IMG/VR virus record: IMGVR_UViG_3300030328_002708
Coordinates: 1 to 40,158 of that record
Length of the DNA stretch: 40,158 bases
Reading direction: 5' to 3' (one strand)
DNA from: a virus
The notes under the pieces were generated by a model, which worked only from the letters and a program-made list of their open reading frames with translations, ran no database searches and had not been told where the DNA came from. Position numbers and translations under genes: made by a program. Positions within the stretch are counted from its first letter, which is position 1; each line of letters begins with the position of its first letter. Positions 1-40,158 of this stretch are shown here, one piece after another.

Positions 1-149
1 CTTAGCGAATTAACATCTAATTGAATAGTATCACCTGTGTGAGTAACCGCTAGTACTTTAATCGTATTTGATGGTGCCTGCGTGTATGTTCCACAACTAG
101 CAAAGGCCACAATAGCCACCACATAAAGGGCAATTTTCCATATTTTCAT
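1..149 (-). CDS. Lipoprotein, partial (C-terminus beyond left edge)
   Basis: The reading frame starts at ATG 149-147 and stays open to the left edge, giving 49 codons. The N-terminus is Met-Lys-Ile-Trp-Lys, then a hydrophobic stretch (residues 6-17) and a lipobox-like F-A-S-C with Cys at residue 20, which is a type II (lipoprotein) signal peptide. The mature part begins Gly-Thr-Tyr-Thr-Gln. It would be lipidated and anchored in the host envelope. Phage lipoproteins are known in superinfection exclusion and lysis (spanin-type), but the visible part does not show which applies. It is the last visible member of a cassette that also encodes a secreted protein and a predicted outer-membrane barrel. 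Its start is joined to the previous stop by a tetranucleotide repeat. The codons look less A/T-rich than those of neighbouring genes. Confidence 0.72.
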   Translation of the reverse strand, partial: MKIWKIALYVVAIVAFASCGTYTQAPSNTIKVLAVTHTGDTIQLDVNSL

Positions 150-173
150 TTATTTATTTATTTATTTATTTAT
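150..173 (-). repeat. Tetranucleotide (AAAT)n spacer
   Basis: The whole spacer between the stop of the 180-aa gene (176-174) and the lipoprotein ATG (149) is a tetranucleotide microsatellite, read on the minus strand as about seven units of TAAA. The stop and start codons themselves fall in the repeat register. It is an A-rich, SD-less leader of the kind used by Bacteroidota, and its length could change by slippage. Confidence 0.8.
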
Positions 174-716
174 TTAAGCATCACACTCTACCCATCTCCA
201 ACCTACTAACTCTACTAAATCTCCATCTTTGTTATAAACTTTTCCTTTAAAGTCTCTGCTGGAAAGTATAGATCCTAGTTTAGTATTTCCTTCTTTAGGA
301 TTTATAAATGATTCCCATATTCTTTGAGCCGAACACATAGCTTCATTTAATTGCTCTACAGTTTTAATATCACCAAAATCTTCTCCTCCATTAATACTAT
401 CAAGAGCGTCTTGATAATTTCCTAAGTTTATCAACTCTGGTGTAGCATCCAATTCTTCTGCTTCTGGTTTTGCCCATAAAAATTCAATTCCTTCATAAGC
501 TTGTTGATCACCTATTATAAAATTTAAATTTGAACAGTATTCAGCTGCCGCTCTATCTATACTTGTAGTGGTATTTGGCGCTGAAATAGCACTTAAATTA
601 AACAAATACTCTCCAGAACCATTACTACCTTTAGTGTCAAATTTTACAAAAACGGTTTTATCTCCAACTGGCCCATATATAGGCTCTATTATTAATTTTA
701 AAAATTTTGTTGTCAT
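174..716 (-). CDS. Hypothetical protein, 180 aa
   Basis: I do not recognise this family. The protein is acidic, with no signal peptide or membrane segment. The N-terminal 40 residues look beta-rich (F-L-K-L-I-I-E-P, then T-V-F-V-K-F-D). A mixed helical middle and a C-terminal Trp-rich end (V-G-W-R-W-V-E-C) follow. It lies between the 169-aa hypothetical (18-base gap) and the lipoprotein. The N-terminal beta-strand followed by a helix with A-A-A-E-Y recalls the layout of the MRQFI paralogs at 34.2-34.9 kb, but this is only a weak visual resemblance. A minor virion or decoration protein is possible. Confidence 0.7.
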   Translation of the reverse strand: MTTKFLKLIIEPIYGPVGDKTVFVKFDTKGSNGSGEYLFNLSAISAPNTTTSIDRAAAEYCSNLNFIIGDQQAYEGIEFLWAKPEAEELDATPELINLGNYQDALDSINGGEDFGDIKTVEQLNEAMCSAQRIWESFINPKEGNTKLGSILSSRDFKGKVYNKDGDLVELVGWRWVECDA

Positions 717-734
717 AATTATTATTTTTTTATA

Positions 735-1244
735 TTAACATCTTTCGATGGCTAGTCTTTCTGAGTTTTCTATCCATAAATTAGCAACTGGATTAACACC
801 AACGCCTGGATTAGATAATACTGCTTCATTTAGGTTTCTATACACTTCGTATGCTGGTGTAACTCTATTATCTATATCTTCTTCACTAGAACCATTATAA
901 TCCCATAAAGGAGAAGTATTAGATGTCATTGGATTCCCACCCTCACCAATACTATCTTTAAGGTTTAATTTTAAACCTTCTCTTGCACCTAAGTTTTGGG
1001 TAGCTCCACTGTAAAATTGAGACTTAGTCCAAATAACTGGTGTCAATACGTTAACAAATATATCCGCAGGATCTTCTCCTGGAGGAAAATCAAAACCTTC
1101 CATTGATGAAACTTCAGGAACATAACTTGTTACTAATATATCATCTATATTTAAATATAAAGAAGGTGTGTTTAAAGACACGGTATCTTGTGCGTCACCA
1201 CTCCTTTTCATTCTAGGGGTAACCCTAACTTTTATTTTATCCAT
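735..1244 (-). CDS. Hypothetical protein, 169 aa
   Basis: The family is not recognised. The protein starts M-D-K-I-K-V-R-V-T-P-R, has no signal peptide, and is rich in Asn, Pro, Gly and Asp, suggesting a beta or loop-rich soluble protein; it ends with a single Cys. It sits 43 bases after the basic 114-aa protein and 18 bases before the 180-aa gene, inside the same transcription unit. The A/T-rich leader just before the ATG supports this start. Its position after the ejection proteins and before a lipoprotein suggests a late gene, but nothing in the sequence gives a function. Confidence 0.68.
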   Translation of the reverse strand: MDKIKVRVTPRMKRSGDAQDTVSLNTPSLYLNIDDILVTSYVPEVSSMEGFDFPPGEDPADIFVNVLTPVIWTKSQFYSGATQNLGAREGLKLNLKDSIGEGGNPMTSNTSPLWDYNGSSEEDIDNRVTPAYEVYRNLNEAVLSNPGVGVNPVANLWIENSERLAIERC

Positions 1245-1287
1245 TTTTATTATTTATTGATTAATTTATTTTTTTGTTTAATTTTAT

Positions 1288-1632
1288 CTACTTTTTAGGC
1301 CATTTAAGTTGTTTTTTAGCTCCACTATAAAAATCAACAACTTTTTTTACTCCTTTTTTTATCGCGTTAACTACTGGTTTACCAGCAGATGATGGCATCA
1401 TAGCAATTTCCGGGTTAACAGTTTTCTTTTTTGGCTTTGTAAAAGGATCTACTTTTAAAGGACTTTTTGCCATAAATGGACTTGTAAATCCACCTTTATC
1501 GGATAAACGCTTTATTCTTGCTTCATGAGTTGCAATATCCATATCGGTACCTTTTTTTCCTTTTCTAACTTTTTCTTTAAATCTACTGTCAATTCTATCG
1601 ACTCTAGCTTGTAGTCTTTCTTTTTTTCCCAT
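1288..1632 (-). CDS. Small basic protein with SPF/SPLK motifs, 114 aa
   Basis: This Lys/Arg-rich protein has no signal peptide. The N-terminal 45 residues look like a charged helix. Residues 51-53 are S-P-F and residues 57-60 are S-P-L-K, spaced as in the N-terminus of the 214-aa protein at 35972-36616. The C-terminal part (residues 86-114) is again very basic. The start codon lies one base after the stop of the outer-membrane barrel gene, so translation is probably coupled. The shared motif links this gene to the small-protein cluster 33 kb away, which suggests a common partner in the virion or assembly pathway. Function unknown. Confidence 0.75.
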   Translation of the reverse strand: MGKKERLQARVDRIDSRFKEKVRKGKKGTDMDIATHEARIKRLSDKGGFTSPFMAKSPLKVDPFTKPKKKTVNPEIAMMPSSAGKPVVNAIKKGVKKVVDFYSGAKKQLKWPKK

Positions 1633-1633
1633 T

Positions 1634-2809
1634 TTACTTTAATGTTATGTTCAGACCAACTGAACTGTTATATATTCTACTATCCCAGAATTTAGTGTAT
1701 TCACCTTCAAAGAATACTCCGATGCTTTTACTAAGTTTCCATCCAAATTGTACTCCAGTTTGATAGTCTTCCCATTGTTCTTTTTCCGCATCTTCAACCA
1801 ATCCACCTAATCCCCAGTTATTTCTATTATGATAACTAAAAGCTTCATCACCTTTTACATAGTTATGATACGGTAATAAGTAAGAACCATAAGCATGGAG
1901 CCAGAAATTATTTTTAAAATGGTAATAGTCAAAACCGACTACAGGAGATACTACTCCAAAAGCATCTATTGTATCCCATATCTCGTTATTATAACGATTC
2001 ATAAGATCAGTAAACACTGTCTGTCTAAACTGTAAATCTGTATAAGCAACAGTTTCACCTTCAGGATTTATCCAATACCAATCAGATACTGTTTCACCTG
2101 AATAACTATCTTCATATGTATAATAAATATCATCATAACCATAGTAAAATCCTAGAGTATACCATGGATTAACAGCTTGTCCTTGTGAATTAGTTTCATT
2201 CAACCATATCTCTACTGGATTATATCCATAAGGACGTTCGTGTGTACGATATATAGCTCCAGCAGATAAACTAAACTTTTTTCCAATAGGTAATTTAGCT
2301 CTTAACTCTGCGGACTTATAATCAAAATTTACTTTTCCTTGTTTTCTACTTTCTATCTTAACAATGTGGTATTTTCCACTATGTTTTAAGAAATATCTGT
2401 GATTTTTAAATACATCATCTCTGGATCTTTCTTTTTCAGTATGAAATACATATTCAAATCCATTAACAGCTGAATTAGGAGCCGTCATAGACACGTTAGA
2501 TTCAGTCCCATCATAGTAATTTTTACCCTTTAATTCATAATCAAATCTTGCTATCTTACGAATACCAAATCCATAGCGATAATCATGATCATAATAATCA
2601 GTTCCATCTACTACAACAGGCACATCGTATAAACTTCCGTTAGGATTTGTTCTTACAAAATAACTTGGTGCATTTTCTTTTGAGTTCTTAAGATCTCCAG
2701 ATACATAAAGAGTACTGTATTTAAAAAAATCTTTAAATAACTTTTTCTTTTCTTGTCCGCTTATATTAAATGTAATAAGTAAACAAAGAGTAAGTAAAAT
2801 TTGTTTCAT
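1634..2809 (-). CDS. Predicted outer-membrane beta-barrel protein, 391 aa
   Basis: The N-terminus is a Sec signal peptide (M-K-Q-I-L-L-T-L-C-L-L) that appears to be cleaved before Gln (I-S-G | Q-E-K), matching the Bacteroidetes Q-rule for signal peptidase I. The mature protein is rich in Tyr, Trp and Phe with alternating polar and hydrophobic residues. It ends in two amphipathic strands (I-G-V-F-F-E-G-E-Y-T-K-F and S-S-V-G-L-N-I-T-L-K), the pattern of an outer-membrane barrel. The start ATG follows directly on the stop of the 74-aa gene (TAAATG). A phage-encoded outer-membrane protein could block receptors, alter permeability or take part in lysis; these roles are inference. A secreted soluble beta protein is the main alternative. 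Confidence 0.75.
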   Translation of the reverse strand: MKQILLTLCLLITFNISGQEKKKLFKDFFKYSTLYVSGDLKNSKENAPSYFVRTNPNGSLYDVPVVVDGTDYYDHDYRYGFGIRKIARFDYELKGKNYYDGTESNVSMTAPNSAVNGFEYVFHTEKERSRDDVFKNHRYFLKHSGKYHIVKIESRKQGKVNFDYKSAELRAKLPIGKKFSLSAGAIYRTHERPYGYNPVEIWLNETNSQGQAVNPWYTLGFYYGYDDIYYTYEDSYSGETVSDWYWINPEGETVAYTDLQFRQTVFTDLMNRYNNEIWDTIDAFGVVSPVVGFDYYHFKNNFWLHAYGSYLLPYHNYVKGDEAFSYHNRNNWGLGGLVEDAEKEQWEDYQTGVQFGWKLSKSIGVFFEGEYTKFWDSRIYNSSVGLNITLK

Positions 2810-3034
2810 TTAGTTTTTCTTTTTACGGGTTTTTCTTTTCTTTTGTAAAGCATCCCACTCTTTTTTCAAATATGTTCTTACTACAACAACATTTTTACAT
2901 TTGTTTATTTTAGTAACTTTAACTCTATAAGATTCTACATATTCTATTTTAGTGACCATGCATTTGTTCTTTCTCTCCTGCGCGTTAGCAGTTAAAGAAA
3001 AAGATAATAATAAGATTATAATTAAATTTTTCAT
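2810..3034 (-). CDS. Secreted small basic protein, 74 aa
   Basis: The signal peptide is clear: M-K-N-L then a hydrophobic core L-I-I-I-L-L-L-S-F and the site T-A-N-A | Q-E-R, again with Gln at +1 as in Bacteroidota. The mature protein is about 55 residues, has two Cys residues that could form a disulfide, and finishes with a Lys/Arg-rich tail (K-K-R-K-T-R-K-K-K). It should act in the periplasm or at the outer membrane. Its ATG directly follows the stop of the 29-aa gene and its stop directly precedes the ATG of the barrel gene, so the three are translationally coupled. No family recognised. Confidence 0.78.
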   Translation of the reverse strand: MKNLIIILLLSFSLTANAQERKNKCMVTKIEYVESYRVKVTKINKCKNVVVVRTYLKKEWDALQKKRKTRKKKN

Positions 3035-3124
3035 TTATTTGTATTTTTTAAACATTAATTTATATAGCAATTTGTTCCAAGCTTGCTGTAACTTGTCAAT
3101 AAATTTTTTTATTTTTTCTTTCAT
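3035..3124 (-). CDS. Cationic amphipathic 29-aa peptide (mini-gene)
   Basis: ATG at 3124-3122 overlaps the TGA stop of the 3278-aa gene in an ATGA, and its TAA stop (3037-3035) is directly followed by the next ATG (3034), so the mini-gene exactly fills an otherwise empty 86-base gap. The peptide has ten Lys against one Glu and one Asp. Hydrophobic residues at I5, F8, I9, L12, W16, L19, L20, L23 and M24 fall on one face of a helix. This is the profile of a membrane-active peptide, comparable in principle to phage-encoded cationic lysis peptides (disruptins), although much shorter than the described one. It could instead be a leader that couples translation to the 74-aa gene. Confidence 0.6.
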   Translation of the reverse strand: MKEKIKKFIDKLQQAWNKLLYKLMFKKYK

Positions 3125-6100
3125 TTTTTATGTTTTACGTAGTATTGTATTGTACCATCTATTCTTTCTACTTGCATATAGTCTACACCTAATTCACCTT
3201 TTGGTATATAATGATTTGGTCCAGATAAAGGTATTTTTTTAGTAAATCCTTTTGCTTTAACATTTTTAACAGCTTTAGCATAATCTATTTTTAATTGCTC
3301 ATCTTCTTTTGCCTCTCTATCTATTGTACTTTGCCTTCCCCAATAAGGTAGACCTAAAATATAAGGAGACCAACCTAAACTTAAAGCTATTTTTTGCCAC
3401 ATTCTAACTTCATTATCCATAATATTAGATCCCGCATTCATCATGTTCATTAAATTATCCACAGGTACATTAAAGAAAGAAGATATTATTTGTGAAACCG
3501 CTAAATAAGCAGGGTTGTCTAAACTCCAACCTCTTCTTTTTATTTCTTTCATATTCCAACTAAAACTTCTAGCAGCTTGTCTAAGTTTTCTAACTTTACT
3601 ATCTATAACTGGAGACACATCAAATAAATCCCAAAGTGGATGTTCATAATCTGGAGATTTAGTTTGTGATTCATCAAATATTTTCATTGCAACATTTTTT
3701 ACTGTAGATACTATAGCTCCACCAAATCCAAGACCAAATAATAAAGAGTCTACCATTGAATTTGCTGTATCAAATGTTTTGTTTTTTTCTTTTTCATCCT
3801 CTTCTTCTTCGCCAAACAGTCCTGCAAATAAAGCTTGTTGTAAAGAGTGGAATATTAAGTTTTGCATACCAACGTAATAAACTACATTTGATAAATTACT
3901 CATATCACTTTCACGCTGAGTCATACCTGGTCTTTTACGTCTTTTAACAAAGTCCAATATAGATTTCTTAGTCTTTCTGTTAAATTGCATTGTAACATTT
4001 TGAAAAGAAAGAAAAACACGTCCAGCCATACTCGCCTGTTGTTGTGATATTCTACTTGGATTACTAGACTGCTGTGTTTCTTCGGCTATAGCATAAAAAT
4101 CATCAAAAGCTTTAGTATCTGCTTCTGCTTCTGTGTATTTTTTACCAGTTTCTGGATTAACTCTATTTAATAAAGCTTTTTTACGATTAATAAAAAATGT
4201 AGCACCACCAGTTGCGATTGCTAAACTATCTGCTATTCTAGTAAATATAAATCCTTTATCTAGTAAATAACTAACTAAACCTTGAAAACCATCCCTTCTT
4301 CCTCTATCTACTAACTCTGCTTCATTTACATTTATCTTTAAACCATCACGTCTATTTACAAGATATGGTGAATTCATTAACCTCATAAAAGTAGGATAAA
4401 AATCTTTACTTGCAAAAGCTTTAGAAGCTGCATATAGATTATTATCACCCCAATTTATGAAATTTACCGTAGATAACATTTGAAGTAAACCTGATTTACG
4501 ATTCAAAAACATTGTAACACCAACAGATGCGTTAAGCCAATCAAGCATGTCATTAACTATACGTGATCCAGGTCCATCATATTGTGGTCTATTACTACCT
4601 GTTTTCATTCTACGTAAAGAATCAATTAAAGCTTCTCTATATTTGCTACCAAATAAAGCTTCTAATTTATTTAGATTTTCAGGAGAAAATATTATATCTG
4701 CGTTTTCACTAAACTCAGTCATAAGCTTTTTTCTAAAACCTTTATCTAAACCATTTAATATATCAGATTTTATATCTCCAGCTAACCAACTTTTTCCAGG
4801 TGCTGGATAAAATTTTCCTTTTTGTATTTGTATAACTTCATCTGCAAATACTTGTAGCTCCATGTCTGATTCTATTGCTTTGACTAAAGCGTTTATATCT
4901 CTTTTAGACATACCCGGTATATCCATACCTTGCTTATTCCACATGTAAACTCTTATTGCTTGAGACTTAGTAAAAGGTCCAATCCCTATTCCTGCGTGTA
5001 ATGGGTTTTGTAAAACCCCAAGTTTATTTCTTTTAGTTTTTAAACTTGGAAACTGTTTCCTAAGTTCAGCAAAATCATCAGCAACTGTTATTTTAGCAGA
5101 CATTAATTCTAGCTCTGCTTTATTATAAGGTTTTATAAGATTATCTTCAATCCATTGAGTATGCCTGTTACCTTGTTCGCCTTCTCCTCTAAAAGCATAT
5201 GTTAAACCTATAAAGTCATCAGCTGATGGAGTAATTGTAAATTGATTTGCTACTCTTTTAGTTAAACCACCATCTTTTTTAGCTCCTACTAATCTAGCTC
5301 TAACATCAGAATATCTTTTAAATTTATCAATACCAGTTACTTCTTCTAGTATTTCATTAAGTTCTTTATCTAATTTCAAACTATTTTGTACTCTAGCTTG
5401 ATGAACTTTATTTTTAACATCAACAGCGTCTAACACTGCTTTAACTCCAGCAACATTAGCAAATGAATCATCAGCAAAATAAAAATCATTATAACCTTCA
5501 GCGGTTTTATTTAACACCCAATCAACTTTAGCTTGAGGTGTTCCATCTTCTAAACCAGTTATATTTTGTAAAGGTATATTAATACCAATTGCATCTAAAA
5601 ACTGTTTAATAGACTCAGCTGCTACTTGAGGACGAGCTGTTAATACAAATATATCTTTGCTTCCAAATTTGCCTTGTCTTTTTCTAGCTAAATCAGCTAA
5701 TGGTCCTTCCGCTGTATCTAAAGAAACATTTTCAAAATTCTTAAAATCAAATTCAGCTCCTTGTTCTTTAAGTTTTGCAGCGTCTTTAGCAAATTGAGAT
5801 GCAGAAATCTCTTTAATACTTCCATCTTGATTTATTACTATAACTTTTTCTTTAGTTTTAGCAAGTGTGTCATCAAAATCAAATACACTAATACCTTTTT
5901 CTTTAGGCACACGTACTGATTCCATAGCTTTAACTTTAGTTTCAAAAGAGTTTTCTAATATATCTTTTATTTGTTGAATAGTTAACCCAGGTTTTAATAT
6001 TTCACTAGCATATCCAGTAATTTTTTCACCTGCAACATCTTTCTTTACCGCAAGTGGAGTTGTTAAGTCTAAGAATTTTCTAACATCTGCTTTACTCCAT

Positions 6101-9100
6101 TCACCTCTTAAGTATTTCATTGTGGCGAAAGCTTGATATTTTTCTACATTTGGAAACTTAGCTATACCATAACGATCAACCGACATTAATTCTTTTGCTG
6201 TATATTTTTTACCATTAACAAATACATCTCCTATAATTTCAGATCCAGCAATCTTAGCTACAGTTTCTAATTTTCCTGTTTTAGGATTATAAACACGAAC
6301 ATTATTTGGATTTCTATAAAAATATTCATTAAAATATCTAGTTAAAACACTAACTTTATTTAAATCTTTTGCACTAATCTTTCCATTTATATAATCTTTT
6401 AGTGTATCTATTAAAAATGGTTCTCCTTCAGACTTCGCATTCCAAGCTTCTTTGCTTTCTGTAGGATCAAATACTCCTTTAGTTCCTTCTGGAAAATTGG
6501 ATTCTTGATTTTTTATACCAGGTATATCAGCTAAAGCAACTTGAAATATCCTGTTAGATAACCAATCACGAACTACATCAAAATTAGGTACGTCAAGGTT
6601 GTTAGGGTCAAGTCTAGGAAGATTAAGTGCTACACCTATAACTTTGGTATAAAGGCCAAACTGAAAAGCATGCTCATTTGTAATTGGTAACGGTTTACCA
6701 TCTGGACCTATTGGAAAAATTCCCATGTCTCCAAGAAGCGCTCCAATTTGTCTACCAATATTATTATTATACATAGAATCCGCGTGGAACATTCTTAAAA
6801 ACGGAACCTGTAAATGTTTAGGTAAATCATAAGCAGCATCTAATACATCTCTAATTCCTTGTTTTATTTCATCTATATTAGCTATATTATCTTGTACACT
6901 TTTTTTAGCAACTTTTGAATTTATACTTTTTCTATTAGGCTTTATAGCTATCTCAATATTTTTATTAGCTGTTTTTTTATTATCAGGAATTGATTTTCTT
7001 AAATCTGATACTAAACCAACTTCACCTTTTTCAATAGCTTTTTTAGTTGCTTTATATTGCTTTATATTATCTTCTAATTTTTCTCTAGAATATACTGTTT
7101 TACCATCTCCTAGCTGTATAGTTACAGCACCTGGAGTATTATCTAGTATCAGCTGCGCATCATATATCTTTTCATCTAAAGCTTCTATACTTTCTACAAA
7201 ATGTAATCCCGTATTTTTTTGTTGACCTAGTAATCTAGATAATTTAAGACCCGCTGATGTTAAGTTTCCTGACTTAAATAAACCCCCACGAGAAAATCCT
7301 TTTTCTGCTAATACTTTAAAAAGTTCTTTGTATATTTCGATTTTTTGATCTGTAGGTAAATTATCAAAATTATTATTATCTATTAATGATGCGATACTTT
7401 TAATACCTTCAATATTACCTTCATCAATAATTTCATTTACCTTTTTAGCTGGGATCTTCTCAGAAAACTTAACACCTTGTTGTTGTCTTTTTCCTTGTAA
7501 AGGTTGAGCTGTTTCTATTATTCTGTTTCTAATATGTAAACCTAATAATCCTCTAATAGTTTGACCTACACGATCTCTATATATAGGTTTAACAGGTTTC
7601 TTTCTAACAAGATCCATGTAATCTTTTAAATTACCTGTTAATTTATCGTTAGTATATAAAGCATCTTTTACATTTTTAGGAATAAAAGTTCCTTTACCAA
7701 AATCATCTTTAGTTCTTGGTAATCTAGCAAAATCATTAGTAGCGTTTTTAAGTAGATATTGTTTAGCTTTAGTTAAACCTTCTGCATCAGTTTTTTGAAA
7801 ATTTCTTTTTTTATTAACTATTGTTTCAGGATTAATACCAAATTCAGCAGCATAAATATCTGCTACTTCTTGAGGTATATTTCTTGTATCTGAAAACTTA
7901 ATATCCTTATCTTTATAAGCATCTTTTATAGCTTTTGTAATTTTATTTTCAGTAGTTTTATCTAAAGTAGTTGTTTCACTAGGTTTTTTAGCTAGCTTAT
8001 CATCTTTAACCTCTGTTTCTTTAGTAGTATCAGCTACTTCTTTAGCTTCTTTACTATCAATACGTTTTTCTTGTTTTTGTCTTTCGCTTTTTTCTGCTAA
8101 AGCTTTATTTGCTACCATTTTAGCAAATCTAGTATTAGCAAATATTGCTTCACCAAAACCTTTAGGACCAACAGGAGTTCCATCAGCTCTCTTCGCCTCA
8201 GGATTGAAGTTGAATATACGCTCGTACATCTCATCAATCATTTTACCTCCTTGTTCTCTACTAGTTTCCTTAGATCTTATGTAATTGTTTATAACTCCTC
8301 CAGGTAATAATGCATCAGCAATAGCTTTAGCTGATTTGTTATCCCTTATAAATGCATCAAACTGGTCTTTAGTTTTTACACTCTCTGGTATTAAATTATT
8401 TATAGCTTCAAGCGGAGTTTCTTTTATTTTTTGAGAATACTTAACTGATGGTTTCTGTTTTGCGCCTTTTTGTTTTCCTGTGTAAATATCAATTCCAGAA
8501 TCTATAACAGCTGTTGGAAAATTTTTAAATTTTTCTTGTATTGCAAGTTTTATATCTTCTACTGCTTCAGGATTAACATTTTTAGCTGACTTCGCCTTTT
8601 TATACATTGCTCTTATCTCATCAACCCCGTAGTTTGTATCTAATGCTTTTACTCTATTTTTCCTCTCCTCAATTTTCCTATATATTTTAGTACGACGATT
8701 ATGTTCTTCAGGTTGAGAAGCAACATCTTGCCAAAACCATGAATATACTGATTGCGCGCCACTATCTCTAACAATCTTTGCTAATTGTTTATCAAGCGCA
8801 ACTATTCCATCTAAAGGACCAGGTCCATCTTGAAATGCCAATGCTGTCTCAGAATCTCTATCATAATGAGATTTGTGAAAATCCATGAAGTTTTTCTCAG
8901 ATTTCTTTCTAGTTTCCGCTGGTGTCTCTCCGTCCTCAGTCTCTCCTTGTTTAAATTGGTTACCAACTCCCATGTAAGGAGTTAAAGATACTTCTGGTTT
9001 TTCTGATTTCCTAACTTTCATTTTCAACATATCTTGAGTTGTATCTCCCCCAAGTCGTTTTAAAGCTGCTCTTGCTTCGGCTTTACCTACAAATTTTCTA

Positions 9101-12100
9101 TCTAATCCTAAAGATCCATCAGATTGTCTAACTAATTCCCAAGGTGAATATCCTTCTTCAGCATCTCTTTGAGCAGGTGTCATTTTATCTAAGTCTGCTT
9201 GTCTAGCTTTACTAGTTTTGGTGGAAGTATCTACGGCTTTTGAATCTTTAGTTGGTTGTGTATTATCTTGCGTATTATCAATTTTGATACCTTGTCCTTC
9301 TGTTATTCCTGCTGTATCTAATGTACCTTGTGATAAACCTTTACCACTCTCTACATCTTTGTTAAAGCTCTCTAAAAAATCTATAGCTTGCTTACCATCT
9401 TTAAAACTTTGCTTCCAACCTATACCTTCTAAAAATTTATTTAAAATATTTAAAAGTGGTCCAGTTTCTTTAATTTTTATACCTTTTGTGGAGTCAAGTT
9501 TATTTGCAGTTAACGCATCACTTGTTACTGCCATAACTTCTTCGTAAAATGTCTCTTTATCTATTACTCCATCGTTATATTGTTTTCTATAAGCATCTAG
9601 TGTTCTTTTAGTCCTATCATCTATTTCAACACGACCAGTTTTACCACTATCATTTACAAGAGTATTATATAAATCCTCTCCCCATTTAGACATTTTATCA
9701 GGATCTATTTTAGTAGCAAACGCATGTAGTACCTCGTGTTTATCAGCAGGTAGCACGCCATCAGCTTCACTAGAGGCATTGTTTATAATTACTTGTTTAG
9801 TACCATCTGGAAAAGTAGCTATTGTTCCATAGCTTTGCTGTTCAGCGGGTAAAATATTTCCGTCAGCATCTTCTGCTAACCTAATATCTACTCCTTGAGC
9901 TTTTAATGTTTCCATACCGCTTAGGTAATCTTGAGTATTATCAAATCTTGCAATCCCAGTATCACCTAATTGTTCAGCAACTACATCTGATCCTTCTTGT
10001 AATTGTCTTGCTGTTGGAGCTACTAATTCTCCATTATCTACTACTTTAGCATCATCATCTTTTGATACATAAGGTTCTAGTATTTTATTTTTTTGACCAG
10101 TTAATTCGTTTTTCTTATTATTTAAATCTTCAAGTAACTGTTCTTTACCGACTTTAATTCCTTTATCATTTGTTACAGCTTCAATTTGTTTATTTACCTT
10201 AAATGTATCTTGTTCGTTTTTACCTAATTGATCTATAGTTTCTCTAGGCATATTATTATACCTATTGTTAGCTGTTGTTATAGTATTATTTATTTTTAAA
10301 GTTTCACTAGCAATATCATCATTTAATAATTTTTTAGTCTCTAGTGACATTTCAGGATTTTCTAGAATAGTATTTATTTTATTTTTGATAAGATTTTGAC
10401 TATTCTTGATATTAATCTGATCACCTGGTGTTTGAACTGCGCCAGTAAAAACATTAAATAAAGCTGGTGTTTTAAAACCATTAGCCATCATCAGTCCTGA
10501 AAAGAAATTATCTTTCCACCCATCAAATACATTTACATCTTTACCTAGTATTGTTCTATCATATAAATTACCAGCTGCTTCTGCGAATACTTCTTCCCCA
10601 CCTTCCTTTATTAAATCACCTGCATATCCATATGTTGACGCTAAAAACTTTTTTCCAAATTCTCTAGTAAAACCAACCTTTACACCAAATCCTTTAAAAG
10701 CTTTAGCTCTATTTAACATTGGTAAATCAATATATCTACCACCAATATATTCAGCTCCCATGCTAACCATTGCGCCTCCCCACATTTGAGCTAAGTTGTA
10801 ATCTATTGCCGCGGGTCTAGATTTTTCCCACTCACCTAATCTAAACTTAAAAGCTTCATCAGTTTCGTTTTCACGCTTAACAGGTTTATTCTTTTCATGC
10901 AGTTCACGCTCTTTAGCGTTTTGTTTCATTTCATTTTCATACTGAAGAAATCTTGAACCACCAGCTTGAGCAGTAACTATTCCAACACCGTATCCACCAG
11001 TGGCAACAATAACTCCCATTTGAGGAGCAATAGCACCTGCTGTAGCAAATATATATCTACCCCAATCACTAGCGTCTTTCAATTCGTCCATAGTCATTGA
11101 CTCTGCAACACCATTCATCAATCCTACCTGATATTTATCTAGAGCAGCATGCGCTTCTTCTCTACTATCAGACCATGCTTCTAATGCATATTTACCACCA
11201 AACTGCCAAAACGGGTTAAAAGCTGAATACGTTTCACCTATTTTACTCCCTACATTAGATTTTGTATTTTTTTTCTTATCTTCTGGAGAAAGTTTATCCC
11301 AAGCTCCATCACCATGCGTTTTATCATAAGCTTTTTTAGATAGATTTTTATCTATTTCAAGACCAATATCATTAGGTAAATTAGCAATTTTAAATGCTAA
11401 TGTTTCTATACCTTGACCCATGTCGATAGCAGAATTTTCTGCATTGTGTATCATAATAGGTATAACACTATAATTTCTTTCAAGATCATTTATAGCAGCA
11501 CTAGCATCTTTGCTATCTTCTAAAGTCTTATCTAACTCGTCATATTTTGATTTTATTAAATCAAAAATTTGATTTTTTTGATTATTTATTTGTTGTAAAG
11601 CTTTATTAGCTTTTACTATTTGATTAGGGGTTTGATATTCTTGATTAGCAATAGCTTCAGCAGAAGCAGACAACATCTCTAATGTATTCGCGCTTTTATC
11701 AATAAAACTTCCTATACCTTTTTGTTGAGTTGTTAATTTAGAAAGTTGATCTTTCTTATAAAGCCCCATCATCTGCTGCTTTTCACTTCTACTCCAAACA
11801 TCTTTAGCGTCTAAGTGTTGACCAACAGGACCACCACCAATCCACATTGCTAATTTTTTCCATGTAAAACCAGATGGTTCATTCTCTATAAAATCCTCTA
11901 ATTTATCTAACTCTAATTCATCTTTTAATGCTATAGCTTTAGTAGAAATCATTTTATTTTTAATTCTCTCTTGCATTTCAGGAGAATCTAAATCTAATTG
12001 TTCAGGAGATTTACCTTCTTGATTTGCTATTTCTGCTATAGCCGCGTCTCTAGCTTCAACCCAATCAGGATTAGGTATTTTGTTACCAGTTTTAACAGTT

Positions 12101-12957
12101 CTAGTTCTAACATTACCTGTTTTTGAATATGGATCTATATATTGCTCTTGTTTAGTTTCGTCTATTTCTTGATCATTCCACCAATCAACAGCTTGACCAG
12201 ATACAGGAACATTATCTTCATATAAAACAATGCCTTCATTTTCTTCAGGTGTTAATTTAATTTGTTCCTCAAAAATAGTAGCAACTTCTGCAAATTTAGG
12301 ATCTACTACACTAGCATCATCAGTTATGGTTTTTGATTCTAAAACAAGTTCATTAGTTAATGACTGAGATTTTTTACTAGCATTAGAAATAACTTGATTT
12401 TGACTCATCATCAATCCTCCGTCGATTGTTGTGTGACCAAATACACCACTTACAGCATAGTAAGCATCTTGTTGGTCACCACCTGCTTCTGGATCAAGTG
12501 TCTCCCAAGTATCTACACCCTTTTTTCGTCTTCTGTAAATAGGTTTCCCAACTTCATCAAATTCATATTGAAATTCCCACCCATTAGCTTCATGTGTTTC
12601 GTTAGGTTTTGCAACTACAGTTAAAGCATCCCAAGTTTCTTTTTCTTCTTCTCTTTTTGTTTCTTCTGGTTCTAAGCTAGCATTTAATTCACCTAAACTC
12701 ATACCAGTTTGTTGAGTAGTACTAGATAAATTTACTGGTTCATTAGAAAGTATTTTAGAAGATGATCTAATAGAATAAGGATCATCTTTAACCTCATCAT
12801 TTGTTTCATCTTTTGTATCAACTTCAATAGTTTCTTCTTCCACTTCTGGTTGAGAATTATTCTTTTTCCACTCTTCAACTTTAGCTATTATTTCATCCTG
12901 TTCTAACTTAGGATTTTTTTGTTGTTGTAGTGAAATAGTATATTCTTGTAGATTCAT
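3121..12957 (-). CDS. Giant multidomain virion/ejection protein, 3278 aa
   Basis: This is the largest protein in the window. It follows the 221- and 367-aa proteins in the position that T7-type phages use for the large ejection protein (gp16-like). Visible parts in order are: an acidic low-complexity N-terminus; a Gly/Ala-rich hydrophobic stretch near 635-665; coiled-coil-like segments around 830-940; an HExxH zinc-protease motif (H1074, E1075, H1078) in K-H-E-V-L-H-A-F; a Lys/Glu-rich linker around 1640; a HAD-type domain with D2360-x-D2362-x-T2364, then L-T-A-R-P (T2440) and F-A-D-D-S (D2496, D2497); and a C-terminal 500 residues with several hydrophobic segments. It looks like a 'polyvalent protein', a type known from phages and conjugative elements whose domains enter the host with the DNA. 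Individual activities are unproven. Confidence 0.8.
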   Translation of the reverse strand: MNLQEYTISLQQQKNPKLEQDEIIAKVEEWKKNNSQPEVEEETIEVDTKDETNDEVKDDPYSIRSSSKILSNEPVNLSSTTQQTGMSLGELNASLEPEETKREEEKETWDALTVVAKPNETHEANGWEFQYEFDEVGKPIYRRRKKGVDTWETLDPEAGGDQQDAYYAVSGVFGHTTIDGGLMMSQNQVISNASKKSQSLTNELVLESKTITDDASVVDPKFAEVATIFEEQIKLTPEENEGIVLYEDNVPVSGQAVDWWNDQEIDETKQEQYIDPYSKTGNVRTRTVKTGNKIPNPDWVEARDAAIAEIANQEGKSPEQLDLDSPEMQERIKNKMISTKAIALKDELELDKLEDFIENEPSGFTWKKLAMWIGGGPVGQHLDAKDVWSRSEKQQMMGLYKKDQLSKLTTQQKGIGSFIDKSANTLEMLSASAEAIANQEYQTPNQIVKANKALQQINNQKNQIFDLIKSKYDELDKTLEDSKDASAAINDLERNYSVIPIMIHNAENSAIDMGQGIETLAFKIANLPNDIGLEIDKNLSKKAYDKTHGDGAWDKLSPEDKKKNTKSNVGSKIGETYSAFNPFWQFGGKYALEAWSDSREEAHAALDKYQVGLMNGVAESMTMDELKDASDWGRYIFATAGAIAPQMGVIVATGGYGVGIVTAQAGGSRFLQYENEMKQNAKERELHEKNKPVKRENETDEAFKFRLGEWEKSRPAAIDYNLAQMWGGAMVSMGAEYIGGRYIDLPMLNRAKAFKGFGVKVGFTREFGKKFLASTYGYAGDLIKEGGEEVFAEAAGNLYDRTILGKDVNVFDGWKDNFFSGLMMANGFKTPALFNVFTGAVQTPGDQINIKNSQNLIKNKINTILENPEMSLETKKLLNDDIASETLKINNTITTANNRYNNMPRETIDQLGKNEQDTFKVNKQIEAVTNDKGIKVGKEQLLEDLNNKKNELTGQKNKILEPYVSKDDDAKVVDNGELVAPTARQLQEGSDVVAEQLGDTGIARFDNTQDYLSGMETLKAQGVDIRLAEDADGNILPAEQQSYGTIATFPDGTKQVIINNASSEADGVLPADKHEVLHAFATKIDPDKMSKWGEDLYNTLVNDSGKTGRVEIDDRTKRTLDAYRKQYNDGVIDKETFYEEVMAVTSDALTANKLDSTKGIKIKETGPLLNILNKFLEGIGWKQSFKDGKQAIDFLESFNKDVESGKGLSQGTLDTAGITEGQGIKIDNTQDNTQPTKDSKAVDTSTKTSKARQADLDKMTPAQRDAEEGYSPWELVRQSDGSLGLDRKFVGKAEARAALKRLGGDTTQDMLKMKVRKSEKPEVSLTPYMGVGNQFKQGETEDGETPAETRKKSEKNFMDFHKSHYDRDSETALAFQDGPGPLDGIVALDKQLAKIVRDSGAQSVYSWFWQDVASQPEEHNRRTKIYRKIEERKNRVKALDTNYGVDEIRAMYKKAKSAKNVNPEAVEDIKLAIQEKFKNFPTAVIDSGIDIYTGKQKGAKQKPSVKYSQKIKETPLEAINNLIPESVKTKDQFDAFIRDNKSAKAIADALLPGGVINNYIRSKETSREQGGKMIDEMYERIFNFNPEAKRADGTPVGPKGFGEAIFANTRFAKMVANKALAEKSERQKQEKRIDSKEAKEVADTTKETEVKDDKLAKKPSETTTLDKTTENKITKAIKDAYKDKDIKFSDTRNIPQEVADIYAAEFGINPETIVNKKRNFQKTDAEGLTKAKQYLLKNATNDFARLPRTKDDFGKGTFIPKNVKDALYTNDKLTGNLKDYMDLVRKKPVKPIYRDRVGQTIRGLLGLHIRNRIIETAQPLQGKRQQQGVKFSEKIPAKKVNEIIDEGNIEGIKSIASLIDNNNFDNLPTDQKIEIYKELFKVLAEKGFSRGGLFKSGNLTSAGLKLSRLLGQQKNTGLHFVESIEALDEKIYDAQLILDNTPGAVTIQLGDGKTVYSREKLEDNIKQYKATKKAIEKGEVGLVSDLRKSIPDNKKTANKNIEIAIKPNRKSINSKVAKKSVQDNIANIDEIKQGIRDVLDAAYDLPKHLQVPFLRMFHADSMYNNNIGRQIGALLGDMGIFPIGPDGKPLPITNEHAFQFGLYTKVIGVALNLPRLDPNNLDVPNFDVVRDWLSNRIFQVALADIPGIKNQESNFPEGTKGVFDPTESKEAWNAKSEGEPFLIDTLKDYINGKISAKDLNKVSVLTRYFNEYFYRNPNNVRVYNPKTGKLETVAKIAGSEIIGDVFVNGKKYTAKELMSVDRYGIAKFPNVEKYQAFATMKYLRGEWSKADVRKFLDLTTPLAVKKDVAGEKITGYASEILKPGLTIQQIKDILENSFETKVKAMESVRVPKEKGISVFDFDDTLAKTKEKVIVINQDGSIKEISASQFAKDAAKLKEQGAEFDFKNFENVSLDTAEGPLADLARKRQGKFGSKDIFVLTARPQVAAESIKQFLDAIGINIPLQNITGLEDGTPQAKVDWVLNKTAEGYNDFYFADDSFANVAGVKAVLDAVDVKNKVHQARVQNSLKLDKELNEILEEVTGIDKFKRYSDVRARLVGAKKDGGLTKRVANQFTITPSADDFIGLTYAFRGEGEQGNRHTQWIEDNLIKPYNKAELELMSAKITVADDFAELRKQFPSLKTKRNKLGVLQNPLHAGIGIGPFTKSQAIRVYMWNKQGMDIPGMSKRDINALVKAIESDMELQVFADEVIQIQKGKFYPAPGKSWLAGDIKSDILNGLDKGFRKKLMTEFSENADIIFSPENLNKLEALFGSKYREALIDSLRRMKTGSNRPQYDGPGSRIVNDMLDWLNASVGVTMFLNRKSGLLQMLSTVNFINWGDNNLYAASKAFASKDFYPTFMRLMNSPYLVNRRDGLKINVNEAELVDRGRRDGFQGLVSYLLDKGFIFTRIADSLAIATGGATFFINRKKALLNRVNPETGKKYTEAEADTKAFDDFYAIAEETQQSSNPSRISQQQASMAGRVFLSFQNVTMQFNRKTKKSILDFVKRRKRPGMTQRESDMSNLSNVVYYVGMQNLIFHSLQQALFAGLFGEEEEDEKEKNKTFDTANSMVDSLLFGLGFGGAIVSTVKNVAMKIFDESQTKSPDYEHPLWDLFDVSPVIDSKVRKLRQAARSFSWNMKEIKRRGWSLDNPAYLAVSQIISSFFNVPVDNLMNMMNAGSNIMDNEVRMWQKIALSLGWSPYILGLPYWGRQSTIDREAKEDEQLKIDYAKAVKNVKAKGFTKKIPLSGPNHYIPKGELGVDYMQVERIDGTIQYYVKHKK

Positions 12958-14061
12958 TTAATTTAAATTGTTATCTTTTAAAAACTTATCTGCTTTTTGT
13001 TTTTTCCCTTCTTCTAAATCAAAAACCGCCGCGTCGGCTTCTACTCTAGGTATTTGATTAGTAGTAAATTGTAATAAATAGTTTTTATAAAAATATTGTT
13101 TATAGTTTTTCTCAAACATCATTTTATGATCTTGAGATAAAGGTAAAACCTCTTCATAAGCCCAAGAAAGATCTCCTGCATTAGCGTTTTGTACCATTTG
13201 ATCATCTTCTTCTTCACTGCTTAGGTGTGCTAAAAATACATTCCAAGCTGCTACAGCATCTTGTTCTCTTGATAAAAGACCAGCAACTTCTGCATTGATA
13301 AGCGGATCAGCTTTTCTCATTATTTTATCTAGATCAAATTGAAGTATATTTCTACCTTTACCATTTCCAATATCTATAATCTCATAATCATAAGAACCAT
13401 CAGCATTTTTCAATACAAATTCTTCTGCTATAGTAGCTTGTGGTGTTAACTCTCCTGTTTCAGGGTTGTTAGAACCTGCGGCTAGTACACCTAAACCACT
13501 CATAAGCTCCATCATTTCTTTATTTATATCTGGAGTTACTGCTACTAAATTACTACCAGCATTTAATAAACCCTCTAAAGTAGTACTATTTATTATTAAT
13601 GGTCTTTCAAAAAAAGGACCATTAAAAATTATTTCTTGTCCTCCGTCTTCAAGTAAATTAATTTCTACTTGATAACCTTCATTTTTTCCAAAACCTGCTT
13701 TTCTAGTCATTATTTTATTAGCCACCGTATAAGCTGAATTTTGGTAAATATCATAGTTTTTATCTTCAGTTACATTTAACTGTGCTAATACATTGCTTAT
13801 AAAATCTAAAGATTTTTGAGGAGCATTTTCTAATCTTAAAAGCTGTTGTGTTTCCCAATAACAATTAACTGATTCACACTGGTTATTATCAATTTTGGTT
13901 TTTAATTGAGCATATAATTTACCTGTATTTTCATATGTTTTATTTAAAATAGCAAATTCTGATACAGTTTTAGCAGCTACATAATCCATGTTATAAGCCA
14001 TAGCATCACTCTGCTCCATGTGTTTAATGAATAAGTTTACTTGTTTATTTCGGTCTTTCAT
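12958..14061 (-). CDS. Putative internal virion (ejection) protein, 367 aa
   Basis: This mostly helical, acidic protein has no signal peptide. Its stop is immediately followed by the ATG of the 3278-aa gene and it starts 18 bases after the 221-aa gene. In the order small Ala-rich protein, middle-sized helical protein, giant protein it occupies the place of T7 gp15, so a role in the internal core or ejection channel is inferred from layout and predicted fold only; no sequence motif proves it. It contains two Cys residues near position 57 (C-E-S-V-N-C) and a Glu/Asp-rich segment around 280 (S-S-E-E-E-D-D-Q). Confidence 0.68.
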   Translation of the reverse strand: MKDRNKQVNLFIKHMEQSDAMAYNMDYVAAKTVSEFAILNKTYENTGKLYAQLKTKIDNNQCESVNCYWETQQLLRLENAPQKSLDFISNVLAQLNVTEDKNYDIYQNSAYTVANKIMTRKAGFGKNEGYQVEINLLEDGGQEIIFNGPFFERPLIINSTTLEGLLNAGSNLVAVTPDINKEMMELMSGLGVLAAGSNNPETGELTPQATIAEEFVLKNADGSYDYEIIDIGNGKGRNILQFDLDKIMRKADPLINAEVAGLLSREQDAVAAWNVFLAHLSSEEEDDQMVQNANAGDLSWAYEEVLPLSQDHKMMFEKNYKQYFYKNYLLQFTTNQIPRVEADAAVFDLEEGKKQKADKFLKDNNLN

Positions 14062-14079
14062 TGTAATTTATTTTACTTA

Positions 14080-14745
14080 TTAAGATGCTGCTATACCAGA
14101 AGCAAGAGATCCTGTTGCGCTTGATATAGCTCCAGTCATCGCTGCTGTTGCTGCTGTTCGTGATGCTGCTGCTTGTCCTCTTAAAGCACCTATCTGATTA
14201 GAAAGTCTATCAAGCTGTGCTACATCTCTATTTTCTTGAGTTCCAAATACAAATTGATCACCCTGTACATCAGCTTGTTGTTGTCTTTGAGCCTCCGCCA
14301 TTCTTTGTCGTTGTAACTGCTGTTCGCCTGCTGCTCTTTGTTTATCATTAGCTACTTCTTGTGCCTCTATATTTGCAGCTATACCTTTCTTACTTTGTAA
14401 TGCGGCTTGAGCTAAAGCAGTAGCTCCACCAGCTCCTCCACCAGTTTCTCTAATAGTATCTAATGTATTAGCTAATGCTATATCGGTTTGCTCCATTTGC
14501 ATTTCTGTAGCTTGAGTCGCAACAGCAAGATTTGCAAAAGGATTAGATAACATACCGCTTAAATCAGTTACATTTGCATACGGATCTATTATCTCTTGTC
14601 TATTCTCTTCTAGGTGGTTCATTTTAGCTTCAAGTCTTTTAGCTTCTGCTTCTTTTCTTGCAGCTTCTCTTCTAGCTGCACTTGAACTTATAAGTCCCCC
14701 TATTAAGGCTCCTCCGGCCATAACACCGGCTGCTACTACACTCAT
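14080..14745 (-). CDS. Ala/Gln-rich internal virion protein, gp14-like, 221 aa
   Basis: The N-terminus is a Gly/Ala-rich hydrophobic segment (V-V-A-A-G-V-M-A-G-G-A-L-I-G-G-L-I), followed by a charged coiled coil (residues 24-55) and a long Ala/Gln/Arg helix (residues 120-165). The C-terminus is again Ala/Ser/Gly-rich. Such composition is typical of the smallest ejection protein of podoviruses (T7 gp14 type), which enters the outer membrane of the host. It is the first of three consecutive genes (221, 367, 3278 aa) that together look like an ejection set. The start lies one base past the stop of the cupin gene. The identification rests on composition and context. Confidence 0.7.
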   Translation of the reverse strand: MSVVAAGVMAGGALIGGLISSSAARREAARKEAEAKRLEAKMNHLEENRQEIIDPYANVTDLSGMLSNPFANLAVATQATEMQMEQTDIALANTLDTIRETGGGAGGATALAQAALQSKKGIAANIEAQEVANDKQRAAGEQQLQRQRMAEAQRQQQADVQGDQFVFGTQENRDVAQLDRLSNQIGALRGQAAASRTAATAAMTGAISSATGSLASGIAAS

Positions 14746-14746
14746 A

Positions 14747-15268
14747 TTATTTGTTTTTTAATTGTAATTGTTTTCTCATATTTTCTATGCTTATATCTGG
14801 ATCTTCAAAGTCTTTAGCAACTATATCTTCTAACACATCCTCTGGCGTTTCTTTATCGCTAGCATGTACTGTTATCCAAATACTATCTTCATGCATATAA
14901 ATTAATCTTTTAGTTCCTGGTTTTGTAATTCCATGATATGGAGCTTTAATTCTTTTTATACCTTCGTCTGTTAAAACAGATATGTCTCCTTTTAATACAA
15001 AATAAGGATGTTCTTTTTTATGTATACCAGTAGAAATTATTTGACCTTTAGGCATAAATATTTCTCTAATATACAAACCATCAGCAAAAGTATGTTTTAA
15101 AGGATTAATTGTGTTTGCTACTTCATTTAAACCTGGTTTTGAAGGGTCTCCATAAGCACCGGGTAAAGAAGTTAATTGCTCTTCAAAATCCATGATAAGT
15201 TCTCTAAACCTATTAATTCTTTCTATATCTTCTAAACTATACTCTTGTTTTATTAAGGAATTTTCCAT
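14747..15268 (-). CDS. Cupin-like protein, 173 aa
   Basis: Residues 67-138 fit a single cupin (RmlC-like) barrel: P-K-G (73-75), then I-H-K-K-E-H with H83 and H87, V-L-K-G-D-I-S-V (91-98), A-P-Y-H-G (109-113), and a second motif with H-E-D-S-I-W-I-T-V-H ending at H135. The His residues could bind a metal. I recall similar single-cupin proteins in the structural regions of other tailed phages, where the role is unknown. The N-terminal 60 residues are helical. The gene lies between the tail proteins and the ejection proteins, so it may be a minor tail component or modify a small molecule. A leader of three 5-base repeats precedes the ATG. Confidence 0.75.
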   Translation of the reverse strand: MENSLIKQEYSLEDIERINRFRELIMDFEEQLTSLPGAYGDPSKPGLNEVANTINPLKHTFADGLYIREIFMPKGQIISTGIHKKEHPYFVLKGDISVLTDEGIKRIKAPYHGITKPGTKRLIYMHEDSIWITVHASDKETPEDVLEDIVAKDFEDPDISIENMRKQLQLKNK

Positions 15269-15283
15269 TTAATTTAATTTAAT
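15269..15283 (-). repeat. Pentanucleotide (ATTAA)3 leader
   Basis: The 15-base spacer between the stop of the 504-aa gene and the ATG of the cupin gene consists of three units of ATTAA on the minus strand. The same unit is expanded before groEL (39861-39887). Confidence 0.75.
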
Positions 15284-16798
15284 TTAATATCCATTATTAG
15301 AATCAAATTTTGATCCTACAGAAAATAGAGTTTTTAAACCACCTTTATTTGTAACTTCATCAGTTGAAAAAGTAGCTGTAGTATAATATCCTTTTATTCC
15401 ACTTATTTGATTACCAAAAATTATTTCTCTATTCATTACGTTACTATTGTTAACAACATTAGCTACGTAATTATTTTCTTTTCTAGCAAAACCAGCATTA
15501 TATCTTTCTAATGGTGGATTATTAGTTCCAAATACCGCTGTATATCCAGCTCCATAAACAGGTGGTAAACCTGATACAGCATTTACAACAGCTCCACCGG
15601 CTGGATTAAACACGTATTCACCTTCATAATAACTTGAAATACTATTTGTTTGATCAACAGCTAATTCAAATGCTCCACTTACATTTTTATCTTTTCCAGT
15701 TTCATCTGATACAAGAGATGTTAATTTCCAACCATTACTACCTTGATATTCAACTGTGCTAAAAGTTTTTGATCTTAGAGGCTCTGGATTAAATATAACC
15801 GTTATTGTACTATCATATATAACATCGTAAAATTGATTACGAGGTACGTTATTACTATAGTGTTTAAATAAACTAGAATTAGTAGTGGAATAAAAATTGT
15901 TTCTTAAGCTAAATATTTGATCAGGTCTATAGTCAAATAAACTAGTCCAACCTTGAACTGTTTCATCAAAACTTAAAGTATTAAACTCAGTTTCACTAGA
16001 CCTTACTTCACTTTGCTGTTGAAGTGATAAAACGTATTGTTGATTATATATATCCCAACCACCTACTGCTTTACCTACAATATTATTAACATCTAATTCA
16101 TTTAGTTTATCTCTGAAAAAATCTCTCATTCCTGCTTGAGATATTTCTCTTAAACCACCACCTCCTAAAGATAATACAACATTATTGTTTTTATCAGTAA
16201 AATATTTATTATTTCCATAAACTGCAAAACTTTCAGGGTTTTTACTTATACCGTATTTTCCATTATAAGGTTGAATAGCACCAATAACTAAATTAGAACT
16301 AGTTACTGTTCCTCCACCTTCTGCAGAATAAATCGCATCTTTATCTATTAAAGCTCTATTTATTTTTAATTCTTGAAAAATATTTAAATTAGTATCTTCA
16401 GCATATAGCTTTTGAATAGATCCATTAGCTGGATCAGTAGCTTTTTCTATATTTTCACTAGTACTGAAAACATTAGTTCTATTAATACCTGTTCTAGAAT
16501 TAAATATTCCAGAATAAATCATAGCATTAAATCGTATATAACCAGCAGGTTCAGCTTCTACTAAATAAGCTCTTACCCCGTAATCAGTACTTGTATTATT
16601 AAATCCTCCATTTATTCTCGCTTCTTCTATAGCCCAATTTTCATCAATACCACCTCCACCTGCAGAGGTAACAGGATAACCACCGGGTAAAGTATCTGGG
16701 TAACCAAACGATCCATTCCAAATAATATCGTTACCCGCGTTACTTATCTTCTTTAATACAAAAGAGTTAAAATATTTAACTTCTATTACTGCGCCCAT
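15284..16798 (-). CDS. Tail protein, 504 aa
   Basis: This beta-rich protein is high in Asn, Gly, Ser and Tyr and has no signal peptide. The segment near residues 185-235 (N-P-E-S-F-A-V-Y-G-N-N-K-Y-F-T-D-K-N, followed by G-M-R-D-F-F-R-D-K-L) is one I recall from large tail proteins of marine Bacteroidota and crAss-like phages, where it can be fused to the preceding stabilisation protein. Here it is a separate gene 21 bases downstream of that protein. It probably forms part of the tail hub or nozzle. The C-terminal half (L-T-S-L-V-S-D-E-T-G-K-D) looks like further beta domains. Exact role uncertain. Confidence 0.72.
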   Translation of the reverse strand: MGAVIEVKYFNSFVLKKISNAGNDIIWNGSFGYPDTLPGGYPVTSAGGGGIDENWAIEEARINGGFNNTSTDYGVRAYLVEAEPAGYIRFNAMIYSGIFNSRTGINRTNVFSTSENIEKATDPANGSIQKLYAEDTNLNIFQELKINRALIDKDAIYSAEGGGTVTSSNLVIGAIQPYNGKYGISKNPESFAVYGNNKYFTDKNNNVVLSLGGGGLREISQAGMRDFFRDKLNELDVNNIVGKAVGGWDIYNQQYVLSLQQQSEVRSSETEFNTLSFDETVQGWTSLFDYRPDQIFSLRNNFYSTTNSSLFKHYSNNVPRNQFYDVIYDSTITVIFNPEPLRSKTFSTVEYQGSNGWKLTSLVSDETGKDKNVSGAFELAVDQTNSISSYYEGEYVFNPAGGAVVNAVSGLPPVYGAGYTAVFGTNNPPLERYNAGFARKENNYVANVVNNSNVMNREIIFGNQISGIKGYYTTATFSTDEVTNKGGLKTLFSVGSKFDSNNGY

Positions 16799-16819
16799 AT
16801 ATATTATTATTACATATTT

Positions 16820-19800
16820 TTATATTATTTCCATTGTATAGCCGGTTGTATCTACTGTAACAGGACTATCAAAAGTAGGACATGGTACAAGGCTGGTAGG
16901 ATCACAAGCATTTGGCCAACCAGCTTGACTATCTCCAGCATAATCTTCACACTCAATATTTAAACAACCACTATTAAGAGCTAATAACTGTAAATCATCA
17001 AAATCATCACCAGATGCTAAACTTGCAAAGAAAAATTCTGTAGTACAATTTGCAAGGACACCAGTTGCTGCATTAGTATAATCTAATGTAATTGTTGTAC
17101 CACCATTAGTTATTTCAGCAAATGAACCTATGAATAAATAATAACCATCGTAAGCAGCAGTTGGAGAATTATCTACATATATTCTAGTTAATTCTCTTTC
17201 AGTTCCTTGACCTTGTTCCACCCCGTTTTCACAATAATACAATATTTCTTCTACACCAGATGCTCCTAGTGAATTAATTTCATTTAAAATTATACTATAA
17301 TTAACCGCTGTGGATTCTGCAGCATCAGTATATTCGACTGTTAAGCTATAATTAGCTACTGGTATAGAGGAACTAGTAAATGTAATTTCATGTACAAGTT
17401 CATCAGTAGCATTATCAACATAAGAATTCTGTTGAAGTATAGTTCCAAAATTACTACTATCTACTACTGTTGTTACACCATTAACATCATAAGATAAAGC
17501 GGTAATAGCAGCTGTTAAATCACCTGTTCTTAAATCTACATTATTAGCTCCATTAACACCTCTAGTTTCAAACAACACACTAGTGTCTAGTCTATTAGTA
17601 ACCACTGGGGTTGAAGCGGCTGTTACTATAGGCGCAACATTACCAGGACCTGTTAATGAAACTGGTACAGTTACATTTGTAGTAAAGCCATCATAAACAG
17701 TTGTTATATTAAAAGTAAATGTAAACAGTCTATCTTCAGGAACTGTACTATAAAACACTGAATTATAATAATCAGCTGTAGTTTCTATTTGGAATGTTAT
17801 TTGAGGATCTCCTATAACTCCATTTTGAACCAATGTGAAATAATTATTTACTTGATTACCTGGTGTATAACCATCTACAACAGACATAGAAACATTTAAA
17901 GTTGTTAATATTGCTGGATTACTAGTATCAATAGGAACACCAAATAAATCTACTATTTCAAACTCAGTGTCTAAAATATCTCCTCCACTAGCAAGAGCTT
18001 CGTCCCATGTAGAAACATCAAAACCACTTATATCTGCTCCACCTTGAGTTTCAGATAAAATCAATGTGTTTAAATCATTTATTAAACCAGAGGTTGATGT
18101 TTCCCAGTATATATCTATATTAGATATTACCGGTGATGTTTCGTATATTCCTAAATATTGTATTCCTGGTAGTTGTAAAAAACCTGCATTTGCCGCATCT
18201 GTTGCACCAGGTGATATATATAAAGTATCTCCTTCTTCAAGTATAGCTCTATATGGTACTAAAGCGCCACTACCATCTTTAATTGCTAAAGTCAACGTAT
18301 CCACCAAAGGCGGAACAGCAATAGTATAACCATTGACAACTACTCCTTCTGGTAAATTAGCACCTGTTACTAAATCATATGCTTTTGGTTCAAAAATTGG
18401 AGGTCCGGCATCCGGAACAGGTGTTGTATTAACATCAACAGTTTGGTTACCAGGTGAAGCAATAGTTGTTGCAACTGTGCATGACCAAGGTTGATAATTA
18501 GTTGTAGATACTTGTCCTATTTTATTTTCAACACTTATCCTAGCTATTAACGGATTAGATTCATAAAGATAAAGCTGTGGAAAATATGTTGGTTTTGGTT
18601 TATCCGTAGGATTGTATTCAAACAAATCAACTAGAGTAGATATAGTAGAAACAGTGTCAGATTTTCTTTCAGGATAATATTGGGTATTTGATTCCCCCAT
18701 GTTATTAGCCCATATTAAATCAGTAGTATCATATCTCCAACCTATTTCTATAGCAGTATTTTGTACTCTACCAAATAATCCAACTGAACTTCTAAACTGC
18801 CTTTGTTCTGGACCGACCTGATTTAAGTCTCTAGGTACTTTATTAATATTATCATTTATTAAAACTACATGAGAAGTTTGCTGAGTTTCTAGCGTAATAT
18901 CTTCAGGATAAGCAGCCATAATACCAGGTAAATATACATTATAATATTCTTGCTCAGTTTGTTTTACTACTATCTTATAAGAATACCAACCTAAAGGATT
19001 ATAATTAATACTAGTATCATCTCCATTATAAATTCCAGGATAAAAAGTAGCTGGAACTTTTGGTGTAGGTCCAATAGGATCATTAAATAAAACCTTTAAT
19101 GAATCACCAGGCCAAGTTACTTGATCAGTTCCATTTGGTAAATAAGGAGTATAAACTGTATCTCCAATAAATGAAGCTCCACTAGCTAAAGTAACTAAAT
19201 CTTTGTTACTAGATAAAATTACAGAGGATTGTCTTCCATATTTATCAGAAAGAACAACTCCTACTTGATAATTTCTATTTTGTTTTAAAGTATGATTAGG
19301 GTATTCAATTTTACTTGTAGTATCTACATCGGGTCCAGCTGGTTCAAAGAGTATTTCCTCGCCATTTCCTACAACATTTGATTGATTTAATGTTACATAA
19401 GTAGAACCATCAGTGTCTACAACAGTCCCAAGAACTGTACCAACAGCTGGAATAGATGCGTTATCGCCAATGTTTATATTTCCTACTACAGTTGCTGGGT
19501 CTAAATCCAAAGTAACACTACTAGCTGGAGGAATAGGAGCACCTTGTTTTTCAGCGGTAGCCAAATTAAGGTTAAATACAGATTTATCACTAACAGATAC
19601 ATTGTAATTTAATGTTGCGGGAGGAGTGTGTTTATTTAAAAAATTACCATAAATAACTCTATTACCGCTTATTTCTTGAGCTAAAGCTCTGACTGGTATT
19701 TTATCAAAAACTCTTGTTATTTCACTATCAGGTAGTGTTTTAATAGGTTGTTTAGATAAGTAATCAAAAGCGTAGTAATTCTCTGTTCCACTCTCACTTT

Positions 19801-21154
19801 CAATTTCTTCAATTGGAATAGTATCAACAACTCTAAGAGCTAATCCATCAGATTCTTTATAAATAATGTCTAATTCTTTTATTTTAAAACCATCTCTTAA
19901 TTGGTCAGCTGCTAATGGTAAAGGAATTATTAATTTAACATCATCAACTTTATTTTCCATAAATTCAACCACAGTACTTTGATATGTTTGAGCCATATCA
20001 TCTTTATCTATATTTGGTAATTGTTGTTTTTTATAAATAAAATACCCATCTTGTTGAGGAATAAATGCTATTTGTGTAAATGGAGCTAATATAGAATATT
20101 CATTGTCTTCAAATCTAAACCTATAACTAAATCTTACAAATTTATCATCTAAATAAGCTGGATCACCTGCAAAATTACAATCATAATAGGGATTAGGACT
20201 TATTAAAACTTCATCTCCAATATCCAAATCAGCCGCTAATGAAACTACAGTAATACTCGTAGGTTCACCCGGAGGTGTTGGAGGAATTCCAAAAGCTGGA
20301 TTTATGCTTTGAAGTGTTGAGAAATCATTTCTTAAACATCCTTCATCTACTCCAGAACCTGGTATAAAACCAACTTGAGTTCCAGGATAAGAACCTATAA
20401 GAGTTGCATCAGGATTTATTTCTTTCCAACCTTCATAAGTATCAGGTTCAACACTTATTGAAACTGCTCCTCCAGCTACTGCTGGGGCTGCTACGGTAAA
20501 AGTAGCACCATTAGGTAGAATTTTACTAGTTACATCTTTCATTGTGGTTTCATAAGTACCTGTTTTACCTATTTCTTGCCACAAAGTCATTGCTTGATAA
20601 GGGTTATATTTAGCAACCGATATTTGATCTTCATTGGTATAATGAGGATTAGGTGAACCATAAGGATTCGCCTCAGCTTTTTCTAAGTTTATAACTCTTG
20701 GTTGATTTCTATTATCTGTCCAAAACAATAAATTCTCTACAATATTAATTCCAAAAATAGGACTAGTAGTAGAAAAATTTAAAAATGAACCTTGAATTAA
20801 TACTACACTAGTATTGTTAAAAGCATCAAATTTAATTATTTGATTTATTTTACCAGGTGTATAAGTAAAATTTAATGGGTTAGAATCTGTATAATCAGTT
20901 AGAAATAAATAAGCACAATTATTCACCTCATCCGTTATATACCCAATACAAGTAGCACTAAATTTGCTTAATCCACTATCCCAGTCAAACAATTTTTCAT
21001 TACCTAAAACATTCTCTAGTTCACCTACATCTGGTCCTTCTGATCTACTAACTTGAATATTTCTAGCATCTCTATACTCTCCATTTGGTAACAAACGAGC
21101 CTCTAGGTCTTTATTTAATTTTCCTTTTACAAAGGTATTAACTATTTTACCCAT
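16820..21154 (-). CDS. Large tail stabilisation-type protein, 1444 aa
   Basis: The N-terminus (F-V-K-G-K-L-N-K-D-L-E-A-R-L-L-P, followed by N-G-E-Y-R-D-A-R-N-I-Q-V) is a hallmark I know from the 'stabilization protein' of crAss-like and other podovirus-type phages, where it forms the tail hub below the portal. Middle regions are beta-rich. The C-terminal 400 residues contain I-Y-W-E-T-S-T-S-G and repeated Thr/Val/Asn-rich strands that look like Ig- or cadherin-like units. The last 120 residues contain several Cys residues. The C-terminal part may touch the cell surface. It is preceded by the connector genes and followed by the 504-aa tail protein. Confidence 0.8.
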   Translation of the reverse strand: MGKIVNTFVKGKLNKDLEARLLPNGEYRDARNIQVSRSEGPDVGELENVLGNEKLFDWDSGLSKFSATCIGYITDEVNNCAYLFLTDYTDSNPLNFTYTPGKINQIIKFDAFNNTSVVLIQGSFLNFSTTSPIFGINIVENLLFWTDNRNQPRVINLEKAEANPYGSPNPHYTNEDQISVAKYNPYQAMTLWQEIGKTGTYETTMKDVTSKILPNGATFTVAAPAVAGGAVSISVEPDTYEGWKEINPDATLIGSYPGTQVGFIPGSGVDEGCLRNDFSTLQSINPAFGIPPTPPGEPTSITVVSLAADLDIGDEVLISPNPYYDCNFAGDPAYLDDKFVRFSYRFRFEDNEYSILAPFTQIAFIPQQDGYFIYKKQQLPNIDKDDMAQTYQSTVVEFMENKVDDVKLIIPLPLAADQLRDGFKIKELDIIYKESDGLALRVVDTIPIEEIESESGTENYYAFDYLSKQPIKTLPDSEITRVFDKIPVRALAQEISGNRVIYGNFLNKHTPPATLNYNVSVSDKSVFNLNLATAEKQGAPIPPASSVTLDLDPATVVGNINIGDNASIPAVGTVLGTVVDTDGSTYVTLNQSNVVGNGEEILFEPAGPDVDTTSKIEYPNHTLKQNRNYQVGVVLSDKYGRQSSVILSSNKDLVTLASGASFIGDTVYTPYLPNGTDQVTWPGDSLKVLFNDPIGPTPKVPATFYPGIYNGDDTSINYNPLGWYSYKIVVKQTEQEYYNVYLPGIMAAYPEDITLETQQTSHVVLINDNINKVPRDLNQVGPEQRQFRSSVGLFGRVQNTAIEIGWRYDTTDLIWANNMGESNTQYYPERKSDTVSTISTLVDLFEYNPTDKPKPTYFPQLYLYESNPLIARISVENKIGQVSTTNYQPWSCTVATTIASPGNQTVDVNTTPVPDAGPPIFEPKAYDLVTGANLPEGVVVNGYTIAVPPLVDTLTLAIKDGSGALVPYRAILEEGDTLYISPGATDAANAGFLQLPGIQYLGIYETSPVISNIDIYWETSTSGLINDLNTLILSETQGGADISGFDVSTWDEALASGGDILDTEFEIVDLFGVPIDTSNPAILTTLNVSMSVVDGYTPGNQVNNYFTLVQNGVIGDPQITFQIETTADYYNSVFYSTVPEDRLFTFTFNITTVYDGFTTNVTVPVSLTGPGNVAPIVTAASTPVVTNRLDTSVLFETRGVNGANNVDLRTGDLTAAITALSYDVNGVTTVVDSSNFGTILQQNSYVDNATDELVHEITFTSSSIPVANYSLTVEYTDAAESTAVNYSIILNEINSLGASGVEEILYYCENGVEQGQGTERELTRIYVDNSPTAAYDGYYLFIGSFAEITNGGTTITLDYTNAATGVLANCTTEFFFASLASGDDFDDLQLLALNSGCLNIECEDYAGDSQAGWPNACDPTSLVPCPTFDSPVTVDTTGYTMEII

Positions 21155-21160
21155 TAAATT

Positions 21161-22393
21161 TTAGTGTTTTATCCATTTAGATTTACCACGCATTACTTGT
21201 GTAAACTCTTCTAACTTAATATTAGATAATCTAATTTTAGCGTTACGCAAAGCAGCGTATCTATCTCTTTTATATCTTTGTACTATACCTTCAGATTGAT
21301 TAGCTCTAACTGATACAATGTTATAAAGTATACTTTTATACATAGCTTCTTCAGCCATTTTAGGAACTTTTGTATCTAAATCATACGCTAAACCATCAGA
21401 TATATATTCTAATACAATTAATTTTCCAACTAAATTACTTGAAAAAGTAAACTTTCCTTCTCTTTCATTTATACCAAACCAACCATTAAAATTTGAAGTT
21501 TCTGGATTTATACCGTATAATCTTCCCCAATTCCAAGGTCCATTTAAACTCCATAGATCTGGATTTGCGTAACCAAACCATTCAAAATTTGCATACCAAG
21601 TAGAATTTAACAATCTATCATTAGCATCTTTCCATCTTTTTTCTGTGATAGATGTTCCTTCTAAATCTTCTCCAAAATTATCTTGAGTAGGAACACCAGC
21701 TTCATCTTGTAATAAATTTGAATATGGATTAATTGTTAAATTGTTGTTTGGATATATTGGGTGTTTAACTCCTAAAGCATCTATCCAAGAAATATTAACA
21801 TAATTAACATAATCTTGAGGCATAATTAAAGATAAAGTATCAGGTATAGTTAATTCTTGAGATTTAATACTTTTTAAAGTATCATAACTAAACTCTTGTA
21901 AAGATCTTTTAGCAAAGAAAATAACATCAGATTTTTTACATGTTTGTATTACTTTACCGTCACCAACATAACCAACCATAAAGTTATTTACAATATCATT
22001 TAATTTAACATACTCATATCCTCCATAACTATCTTCTACTGTTTCACCGTAGGCTTTTTCAGCTTCAGTTTGCCCATATTTACCTCCATCTAATTTTTTT
22101 AATTGAACAGCAATAAATGTTCCAACAGGTGGAACTACAGCAAAAGAAATTATATTATTAGCCACTGTAAAAGCACCTACACCAGCAGTTTCTACAAATG
22201 TTCCAGGCATTCCTGTAGCACTAGAATATACTTTAAAATTATTAAGAGCATAGTTTTCATTCGCTGCATCTGATGTATAAAAAACTAAACCTGTATCAAA
22301 AGTAGTTTTATAATTTCCAGCAAAAACACCGTCTTCTCTAAAGCCTTGAGCTCCTTGGTAATATTGTGCGTTAGTTTCTGTTATTTGTGACAT
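21161..22393 (-). CDS. Head-tail connector / tail tube-type structural protein, 410 aa
   Basis: There is no signal peptide. The segment around residues 167-215 (D-V-I-F-F-A-K-R-S-L-Q-E-F-S-Y-D-T-L-K, later V-N-I-S-W-I-D followed by V-K-H-P-I-Y-P) is familiar from structural proteins of marine Bacteroidota phages, where it lies between the capsid and the tail hub. Many Trp and Gly residues in the middle (W-F-G-Y-A-N-P-D-L-W) suggest a compact beta domain. The last 70 residues are helical and basic. Its ATG overlaps the end of the 253-aa gene by one base. Assignment as connector or tail tube rests on position and recall; the exact ring position is unknown. Confidence 0.7.
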   Translation of the reverse strand: MSQITETNAQYYQGAQGFREDGVFAGNYKTTFDTGLVFYTSDAANENYALNNFKVYSSATGMPGTFVETAGVGAFTVANNIISFAVVPPVGTFIAVQLKKLDGGKYGQTEAEKAYGETVEDSYGGYEYVKLNDIVNNFMVGYVGDGKVIQTCKKSDVIFFAKRSLQEFSYDTLKSIKSQELTIPDTLSLIMPQDYVNYVNISWIDALGVKHPIYPNNNLTINPYSNLLQDEAGVPTQDNFGEDLEGTSITEKRWKDANDRLLNSTWYANFEWFGYANPDLWSLNGPWNWGRLYGINPETSNFNGWFGINEREGKFTFSSNLVGKLIVLEYISDGLAYDLDTKVPKMAEEAMYKSILYNIVSVRANQSEGIVQRYKRDRYAALRNAKIRLSNIKLEEFTQVMRGKSKWIKH

Positions 22394-23154
22394 TATGATT
22401 TTTCGTTTTGTTCTATTTTAGCTGCTTCTTGCGATGCTGCTTGTATTATTTCTGGACTTTGTACTATTACTCCAGCATATTTTAATATGTTTAAAATTAT
22501 ATTAACTTGTTCAGATGTATCTAATTCAAAATTAACAGAATTAGTATTATCATAAACATATTGACCTAATGTTCCTATAGTAAAAGCCCAAACTGGAACA
22601 CGAGGTTTAAATATACAATTAACCATTACGTTATCTGGTAACGGACTTATTTTTAACATAGGTAAAGGATCAGGAAAACCAGGTGGATTAATATAATTTG
22701 TTAAATAAGCTATAGGATATTGCTCACTTGCCTGGGTTAATTTAGAATTCTGAGTAACAGTATACTCTTTTTTACTAAGTAAATCAGTAGTAGATTCTAT
22801 ATTAGCTGAAGTTTTATTATAAGTAGATATAATTTCTCCTATTCTATACAGTGTTTTACTTGAAGTTACTAACCAACCCTCATACGGAGCGGCTGCATAG
22901 GAAAAATTATTTTCTTCTTCAAAAGGATACAGTTTAAACGCATTATCTTTATACATGTTAAAAAACTCAGTATCGTTTTGAATGTTTTGTTGGTTTGGAC
23001 GGTTTAATTGATTACCGTCAGGAAAATATGATTCAAATATTTCTTCTTGCACTTGAACAGCTAAGCTATTAAACTCTGTAGGAGTAATATAACCTCTTTG
23101 CTCTTTGTTTAATATGTACAAGACTGTATTATATACTGTATTTATATTTACCAT
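22393..23154 (-). CDS. Head completion / adaptor-like protein, 253 aa
   Basis: The N-terminal 45 residues (T-V-Y-N-T-V-L-Y-I-L-N-K-E-Q-R-G-Y-I-T-P, then E-F-N-S-L-A) form a pattern seen in small adaptor proteins of Bacteroidota phages located between capsid and tail genes. Helical ends with a beta-rich middle (L-Y-R-I-G-E-I-I-S-T) recall the fold of P22 gp4 and T7 gp11-type adaptors, but this is a comparison by layout only. It starts downstream of a strong RNA hairpin and overlaps the 410-aa gene by one base, so the two are probably made in equal amounts. Confidence 0.66.
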   Translation of the reverse strand: MVNINTVYNTVLYILNKEQRGYITPTEFNSLAVQVQEEIFESYFPDGNQLNRPNQQNIQNDTEFFNMYKDNAFKLYPFEEENNFSYAAAPYEGWLVTSSKTLYRIGEIISTYNKTSANIESTTDLLSKKEYTVTQNSKLTQASEQYPIAYLTNYINPPGFPDPLPMLKISPLPDNVMVNCIFKPRVPVWAFTIGTLGQYVYDNTNSVNFELDTSEQVNIILNILKYAGVIVQSPEIIQAASQEAAKIEQNEKS

Positions 23155-23171
23155 TTTAATATTTTTATTAT
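23105..23171 (-). terminator. Strong hairpin after the 279-aa gene
   Basis: The stem is GAGGCGGC / GCTGCCTC on the minus strand with loop GTTA (8 pairs including one G-U), at 23078-23097 in the local numbering of this line set shifted to 23178-23197 in the window. A bulged A and seven more A-T pairs extend it (about 23171-23205). This entry's correct span is therefore 23171-23205, which is entered separately below. Confidence 0.1.
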
Positions 23172-23205
23172 AATATAGAGGCAGCTAACGCCGCCTCATA
23201 TATTA
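23171..23205 (-). terminator. 8-bp GC hairpin with GTTA loop, downstream of the 279-aa gene
   Basis: On the minus strand the stem GAGGCGGC / GCTGCCTC (23197-23190 and 23185-23178, one G-U pair) closes on the loop GTTA (23189-23186). Beyond a single bulged A, seven further A-T pairs extend the stem to 23171 and 23205. It lies in the 61-base gap between the 279-aa gene (ends 23216) and the 253-aa gene (starts 23154). It may be a terminator, attenuator or a 3' mRNA stabiliser. The stretch after the stem is A/T-rich but not a clean run of U, so full termination is uncertain. Confidence 0.75.
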
Positions 23206-23215
23206 TTATCACTTG

Positions 23216-24055
23216 TTAATTGAGTTTTTTATCTATAGATTTAAAAACTTCTACACCTTCATCAGTCTTTAAATAAGCTGCAAAAGCTGAATAAGGGTTT
23301 TCATCAAAAGGAACATTCATTAATTTCCTATCGTTTGATCCCCAAGTAAATGTTCTTTGATCTTGAGATAATCTAATTATACCATTTTCTTGTGCTCTAA
23401 TAGCTAAGTTTCTTAACATAACATTTTCATCAGTAGCTAAAGATATAAATAATTTTGGATTTCTTTTAGCAAATAGCATTAAATCTCTTTTTATCTCTTT
23501 AGAACTCATGCTAGATACCTTAGAACCAAGCTCTACTCTCATTATAGCCTCAGCTTGATCAATATCTATGTTTCTAGCAGCATTTAAAGCATCTATTTCA
23601 TACTCTATCTCTTCTAGTTCATTAACAGCTATAGCAGATGGTTTAAACTCATAGTATAATTTATCTTTTAAAGGATGATATAAGCTTAATAGTTTCTGCA
23701 AAGCAACATCTTTAGCGGGCACAGTTAAAGTACCGTCTTTAAATAATATATGACCTAATGTAACTTCGCCTTGTTGATCATCTGCAAAAGGACTAGCCAT
23801 ATTTGTAGCATATCTTATTTCTCTTTGTTTTTGTTTATCAGGATCAAACCATAATAAAGAATGTTTTTTAGTATGTTTTCCTGGTATTCTTAAAGTTAAA
23901 GGTTGCTTTTTACCTTTTAAATAATAAACTCTATCTTTTACTTCCCACTTAGGTTTTTTAACCTGTGGAGTTTCTCTTTTTGGTTTTTCAACCACTTGTG
24001 TTTCTTCAAACACTTGTGTTGTTTCTTCAACAACTTTTTTATCTTTTTTTGACAT
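23216..24055 (-). CDS. Conserved structural-region protein, 279 aa
   Basis: The N-terminal 40 residues are charged and disordered (Lys/Glu/Thr/Val). The folded part from residue 41 onwards contains R-V-Y-Y-L-K-G-K, P-L-T-L-R-I-P-G, L-L-W-F-D and R-Y-A-T-N-M-A-S-P-F-A-D-D-Q, a set I remember from unnamed proteins next to the capsid gene in marine Bacteroidota phages. A helical second half ends with D-E-G-V-E-V-F-K. It is isolated from its neighbours by hairpins on both sides and shares its leader with the scaffold gene, so its level is probably set separately from that of the capsid protein. Possible roles are head decoration or head-tail joining. Confidence 0.68.
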   Translation of the reverse strand: MSKKDKKVVEETTQVFEETQVVEKPKRETPQVKKPKWEVKDRVYYLKGKKQPLTLRIPGKHTKKHSLLWFDPDKQKQREIRYATNMASPFADDQQGEVTLGHILFKDGTLTVPAKDVALQKLLSLYHPLKDKLYYEFKPSAIAVNELEEIEYEIDALNAARNIDIDQAEAIMRVELGSKVSSMSSKEIKRDLMLFAKRNPKLFISLATDENVMLRNLAIRAQENGIIRLSQDQRTFTWGSNDRKLMNVPFDENPYSAFAAYLKTDEGVEVFKSIDKKLN

Positions 24056-24078
24056 AATATAATATAATTAAATAGTTA
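24048..24078 (-). repeat. 31-base direct repeat, copy A (leader of the 279-aa gene)
   Basis: The 31 bases here are identical to 26790-26820. On the minus strand they begin TAACTATTTAATTA, run through TATATTATATT and include the ATG and the start of the coding region (ATGTCAAA). A shared leader upstream of two genes is compatible with a late promoter or with a translation initiation element. Confidence 0.8.
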
Positions 24079-24110
24079 AAGGTATATGGGCGCCGAAGCG
24101 CCCTTACCTT
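24079..24110 (-). terminator. UUCG-tetraloop hairpin after the major capsid gene
   Basis: On the minus strand the stem GGGCGC / GCGCCC closes on the loop TTCG (24103-24098, 24097-24094, 24093-24088), giving the very stable C(UUCG)G tetraloop. Outer arms AAGGTA / TACCTT (24110-24105 and 24084-24079) add six pairs across a small internal loop. It lies 10 bases after the capsid gene stop. There is no U-run after the stem, so it may be a 3'-end stabiliser or processing signal for abundant capsid mRNA rather than a full terminator. Confidence 0.82.
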
Positions 24111-24119
24111 ATAAAAATA

Positions 24120-25574
24120 CTAGATACCTTTGAATAATACAAAGTTATTAGCAGCTTGTGTTACCAAACATCTTTCTGAAAGGAAGTTTACTTCCATTGC
24201 ATCAAGAGTTGAAGTAAATGCACCACCCGCAGAACCAGTAATCCAAGACTTCATTCTTCTATCGTCAGCTTGAGAAGCTCTATAACGAACGTGTAAGAAA
24301 GGTCTTCTGATATTAGTTCCTAAGATTTGGTCATAAACAGTAGAAGTTCCAGCCGGTACTAATACACCTTCGATTGAGTTAATACCATTAATACCACCTC
24401 TTGTAGAAGCGTCATTTAAGTATTTCCAATCAGTTTTGTAAAAGTCGTAAGAACCTCTTCTGAAACCACTAAAACCTAAGTTTAAAGCCATTTCTTCTGA
24501 GTTTTCAAACAAACCAAACGCAGTACCACCTGCAGTACCAGTAGAAATAGATCCTAACATATCATCAAAATCTAAAGCAGTAGCTCTTTGTAAGAAAAGC
24601 ATGTTTTCTTCAATAGCTCCCTGAGTATCTAAGTTTTGAAGTATTTCATCAAAATCTCCGAGACCAGTACCTGCAGTAAATCCTACTTCTACGTTACCTC
24701 TATCTTCAATAGCAGCGAATAAACCTTGTGTACCTGGTAATTGAGCTGGTGTATTAACACCACCAATACCTGCATTAAGTTCACCTTCAACACATACCAT
24801 TTCTAGGTAATCTTCGAATCTTAGTCTTGTTTCAGACTCAGCTTTTAAATACCATAAGTATCCAGAAGCACCGTCTTCAGTTGCAACTTCAACCCAACCG
24901 ATTTGAGCCATATCAGAACCAGATACAACGTACTGGTCTCTAATAATAACTGGTGAGTTAGCAAATTGAGTAAAGCTAGGCTCTACACTAGTTCTAACAT
25001 TTGAGTTACCCGCACCACCAGCAGCAATTGTAGTTCCTTTTGTATATGCAGAACCATAAACAAAAGCTTTAATACCTGTAGCTGAGAATCCTTGAGCAGT
25101 TAATGTAGCAACTGGATCAAAACATTCAACTGTTACATCACCTACACCAGGACCACCTGGAGTTACGTTTGTTACGATACATTTAGCTTCTAATCCAGTA
25201 GCTGGATCTAAAACAACAATTGTATCGTTAATACTCATAACCATTTCTTGACCTGCAGCAGCGCCTAAAGTTAGTACAGAGTCTGTACCAGCTCCAGCAG
25301 CTTGAGCCATTCCGTCATAAGCAATATGTAATCTATTTTGTTCAGACCAGATTACTTGATCTGAGGTCATTGGCATTTCTGCACCGACCATTCTTAAAAA
25401 TCCAGATAACGTTCTGTTTCCATAACGCTCTACTTCTTGTTCGTAGACCTCTGGTAAATACTGTTGGATAAAATCGTTAGCACCACCCGTGTTGAATTGT
25501 AAATAATTACTATTTAGTAATTCTTGCGTTTGTGATGGTAAGATTGTTCCAAACTGTGGATTTAATGTTCCCAT
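24120..25574 (-). CDS. Major capsid protein, 484 aa
   Basis: The residues 38-80 region (Q-Y-L-P-E-V-Y-E-Q-E-V, R-Y-G-N-R-T-L-S-G-F-L, then M-P-M-T-S-D-Q-V-I-W-S-E-Q-N) is characteristic, from memory, of the HK97-fold capsid proteins of crAss-like and marine Bacteroidota podoviruses. The length of 484 aa fits that group (about 490). Middle parts are Gly/Ala/Thr-rich (A-domain-like), and the C-terminus has R-R-P-F-L-H-V-R-Y-R-A-S. It lies directly after a scaffold-like gene and is followed by a UUCG hairpin, which fits a very highly expressed gene. Cleavage of the N-terminus is not evident from sequence. A portal and terminase upstream support the assignment. Confidence 0.88.
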   Translation of the reverse strand: MGTLNPQFGTILPSQTQELLNSNYLQFNTGGANDFIQQYLPEVYEQEVERYGNRTLSGFLRMVGAEMPMTSDQVIWSEQNRLHIAYDGMAQAAGAGTDSVLTLGAAAGQEMVMSINDTIVVLDPATGLEAKCIVTNVTPGGPGVGDVTVECFDPVATLTAQGFSATGIKAFVYGSAYTKGTTIAAGGAGNSNVRTSVEPSFTQFANSPVIIRDQYVVSGSDMAQIGWVEVATEDGASGYLWYLKAESETRLRFEDYLEMVCVEGELNAGIGGVNTPAQLPGTQGLFAAIEDRGNVEVGFTAGTGLGDFDEILQNLDTQGAIEENMLFLQRATALDFDDMLGSISTGTAGGTAFGLFENSEEMALNLGFSGFRRGSYDFYKTDWKYLNDASTRGGINGINSIEGVLVPAGTSTVYDQILGTNIRRPFLHVRYRASQADDRRMKSWITGSAGGAFTSTLDAMEVNFLSERCLVTQAANNFVLFKGI

Positions 25575-25588
25575 AATAATTGTTTAAA

Positions 25589-26797
25589 TTAGTTAAATTT
25601 TCTAGTTTTAATTCTAAGTTTTGTAGAATCTGCACCACTAATTGATTTCACTTTCATTCCACCAACGAAAACTTCACCTGTATTACCTTCTCTTGCTTTC
25701 ACATCAGAAAGATTTCTAGATTTGTTAACCACATCCTTTACAGCATCGGCTTTGCCTTGTTCGTAAAAGTGTGTAGCGATTTTATCTACGTTTGAAGCAG
25801 CATACATTGCTTTATGATAACCGCTCGGGTCTACTACATGTCCATCTGAATCTAGGAACTTCCCTATCAGGTTTTCTATGTTTGATTGGTTCTCAGCAAC
25901 AGCATCGCGATTTTGAATATTATACTTATACTTTTTATCTCCAACAGTAAAATCAAAACCTTTGAAATCATCGTTAAATAATTGTTTAGTACTTTGTTTA
26001 AATTCCGCGTGTAATTGCTCAGCGTGTTCTTGCTGTTTATTGTAACGATTGAAAAATTCCATAGCTTTTTGTTGTTCTTGAGTTACACCAGGACGTAATT
26101 TAATTTCATCATAGTATTTGTTTTTTAACTCATCTAAATAAACTCTAGCTTTATTAACTTCTTCTTTAAAAGCTAATTTTTTCTTTCGTATATCTCTTTC
26201 CTCATCAATATCTTCATCCCATGTAAAATCTTCTAATATAAGATCAACATCTTCTGAATCTAAATGAGGTTTATTTTTTTTATAATATTCTTTTAATAAT
26301 GCTTGTTCATTAATATTGCTATAATCTGCATTTAATCTAACATAATCTTCTACAGTACCTCCAGTATCTTCCATAAAACTAACAAGTTTTTCTACATTTT
26401 CAGGTAATTTTTTACCTAATACTTGCTCGTCTCTTTTCGCTTCTTTAACTTCAGCTTCAATTTTTTGAACTTCTTCTGTTACTTCTTGGATCGGAGAAAA
26501 CCCTTCAGTAGTCTTGTTGGACTCTTGTATAGGTTCTCCCACCTTTGCGCTATCTCCGGATGATTCTTCCACAGATACCTTCTCTGTTTCTCCGATTTGA
26601 ATGGCATTATCTTCTTTTTTTATTTCTACTTTTTTAACATCTGGTTCAACATCTATTAATGGTTCCTTGATGTTAACTGTTTTTATTTCTTGTTCTTTAT
26701 TACCTAATTGTTTAGGTTTTCTAGGTTTAGCTTTAGTTTTTAATTTAAAGTCACCTTCTTGTTTAACCTCTTCGGTTTTGTTTTCTGTCTTTGACAT
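25589..26797 (-). CDS. Scaffold-like protein, 402 aa
   Basis: This highly charged protein is Lys/Glu-rich and predicted disordered over residues 1-130, then helical. Around residues 270-290 it carries F-N-D-D-F-K-G-F-D-F-T-V-G-D-K-K-Y, and the C-terminus is basic (K-L-R-I-K-T-R-K-F-N). A long acidic/charged protein located between portal and major capsid protein, ending in a basic capsid-binding tail, is the classic layout of a scaffolding protein. No protease motif is visible, so a fused protease is unlikely. It starts with M-S-K-T-E-N-K, has the 31-base repeat as leader, and starts 24 bases after the portal stop. Confidence 0.76.
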   Translation of the reverse strand: MSKTENKTEEVKQEGDFKLKTKAKPRKPKQLGNKEQEIKTVNIKEPLIDVEPDVKKVEIKKEDNAIQIGETEKVSVEESSGDSAKVGEPIQESNKTTEGFSPIQEVTEEVQKIEAEVKEAKRDEQVLGKKLPENVEKLVSFMEDTGGTVEDYVRLNADYSNINEQALLKEYYKKNKPHLDSEDVDLILEDFTWDEDIDEERDIRKKKLAFKEEVNKARVYLDELKNKYYDEIKLRPGVTQEQQKAMEFFNRYNKQQEHAEQLHAEFKQSTKQLFNDDFKGFDFTVGDKKYKYNIQNRDAVAENQSNIENLIGKFLDSDGHVVDPSGYHKAMYAASNVDKIATHFYEQGKADAVKDVVNKSRNLSDVKAREGNTGEVFVGGMKVKSISGADSTKLRIKTRKFN

Positions 26798-26820
26798 AAT
26801 ATAATATAATTAAATAGTTA
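26790..26820 (-). repeat. 31-base direct repeat, copy B (leader of the scaffold gene)
   Basis: This copy is identical to 24048-24078. Here it begins immediately after the TAG stop of the portal gene (26823-26821) and ends in the first codons of the scaffold gene. Confidence 0.8.
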
Positions 26821-29217
26821 CTACTCTACAGAAGGAGTTTGAGGAGAAAATAATTTATTCTCTAGTTCAAAGTTTATAGGATTACTATCATTTTTTCTTT
26901 GAGCAATCATTTTACTTTGTTGAGTTCCTTCCATTTTTATTCTATCGTCTTTGCGATTTTCTCTTTGTTGTTCTCTAGAAGTTACACCTTGTTCTTCTAA
27001 TTTAGCTAATTCCATAGCATTCTGGTGTTCTTGCATTAGTTTTTGCTGATCAAGTTGTGCTTGTAACTGCATTCTATCTTTTTCAAATTCGCTTTTAGCT
27101 TTTTCATATTCTACATTTGCACCGCTAATAGCTTGTTGTTTTTGCACTTCTGCCATAGCTGTTTTCTCTGCAGTTTCTGCTTGAGCAGAAGCTTGCGCTT
27201 GGATATTCGCCTGTTGATTAGCTTGGTCTTGTTTAGCTTTTTGCTTACGTTTAACTTTAAGCATTTGATTAGCTAACTTAAGATTTTTTATTTGTCTTAA
27301 ATCTATAGCATCTTCTACATCAATATTACCTGCTTGCAAAGCTACTTGTATATTAGCTTCTAATTGAGCTTGTTCTTCTTCATCAGGTTCTAATTCTAAG
27401 AAAATACCAAAATCATGTAAATTAAGATTCGTTATCTCGTTTAGTGTTTTTACATTGTAAGTAGAAATAGAATTCTGTAAAGATGATTTAGTTAGTGGAA
27501 ACTCTAATGCGTCAGCTATTTTTAGACTAATATTTTCTGCTAATTTAAGGGTTAAAAATAAACTACCCTGTGTAATGTGTCTAGTTGCTACATTGGATGC
27601 GTTAGCGGCTAATTTCTGTAGTCCTACCAACGTGTTACGATCTGGTAAACTACCATCTCTAGCTTCATTTAGTCCGGTCACATCTCTTATTAGTTGTAAA
27701 TAGTATTGATAAGTTTGAATTAAACTAGCAATCTTAGCATTACCACTTCCACTTTGTAATTCTTGAATAGGTACTTTACCAGGATTCATATCACCTTCTT
27801 GAGTAAGTGATCTACCTACTATACTACCAGTCTGGAAATACATGTTTAATGCTTCAGCTGGATTATAATTAGTACCATTTCCTAAATCAACTTCAGCTAA
27901 TCCGTCCATATCTAAATAAACACCATCTGGTACCATTCTAGATATCACTTGTTGGAGTTTTAAATGCGTAAGTTGAATCATATCTGCAAATCCAGTACAC
28001 TTACTAACTAATGATTCTATTCTTCCTTTATAAATTCTAGGAGAACAAATAGCATAATTCATTCTTACTTTAGTAGTATCAGCATATGGTCTAGACATAT
28101 TTTCAGCTAATCCCCACTTTAACATTGTATCTGTACCCAACACTTTAGCTCCACTGTATAAAACCTCTATTGATCTTGATACTCTTTCAAAATTATCATT
28201 TTCAGGTGGATTAAACGTGTCTGGTTTCTCAATAGCTTTCATCAACCCTTGGTCAGTTTGCTTTATTTTAAAAACCTGATTATGATAAGTTTTATAATCA
28301 AAATATAATACTTGAACTGTATTAGAATCATAATCGCCCCAACCTGTAATATAAGATCTATTGCCAGGCATTGCTTGAATTCTTTCTAATTCCTCTTTAG
28401 ATATATTAGGAAATTCTTTTTTAAGCTCAGGTATAGTAATTGCTTTTAATTCACCAACATAATATATATCTTCAAAGTTAGGATCTTCTGTGTAAGAATA
28501 CACCATGTAAGCTGGATCCACGTAGTCAACAGTAACACCATTTGAAGTGTTGAAATTAGTTTTTGCAGCTGCAATACCACAAACAGTTAAATCCATGTTT
28601 AACCTTCGCTTTGTTAACTCGTATTTATTTTGTGCTAATACAGAAGAAATAGCTTCTTCTTCAGCAATCTCTACACTCTGCTTGTAAGAAAGTTGCATGT
28701 GTAATTCTAGCTCTTCTTTACTTTCAGGTAAAACATCTATTTGAGGAGCTTGGTATAGGTCAATACCCAGACTTTGTTTTAAGTTGTCTAGATATTGTTT
28801 AGACAACATATCTTCATATATTTTAGAAGCATATCCAGTTCTTTTCTTTATAGATTCTGGATCTTGAGCATAAGCTTTAATATCATAACTTTTAGATGAG
28901 ATACCATTAACCACTATATCAACAAATTTGGAAAGAATAGGAACAGGTTTCCAGTCTAAATTAAGATAAGACAAATCTCCATTAATAGCTAACTCGTCTT
29001 TATATTTCTGTATACTCTGTTCTCCTCTAGCATACGATCTTAACATATGGAAGTTATTCCAGTTTGTTAAGTATCTATTACCACTAGTTCTTCCTTGAGA
29101 AAACCATTCCTGTTCAATTGCTTGAGCAACCTGTGAACCATACTCCCAGCTTGCTTTTTCTTGATCACTCACAACTTGACTTGGGAAAGGACTATTAGTG
29201 TTAGTATATATATTCAT
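26821..29217 (-). CDS. Portal protein, 798 aa
   Basis: This protein forms the dodecameric DNA channel at the head vertex and docks the terminase. It is large, as in crAss-like podoviruses (about 800 aa). Visible signs are the N-terminal helical region with W-F-S-Q-G-R, the middle segment R-D-V-T-G-L-N-E-A-R-D-G-S around residues 510-522, and A-S-N-V-A-T-R-H-I soon after, which I know as conserved in such portals. From about residue 640 there is a Gln/Ala/Lys-rich coiled coil typical of a portal barrel. The ATG directly follows the terminase stop (TAAATG). It ends in TAG, which shows that TAG acts as stop here. Confidence 0.88.
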   Translation of the reverse strand: MNIYTNTNSPFPSQVVSDQEKASWEYGSQVAQAIEQEWFSQGRTSGNRYLTNWNNFHMLRSYARGEQSIQKYKDELAINGDLSYLNLDWKPVPILSKFVDIVVNGISSKSYDIKAYAQDPESIKKRTGYASKIYEDMLSKQYLDNLKQSLGIDLYQAPQIDVLPESKEELELHMQLSYKQSVEIAEEEAISSVLAQNKYELTKRRLNMDLTVCGIAAAKTNFNTSNGVTVDYVDPAYMVYSYTEDPNFEDIYYVGELKAITIPELKKEFPNISKEELERIQAMPGNRSYITGWGDYDSNTVQVLYFDYKTYHNQVFKIKQTDQGLMKAIEKPDTFNPPENDNFERVSRSIEVLYSGAKVLGTDTMLKWGLAENMSRPYADTTKVRMNYAICSPRIYKGRIESLVSKCTGFADMIQLTHLKLQQVISRMVPDGVYLDMDGLAEVDLGNGTNYNPAEALNMYFQTGSIVGRSLTQEGDMNPGKVPIQELQSGSGNAKIASLIQTYQYYLQLIRDVTGLNEARDGSLPDRNTLVGLQKLAANASNVATRHITQGSLFLTLKLAENISLKIADALEFPLTKSSLQNSISTYNVKTLNEITNLNLHDFGIFLELEPDEEEQAQLEANIQVALQAGNIDVEDAIDLRQIKNLKLANQMLKVKRKQKAKQDQANQQANIQAQASAQAETAEKTAMAEVQKQQAISGANVEYEKAKSEFEKDRMQLQAQLDQQKLMQEHQNAMELAKLEEQGVTSREQQRENRKDDRIKMEGTQQSKMIAQRKNDSNPINFELENKLFSPQTPSVE

Positions 29218-31437
29218 TTAACTTATTATTTTTGATGTAGCTCCTTGATTATTATATTTTTTAATACCTAAATCAACGGCTTTTAACTCTCTTTTAACTG
29301 ATGGTGCATATCTATGTTTATTACAAGCCATTAAAGCTAATCCTGAACTGATAGACGCATCGTGTGTAGTACGGTTATTTATATTAAATCTTGACCAATC
29401 TTCTAATGTTCTTTGAAAATACATGTCTCCGTAACCTGTTTCTTTTAAACCTACAAAATGCTCAACATATGTTTCTATAGCTGCAGCATGTGCTTGTTTA
29501 ATATCTTCACTTGAATTAGGTATTCCACCTATTTCTCTTTCTGTAACTGATAATTTGTTTCTTTTTTTATCTGGTCTGTTCATTGCAAAACCTCTATAAC
29601 CTCTTCTTTTAAAGTAATACAACAGTCTAGGTTTATTATTTTCAGCTAATATTGGCATTCCATAAAATACACACGCCATTAAAACATCTTCAAAAAATAT
29701 TTCAGCAGTTTGAGGTCTAGCTATATATTCTAAAAAGAAATGATTAGGCGGGTGATTGTCCATGCTAAATTTAGTTAAACCATGTAACGAACCGTTAGAA
29801 CCTCGCTTGTCTACAGTACCTGATATGTCGTAAGGATCGCATCCAAATGCTCCCATGTGTTCATTACCAGGATAATTTATACCGTTTTTATTATACCTTC
29901 TATTTTGTAAAGAAAAATCTGGAACCCATGTAACTAAAAACCTACCGCTTTTATTTGGTATAAATATAACTTTTGTATCTTTCTCTCCATTCTCCCATTG
30001 AAAACTTCCTTTAGTAATATTTAAGCTATTTTTTAAATCCTCGTTAAAATCAATTTGTTCATAGATTTTAGTTAGATTAAATAAGGATTGCTTAGATTCA
30101 TCTCTAAACGCATGCTTAGTTGTTCTAGGAAATTGTCGATAAAATTCATTTAATCCATCTTGATCATTTTTTAAACCTTCGACTTCATTATTCCAATACT
30201 CTATTACACCTTGTTTAATTTTTGTCCCATGAGGATCTTCAGTTGGTTTTTCTGGTGTGTTGAATACAGGTAAGCCATAAGAATCAATGTATCCCTCGTA
30301 GTTCCATTCCATAGGAATGAACAAAGAATATAATCCTGAGCGAGTCTGTCCATTGCTGTTTCTTTGTGTAATATCTGAGTCGTCATATAATTTTTTAAAA
30401 TTCCTACCTCCTTTATCTAAAGCATTTGAAGTAGAACCCATCATACATTTACCAATAATTCTACTACCTAATCTTAATGTTGTTTTAGTAACTCGCCAGT
30501 TATTAAGAATATTATTAGGTCTCTCCCATTTTCCAGATTCATCATGAACTAATAGTTTTAATTTTTCACCATCATAACTGTTATCCCCAGTGTTTTTCCA
30601 ATCAATAGTAGTATCTAATCCTTTGAGATCTACCTCTAAGCTATCATCACTAGCTACAGTTAGTTTTCTTCTTGTGTATTTTGTTGCTGGTACACGATAA
30701 GCTAACTCTGTCTTTGGTCTATCCATACCATCTTGCGTTGGTTTAAAAAAGAATGGATAATTAACAGAAATAGGAACAACTTTATCAGTAAACATTTTTT
30801 TGGCATCTGGACCAGATTTAGATAATATACCATATCTTGAGTCACTTGCCAATGTAGCTAAATTAACTACTTCTCCTGAAGCCATAAATGAAAATCCAGA
30901 ACGTCTATTCTTAAGGTAGCACATTCCGTAAGATCTATAGTCTGCTTTACAAGCTTCCCAAAATATAAAAAACAATCTATTTGATTCTCTAAAATCTGGT
31001 GCGCCAACATCAATTTTACTCCACTGTAAATACATGTAATGAGTACCTGTTAAATATGTTGGAATATCTTTATTATAAAACCAAAAACCTTCCTCTCTAT
31101 AAGTAAACTCTTTATCTATATAATCATACCATCTTTCCTTAAAATCTTCTGGATATTGTTTAAAATCATATACAGTTTTTATTTTACTTAAAACTTTAGG
31201 ATATTCAGTTTTATTCCATCTATTGTTTTTAAATTTTTGTATATTTTTTGATTGTGGTAAAGCTATTTTTAAGTTTTGTATTTCATAAATCTCACCTACA
31301 GTTCCATCTTTACTAATAACAACCATATCATGCTGTTCGTTATAACCATACTCCCACTTTTTATTTTTATTATATTTCTTAAGTGTAGCGGGTGTTATAT
31401 AATCTTTTAATACTGTATATAATTCTTGCTCGTACAT
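29218..31437 (-). CDS. terL: Large terminase subunit, 739 aa
   Basis: This is the ATP-driven DNA packaging motor with nuclease. The N-terminal ATPase has a Walker A-like segment K-N-R-R-S-G-F-S-F around residues 177-184, where Arg replaces the usual Lys and the Gly is followed by Phe-Ser. The Walker B is L-L-V-H-D-E-S-G-K-W, residues 295-304 approximately. The C-terminal RNase H-like nuclease begins with F-G-C-D-P-Y-D (D533), and a late acidic cluster follows. Length is above the 500-600 usual in other phages and close to crAss-like terminases, which carry an extra N-terminal region. The ATG overlaps the stop of the 92-aa gene (TAATG), and the portal follows at once. Confidence 0.9.
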   Translation of the reverse strand: MYEQELYTVLKDYITPATLKKYNKNKKWEYGYNEQHDMVVISKDGTVGEIYEIQNLKIALPQSKNIQKFKNNRWNKTEYPKVLSKIKTVYDFKQYPEDFKERWYDYIDKEFTYREEGFWFYNKDIPTYLTGTHYMYLQWSKIDVGAPDFRESNRLFFIFWEACKADYRSYGMCYLKNRRSGFSFMASGEVVNLATLASDSRYGILSKSGPDAKKMFTDKVVPISVNYPFFFKPTQDGMDRPKTELAYRVPATKYTRRKLTVASDDSLEVDLKGLDTTIDWKNTGDNSYDGEKLKLLVHDESGKWERPNNILNNWRVTKTTLRLGSRIIGKCMMGSTSNALDKGGRNFKKLYDDSDITQRNSNGQTRSGLYSLFIPMEWNYEGYIDSYGLPVFNTPEKPTEDPHGTKIKQGVIEYWNNEVEGLKNDQDGLNEFYRQFPRTTKHAFRDESKQSLFNLTKIYEQIDFNEDLKNSLNITKGSFQWENGEKDTKVIFIPNKSGRFLVTWVPDFSLQNRRYNKNGINYPGNEHMGAFGCDPYDISGTVDKRGSNGSLHGLTKFSMDNHPPNHFFLEYIARPQTAEIFFEDVLMACVFYGMPILAENNKPRLLYYFKRRGYRGFAMNRPDKKRNKLSVTEREIGGIPNSSEDIKQAHAAAIETYVEHFVGLKETGYGDMYFQRTLEDWSRFNINNRTTHDASISSGLALMACNKHRYAPSVKRELKAVDLGIKKYNNQGATSKIIS

Positions 31438-31715
31438 TACTTAGATCTCCCTTCTGCAAAACCTTTAAAATTAGATTTCTTTTTTTCTTCTACTTTAGGT
31501 TTATCTTCTAAAATATTTTTTTCTTCTTCTATACGGTTTAGTATTTCAAAAGCATCAAATATAGCTAATTTTTTTGTAGCTGCAGCATTTTTAAGTCTAT
31601 CCGCGGAAATATCAGGTCCAAAATCTATAATTGGTTCTTTAGCAACTTTGATTAATTCTTTAACTGCTACTCGCCCAGCTTGGATTATATTCTTTTTCGT
31701 TTCCTTTGTACTCAT
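31437..31715 (-). CDS. Small protein before terminase, 92 aa (possible small terminase)
   Basis: The protein is helical and charged. Residues 22-65 (V-A-K-E-P-I-I-D-F-G-P-D, later K-N-A-A-A-T-K-K-L-A-I-F-D-A-F) look like a compact helical domain, followed by a Lys/Glu-rich tail ending R-S-K. A short helical protein directly upstream of the large terminase and overlapping its ATG is where many phages place the small terminase, but no DNA-binding helix-turn-helix is evident, so this is only a candidate. The start at 31715 lies inside the end of the 201-aa gene (56-base overlap). No later Met is available in the frame, and the leader AAATTAAAT before the ATG supports this start. Confidence 0.72.
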   Translation of the reverse strand: MSTKETKKNIIQAGRVAVKELIKVAKEPIIDFGPDISADRLKNAAATKKLAIFDAFEILNRIEEEKNILEDKPKVEEKKKSNFKGFAEGRSK

Positions 31716-32265
31716 ATTTAATTACAATATTATTAGATTTCATACAGTATAAACGCTTGTCTTCAATTAAAAACTGCCATTCTCTATTTGGTTTAAAACC
31801 AATTAAATCACCTTCATTTATACCTAGGTTTTTTAAATATTTATTACCATATTTAATAATTCCTTTTAATTTTTCCTCTTTATCAGTGTTAAGATTATTT
31901 AAACTTTCAATAGGTTGAACAAAACATCTATCATTAAATGAATGCCAATAACCTTCTTGTTTATAAAGATATATTTGATCTAAAGCTACAAAATATAAAT
32001 TATCTTTAAACCATGATCTACTAGCTTTTTTTCTTCCTTTTAAATCATAAAAAGTTCTAAAAACATTTTGGTGTATAACAATAGTATCACCTTTTTTAAT
32101 ATTAGTATTAAAAGCTAAAGGAGTTTCTATAACTTTAGCAAACCTATTAACAAAAGTCCAAGATTCAATTTGTGTGTTAACTATTAATTTTTTTTCTCCT
32201 ATCTTAACTTCATTATTGTATTTGTCACCTATAGGTTCTACAATAAAATCATACAAACTTTTCAT
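31660..32265 (-). CDS. Protein with two GroES-like units, 201 aa
   Basis: Two segments follow a GroES-like strand pattern. In the first, A-K-V-I-E-T-P (43-49) is followed by N-I-K-K-G-D-T-I-V-I-H (55-65) and Y-F-V-A-L-D-Q-I-Y-L-Y (91-101). In the second, G-I-I-K-Y (135-139) is followed by G-I-N-E-G-D-L-I-G-F (148-157), F-L-I-E-D-K-R-L-Y (165-173) and N-N-I-V-I-K (178-183). The '-x-x-G-D-x-V-x-F' turn followed by a final strand is how GroES is built. It may be a co-chaperonin-like or structural barrel protein, but it lacks a clear mobile loop, so it might not bind GroEL. Start overlaps the 74-aa gene by one base. Confidence 0.7.
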   Translation of the reverse strand: MKSLYDFIVEPIGDKYNNEVKIGEKKLIVNTQIESWTFVNRFAKVIETPLAFNTNIKKGDTIVIHQNVFRTFYDLKGRKKASRSWFKDNLYFVALDQIYLYKQEGYWHSFNDRCFVQPIESLNNLNTDKEEKLKGIIKYGNKYLKNLGINEGDLIGFKPNREWQFLIEDKRLYCMKSNNIVIKYEYKGNEKEYNPSWASSS

Positions 32266-32489
32266 TAATATTCTAAATCATATTCAATAGAGATAGCCAT
32301 GTTAGAATTAAACTTCTTCCACGGTAATACTTCGTTATCTTTTTTTATAAAAATATTATAAGAATTATCCAAAGTCTCAAATAAAATGTGTGATATTTCA
32401 TGACCACCATAAACTTGTTGACCTATAGAATAATGCATTGCATCATTTTTATAATCAGCTCCAATGCTTATTTTTCTAATATTATTCAT
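32265..32489 (-). CDS. Hypothetical protein, 74 aa
   Basis: The short protein has a beta-rich feel: K-I-S-I-G-A-D-Y near the N-terminus, then H-Y-S-I-G-Q-Q-V-Y-G-G-H, a helix-like middle and a final strand A-I-S-I-E-Y. There are no Cys residues and no signal peptide. It overlaps the 80-aa gene by eight bases upstream and shares one base (TAATG) with the 201-aa gene downstream, so it is embedded in a tightly coupled group ahead of the terminase. I do not recognise it; a small accessory factor of packaging is only a positional guess. Confidence 0.7.
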   Translation of the reverse strand: MNNIRKISIGADYKNDAMHYSIGQQVYGGHEISHILFETLDNSYNIFIKKDNEVLPWKKFNSNMAISIEYDLEY

Positions 32490-32724
32490 TGTTGCTTTTA
32501 ATAGGTGTAATAGTTCCGTCTTTTAAATCTATATTAACTGAACCATACTCTTCTTCTAATTCTTTTTTTGTTTTCTCTATTTCTTCACCTACGATTCTTA
32601 CATCACTTGTGAGGTTGTGTTTTTGCACTTCTAAAACACCTATATTATTTAATAGCTGTGATAATCGTGTTTGTTGATCATTCAACTTCTCCAGTTGTTG
32701 ATCAGTAATTTTTTTATTTTCCAT
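32482..32724 (-). CDS. Coiled-coil protein, 80 aa
   Basis: Residues 5-62 form a continuous heptad-rich coiled coil (L-N-D-Q-Q-T-R-L-S-Q-L-L then V-G-E-E-I-E-K-T-K-K-E-L-E-E-E), followed by a short beta-type end (I-D-L-K-D-G-T-I-T-P-I). It is soluble and acidic. It is the first gene after the 53-base spacer that precedes the packaging module and overlaps the 74-aa gene by eight bases. A helical oligomer upstream of terminase could be an alternative to the 92-aa protein as small terminase, but no DNA-binding region is seen. Confidence 0.72.
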   Translation of the reverse strand: MENKKITDQQLEKLNDQQTRLSQLLNNIGVLEVQKHNLTSDVRIVGEEIEKTKKELEEEYGSVNIDLKDGTITPIKSNNE

Positions 32725-32777
32725 TTGATTTAATTTAATTAATAACTAATTATATAGTTACATCTTTTTTTTGCTTT
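32725..32777 (-). promoter_or_regulatory. Spacer with inverted repeat before packaging module
   Basis: This is one of the longer non-coding gaps. On the minus strand it contains TAACTATATAATTA, which matches the start of the 31-base repeat (TAACTATTTAATTA) at 13 of 14 bases. The inverted repeat TAACTA / TAGTTA (32760-32755 and 32748-32743) surrounds the six bases between. An (ATTAA)-like leader then runs to the ATG. It could be a promoter of the packaging module or a weak RNA stem. Confidence 0.4.
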
Positions 32778-33332
32778 TTAATTATCAGCTTCACCTAGTA
32801 CAATTACTTGTTCTACTCCTGTGCTTCCTGTTGCTAATATTCTTGTAACTTTAACGTCATCATAAGCTCCACTATTACTACCGGTAGGTGTTACTCCAAT
32901 CCAAGCTAGTGTTAATAATGATTCAGTTGTTTGACCAGCTGGGATTACGTTTAAATCATGATTGCTAGCTGGAGCAACAACAGCGGTAATTCTAAAATTG
33001 TAACCATCATAACCTTGTTTAATGTTTGGTGATCCTCCATTAGATCTATATATTCTATAAACTAATCCAGCAGTTATAGCACTTGATACAGTACATAGAG
33101 TGTCAGTGACAACTTCAACTATTTGTACTATTTCAACAGGTAGATTGTTGACATCATATGTCATTACCACATCTCCAATAGCTACTGGGTGTGGACCTGT
33201 TTTAAATTTAGCGCCCGCTTCAATTAAGTCAGTACCTAGACCGGCGTTTGTACCGCTTAGATAATCTGGAAATTGTGGAATATTTATTGTATCATTTGGT
33301 ATCCATGTTAATACCCTATTGTAATTTGCCAT
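32778..33332 (-). CDS. Beta-rich hypothetical structural protein, 184 aa
   Basis: There is no signal peptide. The sequence is rich in Val, Ile, Thr, Gly and Asn with many short alternating strands (V-E-I-V-Q-I-V-E-V-V, R-I-T-A-V-V, V-T-R-I-L-A-T), consistent with a beta-sandwich. It is only two bases from the holin gene and precedes the packaging module. In phages such a protein in the structural region is often a capsid decoration or fibre-base protein, but no specific motif is present. The acidic end E-A-D-N and absence of Lys in long stretches distinguish it from the basic neighbours upstream. Confidence 0.7.
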   Translation of the reverse strand: MANYNRVLTWIPNDTINIPQFPDYLSGTNAGLGTDLIEAGAKFKTGPHPVAIGDVVMTYDVNNLPVEIVQIVEVVTDTLCTVSSAITAGLVYRIYRSNGGSPNIKQGYDGYNFRITAVVAPASNHDLNVIPAGQTTESLLTLAWIGVTPTGSNSGAYDDVKVTRILATGSTGVEQVIVLGEADN

Positions 33333-33334
33333 TT

Positions 33335-33793
33335 TTATTTTTGTTTAAATATATTACTTGCTTTTTCTGTTGTTCGTCCACCGAAATAGGCTAAGACGAC
33401 CGACATCATTATTTTCTCGAAAGTATCATTCCATAATTCATTTATATGAAATGGTAGTGTTTCTATACTATCTAAAATTCCAGCCATTGAAAATATAACT
33501 ATACACCACACTAATACTAATGGGCGTACATTCTTACTCAACCAAGAATCAGACATAGAATCCGCTTTCCATCTTGATGTGATAGCTTCTATTTCTTTTG
33601 TTTGTTGTTCGTAAATTAATTGTTGGAGTTTTATTTTGTCTTCAGCGGGTGCATCTGATTTAGCAATAGCCGCTATAGCTTCTTTTGGAGAAGTAACACC
33701 TTGTAATACGTTTCCTAAAGTAGGATTAATTACAGAAGCTGCGCCAAACAATAATTGTCCAACGGTTGTGTCTTTAAATTTCTTTTTACTCAT
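33335..33793 (-). CDS. Holin, 3TM superfamily (GTA-holin type), 152 aa
   Basis: The protein should form the inner-membrane hole that triggers lysis. Characteristic of the 3TM holin family is the middle motif E-I-T-S-R-W-K-A-D-S with R-P (in N-V-R-P-L-V-L) and the C-terminal G-G-R-T-T-E-K. Two membrane segments are clear (V-L-V-W-C-I-V-I-F-S-M-A-G-I and I-M-M-S-V-V-L-A-Y-F-G-G), and a weaker one occurs near residue 15 (L-L-F-G-A-A-S-V). I chose the Met at 33793 because it overlaps the previous stop as TAATG; the frame also allows an earlier Met at 33823, which would overlap the previous gene by 31 bases. The neighbours are a putative metalloprotease and a beta protein; no endolysin lies next to it. 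Confidence 0.8.
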   Translation of the reverse strand: MSKKKFKDTTVGQLLFGAASVINPTLGNVLQGVTSPKEAIAAIAKSDAPAEDKIKLQQLIYEQQTKEIEAITSRWKADSMSDSWLSKNVRPLVLVWCIVIFSMAGILDSIETLPFHINELWNDTFEKIMMSVVLAYFGGRTTEKASNIFKQK

Positions 33794-34101
33794 TATGCGT
33801 TTAAATAAGCTTCTTGTTCCCAAGGTAAAGCAGAATCACCTTCTTTCATTTTAGATCTAGGATATGTTTTTCCTTTCCAATACACGTTTTCATCATCATA
33901 GTTTAAATCACCTCTATTCATTTGATCTATATGCACTTCTTCATGAGCAATTACTTTTGCTTCATCTTGAGGATTTAAATCCTTGTTTACAATGATAGTT
34001 CCATTATTATTAGCTTTACCCATAACACCATCTTCCATATTTACATGATAAACTGGAGCTTTATTTTTTTGAAAAGGAGGAGGTCCCATTTTAAAAGCCA
34101 T
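33793..34101 (-). CDS. Small putative zinc metalloprotease (HEEVH), 102 aa
   Basis: Residues 50-59 (V-I-A-H-E-E-V-H-I-D) carry the HExxH signature, with H53 and H57 as likely zinc ligands and E54 catalytic. A third ligand may be E95 or E97 in the C-terminal P-W-E-Q-E-A-Y. This short arrangement resembles the compact peptidase-like proteins I know from other phages. The N-terminus has P-P-P-F-Q-K-N-K, which is like the SPFQK-type motif of the neighbouring small proteins. It shares a TAATG with the holin gene. Possible roles are cleavage of capsid or scaffold proteins or a part in lysis; the substrate is unknown. Confidence 0.72.
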   Translation of the reverse strand: MAFKMGPPPFQKNKAPVYHVNMEDGVMGKANNNGTIIVNKDLNPQDEAKVIAHEEVHIDQMNRGDLNYDDENVYWKGKTYPRSKMKEGDSALPWEQEAYLNA

Positions 34102-34103
34102 AA

Positions 34104-34247
34104 TTATTTTTTATAAGGTAAAATTTTATTTAACATATCTCTACGTTTACCGCAACCACAACCACCAGGTATAGCATCAGCTAATTTTTTAATTCCGGTA
34201 GCTTTAGTAAAGTTTTCTATAGTATCTCCTAGTCCTCTAGGTTTCAT
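34104..34247 (-). CDS. Mini-protein with CxC motif, 47 aa
   Basis: An ATG at 34247-34245 opens a 47-codon frame ending in TAA at 34106-34104, with a one-base gap to the upstream 97-aa gene and two bases to the next gene. The protein has a helical N-terminus, then A-T-G-I-K-K-L-A-D-A, the turn P-G-G-C-G-C-G-K-R-R (C30 and C32) and a final basic helix D-M-L-N-K-I-L. Small proteins with a Cys-containing turn, a double Arg and a Leu-Asn follow-up are common in phage structural regions, from memory. The two Cys could bind a metal or form a disulfide. Function unknown. Confidence 0.78.
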   Translation of the reverse strand: MKPRGLGDTIENFTKATGIKKLADAIPGGCGCGKRRDMLNKILPYKK

Positions 34248-34248
34248 C

Positions 34249-34542
34249 TTAAACGCCGCCTATTTCTACGTTATTAAGTGTTTCTGTAACATCTACACTT
34301 ACTCCTCCTGGCTCAGCTACTAAAGCAGCATTAACTGCTTCAGCAAAAGCTATATATCTAGCAGAGCTTTGATCAGAACCTGCAAGTTCTAAAGCAACAG
34401 CCAAAGTTTCATCACCAATCATTGGAAGATATATTAATTCTTCTCCTGGTGGATAAAACGCCGCGCAATTAATACCATTAATATTTATTTTAAAATTTTT
34501 ATATTTTCCTACTCCATTAGGAAAGTTTATAAATTGTCTCAT
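34249..34542 (-). CDS. MRQFI-type protein, short paralog, 97 aa
   Basis: The first residues M-R-Q-F-I-N-F match the start of the 114-aa protein just upstream (M-R-Q-F-I-E-F). Both continue with a beta segment, then a helix with a run of Ala (here F-A-E-A-V-N-A-A-L-V-A, in the paralog F-N-N-A-L-G-A), P-G-G and a Val/Thr-rich end. The proteins are probably tandem duplicates that diverged strongly in the middle. No signal peptide. They may form a decoration lattice or an oligomer. Its stop codon is one base from the mini-protein ATG. Function unknown. Confidence 0.74.
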   Translation of the reverse strand: MRQFINFPNGVGKYKNFKININGINCAAFYPPGEELIYLPMIGDETLAVALELAGSDQSSARYIAFAEAVNAALVAEPGGVSVDVTETLNNVEIGGV

Positions 34543-34562
34543 TTTTATATTTTTTTTAATTA

Positions 34563-34907
34563 TTAATATACACCTGTGTCTTGAAATTGGTAACCTATAA
34601 TTTCTTGTCCAGCTGGTAATTGTACTTGAATTCTTTTACCTCCAGGCTGAGCCCCTAAAGCATTATTAAAAGCTATAATTGTATCATCAGTTATATTGCC
34701 ATTAAATTGTACTTTATAATATCTAGCCACACCCGGTCCCGCAGCAGATGCTGGAACTGCGTTTGCCCATATACTTATTTTATCAAGATCACCATCTAGA
34801 TCCTCTAGTACACACAGAATGTTATCTATAGGTATATAATAAGTGCCAGCTTCCTCAACATCCATTCCGCCACCACCTATACTTGTAAATTCTATAAATT
34901 GTCTCAT
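34563..34907 (-). CDS. MRQFI-type protein, long paralog, 114 aa
   Basis: The protein opens with M-R-Q-F-I-E-F and has a Gly-rich loop (G-G-G-G-M-D-V-E-E), then beta strands T-Y-Y-I-P-I-D-N-I-L and a second half with the helix T-I-I-A-F-N-N-A-L-G-A followed by P-G-G-K-R-I-Q-V-Q. The latter mirrors the end of the 97-aa paralog. It is soluble and lies between the SPLK-containing 91-aa protein and its shorter copy. A beta-type subunit of the head is possible. Nothing in the sequence indicates catalysis. Confidence 0.74.
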   Translation of the reverse strand: MRQFIEFTSIGGGGMDVEEAGTYYIPIDNILCVLEDLDGDLDKISIWANAVPASAAGPGVARYYKVQFNGNITDDTIIAFNNALGAQPGGKRIQVQLPAGQEIIGYQFQDTGVY

Positions 34908-34936
34908 TTTTTTTATTTTGTTAGTTAGTTAATTAA

Positions 34937-35212
34937 TTATTTTCTTTTATGAGCTCGATTATTTTTTAGATGTCCATCTAAATTTTCTTGAGAATAATCA
35001 GCCATTTCTTCATGAGTAAGTCCACCTGCGTTGTTATGAGCTGGTGAACCATGATGTTTTACAGATCCAAGTTTAGATTGACTAGCATGTTTAGACATCC
35101 ATGATCTTCCTCCACTAGCATCTTTTGCTACTGGATTGTCATGCATTAAATCGTACTTTTCTTGTTTTGTGGATTCGTAACCCTTGTTTTGATTTTTTAA
35201 AGGTGAATTCAT
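34937..35212 (-). CDS. SP-motif protein, short paralog, 91 aa
   Basis: This is a polar, His/Lys/Ser-rich, probably disordered protein. It starts M-N-S-P-L-K and contains K-Q-E-K-Y-D-L-M-H-D-N-P-V-A-K, S-W-M-S-K-H and H-H-G-S-P-A-H (residues 53-59). The middle two segments are shared almost letter by letter with the 107-aa protein upstream, so the genes are tandem paralogs. The H-H-G-S-P-A-H piece is also present in the 128-aa protein. No signal peptide. The recurring motif suggests a shared binding partner, perhaps the capsid, scaffold or GroEL. Function unknown. Confidence 0.74.
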   Translation of the reverse strand: MNSPLKNQNKGYESTKQEKYDLMHDNPVAKDASGGRSWMSKHASQSKLGSVKHHGSPAHNNAGGLTHEEMADYSQENLDGHLKNNRAHKRK

Positions 35213-35228
35213 TGTTTAGTTATTTTTG

Positions 35229-35552
35229 TTATTTATACGCTTTTACTTGTTGACCATCCGGACTAATAGTCACCTCTACTTCATTACTTTCTACTTCTGG
35301 TAATTCACGTAATTTAGATGATTTTTCGGCTGGATTAGCTTTCATAATCCCAGGAGTGTTTTGTAAATGTTCAGTATATCTTGTTGCATCTATTTCTTCT
35401 TTCTTGTTTGACTCAGAGGGAGGAACTACGTGTAAAGGTGATCCACCTAATCTCGATTGTTGAGAATGCTTAGACATCCAAGACCCACTCGCGTGTTTAG
35501 CTACTGGATTATCATGAAGTAAGTTGTATTTTTCTTGTTTGTTTGATTCCAT
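35229..35552 (-). CDS. SP-motif protein, long paralog, 107 aa
   Basis: The N-terminal half (E-S-N-K-Q-E-K-Y-N-L-L-H-D-N-P-V-A-K, S-W-M-S-K-H, R-L-G-G-S-P-L-H at 34-41) is homologous to the 91-aa protein downstream. The C-terminal half is different, acidic then beta-like (V-E-V-T-I-S-P-D-G-Q-Q-V-K). Because the paralogs share only the N-terminal part, that part is likely the functional unit and the C-terminus a replaceable addition. There is no signal peptide and no Cys. It is separated from its paralog by 16 bases. Confidence 0.74.
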   Translation of the reverse strand: MESNKQEKYNLLHDNPVAKHASGSWMSKHSQQSRLGGSPLHVVPPSESNKKEEIDATRYTEHLQNTPGIMKANPAEKSSKLRELPEVESNEVEVTISPDGQQVKAYK

Positions 35553-35574
35553 TTTTTATATTTTTAAATTTTTA

Positions 35575-35961
35575 TTATGCAGGCACACATTCTCCATTAA
35601 CTTTAATAAATCCAGGTTTACATCTCAATTTTTTTACCATCATTGCTTTCTTTCCTTTTTTGCTTTCTGGAGATTTTGATGGTGGTTTTTTCTCTGTAGC
35701 GTGCGCTGGAGAACCATGATGTTCCTTATCATATTTCATATCACCTGCTAATTTAGATATGTGTTTTTCATCAGCAGTCATGTTTTCATCACTATGACCA
35801 TGTTTATTATCATAGTCAATATCTCTTTTAAGATAATCTATATGCGCAGCATCATCTTTTACCGCATCATCATAATTTTTGCTTGTAACTTTTGTGTGAG
35901 CGTGGTCTCTTGACCATTTTGCGTTACCGGTATATTCGCCCCAATGTCCTTTATGTCCCAT
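35575..35961 (-). CDS. His-rich SP-motif protein, 128 aa
   Basis: The protein is rich in His, Lys and Asp (N-terminal G-H-K-G-H-W-G-E-Y, later H-G-H-S-D-E-N). It contains H-H-G-S-P-A-H (81-87), as in the 91-aa protein, and then a Pro/Ser/Lys-rich linker with K-S-P-E-S-K. The C-terminus has L-R-C-K-P-G-F-I-K-V and E-C-V-P-A with two Cys, a small disulfide-like loop or metal site. The repeated pattern D-x-x-H-I-x-Y-x-K-x-D is visible in the middle. The function is unknown. Metal binding by the His clusters is possible. Confidence 0.72.
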   Translation of the reverse strand: MGHKGHWGEYTGNAKWSRDHAHTKVTSKNYDDAVKDDAAHIDYLKRDIDYDNKHGHSDENMTADEKHISKLAGDMKYDKEHHGSPAHATEKKPPSKSPESKKGKKAMMVKKLRCKPGFIKVNGECVPA

Positions 35962-35971
35962 TTTTATTTAT

Positions 35972-36616
35972 TTATGTAAGTCCTAATGACTCTTTTTTAT
36001 TTGCTTTTTGAACAGCTGTAGCATTAGCTCCTTCACCTGTTAACCAAGCGTCATATGTTTCTTGGTTTTTCTTTTTACTTTCAACAGCTTCATTTGCAGT
36101 TGTTAAATTACTTTTAACATTTTCACTTCTATCGTCAAATCTTTTTAATCTATCAGCGCTCCAATTATCTTTGTTATTTTCTCTTCTTTTTGATCTTCTC
36201 TTATCTCTTTTTGCTAAATGTTTAGCTCTAGCTTCTGGAGTACTTCTTTTATCTATAATAGATTGAGCAAGTTTACCAAATGAATCAAAAACCCTTGTCC
36301 ACATATGCGCTGTAGGTGGATTAGAATCTACCATATCACTCGCTTCTCTATAACCATGCAGAGGAGAACTCATTTCTGCTGCAGAATTTCTAGCAGCATC
36401 TTCGTCTTCTCTTACTTGATAAGCTCCTTCTTCTGTTCTAGCATTACTGTGAGCTGCTTCAGCTTTAGTTTTAGCTTCATAAAGATCAGCATGTTCTTCA
36501 TAAAAATCTCCTGGACCGTCCCAATTTCTTTTTGCTCTATTTATTTGTCTTTGGATTTTTCTATGACCTTTTAATGGACTTTTGCTATTAAAACTTTTTT
36601 GAAATGGTGAACTCAT
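35972..36616 (-). CDS. Basic helical SP-motif protein, 214 aa
   Basis: This protein begins M-S-S-P-F-Q-K and has S-P-L-K at residues 13-16, then S-P-L-H at 84-87, so it carries three copies of the motif. It is strongly basic between 120 and 165 (K-R-D-K-R-R-S-K-R-R) and helical, which would suit binding to DNA or to an acidic scaffold. The tandem arrangement SPF followed by SPLK about 9 residues later is the same as in the 114-aa protein at 1288-1632. It is separated by two bases from the 82-aa gene. Function unknown. Confidence 0.73.
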   Translation of the reverse strand: MSSPFQKSFNSKSPLKGHRKIQRQINRAKRNWDGPGDFYEEHADLYEAKTKAEAAHSNARTEEGAYQVREDEDAARNSAAEMSSPLHGYREASDMVDSNPPTAHMWTRVFDSFGKLAQSIIDKRSTPEARAKHLAKRDKRRSKRRENNKDNWSADRLKRFDDRSENVKSNLTTANEAVESKKKNQETYDAWLTGEGANATAVQKANKKESLGLT

Positions 36617-36618
36617 AA

Positions 36619-36867
36619 TTACTTGTCTTTACCAAAATCTGCTGGTGCACAAGATTTACTACCTGTGTTGAAAGCAAATGTTAATTTATCTGTTAACCCG
36701 TTTGTTGCTCTGTTTTTCCATGCTGATCTTAATTTTCCACAAGGAATATCTTCTCCTTCTGGAACATTTAGTGCTCTATGTAAACCACCTTTATCAAAAC
36801 CTGGTTTTTCAGTTACTCCTTGTATCCAATTTTTATTAAATGGACTATTATGTTGTATATATCCCAT
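36619..36867 (-). CDS. Small SP-motif protein, 82 aa
   Basis: I start at the ATG 36867-36865 because it gives M-G-Y-I-Q-H-N-S-P-F-N-K, with the S-P-F motif at residues 8-10, close to the N-terminus as in its neighbours, and a four-base gap to the previous stop. An earlier in-frame Met at 36894 would overlap the upstream gene by 23 bases. The rest contains G-L-H-R-A-L-N-V-P-E-G-E-D-I-P, a helix-capping pattern that I know from small phage virion proteins, and a C-terminal K-S-C-A-P. It is probably a minor virion component. Function unknown. Confidence 0.7.
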   Translation of the reverse strand: MGYIQHNSPFNKNWIQGVTEKPGFDKGGLHRALNVPEGEDIPCGKLRSAWKNRATNGLTDKLTFAFNTGSKSCAPADFGKDK

Positions 36868-36871
36868 AGTA

Positions 36872-37093
36872 TTATTTATTATATACTTTAGCACATTCAG
36901 TTATAGGCATTCCTTTATAAGATAATGGCGCTTGCAAAATCTTCATACCTGTTATACCAGTACTAGATCCACTTCCATGAGGTCTTCCGACTTGGTCTAG
37001 AGGACCATCCCATATATGAGATTCTCCAACTATACCAACTTTAGTTCCTGGCTTTAATTTTTCCATTGCTGGATCATATTTTTTATTATGCAT
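36872..37093 (-). CDS. Hypothetical protein, 73 aa
   Basis: The protein has Gly/Pro-rich beta-type segments: K-P-G-T-K-V-G-I-V-G-E-S-H-I-W-D near residues 14-29, then G-R-P-H-G-S-G-S-S-T and A-P-L-S-Y-K-G-M-P. The A-P-L-S near 55 is only a weak relative of the S-P-L-K motif. One Cys. There is no signal peptide. It lies two bases after the 180-aa gene and four bases before the 82-aa gene within the SP-motif cluster. Not recognised. Confidence 0.68.
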   Translation of the reverse strand: MHNKKYDPAMEKLKPGTKVGIVGESHIWDGPLDQVGRPHGSGSSTGITGMKILQAPLSYKGMPITECAKVYNK

Positions 37094-37095
37094 AA

Positions 37096-37638
37096 TTATT
37101 GCTTTTTATTTGTTATATATACTGAATTTTTATCAGTAGTAAACTTGTTTTTTCTATGAGCTTCCTCTGCTGCTTCTTTTGTATACTGAGACCCAGGTGC
37201 TGAATTAGCTTTATTATATAATTCCCAATCAGTACCACCCGCTCCATCATCATAACCTGGAACATCTACTGGATCAACTTTTTCGTAAGCTGATAATTTT
37301 GCTGGTTTTTCATCTTCATTTTTTACTGGAGATAAATGTGTTTTTAAAGCATATATTCCTGAAGATCCTAAACTAGCTTGTCTACCAGTTACATCTCCAA
37401 ACATACCTTGCATTGCGCTCATAGCGGCTGGATCAAATTGAGACCCCGCATCAACTATACTTGCAGGTCTTGAACCTAGTCCAACTTTACCGCCAACTAA
37501 ACCTCCTACACCCGAGTGTCTATCTCCATTACCGCCACCGCTACCAAATATACCACCTATTCTGTTCATTAAATGATTAGTAGCTGCAGCTGAGCCTATT
37601 AAGCCAGCAAATTTTACTGGTGATTTTTTATTTTTCAT
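37096..37638 (-). CDS. Gly-rich SP-motif protein, 180 aa
   Basis: The N-terminus is M-K-N-K-K-S-P-V-K with the motif at residues 6-9, followed by a Gly/Ser-rich, flexible part up to about 95. A second S-P-V-K at 103-106 lies in H-L-S-P-V-K-N-E-D, and the C-terminal part is charged. There is no signal peptide, although residues 10-20 (F-A-G-L-I-G-S-A-A-A) are mildly hydrophobic. Its ATG overlaps the upstream winged-helix-like gene by four bases. It looks like a disordered adapter with two docking motifs. Function unknown. Confidence 0.72.
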   Translation of the reverse strand: MKNKKSPVKFAGLIGSAAATNHLMNRIGGIFGSGGGNGDRHSGVGGLVGGKVGLGSRPASIVDAGSQFDPAAMSAMQGMFGDVTGRQASLGSSGIYALKTHLSPVKNEDEKPAKLSAYEKVDPVDVPGYDDGAGGTDWELYNKANSAPGSQYTKEAAEEAHRKNKFTTDKNSVYITNKKQ

Positions 37639-38075
37639 CTTGTTTTATCTTGATTAAGGTTATAAATAGCTTTTGTCATTACTTTGTCCATATAAGAAGT
37701 ACCATTAATTATTTTATTTCTACTTCCAATATTTATATCTTCATGACCAAGCATTATTCTATATATACGCTGTATTAATTGTTTACCTTTAAATGAAACT
37801 TTATATATATTATATTTTTGAGTTGTTCTGTTCCTATGACGCCAAACAACTATCCAATCATTTTGTATTAATTTATTCCACCTTCTATTGTTCCAACTAT
37901 AAGCGTAAGTTCCTGCTTGAAAGTCTTTTATTGTAAATAAATCAATACAATCAAGATAGATTAAAAGCTCTAGTTCACTATCAGTTAAATCATTATTTTT
38001 ACAAGCCCATTTACGTATAACTCTATAATGCTTCATTAATCTTAGATCTTTAATATCACTAGCGCTTAGTTTCAT
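37635..38075 (-). CDS. Winged-helix-like DNA-binding protein, 146 aa
   Basis: The order helix (L-T-D-S-E-L-E-L-L-I-Y-L), helix (F-Q-A-G-T-Y-A-Y-S-W), W-N-K-L-I-Q-N-D-W-I then a wing (R-N-R-T-T-Q-K-Y-N-I-Y-K-V-S) and helix (K-G-K-Q-L-I-Q-R-I-Y) is the layout of MarR-type winged-helix proteins. It is basic, as expected for DNA binding. It could regulate late transcription or bind packaged DNA. It overlaps the groES-like gene by four bases (ATGA), so it is produced with the chaperonins, and also overlaps the next gene by four bases. No ligand site is visible. Confidence 0.66.
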   Translation of the reverse strand: MKLSASDIKDLRLMKHYRVIRKWACKNNDLTDSELELLIYLDCIDLFTIKDFQAGTYAYSWNNRRWNKLIQNDWIVVWRHRNRTTQKYNIYKVSFKGKQLIQRIYRIMLGHEDINIGSRNKIINGTSYMDKVMTKAIYNLNQDKTR

Positions 38076-38335
38076 AACACTACTACAATATCTTGACCTT
38101 TTATAACTCTATAAGTTTTTTTATCTATTTCAATTTTATGACCAGCGTGTCTATCAAAATATATTATATCATTTATTTTAATACCCACTATTTCCTCTCC
38201 AACTGATATAACTTTTGCTTCGACATATCTAACATCTTCACGTTGGTTTTCTGCAAGAAGTAAACCACCTTTGGTCTTAGTAGTTCCTTCTTTTTTTATA
38301 TCAATTATTAAATTATTACCTACTGCTTTCATCAA
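38072..38335 (-). CDS. groES: Co-chaperonin GroES-like protein, 87 aa
   Basis: The small ring cap that closes the chaperonin chamber. After the first strand (N-N-L-I-I-D-I), the mobile loop region T-K-G-G-L-L-L (residues 21-27) is like the GGIVL loop of GroES. It then follows the typical G-D/N turn (I-K-I-N-D-I-I-Y-F) and ends with the final strand G-Q-D-I-V-V-V-L. At 87 aa it is slightly shorter than bacterial GroES (about 97). It overlaps the end of groEL by 20 bases. In bacteria groES usually precedes groEL; here it follows. It likely assists folding of a phage protein such as the capsid or terminase. Confidence 0.88.
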   Translation of the reverse strand: MMKAVGNNLIIDIKKEGTTKTKGGLLLAENQREDVRYVEAKVISVGEEIVGIKINDIIYFDRHAGHKIEIDKKTYRVIKGQDIVVVL

Positions 38336-39860
38336 CTCTAATATTATTAATTACACAATCGGTTGATAGAATAGTAGTTGCTACTGAAGCTGCATTTTGA
38401 AGAGCGCTTTTTGTAACTAATAATGGATCAATAATTCCATTATCAATCATGTGTACCATATTTCCTGTAACTACATCAACGCCTTTACCAAGTTCATCTG
38501 GCGTGATCATTTCATGACCAGCGTTTTCTAATATTGTTTTATAAGGAGATAGTATGGATTTTAATAATACTTCTTCACCAAGATCTTGTTGATCTATATT
38601 TAATGCCGCATTAAGTAAAGCTATACCACCACCAGGAACAATTCCTTCTTTTATTGCAGCTTTAGTAGCACATATAGCGTCTTCAACTCTGTCTTGCTTT
38701 TCTTTCAATTCAATATCAGAGTTAGCGCCTATTTTTACTATTGCTATTTTGGCAGCTAACATAGCTAGTCTTTTTTCCAACTTAACTACTTCGTTTGCTG
38801 TATTTTTTTGTGATAATTTATTTTTAATATCATGAATAACTTCTTTTATTTCATCAGAAGTTTCATTTACTTGTAATATAGTTTCATTTTCGGTAGTAAT
38901 ACTTTTAACACATTTACCTAAATATTCAACTTGTATTAAATCTAAATCATCGCCTAAATCTTCATTTATTATAGTGGCACCTGTTAATAAAGATAAATCT
39001 TCTAGTAATTGCTTTCTGTTTACACCAAATGTAGGGGCGTCAATTACGTTTATTTTTATATTACCTTTTATTTTGTTCATAGCTAGAGCCGCTAAAACAC
39101 CTTTTTCTAAATCACCAATGATGAGTAAAGGTTTGTTGTTTTTTATTACGTACTCTAGCACTGTTTGAACTTGTCTTATAGAATCTATTTTTGACTCTAC
39201 CAACAGTACCAATGGATTATCTAATTCACATGATTGACTATCACTGTTAGTGATAAAATGTCTATTAGTTATTCCTTTATTATATTGAGCTCCTTCTACA
39301 ATTTTTATTTCAGTTTTACCAATTGGAGAAGGTTCCATCATTACTACACCTGTGAGATCCACTGCTCTAAAAGCATCTGCAATTAGCTTACCTAATTCAG
39401 GATCATTGTTTGTTGATATTGTAGCAATGTTATCAATCATATCTCCTTCTATTGAAACAGATATTGATTCTAAATATTTTACAACTTTTTCAACAGCTGA
39501 TTTAATTCCTTGTTTTAATTCACGAGAATTATTTTTATTAACAACTTTATATGCTTCTTCTAATATAGCATGCGCTATAACGGTTGCAGTAGTTGTTCCA
39601 TCACCTGCTTGTTGAACTGTTTTTCTAGCAGCTTCTTTTAAAAGAGTAGCTCCCATATTTTCTACTGGATCTAACAAAATTACTGAATTAGCTACCGTTA
39701 CCCCATCTTTTGTTATAATAGGTTTACCTGTTGCGTCTTCAAGTAACACACATTTACCGCTAGCTCCTAAAGTGGAGCTAACAGCTTGTGCAAGTTTTGT
39801 TATTCCTTTAAATACTTGTTCTCTAGCATTATCGCCAAAGTTAAGATTTTTAACTATCAT
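38316..39860 (-). CDS. groEL: Chaperonin GroEL, 514 aa
   Basis: An ATP-driven folding chamber. The ATP-binding G-D-G-T-T-T motif is at 86-91 (D87 in the position of the E. coli catalytic Asp), and the loop P-G-G-G (409-412) is present. The C-terminus G-I-I-D-P-L-L-V-T-K-S-A-L-Q-N-A-A-S-V matches the GroEL signature near E. coli 490-510. The protein ends soon after at 514 and has no Gly-Gly-Met tail. The N-terminal equatorial, the central apical and the C-terminal equatorial parts all seem complete. The leader before the ATG is a pentanucleotide repeat. The pair with the GroES-like gene suggests that the phage folds large structural proteins with its own machine. Confidence 0.92.
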   Translation of the reverse strand: MIVKNLNFGDNAREQVFKGITKLAQAVSSTLGASGKCVLLEDATGKPIITKDGVTVANSVILLDPVENMGATLLKEAARKTVQQAGDGTTTATVIAHAILEEAYKVVNKNNSRELKQGIKSAVEKVVKYLESISVSIEGDMIDNIATISTNNDPELGKLIADAFRAVDLTGVVMMEPSPIGKTEIKIVEGAQYNKGITNRHFITNSDSQSCELDNPLVLLVESKIDSIRQVQTVLEYVIKNNKPLLIIGDLEKGVLAALAMNKIKGNIKINVIDAPTFGVNRKQLLEDLSLLTGATIINEDLGDDLDLIQVEYLGKCVKSITTENETILQVNETSDEIKEVIHDIKNKLSQKNTANEVVKLEKRLAMLAAKIAIVKIGANSDIELKEKQDRVEDAICATKAAIKEGIVPGGGIALLNAALNIDQQDLGEEVLLKSILSPYKTILENAGHEMITPDELGKGVDVVTGNMVHMIDNGIIDPLLVTKSALQNAASVATTILSTDCVINNIRVDESSR

Positions 39861-39887
39861 TTTATTTAATTTAATTTAATTTAATTT
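39861..39887 (-). repeat. Pentanucleotide (ATTAA)n leader of groEL
   Basis: The 27-base spacer before the groEL ATG is made of about five AAATT units on the minus strand, ending AAATAAA directly before the start codon. It is SD-less and A-rich; in Bacteroidota such A-rich upstream bases support initiation. The same unit forms the cupin leader at 15269-15283. Confidence 0.78.
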
Positions 39888-40158
39888 TTATTCAAAGGTT
39901 TTAACGACTTTAGGACCTTTTAAGAAATCTACTTTTTTAGCATAATGCTCTACTGATCCATCAATAGCGCTTTCCGCTCCTTCAATAGTTTCACGTCTTG
40001 TAACGTCGTTCCAAGTATCTTTATTTGGATCTTGGTATTCAGTTTGGTAAAAACCGTTAGGTAATTGGGTTATTCTCCAGTTTTTCTTATCTGCGAGATG
40101 TTTCCAAAGGTTAATGGTTTCTTCTGAAATTTGTGGTTGACTATTCCACGATCTAGTC
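39888..40158 (-). CDS. Conserved hypothetical protein, partial (N-terminus beyond right edge)
   Basis: The frame is open from the right edge to a TAA at 39890-39888, giving 89 codons of the C-terminal end. It contains N-W-R-I-T-Q-L-P-N-G-F-Y-Q-T-E-Y and then W-N-D-V-T-R-R-E-T-I-E-G-A-E-S-A-I-D-G-S, and ends G-P-K-V-V-K-T-F-E. I recall this sequence style from unnamed proteins of marine Bacteroidota phages. It is soluble and slightly acidic. It lies 27 bases upstream of groEL in the same direction. Function unknown; the missing N-terminus cannot be judged. Confidence 0.72.
   Translation of the reverse strand, partial: TRSWNSQPQISEETINLWKHLADKKNWRITQLPNGFYQTEYQDPNKDTWNDVTRRETIEGAESAIDGSVEHYAKKVDFLKGPKVVKTFE

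Follow-up and report, generated by a model that had tools for sequence, protein, structure and literature searches.

A widespread, undescribed family of phage-encoded, predicted outer-membrane β-barrels with lysis help or surface guarding as candidate jobs

A 391-amino-acid (aa) protein encoded by a virus sequence represents a phage-encoded family of predicted outer-membrane (OM) β-barrels that is widespread and undescribed, and for which lysis help and surface guarding are the candidate jobs. The window analyzed here spans the virus record in full (40,158 bases), and the record end cuts a gene at the position 1 edge (Table 1). The family comprises more than 500 IMG/VR loci in each of two branches; its carriers are marine virus sequences, and these viruses probably infect Flavobacteria-like bacteria. 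A 342-aa unnamed viral protein in BFVD (A0A516LKJ4; Foldseek E 1.8e-23, 26% identity) probably belongs to the family as well, and the same database holds many phage barrels unrelated to it. The premise of the original prediction that phage-encoded OM proteins are uncommon is not supported by these numbers.

Table 1. Features of the window that bear on the barrel gene and its surroundings.
Feature	Coordinates	Strand	Basis
Lipoprotein, N-terminal part, 49 codons, lipobox FASC	3..149	minus	translation, relatives
180-aa protein, accessory	174..716	minus	ORF
169-aa protein, accessory	735..1244	minus	ORF; window only among fetched loci
Basic protein, 114 aa, FTSPFMAKSPL motif, accessory	1288..1632	minus	ORF, related ORF in one other locus (L049), motif scan
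Predicted OM barrel, 391 aa	1634..2809	minus	ORF, AlphaFold2 models, structural matches, relatives, dN/dS
Barrel protein: signal peptide 1-19; 12 predicted strands; long extracellular loops ~191-283 and ~312-347			
Secreted cationic protein, 74 aa	2810..3034	minus	ORF, alignment of 15 relatives
3278-aa protein, last of structural operon, directly upstream of barrel region	3121..12957	minus	ORF, synteny
Holin, phrog_3427	33335..33823	minus	PHROGs E 5.8e-18, synteny

Sequence and models predict that the 391-aa protein is secreted and folds into an OM β-barrel. Its leader, MKQILLTLCLLITFNISG followed by Q, is a Q-rule signal peptide, as originally proposed; signal peptides were called by eye and by conservation across relatives. 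A hydrophobic leader with Q at +1 was seen in the window barrel and in most relatives inspected, and its sequence differs from one relative to the next (mean entropy 1.72 bits), whereas mature parts stay conserved at 56-96% identity. Each of two AlphaFold2 models, built from different alignments, contains 12 strands (pLDDT 70 and 75, pTM 0.67 and 0.70), a number that is approximate because residues 40-116 were modeled with low confidence. In Foldseek/VIA comparisons, only OM barrels were among the top structural matches of both models: Tsx (Z 14.9), KdgM (14.4), NanC (13.6), LpxR (11.9), and OMPLA (11.2) for the first, and CymA (12.5) and OmpG (11.3) for the second. The predicted fold thus agrees with the OM barrel that had been proposed. 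The alternation of lipid-facing and inward residues along the strands was not clearly stronger than in shuffles (summed face difference 6.25 vs 4.68, p 0.07). The barrel had no match in Pfam or NCBIfam, and its profile had none among the sequences of solved structures (PDB). An enzymatic function by fold, as LpxR and OMPLA might suggest, was considered and set aside, as Pfam gave no match and inspection by eye showed no H-x-S motif.

The barrel gene is under strong purifying selection (median dN/dS 0.084 over 139 pairs), and its loops are not hypervariable among relatives. It is also an accessory gene. Among seven near-complete relatives (55-62 kb) picked by terminase, six lack the barrel gene and all six carry the M15 endolysin gene; in the seventh, the barrel gene is split by a frame break. 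The barrel was therefore rejected as a universal core gene.

We next considered the surroundings of the barrel gene. The late-operon gene order resembles that of Pervagoviridae/Elemovirus, in keeping with the phage late operon that had been read from the sequence, and the 3278-aa gene occupies the position of the last 'structural protein' in elemovirus and phi38:1. Three envelope-directed products had been proposed to form a cassette within 3 kb. Each of the products was confirmed, but the contiguous cassette was not: the 114-, 169-, and 180-aa genes sit between the barrel and the lipoprotein, and the lipoprotein is cut by the record end. Touching start and stop codons were confirmed between the 74-aa gene and the 391-aa gene (2810/2809), and the barrel stop (1634) lies close to the start of the 114-aa gene (1632). 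The proposed three-gene set is the wrong unit. Judged from relatives, the conserved unit is expected to be the barrel together with two constant partners encoded mostly past the window edge: TM95, a ~95-aa single-transmembrane coiled-coil protein (judged by inspection), and TRX, a secreted thioredoxin-fold protein in which the CXXC motif is absent (76 of 76 sequences). At the 48 loci of the window's lineage with enough flank around the barrel to be testable, TM95 and TRX were each present in 48 and an M15 endolysin in 45 (PF08291, E 8e-17; phrog_894, E 1e-31). In sister lineage B, the order is TM95-TRX-OMP-(76 aa)-M15-holin, with stops and starts that often touch or overlap, and the holin there, which immediately follows the barrel and endolysin genes, is a relative of the window's holin. 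In one relative without the barrel, TM95 lies between M15 and the holin. TM95 matches phrog_1009, a family of unknown function (E 3e-4). Mirror-tree correlations of the barrel with each partner were r 0.33-0.44, with no clear difference from the endolysin, and TRX with TM95 gave r 0.82 over the whole set and 0.42 in lineage A only. The end of a late operon is a common site for accessory genes; hence linkage alone is not function.

In a remote branch of the family, found in larger phages, ~46 of 56 loci retain the triple. At 13 of the large-phage triple loci, an unrelated amidase endolysin (PF01510 and PF01471) lies within 5 kb, and therefore the linkage outlasted an endolysin swap. A recognised endolysin was found within 5 kb in only 14 of the 56 loci, and any endolysin or holin-like gene in 44.

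The linked holin and endolysin genes incline us toward OM disruption at lysis, and we tentatively favor a reading in which the barrel is the OM member of a late three-compartment module, most likely acting at the OM step of virion release. The barrel would be made late in the infected cell and leave the cytoplasm through Sec; it would reside in the OM, TRX without its redox motif in the periplasm, and TM95 in the inner membrane with a periplasmic coiled coil. From relatives, TM95 and TRX are expected just beyond the window end; the module shares its stretch of overlapping genes with the endolysin and, in one lineage, with the holin as well. The three proteins may form a physical complex that weakens or breaches the OM once holin and endolysin act, and that replaces a spanin or works alongside one. 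Several observations speak against a lysis role: the barrel is accessory, with M15 kept in the six relatives that lack it; the periplasmic part of TM95 (~57 aa) is short for a spanin; and few large-phage loci have a recognised endolysin nearby. OM opening by Bacteroidota phages is poorly known, and the barrel/TRX/TM95 triple offers a concrete candidate.

A close rival, which we consider possible, is surface remodelling: late display of the barrel in the OM would block superinfection or keep progeny from sticking to debris, and in large phages the barrel would also anchor a phage-encoded T9SS surface protein or help to export it, in the manner of PorP/SprF. A T9SS cargo gene, mostly abutting the barrel gene, is present at 69 of the 78 large-phage barrel loci that could be tested, which makes it a tighter neighbor than the endolysin. 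The cargo is a 700-1400-aa secreted protein with a C-terminal T9SS type-A sorting domain (TIGR04183, 53.6 bits vs a cut-off of 23), and its adjacency speaks for a role at the cell surface. Elsewhere, genes of type B T9SS substrates often have a linked PorP/SprF shuttle barrel (PMC12618676), phage T9SS cargo has been proposed to serve superinfection exclusion (PMC7468147), and the 74-aa neighbor of the barrel shows a weak match to a Cor profile (E 3e-4, 5/15 members). TIGR04183 cargo was found in 12 of 12 large records. However, none of 17 window-type records carries it, and neither the window nor the large-phage barrels matched a PorP/SprF, PorV, or FadL-type profile in Pfam or NCBIfam. Receptor-specific exclusion would predict variable loops, contrary to the constraint described above, and surface remodelling leaves the tight endolysin pairing in the window's lineage unexplained.

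Lambda-like phages encode OM proteins in their late regions, namely Lom and the Lc/NmpC porin of PA-2/DLP12, which are barrels near lysis genes. Lom and Lc/NmpC function during lysogeny, and their likeness is to Ail or OmpC-type porins of the host. The family described here, compared with them by family searches only, is likewise a phage-encoded, predicted OM barrel near lysis genes, but one for which no host homologue was found and which travels with TM95 and TRX. With two-component spanins (Rz/Rz1; PMC9636201), the module would share a single-transmembrane coiled-coil protein of the inner membrane and an OM partner, beside holin and endolysin; the OM partner here would, however, be a predicted 12-strand barrel rather than a lipoprotein, and there is an extra periplasmic protein, TRX, always present in the window's lineage. 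As in T9SS shuttle pairs (PMC12618676, PMC9143113), the gene for the T9SS substrate adjoins that of an OM barrel in large phages, but the large-phage cargo has a type A sorting domain instead of type B, the barrel matched neither PorP/SprF nor PorV, and window-type phages carry no cargo. T9SS type-A sorting domains are shared with the 'Cryophage' cargo, which was termed a unique occurrence (PMC7468147), whereas here such cargo is common across many phages and has a dedicated barrel as its partner. This pairing in large marine phages suggests routine phage use of the host T9SS, of which a single case had been reported (PMC7468147). More broadly, Bacteroidota phages might open the OM by means of a barrel, a redox-dead TRX, and an inner-membrane coiled-coil protein, unlike spanins or disruptins, with the large-phage barrel also serving a displayed T9SS protein, although we regard this combined proposal as doubtful.

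Other explanations fare less well. The triple could act as a sensor across the envelope, relaying a signal from the cell surface via the periplasm to the inner membrane and so tuning when the holin fires (lysis inhibition), as one protein per compartment, the TM95 gene adjoining the holin in one relative, and the phage T4 periplasmic antiholins that respond to superinfection (PMC9636201) would allow; this is drawn wholly by analogy, none of the proteins showed homology to RI/RIII or another antiholin, and we consider it improbable. That the barrel was recently taken from a host, as an ordinary bacterial porin that serves the phage in nutrient uptake or in some other way, would suit its porin-like fold (Tsx, KdgM, NanC, and CymA matches), and host origin had been among the original suggestions. 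We consider it very improbable: when 296 genomes from a single bacterial order were searched with the profile, clear matches occurred only in phage-like contigs; the matches in genome_contigs look like phage contigs within MAGs; no chromosomal homologue was found in either set; Pfam, NCBIfam, and PDB sequences gave no match; and the barrel is conserved together with its phage partners. As far as searched, the family is phage-specific. Least probable of all is a tail- or capsid-associated virion protein, which the gene's place right behind the structural operon with its 3278-aa gene might suggest, given the signal peptide in the relatives inspected, the lack of a counterpart at the same place in phi38:1 or elemovirus, and searches that gave no structural match in PHROGs and no match at all in INPHARED.

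Lastly, we examined the smaller neighbors. The 169-aa protein had no family match in profile searches and no relatives in the fetched loci, and a scan of viral contigs gave no relative of the 180-aa protein. The 74-aa protein is secreted with a Cys pair, as had been predicted: its leader is MKNLIIILLLSFSLTANA followed by Q, and an alignment of 15 relatives shows invariant C25 and C46, one invariant Trp, and a K/R-rich tail. The gene was found in 14 of the 48 testable loci of the window's lineage, upstream of or adjoining the barrel. A relation to Cor superinfection exclusion is doubtful, since the match to phrog_1119 (E 3.3e-4, five of 15 members) is weak and probably reflects composition; other short families match nearly as well. 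No more than 8 of the 48 loci carry a Pro-rich lipoprotein that is a candidate o-spanin-like protein, and most loci therefore lack this candidate for OM lysis. In the window, the lipoprotein is truncated to its first 49 codons because the gene runs past the end of the record. The predicted lipobox, MKIWKIALYVVAIVAFASC, was upheld; full-length relatives are ~145 aa, rich in Pro and Tyr, and carry FASC, SSC, or LAGC at this position.

The 40,158 bases of the window make up a complete virus record, which is itself probably a fragment of a longer genome, as near-complete relatives are about 60–77 kb. Nearly all window genes lie on the minus strand. The gene set runs in the order GroEL, holin, GroES, terminase (phrog_6681), portal, other virion proteins, muzzle/tail genes and then a 3278-aa gene, and gene order together with homology matched the window to Elemovirus and Cellulophaga phage phi38:1 (Pervagoviridae).

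The original prediction of an outer-membrane barrel for the 391-aa protein was supported by structure modelling. Two AlphaFold2 runs with different alignments (pLDDT 70 and 75, pTM 0.67 and 0.70) agreed on 12 long strands; the long loops fall near residues 191–283 and 312–347. The best structural matches were outer-membrane barrels in both cases: Tsx, KdgM, NanC, autotransporter barrels, LpxR and OMPLA for model 1, and CymA, OmpG and BamA for model 2. The exact strand number is only approximate because the matched barrels have 12–16 strands and residues 40–116 are of low confidence; a test for in/out alternation along the strands was only suggestive (p 0.07). Among relatives, the leader is free to vary and the mature part is 56–96% identical, and the gene has a dN/dS of 0.084. 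No meaningful match was found in Pfam, PHROGs, NCBIfam, PDB sequences or INPHARED; one unnamed viral model was a strong fold match.

All three envelope-directed products proposed to form one cassette exist, and the 391-aa and 74-aa genes abut. The grouping did not hold, however, since genes for 114-aa, 169-aa and 180-aa proteins part the lipoprotein gene, which the record end truncates, from the barrel gene. Two cysteines, one tryptophan and a K/R-rich tail are kept in the 74-aa family (alignment of 15 sequences). We also noted an SPF/KSPL motif, perhaps a targeting tag, that recurs in small basic proteins around the late/lysis region (e.g. FTSPFMAKSPL, MSSPFQKSFNSKSPLK).

Coordinates of the barrel gene, its neighbours and related features
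Feature	Location	Position (strand)
391-aa barrel	window	1634-2809 (-)
74-aa secreted protein	window	2810-3034 (-)
Lipoprotein, N-terminal 49 codons	window	3-149 (-)
SPF/KSPL-motif proteins	window	1288-1632; 34937-35212; 35972-36616
SPF/KSPL-motif proteins	L049, L054, L057	
Pro/Tyr-rich lipoprotein	L057	9143-9574
TM95	L057	9543-9830
Split barrel, two ORFs	L318	1514-2308; 2356-2721
131-aa secreted protein	L317	2769-3164
T9SS cargo	L323	4015-6999
T9SS cargo	L347	3837-7001
T9SS cargo	L391	9275-11419
T9SS cargo	66 other large-phage loci	

Local profiles were built and the fetched loci scored; 48 loci of the window's lineage had enough flank, and locus counts include closely related phages and are not counts of independent events. 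All 48 encode both TM95, a coiled-coil protein of ~95 aa with a single TM segment, and TRX, which is secreted and has a thioredoxin fold (PF00085, E 1e-7); 45 encode an M15 endolysin. CXXC was absent from all 76 TRX sequences. The window's closest relative (L002/L044, barrel 96% identical) has the 74-aa protein, barrel, lipoprotein, TM95 and TRX in that order; TM95 and TRX are therefore expected just past window position 1. In a sister lineage with the barrel (OMP), the order is TM95-TRX-OMP-(76 aa)-M15-holin, and gene ends often touch or overlap. An OMP-less relative has M15-TM95-holin, as if TRX and the barrel had been added to a lysis cassette. By computation, the 391-aa protein is an exported outer-membrane barrel under selection, phage-specific as far as searched, sited at the lysis genes and accompanied by two partners, one in the periplasm and one in the inner membrane; we are highly confident of an outer-membrane barrel within this linked triple. 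In locus L057, the genes for the Pro/Tyr-rich lipoprotein and for TM95 share 32 nt, resembling overlapping o-spanin/i-spanin genes.

An IMG/VR scan returned 529 loci with barrel relatives. Matches in genome assemblies resemble phage contigs inside MAGs; those labelled Woesearchaeota, Alphaproteobacteria, Maricaulis and Bacteroidetes (L124–L129) are likely mis-binned. A profile search through 296 genomes from a single bacterial order gave one such phage-like contig, a single remote homologue, likewise on a phage-like contig, and a marginal third match (E 0.007). Querying IMG/VR with the remote homologue revealed a second, large-phage branch of at least 541 confirmed loci, on contigs of up to 245 kb. 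No chromosomal host relative of either branch was found in genome assemblies or in the 296 genomes. The gene is not universal: of seven near-complete relatives selected through their terminase, six have no barrel gene, and in the seventh it is interrupted by an apparent frame break. In L318 (record G042), the barrel gene is divided into two ORFs, with TRX and M15 intact on either side; the cause is either a frame break or faulty assembly. The barrel-less relative L317 has a gene for a secreted protein of 131 aa, apparently beta-rich and with a C-terminal YKI, possibly a different small outer-membrane protein.

We tentatively regard a part in the outer-membrane step of release as the most likely role of the barrel, because the endolysin link is near-constant in the window's lineage and the triple also occurs beside a non-homologous endolysin. 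Among 56 testable large-phage loci, 46 had TM95 and 48 TRX; within 5 kb, an amidase endolysin lay in 13, M15 in one, and any holin- or endolysin-like gene in 44. The triple would at most work like a spanin and does not belong to that class, since its outer-membrane component is no lipoprotein. With lambdoid outer-membrane proteins the barrel shares only its location.

Surface remodelling by the barrel is the main rival, and only somewhat less likely. The T9SS partner in the branch of large marine phages argues for it: a secreted protein of 700–1400 aa that carries a T9SS type-A sorting domain is encoded near the barrel gene in 69 of 78 testable loci, with gene ends mostly touching or overlapping. 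Such cargo was present in each of the 12 large records checked (11 with a single gene per genome, one with two), but in none of 17 window-type records, and this absence, like the conservation of the barrel loops, argues against remodelling. A single earlier report describes T9SS cargo in a phage and calls it unique (PMC7468147). Genes for type B T9SS substrates often neighbour those for barrel shuttles in Flavobacterium (PMC12618676); the phage barrel is not a recognised T9SS shuttle. One record of 245,646 bases (G359; L399 and L401) carries two barrel and T9SS-cargo copies about 119 kb apart.

Follow-up and report, generated by a model that had tools for sequence, protein, structure and literature searches.

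Small late proteins of a 40,158-base virus record (the window, meaning the whole stretch of DNA analysed) carry a short Ser-Pro motif far more often than chance predicts, and in relatives this motif belongs to a 15-residue N-terminal tag found on many otherwise dissimilar proteins. We put at roughly one in two the probability that this motif forms the central part of a portable tag, one that docks cargo for loading into the phage head. As to the parts of this reading, the tag very probably is a docking signal, whereas a destination in the prohead or virion is about an even call. The data suggest an undescribed address label on dozens of unrelated small late proteins in a group of uncultured phages, probably of marine hosts.

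The SP motif in the window and in relatives

Late genes occupy the minus strand of the window (Table 1). ORFs were called mechanically. The small late cluster proteins and a 114-aa protein, 1,144 amino acids in all, contain nine copies of SP[LFVA][KH], where per-protein shuffling predicts 0.13, and none of 2,000 shuffles matched this number. The remaining 11,873 amino acids of the window contain no copy (0.48 expected from shuffling). This strict pattern applies to the window only, and was widened slightly ([KRHQ], [KRHQN]) once relatives had been looked at.

Table 1. Positions of the motif-bearing proteins and associated features in the window
Feature	Position	Strand	Sequence characteristics
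114-aa basic protein, downstream of 3278-aa gene	1288..1632	-	FTSPFMAKSPLK (1453-1482); SPFM51, SPLK57
402-aa putative scaffold, between portal and MCP	25589..26797	-	GFSPIQEV island (26480-26503)
102-aa HExxH metalloprotease-like protein	33793..34101	-	N-terminus MAFKMGPPPFQKN (34063-34101), resembling sister-lineage tag MAFKMKGxP
91-aa protein	34937..35212	-	N-terminal SPLK3; HHGSPAH (SPAH56); family motif ratio 16x
107-aa protein	35229..35552	-	WMSKH...GGSPLH (SPLH38); family motif ratio 16x; paralogue of 91-aa protein
128-aa protein, MGHKGHWGEYTGNAKW family	35575..35961	-	HHGSPAH (SPAH84); family motif ratio 46x
214-aa protein	35972..36616	-	full bipartite N-terminal tag MSSPFQKSFNSKSPLK; third copy SPLH84
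Tag of 214-aa protein, residues 1-15	36572..36616	-	same tag on at least 20 body families (viral contigs)
82-aa protein, ATG at 36867	36619..36894	-	N-terminal SPFN, a loose form of the motif
73-aa protein inside cluster	36872-37093		motif absent
180-aa protein	37096..37638	-	N-terminal KKSPVKF (SPVK6); SPVK103; family motif ratio 36x (3 members only)

The initial annotation had described six neighbouring motif-bearing proteins as largely unrelated and probably disordered. All six exist and five fit the motif as it was then defined, but SPFN of the 82-aa protein falls outside it. The 91-aa and 107-aa proteins share 48% identity and are thus not independent, and the AlphaFold2 model of the 214-aa protein (mean pLDDT 73.5) is mostly helical, so that the description as disordered is right only in part. 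A distant protein with an SPF...SPLK pair, also proposed at that stage, is indeed present (the 114-aa protein). Although the short motif is real, a larger feature had been missed: SPFQKSFNSKSPLK is a single bipartite 15-residue N-terminal tag. The 214-aa protein has two strict copies, SPLK13 and SPLH84, and SPFQ3 besides. Tag positions and S84-P85-L86 account for most of the 20 invariant columns in an alignment of eight members of its family, and the tag's first half is modelled, with modest confidence, as a short helix that spans residues 4-11 (tag pLDDT ~66).

Homologues of the 91-aa protein are found in 23 viral contigs, and the motif occurs in 23 of 37 members of the MGHKGHWGEYTGNAKW family. 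A search for homologues of the 82-aa protein found none, and the 214-aa protein as a query against viral contigs retrieved no relatives. As judged by MCP, the nearest named relatives of the virus are MW202828 (an uncultured spring phage), Maribacter phage Panino and the Flavobacterium elemo phages, with Cellulophaga phage phi38:1 (Pervagoviridae) more distant, and close relatives are encoded on many IMG/VR contigs. Most of the MAG contigs that carry related capsid genes bear a Bacteroidetes or Flavobacteriaceae label, and the hosts are probably marine members of these groups.

To look beyond the window, we analysed ORFs around loci encoding homologues of the HExxH protein, here called the protease. 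When all tripeptides in 601 non-redundant ORFs around these loci are ranked without bias, SPL is first (86 copies versus 11.8 expected) and SPF second (50 versus 7.8). The order of residues matters as well: in the small ORFs SP[LFVAM][KRHQ] has 100 copies, [KRHQ]SP[LFVAM], which shares its core, has 65, [LFVAM][KRHQ]SP, whose overlap with the tag is partial, has 25, and the remaining orders have 1-13 each. These permutations, together with the shuffles, exclude chance in Lys/Ser/Pro-rich protein as the source of the motif. Upstream of the protease, a larger set of 577 small, non-redundant ORFs contains 287 motifs (16.5 +/- 4.1 expected), of which 115 lie within the first 20 residues (42.5 expected). 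Motifs are present upstream of the protease at 134 of 149 loci, a count that, like the other co-occurrence counts below, is conditioned on the choice of loci, which were partly picked via the protease or the tag pattern and lie mostly on contigs that are fragments.

The initial annotation had noted that the motif would be a product of chance in Lys/Ser/Pro-rich sequences if it were as frequent in non-late proteins or not kept in relatives. It is retained in relatives, and the enrichment holds across both the window proteome and these relatives: cluster families exceed expectation 16-46x, while almost every structural or replication family is at or below chance and a few others are slightly raised, with small counts. 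The signal is not clear at MCP-anchored loci, because most of these do not have the cluster.

A portable 15-residue tag

Adjacent genes in relatives encode proteins whose likeness is confined to their first 15 residues, MSSPFQKxFSAKSPL. After removal of the tag, 20 body-nonredundant tagged proteins fall into 10 BLASTP families. A DNA pattern that fixes residues 1-7 only (MSSPFQ[KQ]), run against 2.9 million viral contigs, recovered 91 distinct ORFs. K[STNC]P is present in the second half of the tag in 78 of them, where its Lys and Pro are invariably K12 and P14, and F9 is present in 76 of the 78, although none of these positions is set by the scan pattern. The 78 proteins represent at least 20 body families with no detectable mutual similarity, as split at BLASTP E<=1e-3 on short sequences, a threshold that remote homology may escape. 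Nearly all belong to the same phage clade and are encoded near protease, holin, terminase or GroEL genes or near the 3278-aa gene, beside which a second tagged cluster is found in relatives, at the site of the window's 114-aa protein. The shorter forms GSPLH and KSPLK also occur elsewhere in the chain.

Some bodies are found untagged in other marine phages yet tagged here, namely DUF6321 and a KACxxGKEKIIRFGQ family. One member of the latter (L195:125-412) has an added N-terminal NGSPFLK that its homologues in elemoF and MW202828 lack. Such pairs look as would be expected if existing proteins acquired the tag. Other tagged bodies contain a KVWPSAYASG or RWFKEDW stretch. Literature searches for DUF6321, and for SPLK together with phage, found nothing relevant.

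Synonymous and nonsynonymous variation separates the tag from the bodies to which it is attached. In a comparison that uses one tag per body family, pS is 0.75 and pN 0.25 over codons 8-15, and at codons 9 and 12-15 pS is 0.78 and pN 0.13. The resulting pN/pS of 0.17 at these key codons, versus 1.13 in the bodies (pS 0.63, pN 0.70), indicates that the peptide itself is under selection. The tag might instead have no function, and be either the 5' end of a gene copied among neighbours by recombination or a product of chance in Lys/Ser/Pro-rich sequence. Its first six codons (ATG AGT TCA CCA TTT CAA) are nearly invariant as DNA, and copying of gene starts probably does spread the tag. However, residues outside these codons are fixed while their synonymous sites vary, and Ser13 is encoded by both TCN and AGY codons, which, with chance already excluded, makes absence of function most improbable. 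The 30 bases upstream of the tag are 48% identical, versus 42% from composition.

Most tagged proteins are basic (median pI 8.8), and K is frequent after SPL or SPF, features that would suit a DNA-binding motif. The SPKK repeats of histone H1 bind the minor groove, and S-P-x-K repeats could in the same way condense packaged DNA. Yet position 3 of the motif is hydrophobic (L 5.0x, F 5.8x), position 4 accepts N, Q and H besides K, and the tag has a fixed F9 and a 15-residue order, all of which point to protein docking and make DNA binding very improbable. Alternatively, the tag could be read not by the phage head but by a host factor from the secretion, degradation, membrane or chaperone machinery. 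Because untagged relatives have the head proteins in common, a clade-specific host factor is conceivable, and the predicted helix at residues 4-11 would be compatible with a trafficking signal. We nonetheless regard a host-directed signal as quite unlikely, given the position of the genes among late genes near holin, terminase and GroEL, the lack of a hydrophobic segment, and the internal copies. We know of no host signal of this form.

A second tag, the protease and candidate partners

MAFKMKG-type starts are common in marine phage metagenomes. A scan for MAFKMKGxxP points to sister lineages within the clade, with clade markers at 109 of 120 loci, and a literature search for MAFKMKG gave no count among the matches listed. 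The 117 ORFs that begin in this way form 54 BLASTP body families, a generous count that includes many singletons. Among the 97 that are not the protease, 22 have SP[LAVMIF] at residues 12-27 (0.8 expected); the HExxH protease itself accounts for at least 20 of the 117.

All 214 distinct homologues of the protease retain HExxH, and 163 have MAFK near the N-terminus; in one sublineage an extra SSPIKHCWSS module is fused in front. Since the sister-lineage protease bears MAFKMKGxP and that of the window starts with MAFKMGPPPFQKN, the protease looks most simply like one of the co-tagged proteins. Its conserved active-site motif and its adjacency to head genes across the clade are what would be expected of a zincin-type prohead protease. 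It is present at 77/120 and 46/66 partial loci, although this clade-level co-distribution with the tag is also seen for several other genes and is no proof of a link.

The protease could recognise the SP motif and remove the tag or cut there, in the style of prohead proteases. Its gene adjoins the cluster, its clade distribution resembles that of the motif, its HExxH is invariant, and the targeting sequences of T4 are docking and cleavage sites both. But the protease is itself tagged, and many of the motif copies lie inside the chain or close to the C-terminus, so that a cut there would fragment the protein. Moreover, G010, G012, G014 and G020, whose records are fragments, keep the protease with at most three motifs in small ORFs. 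A processing signal therefore seems unlikely as an explanation, though processing and docking can both hold.

The initial proposal of a docking or processing signal fits the enrichment, portability, purifying selection and clade restriction. It had also named one partner, but a single receptor is made less likely by the presence of two or more types of tag. GroEL, one of the readers suggested, is unlikely because a GroEL homologue is encoded by the untagged elemoF, Panino and MW202828, and the protease is unlikely as the sole reader because it is itself tagged in sister lineages. Capsid or scaffold is our best guess. Untagged relatives share the MCP, portal and scaffold families, so a site on such a partner would need to be clade specific.

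Among structural and replication families, the clear exception to chance frequency of the motif is that of the 402-aa protein (9x over shuffle), a putative scaffold on account of its position and predicted shape. An SPI[QK] island stands out locally across 77 sequences of this family. In the model, a disordered arm (residues 1-107, pLDDT <50) ends in GFSPIQEV and is followed by a helical core, and a fold search with the model matched only uncharacterised viral proteins, one of them from Cellulophaga phage phi18:3. Unlike the cargo motif, that of the 402-aa protein is followed by E[IV], and it may be a coincidence inherited in one family. Two other head proteins were considered as tagged elements and rejected. 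The N-terminal arm of MCP has a conserved PSQxQ, with the motif at chance in the MCP family, and the portal N-terminus (NSPFPSQ) has SPF in the nearest relatives only and mostly SAF or SSF elsewhere.

If docking on the head is the correct reading, small, mostly basic, fast-changing late proteins and the HExxH protease would share short, usually N-terminal tags that bind MCP, scaffold or portal on the inside of the head during its assembly. Unrelated proteins would then enter the prohead as cargo in the fashion of T4 targeting sequences, with the protease as co-cargo. A bolder proposal, which we make tentatively, is that MSSPFQKxFSAKSPL, MAFKMKGxP...xSPxK and PFxSKH...GSPLH are interchangeable elements of an undescribed, modular cargo-sorting code that, across a large clade of marine phages, sends dozens of unrelated small proteins and a zinc-type protease to the same head compartment, and that new cargo joins by acquiring a tag. 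Among the many unknown small proteins of these uncultured phages, the tag would mark, by sequence alone, those that come together during assembly and may be injected into the host. It offers a way to approach what widespread marine-phage domains that acquire it, such as DUF6321, do. It would also represent a separate case of T4-like targeting peptides and might serve as a tool with which to load proteins into heads.

Resemblance to known systems

The cultured relatives phi38:1 and the elemo phages have MCPs with 35-42% identity and a similar order of head genes. They differ in the motif excess and the HExxH homologue, both of which are absent from phi38:1, elemoF and Panino, and the tag too is absent from the nearest cultured phages. 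Small basic proteins of phi38:1, gp69 and gp80, are annotated as structural. Only untagged homologues of gp80 turned up, and we rejected gp69 and gp80 as a bridge to virion evidence. In a tblastn search for a cultured tagged phage, none of three queries (the proteins of 91, 128 and 131 aa) had a match.

Encapsulin cargo-loading peptides are short peptides on unrelated cargo that dock on an HK97-fold shell, although encapsulins are bacterial nanocompartments and thus unlike phage heads. For the inner head propeptides of phage SPN3US, a role in directing ejection proteins and the protease to the prohead has been proposed (PMC7411985), but the head-protein propeptides of that phage are ~110-130 residues long, versus 15 residues here.

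The internal proteins of T4 have N-terminal propeptides of 10-19 residues, identical in IPII and IPIII (PMC9026906), that bring divergent basic proteins to the core of the prohead and are removed afterwards (PMC9026906, PMC7411985). In common with the T4 capsid targeting sequence (CTS; on IPI, IPII, IPIII and Alt), the tag described here is a short N-terminal peptide on small, basic, divergent proteins, with a protease as a putative member of the same assembly, and the mature parts of the proteins that carry it are unrelated (at least 20 families). The T4 protease is the serine-type gp21, whereas the candidate here is an HExxH protein, and the motif, in contrast to the T4 CTS, is found within chains as well and is carried by many more bodies. 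The likeness that we claim is one of mechanism, by analogy, and not of membership or sequence homology.

Second tagged cluster and mixed modules in relatives

In related contigs L261, L286 and L331, small tagged proteins form a second cluster downstream of the 3278-aa gene, at the opposite end of the late genes. It contains as many as three MSSPFQ proteins, alongside further small basic proteins carrying the SP tag. An additional common module, SKHSIAAGSP[VL]H, is found at L185, L184, L191 and L217, where it is combined with the SPF tag in varying ways, and GGSGKSPLYQD is also present in some.

CP070801.1, a 1.05-Mb MAG chromosome recorded as Candidatus Aenigmatarchaeota archaeon, contains two capsid-gene matches (L244 and L254) of the phage group. 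This record is likely a chimeric assembly or mislabelled.

Genes in and around the tagged cluster

The HExxH protease gene ends within the holin gene, so the protease may have a role in lysis. The two adjacent small proteins that share the start MRQFI[NE]F are apparently paralogues. The 73-aa protein is present in most tagged genomes and missing from all four untagged relatives examined. The 201-aa GroES-like protein is conserved in untagged relatives too.

Features in and around the tagged cluster and near the chaperonin genes
Feature	Position	Remarks
Second GroES-like protein, 201 aa (phrog_13932)	31660-32265	adjoins terminase
Holin (phrog_3427)	33335-33823	
MRQFI[NE]F proteins	34249-34542 and 34563-34907	no SP motif
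73-aa protein	36872-37093	no SP motif; overlaps neighbour
GroES	38072-38335	adjoins GroEL; distinct from 201-aa protein
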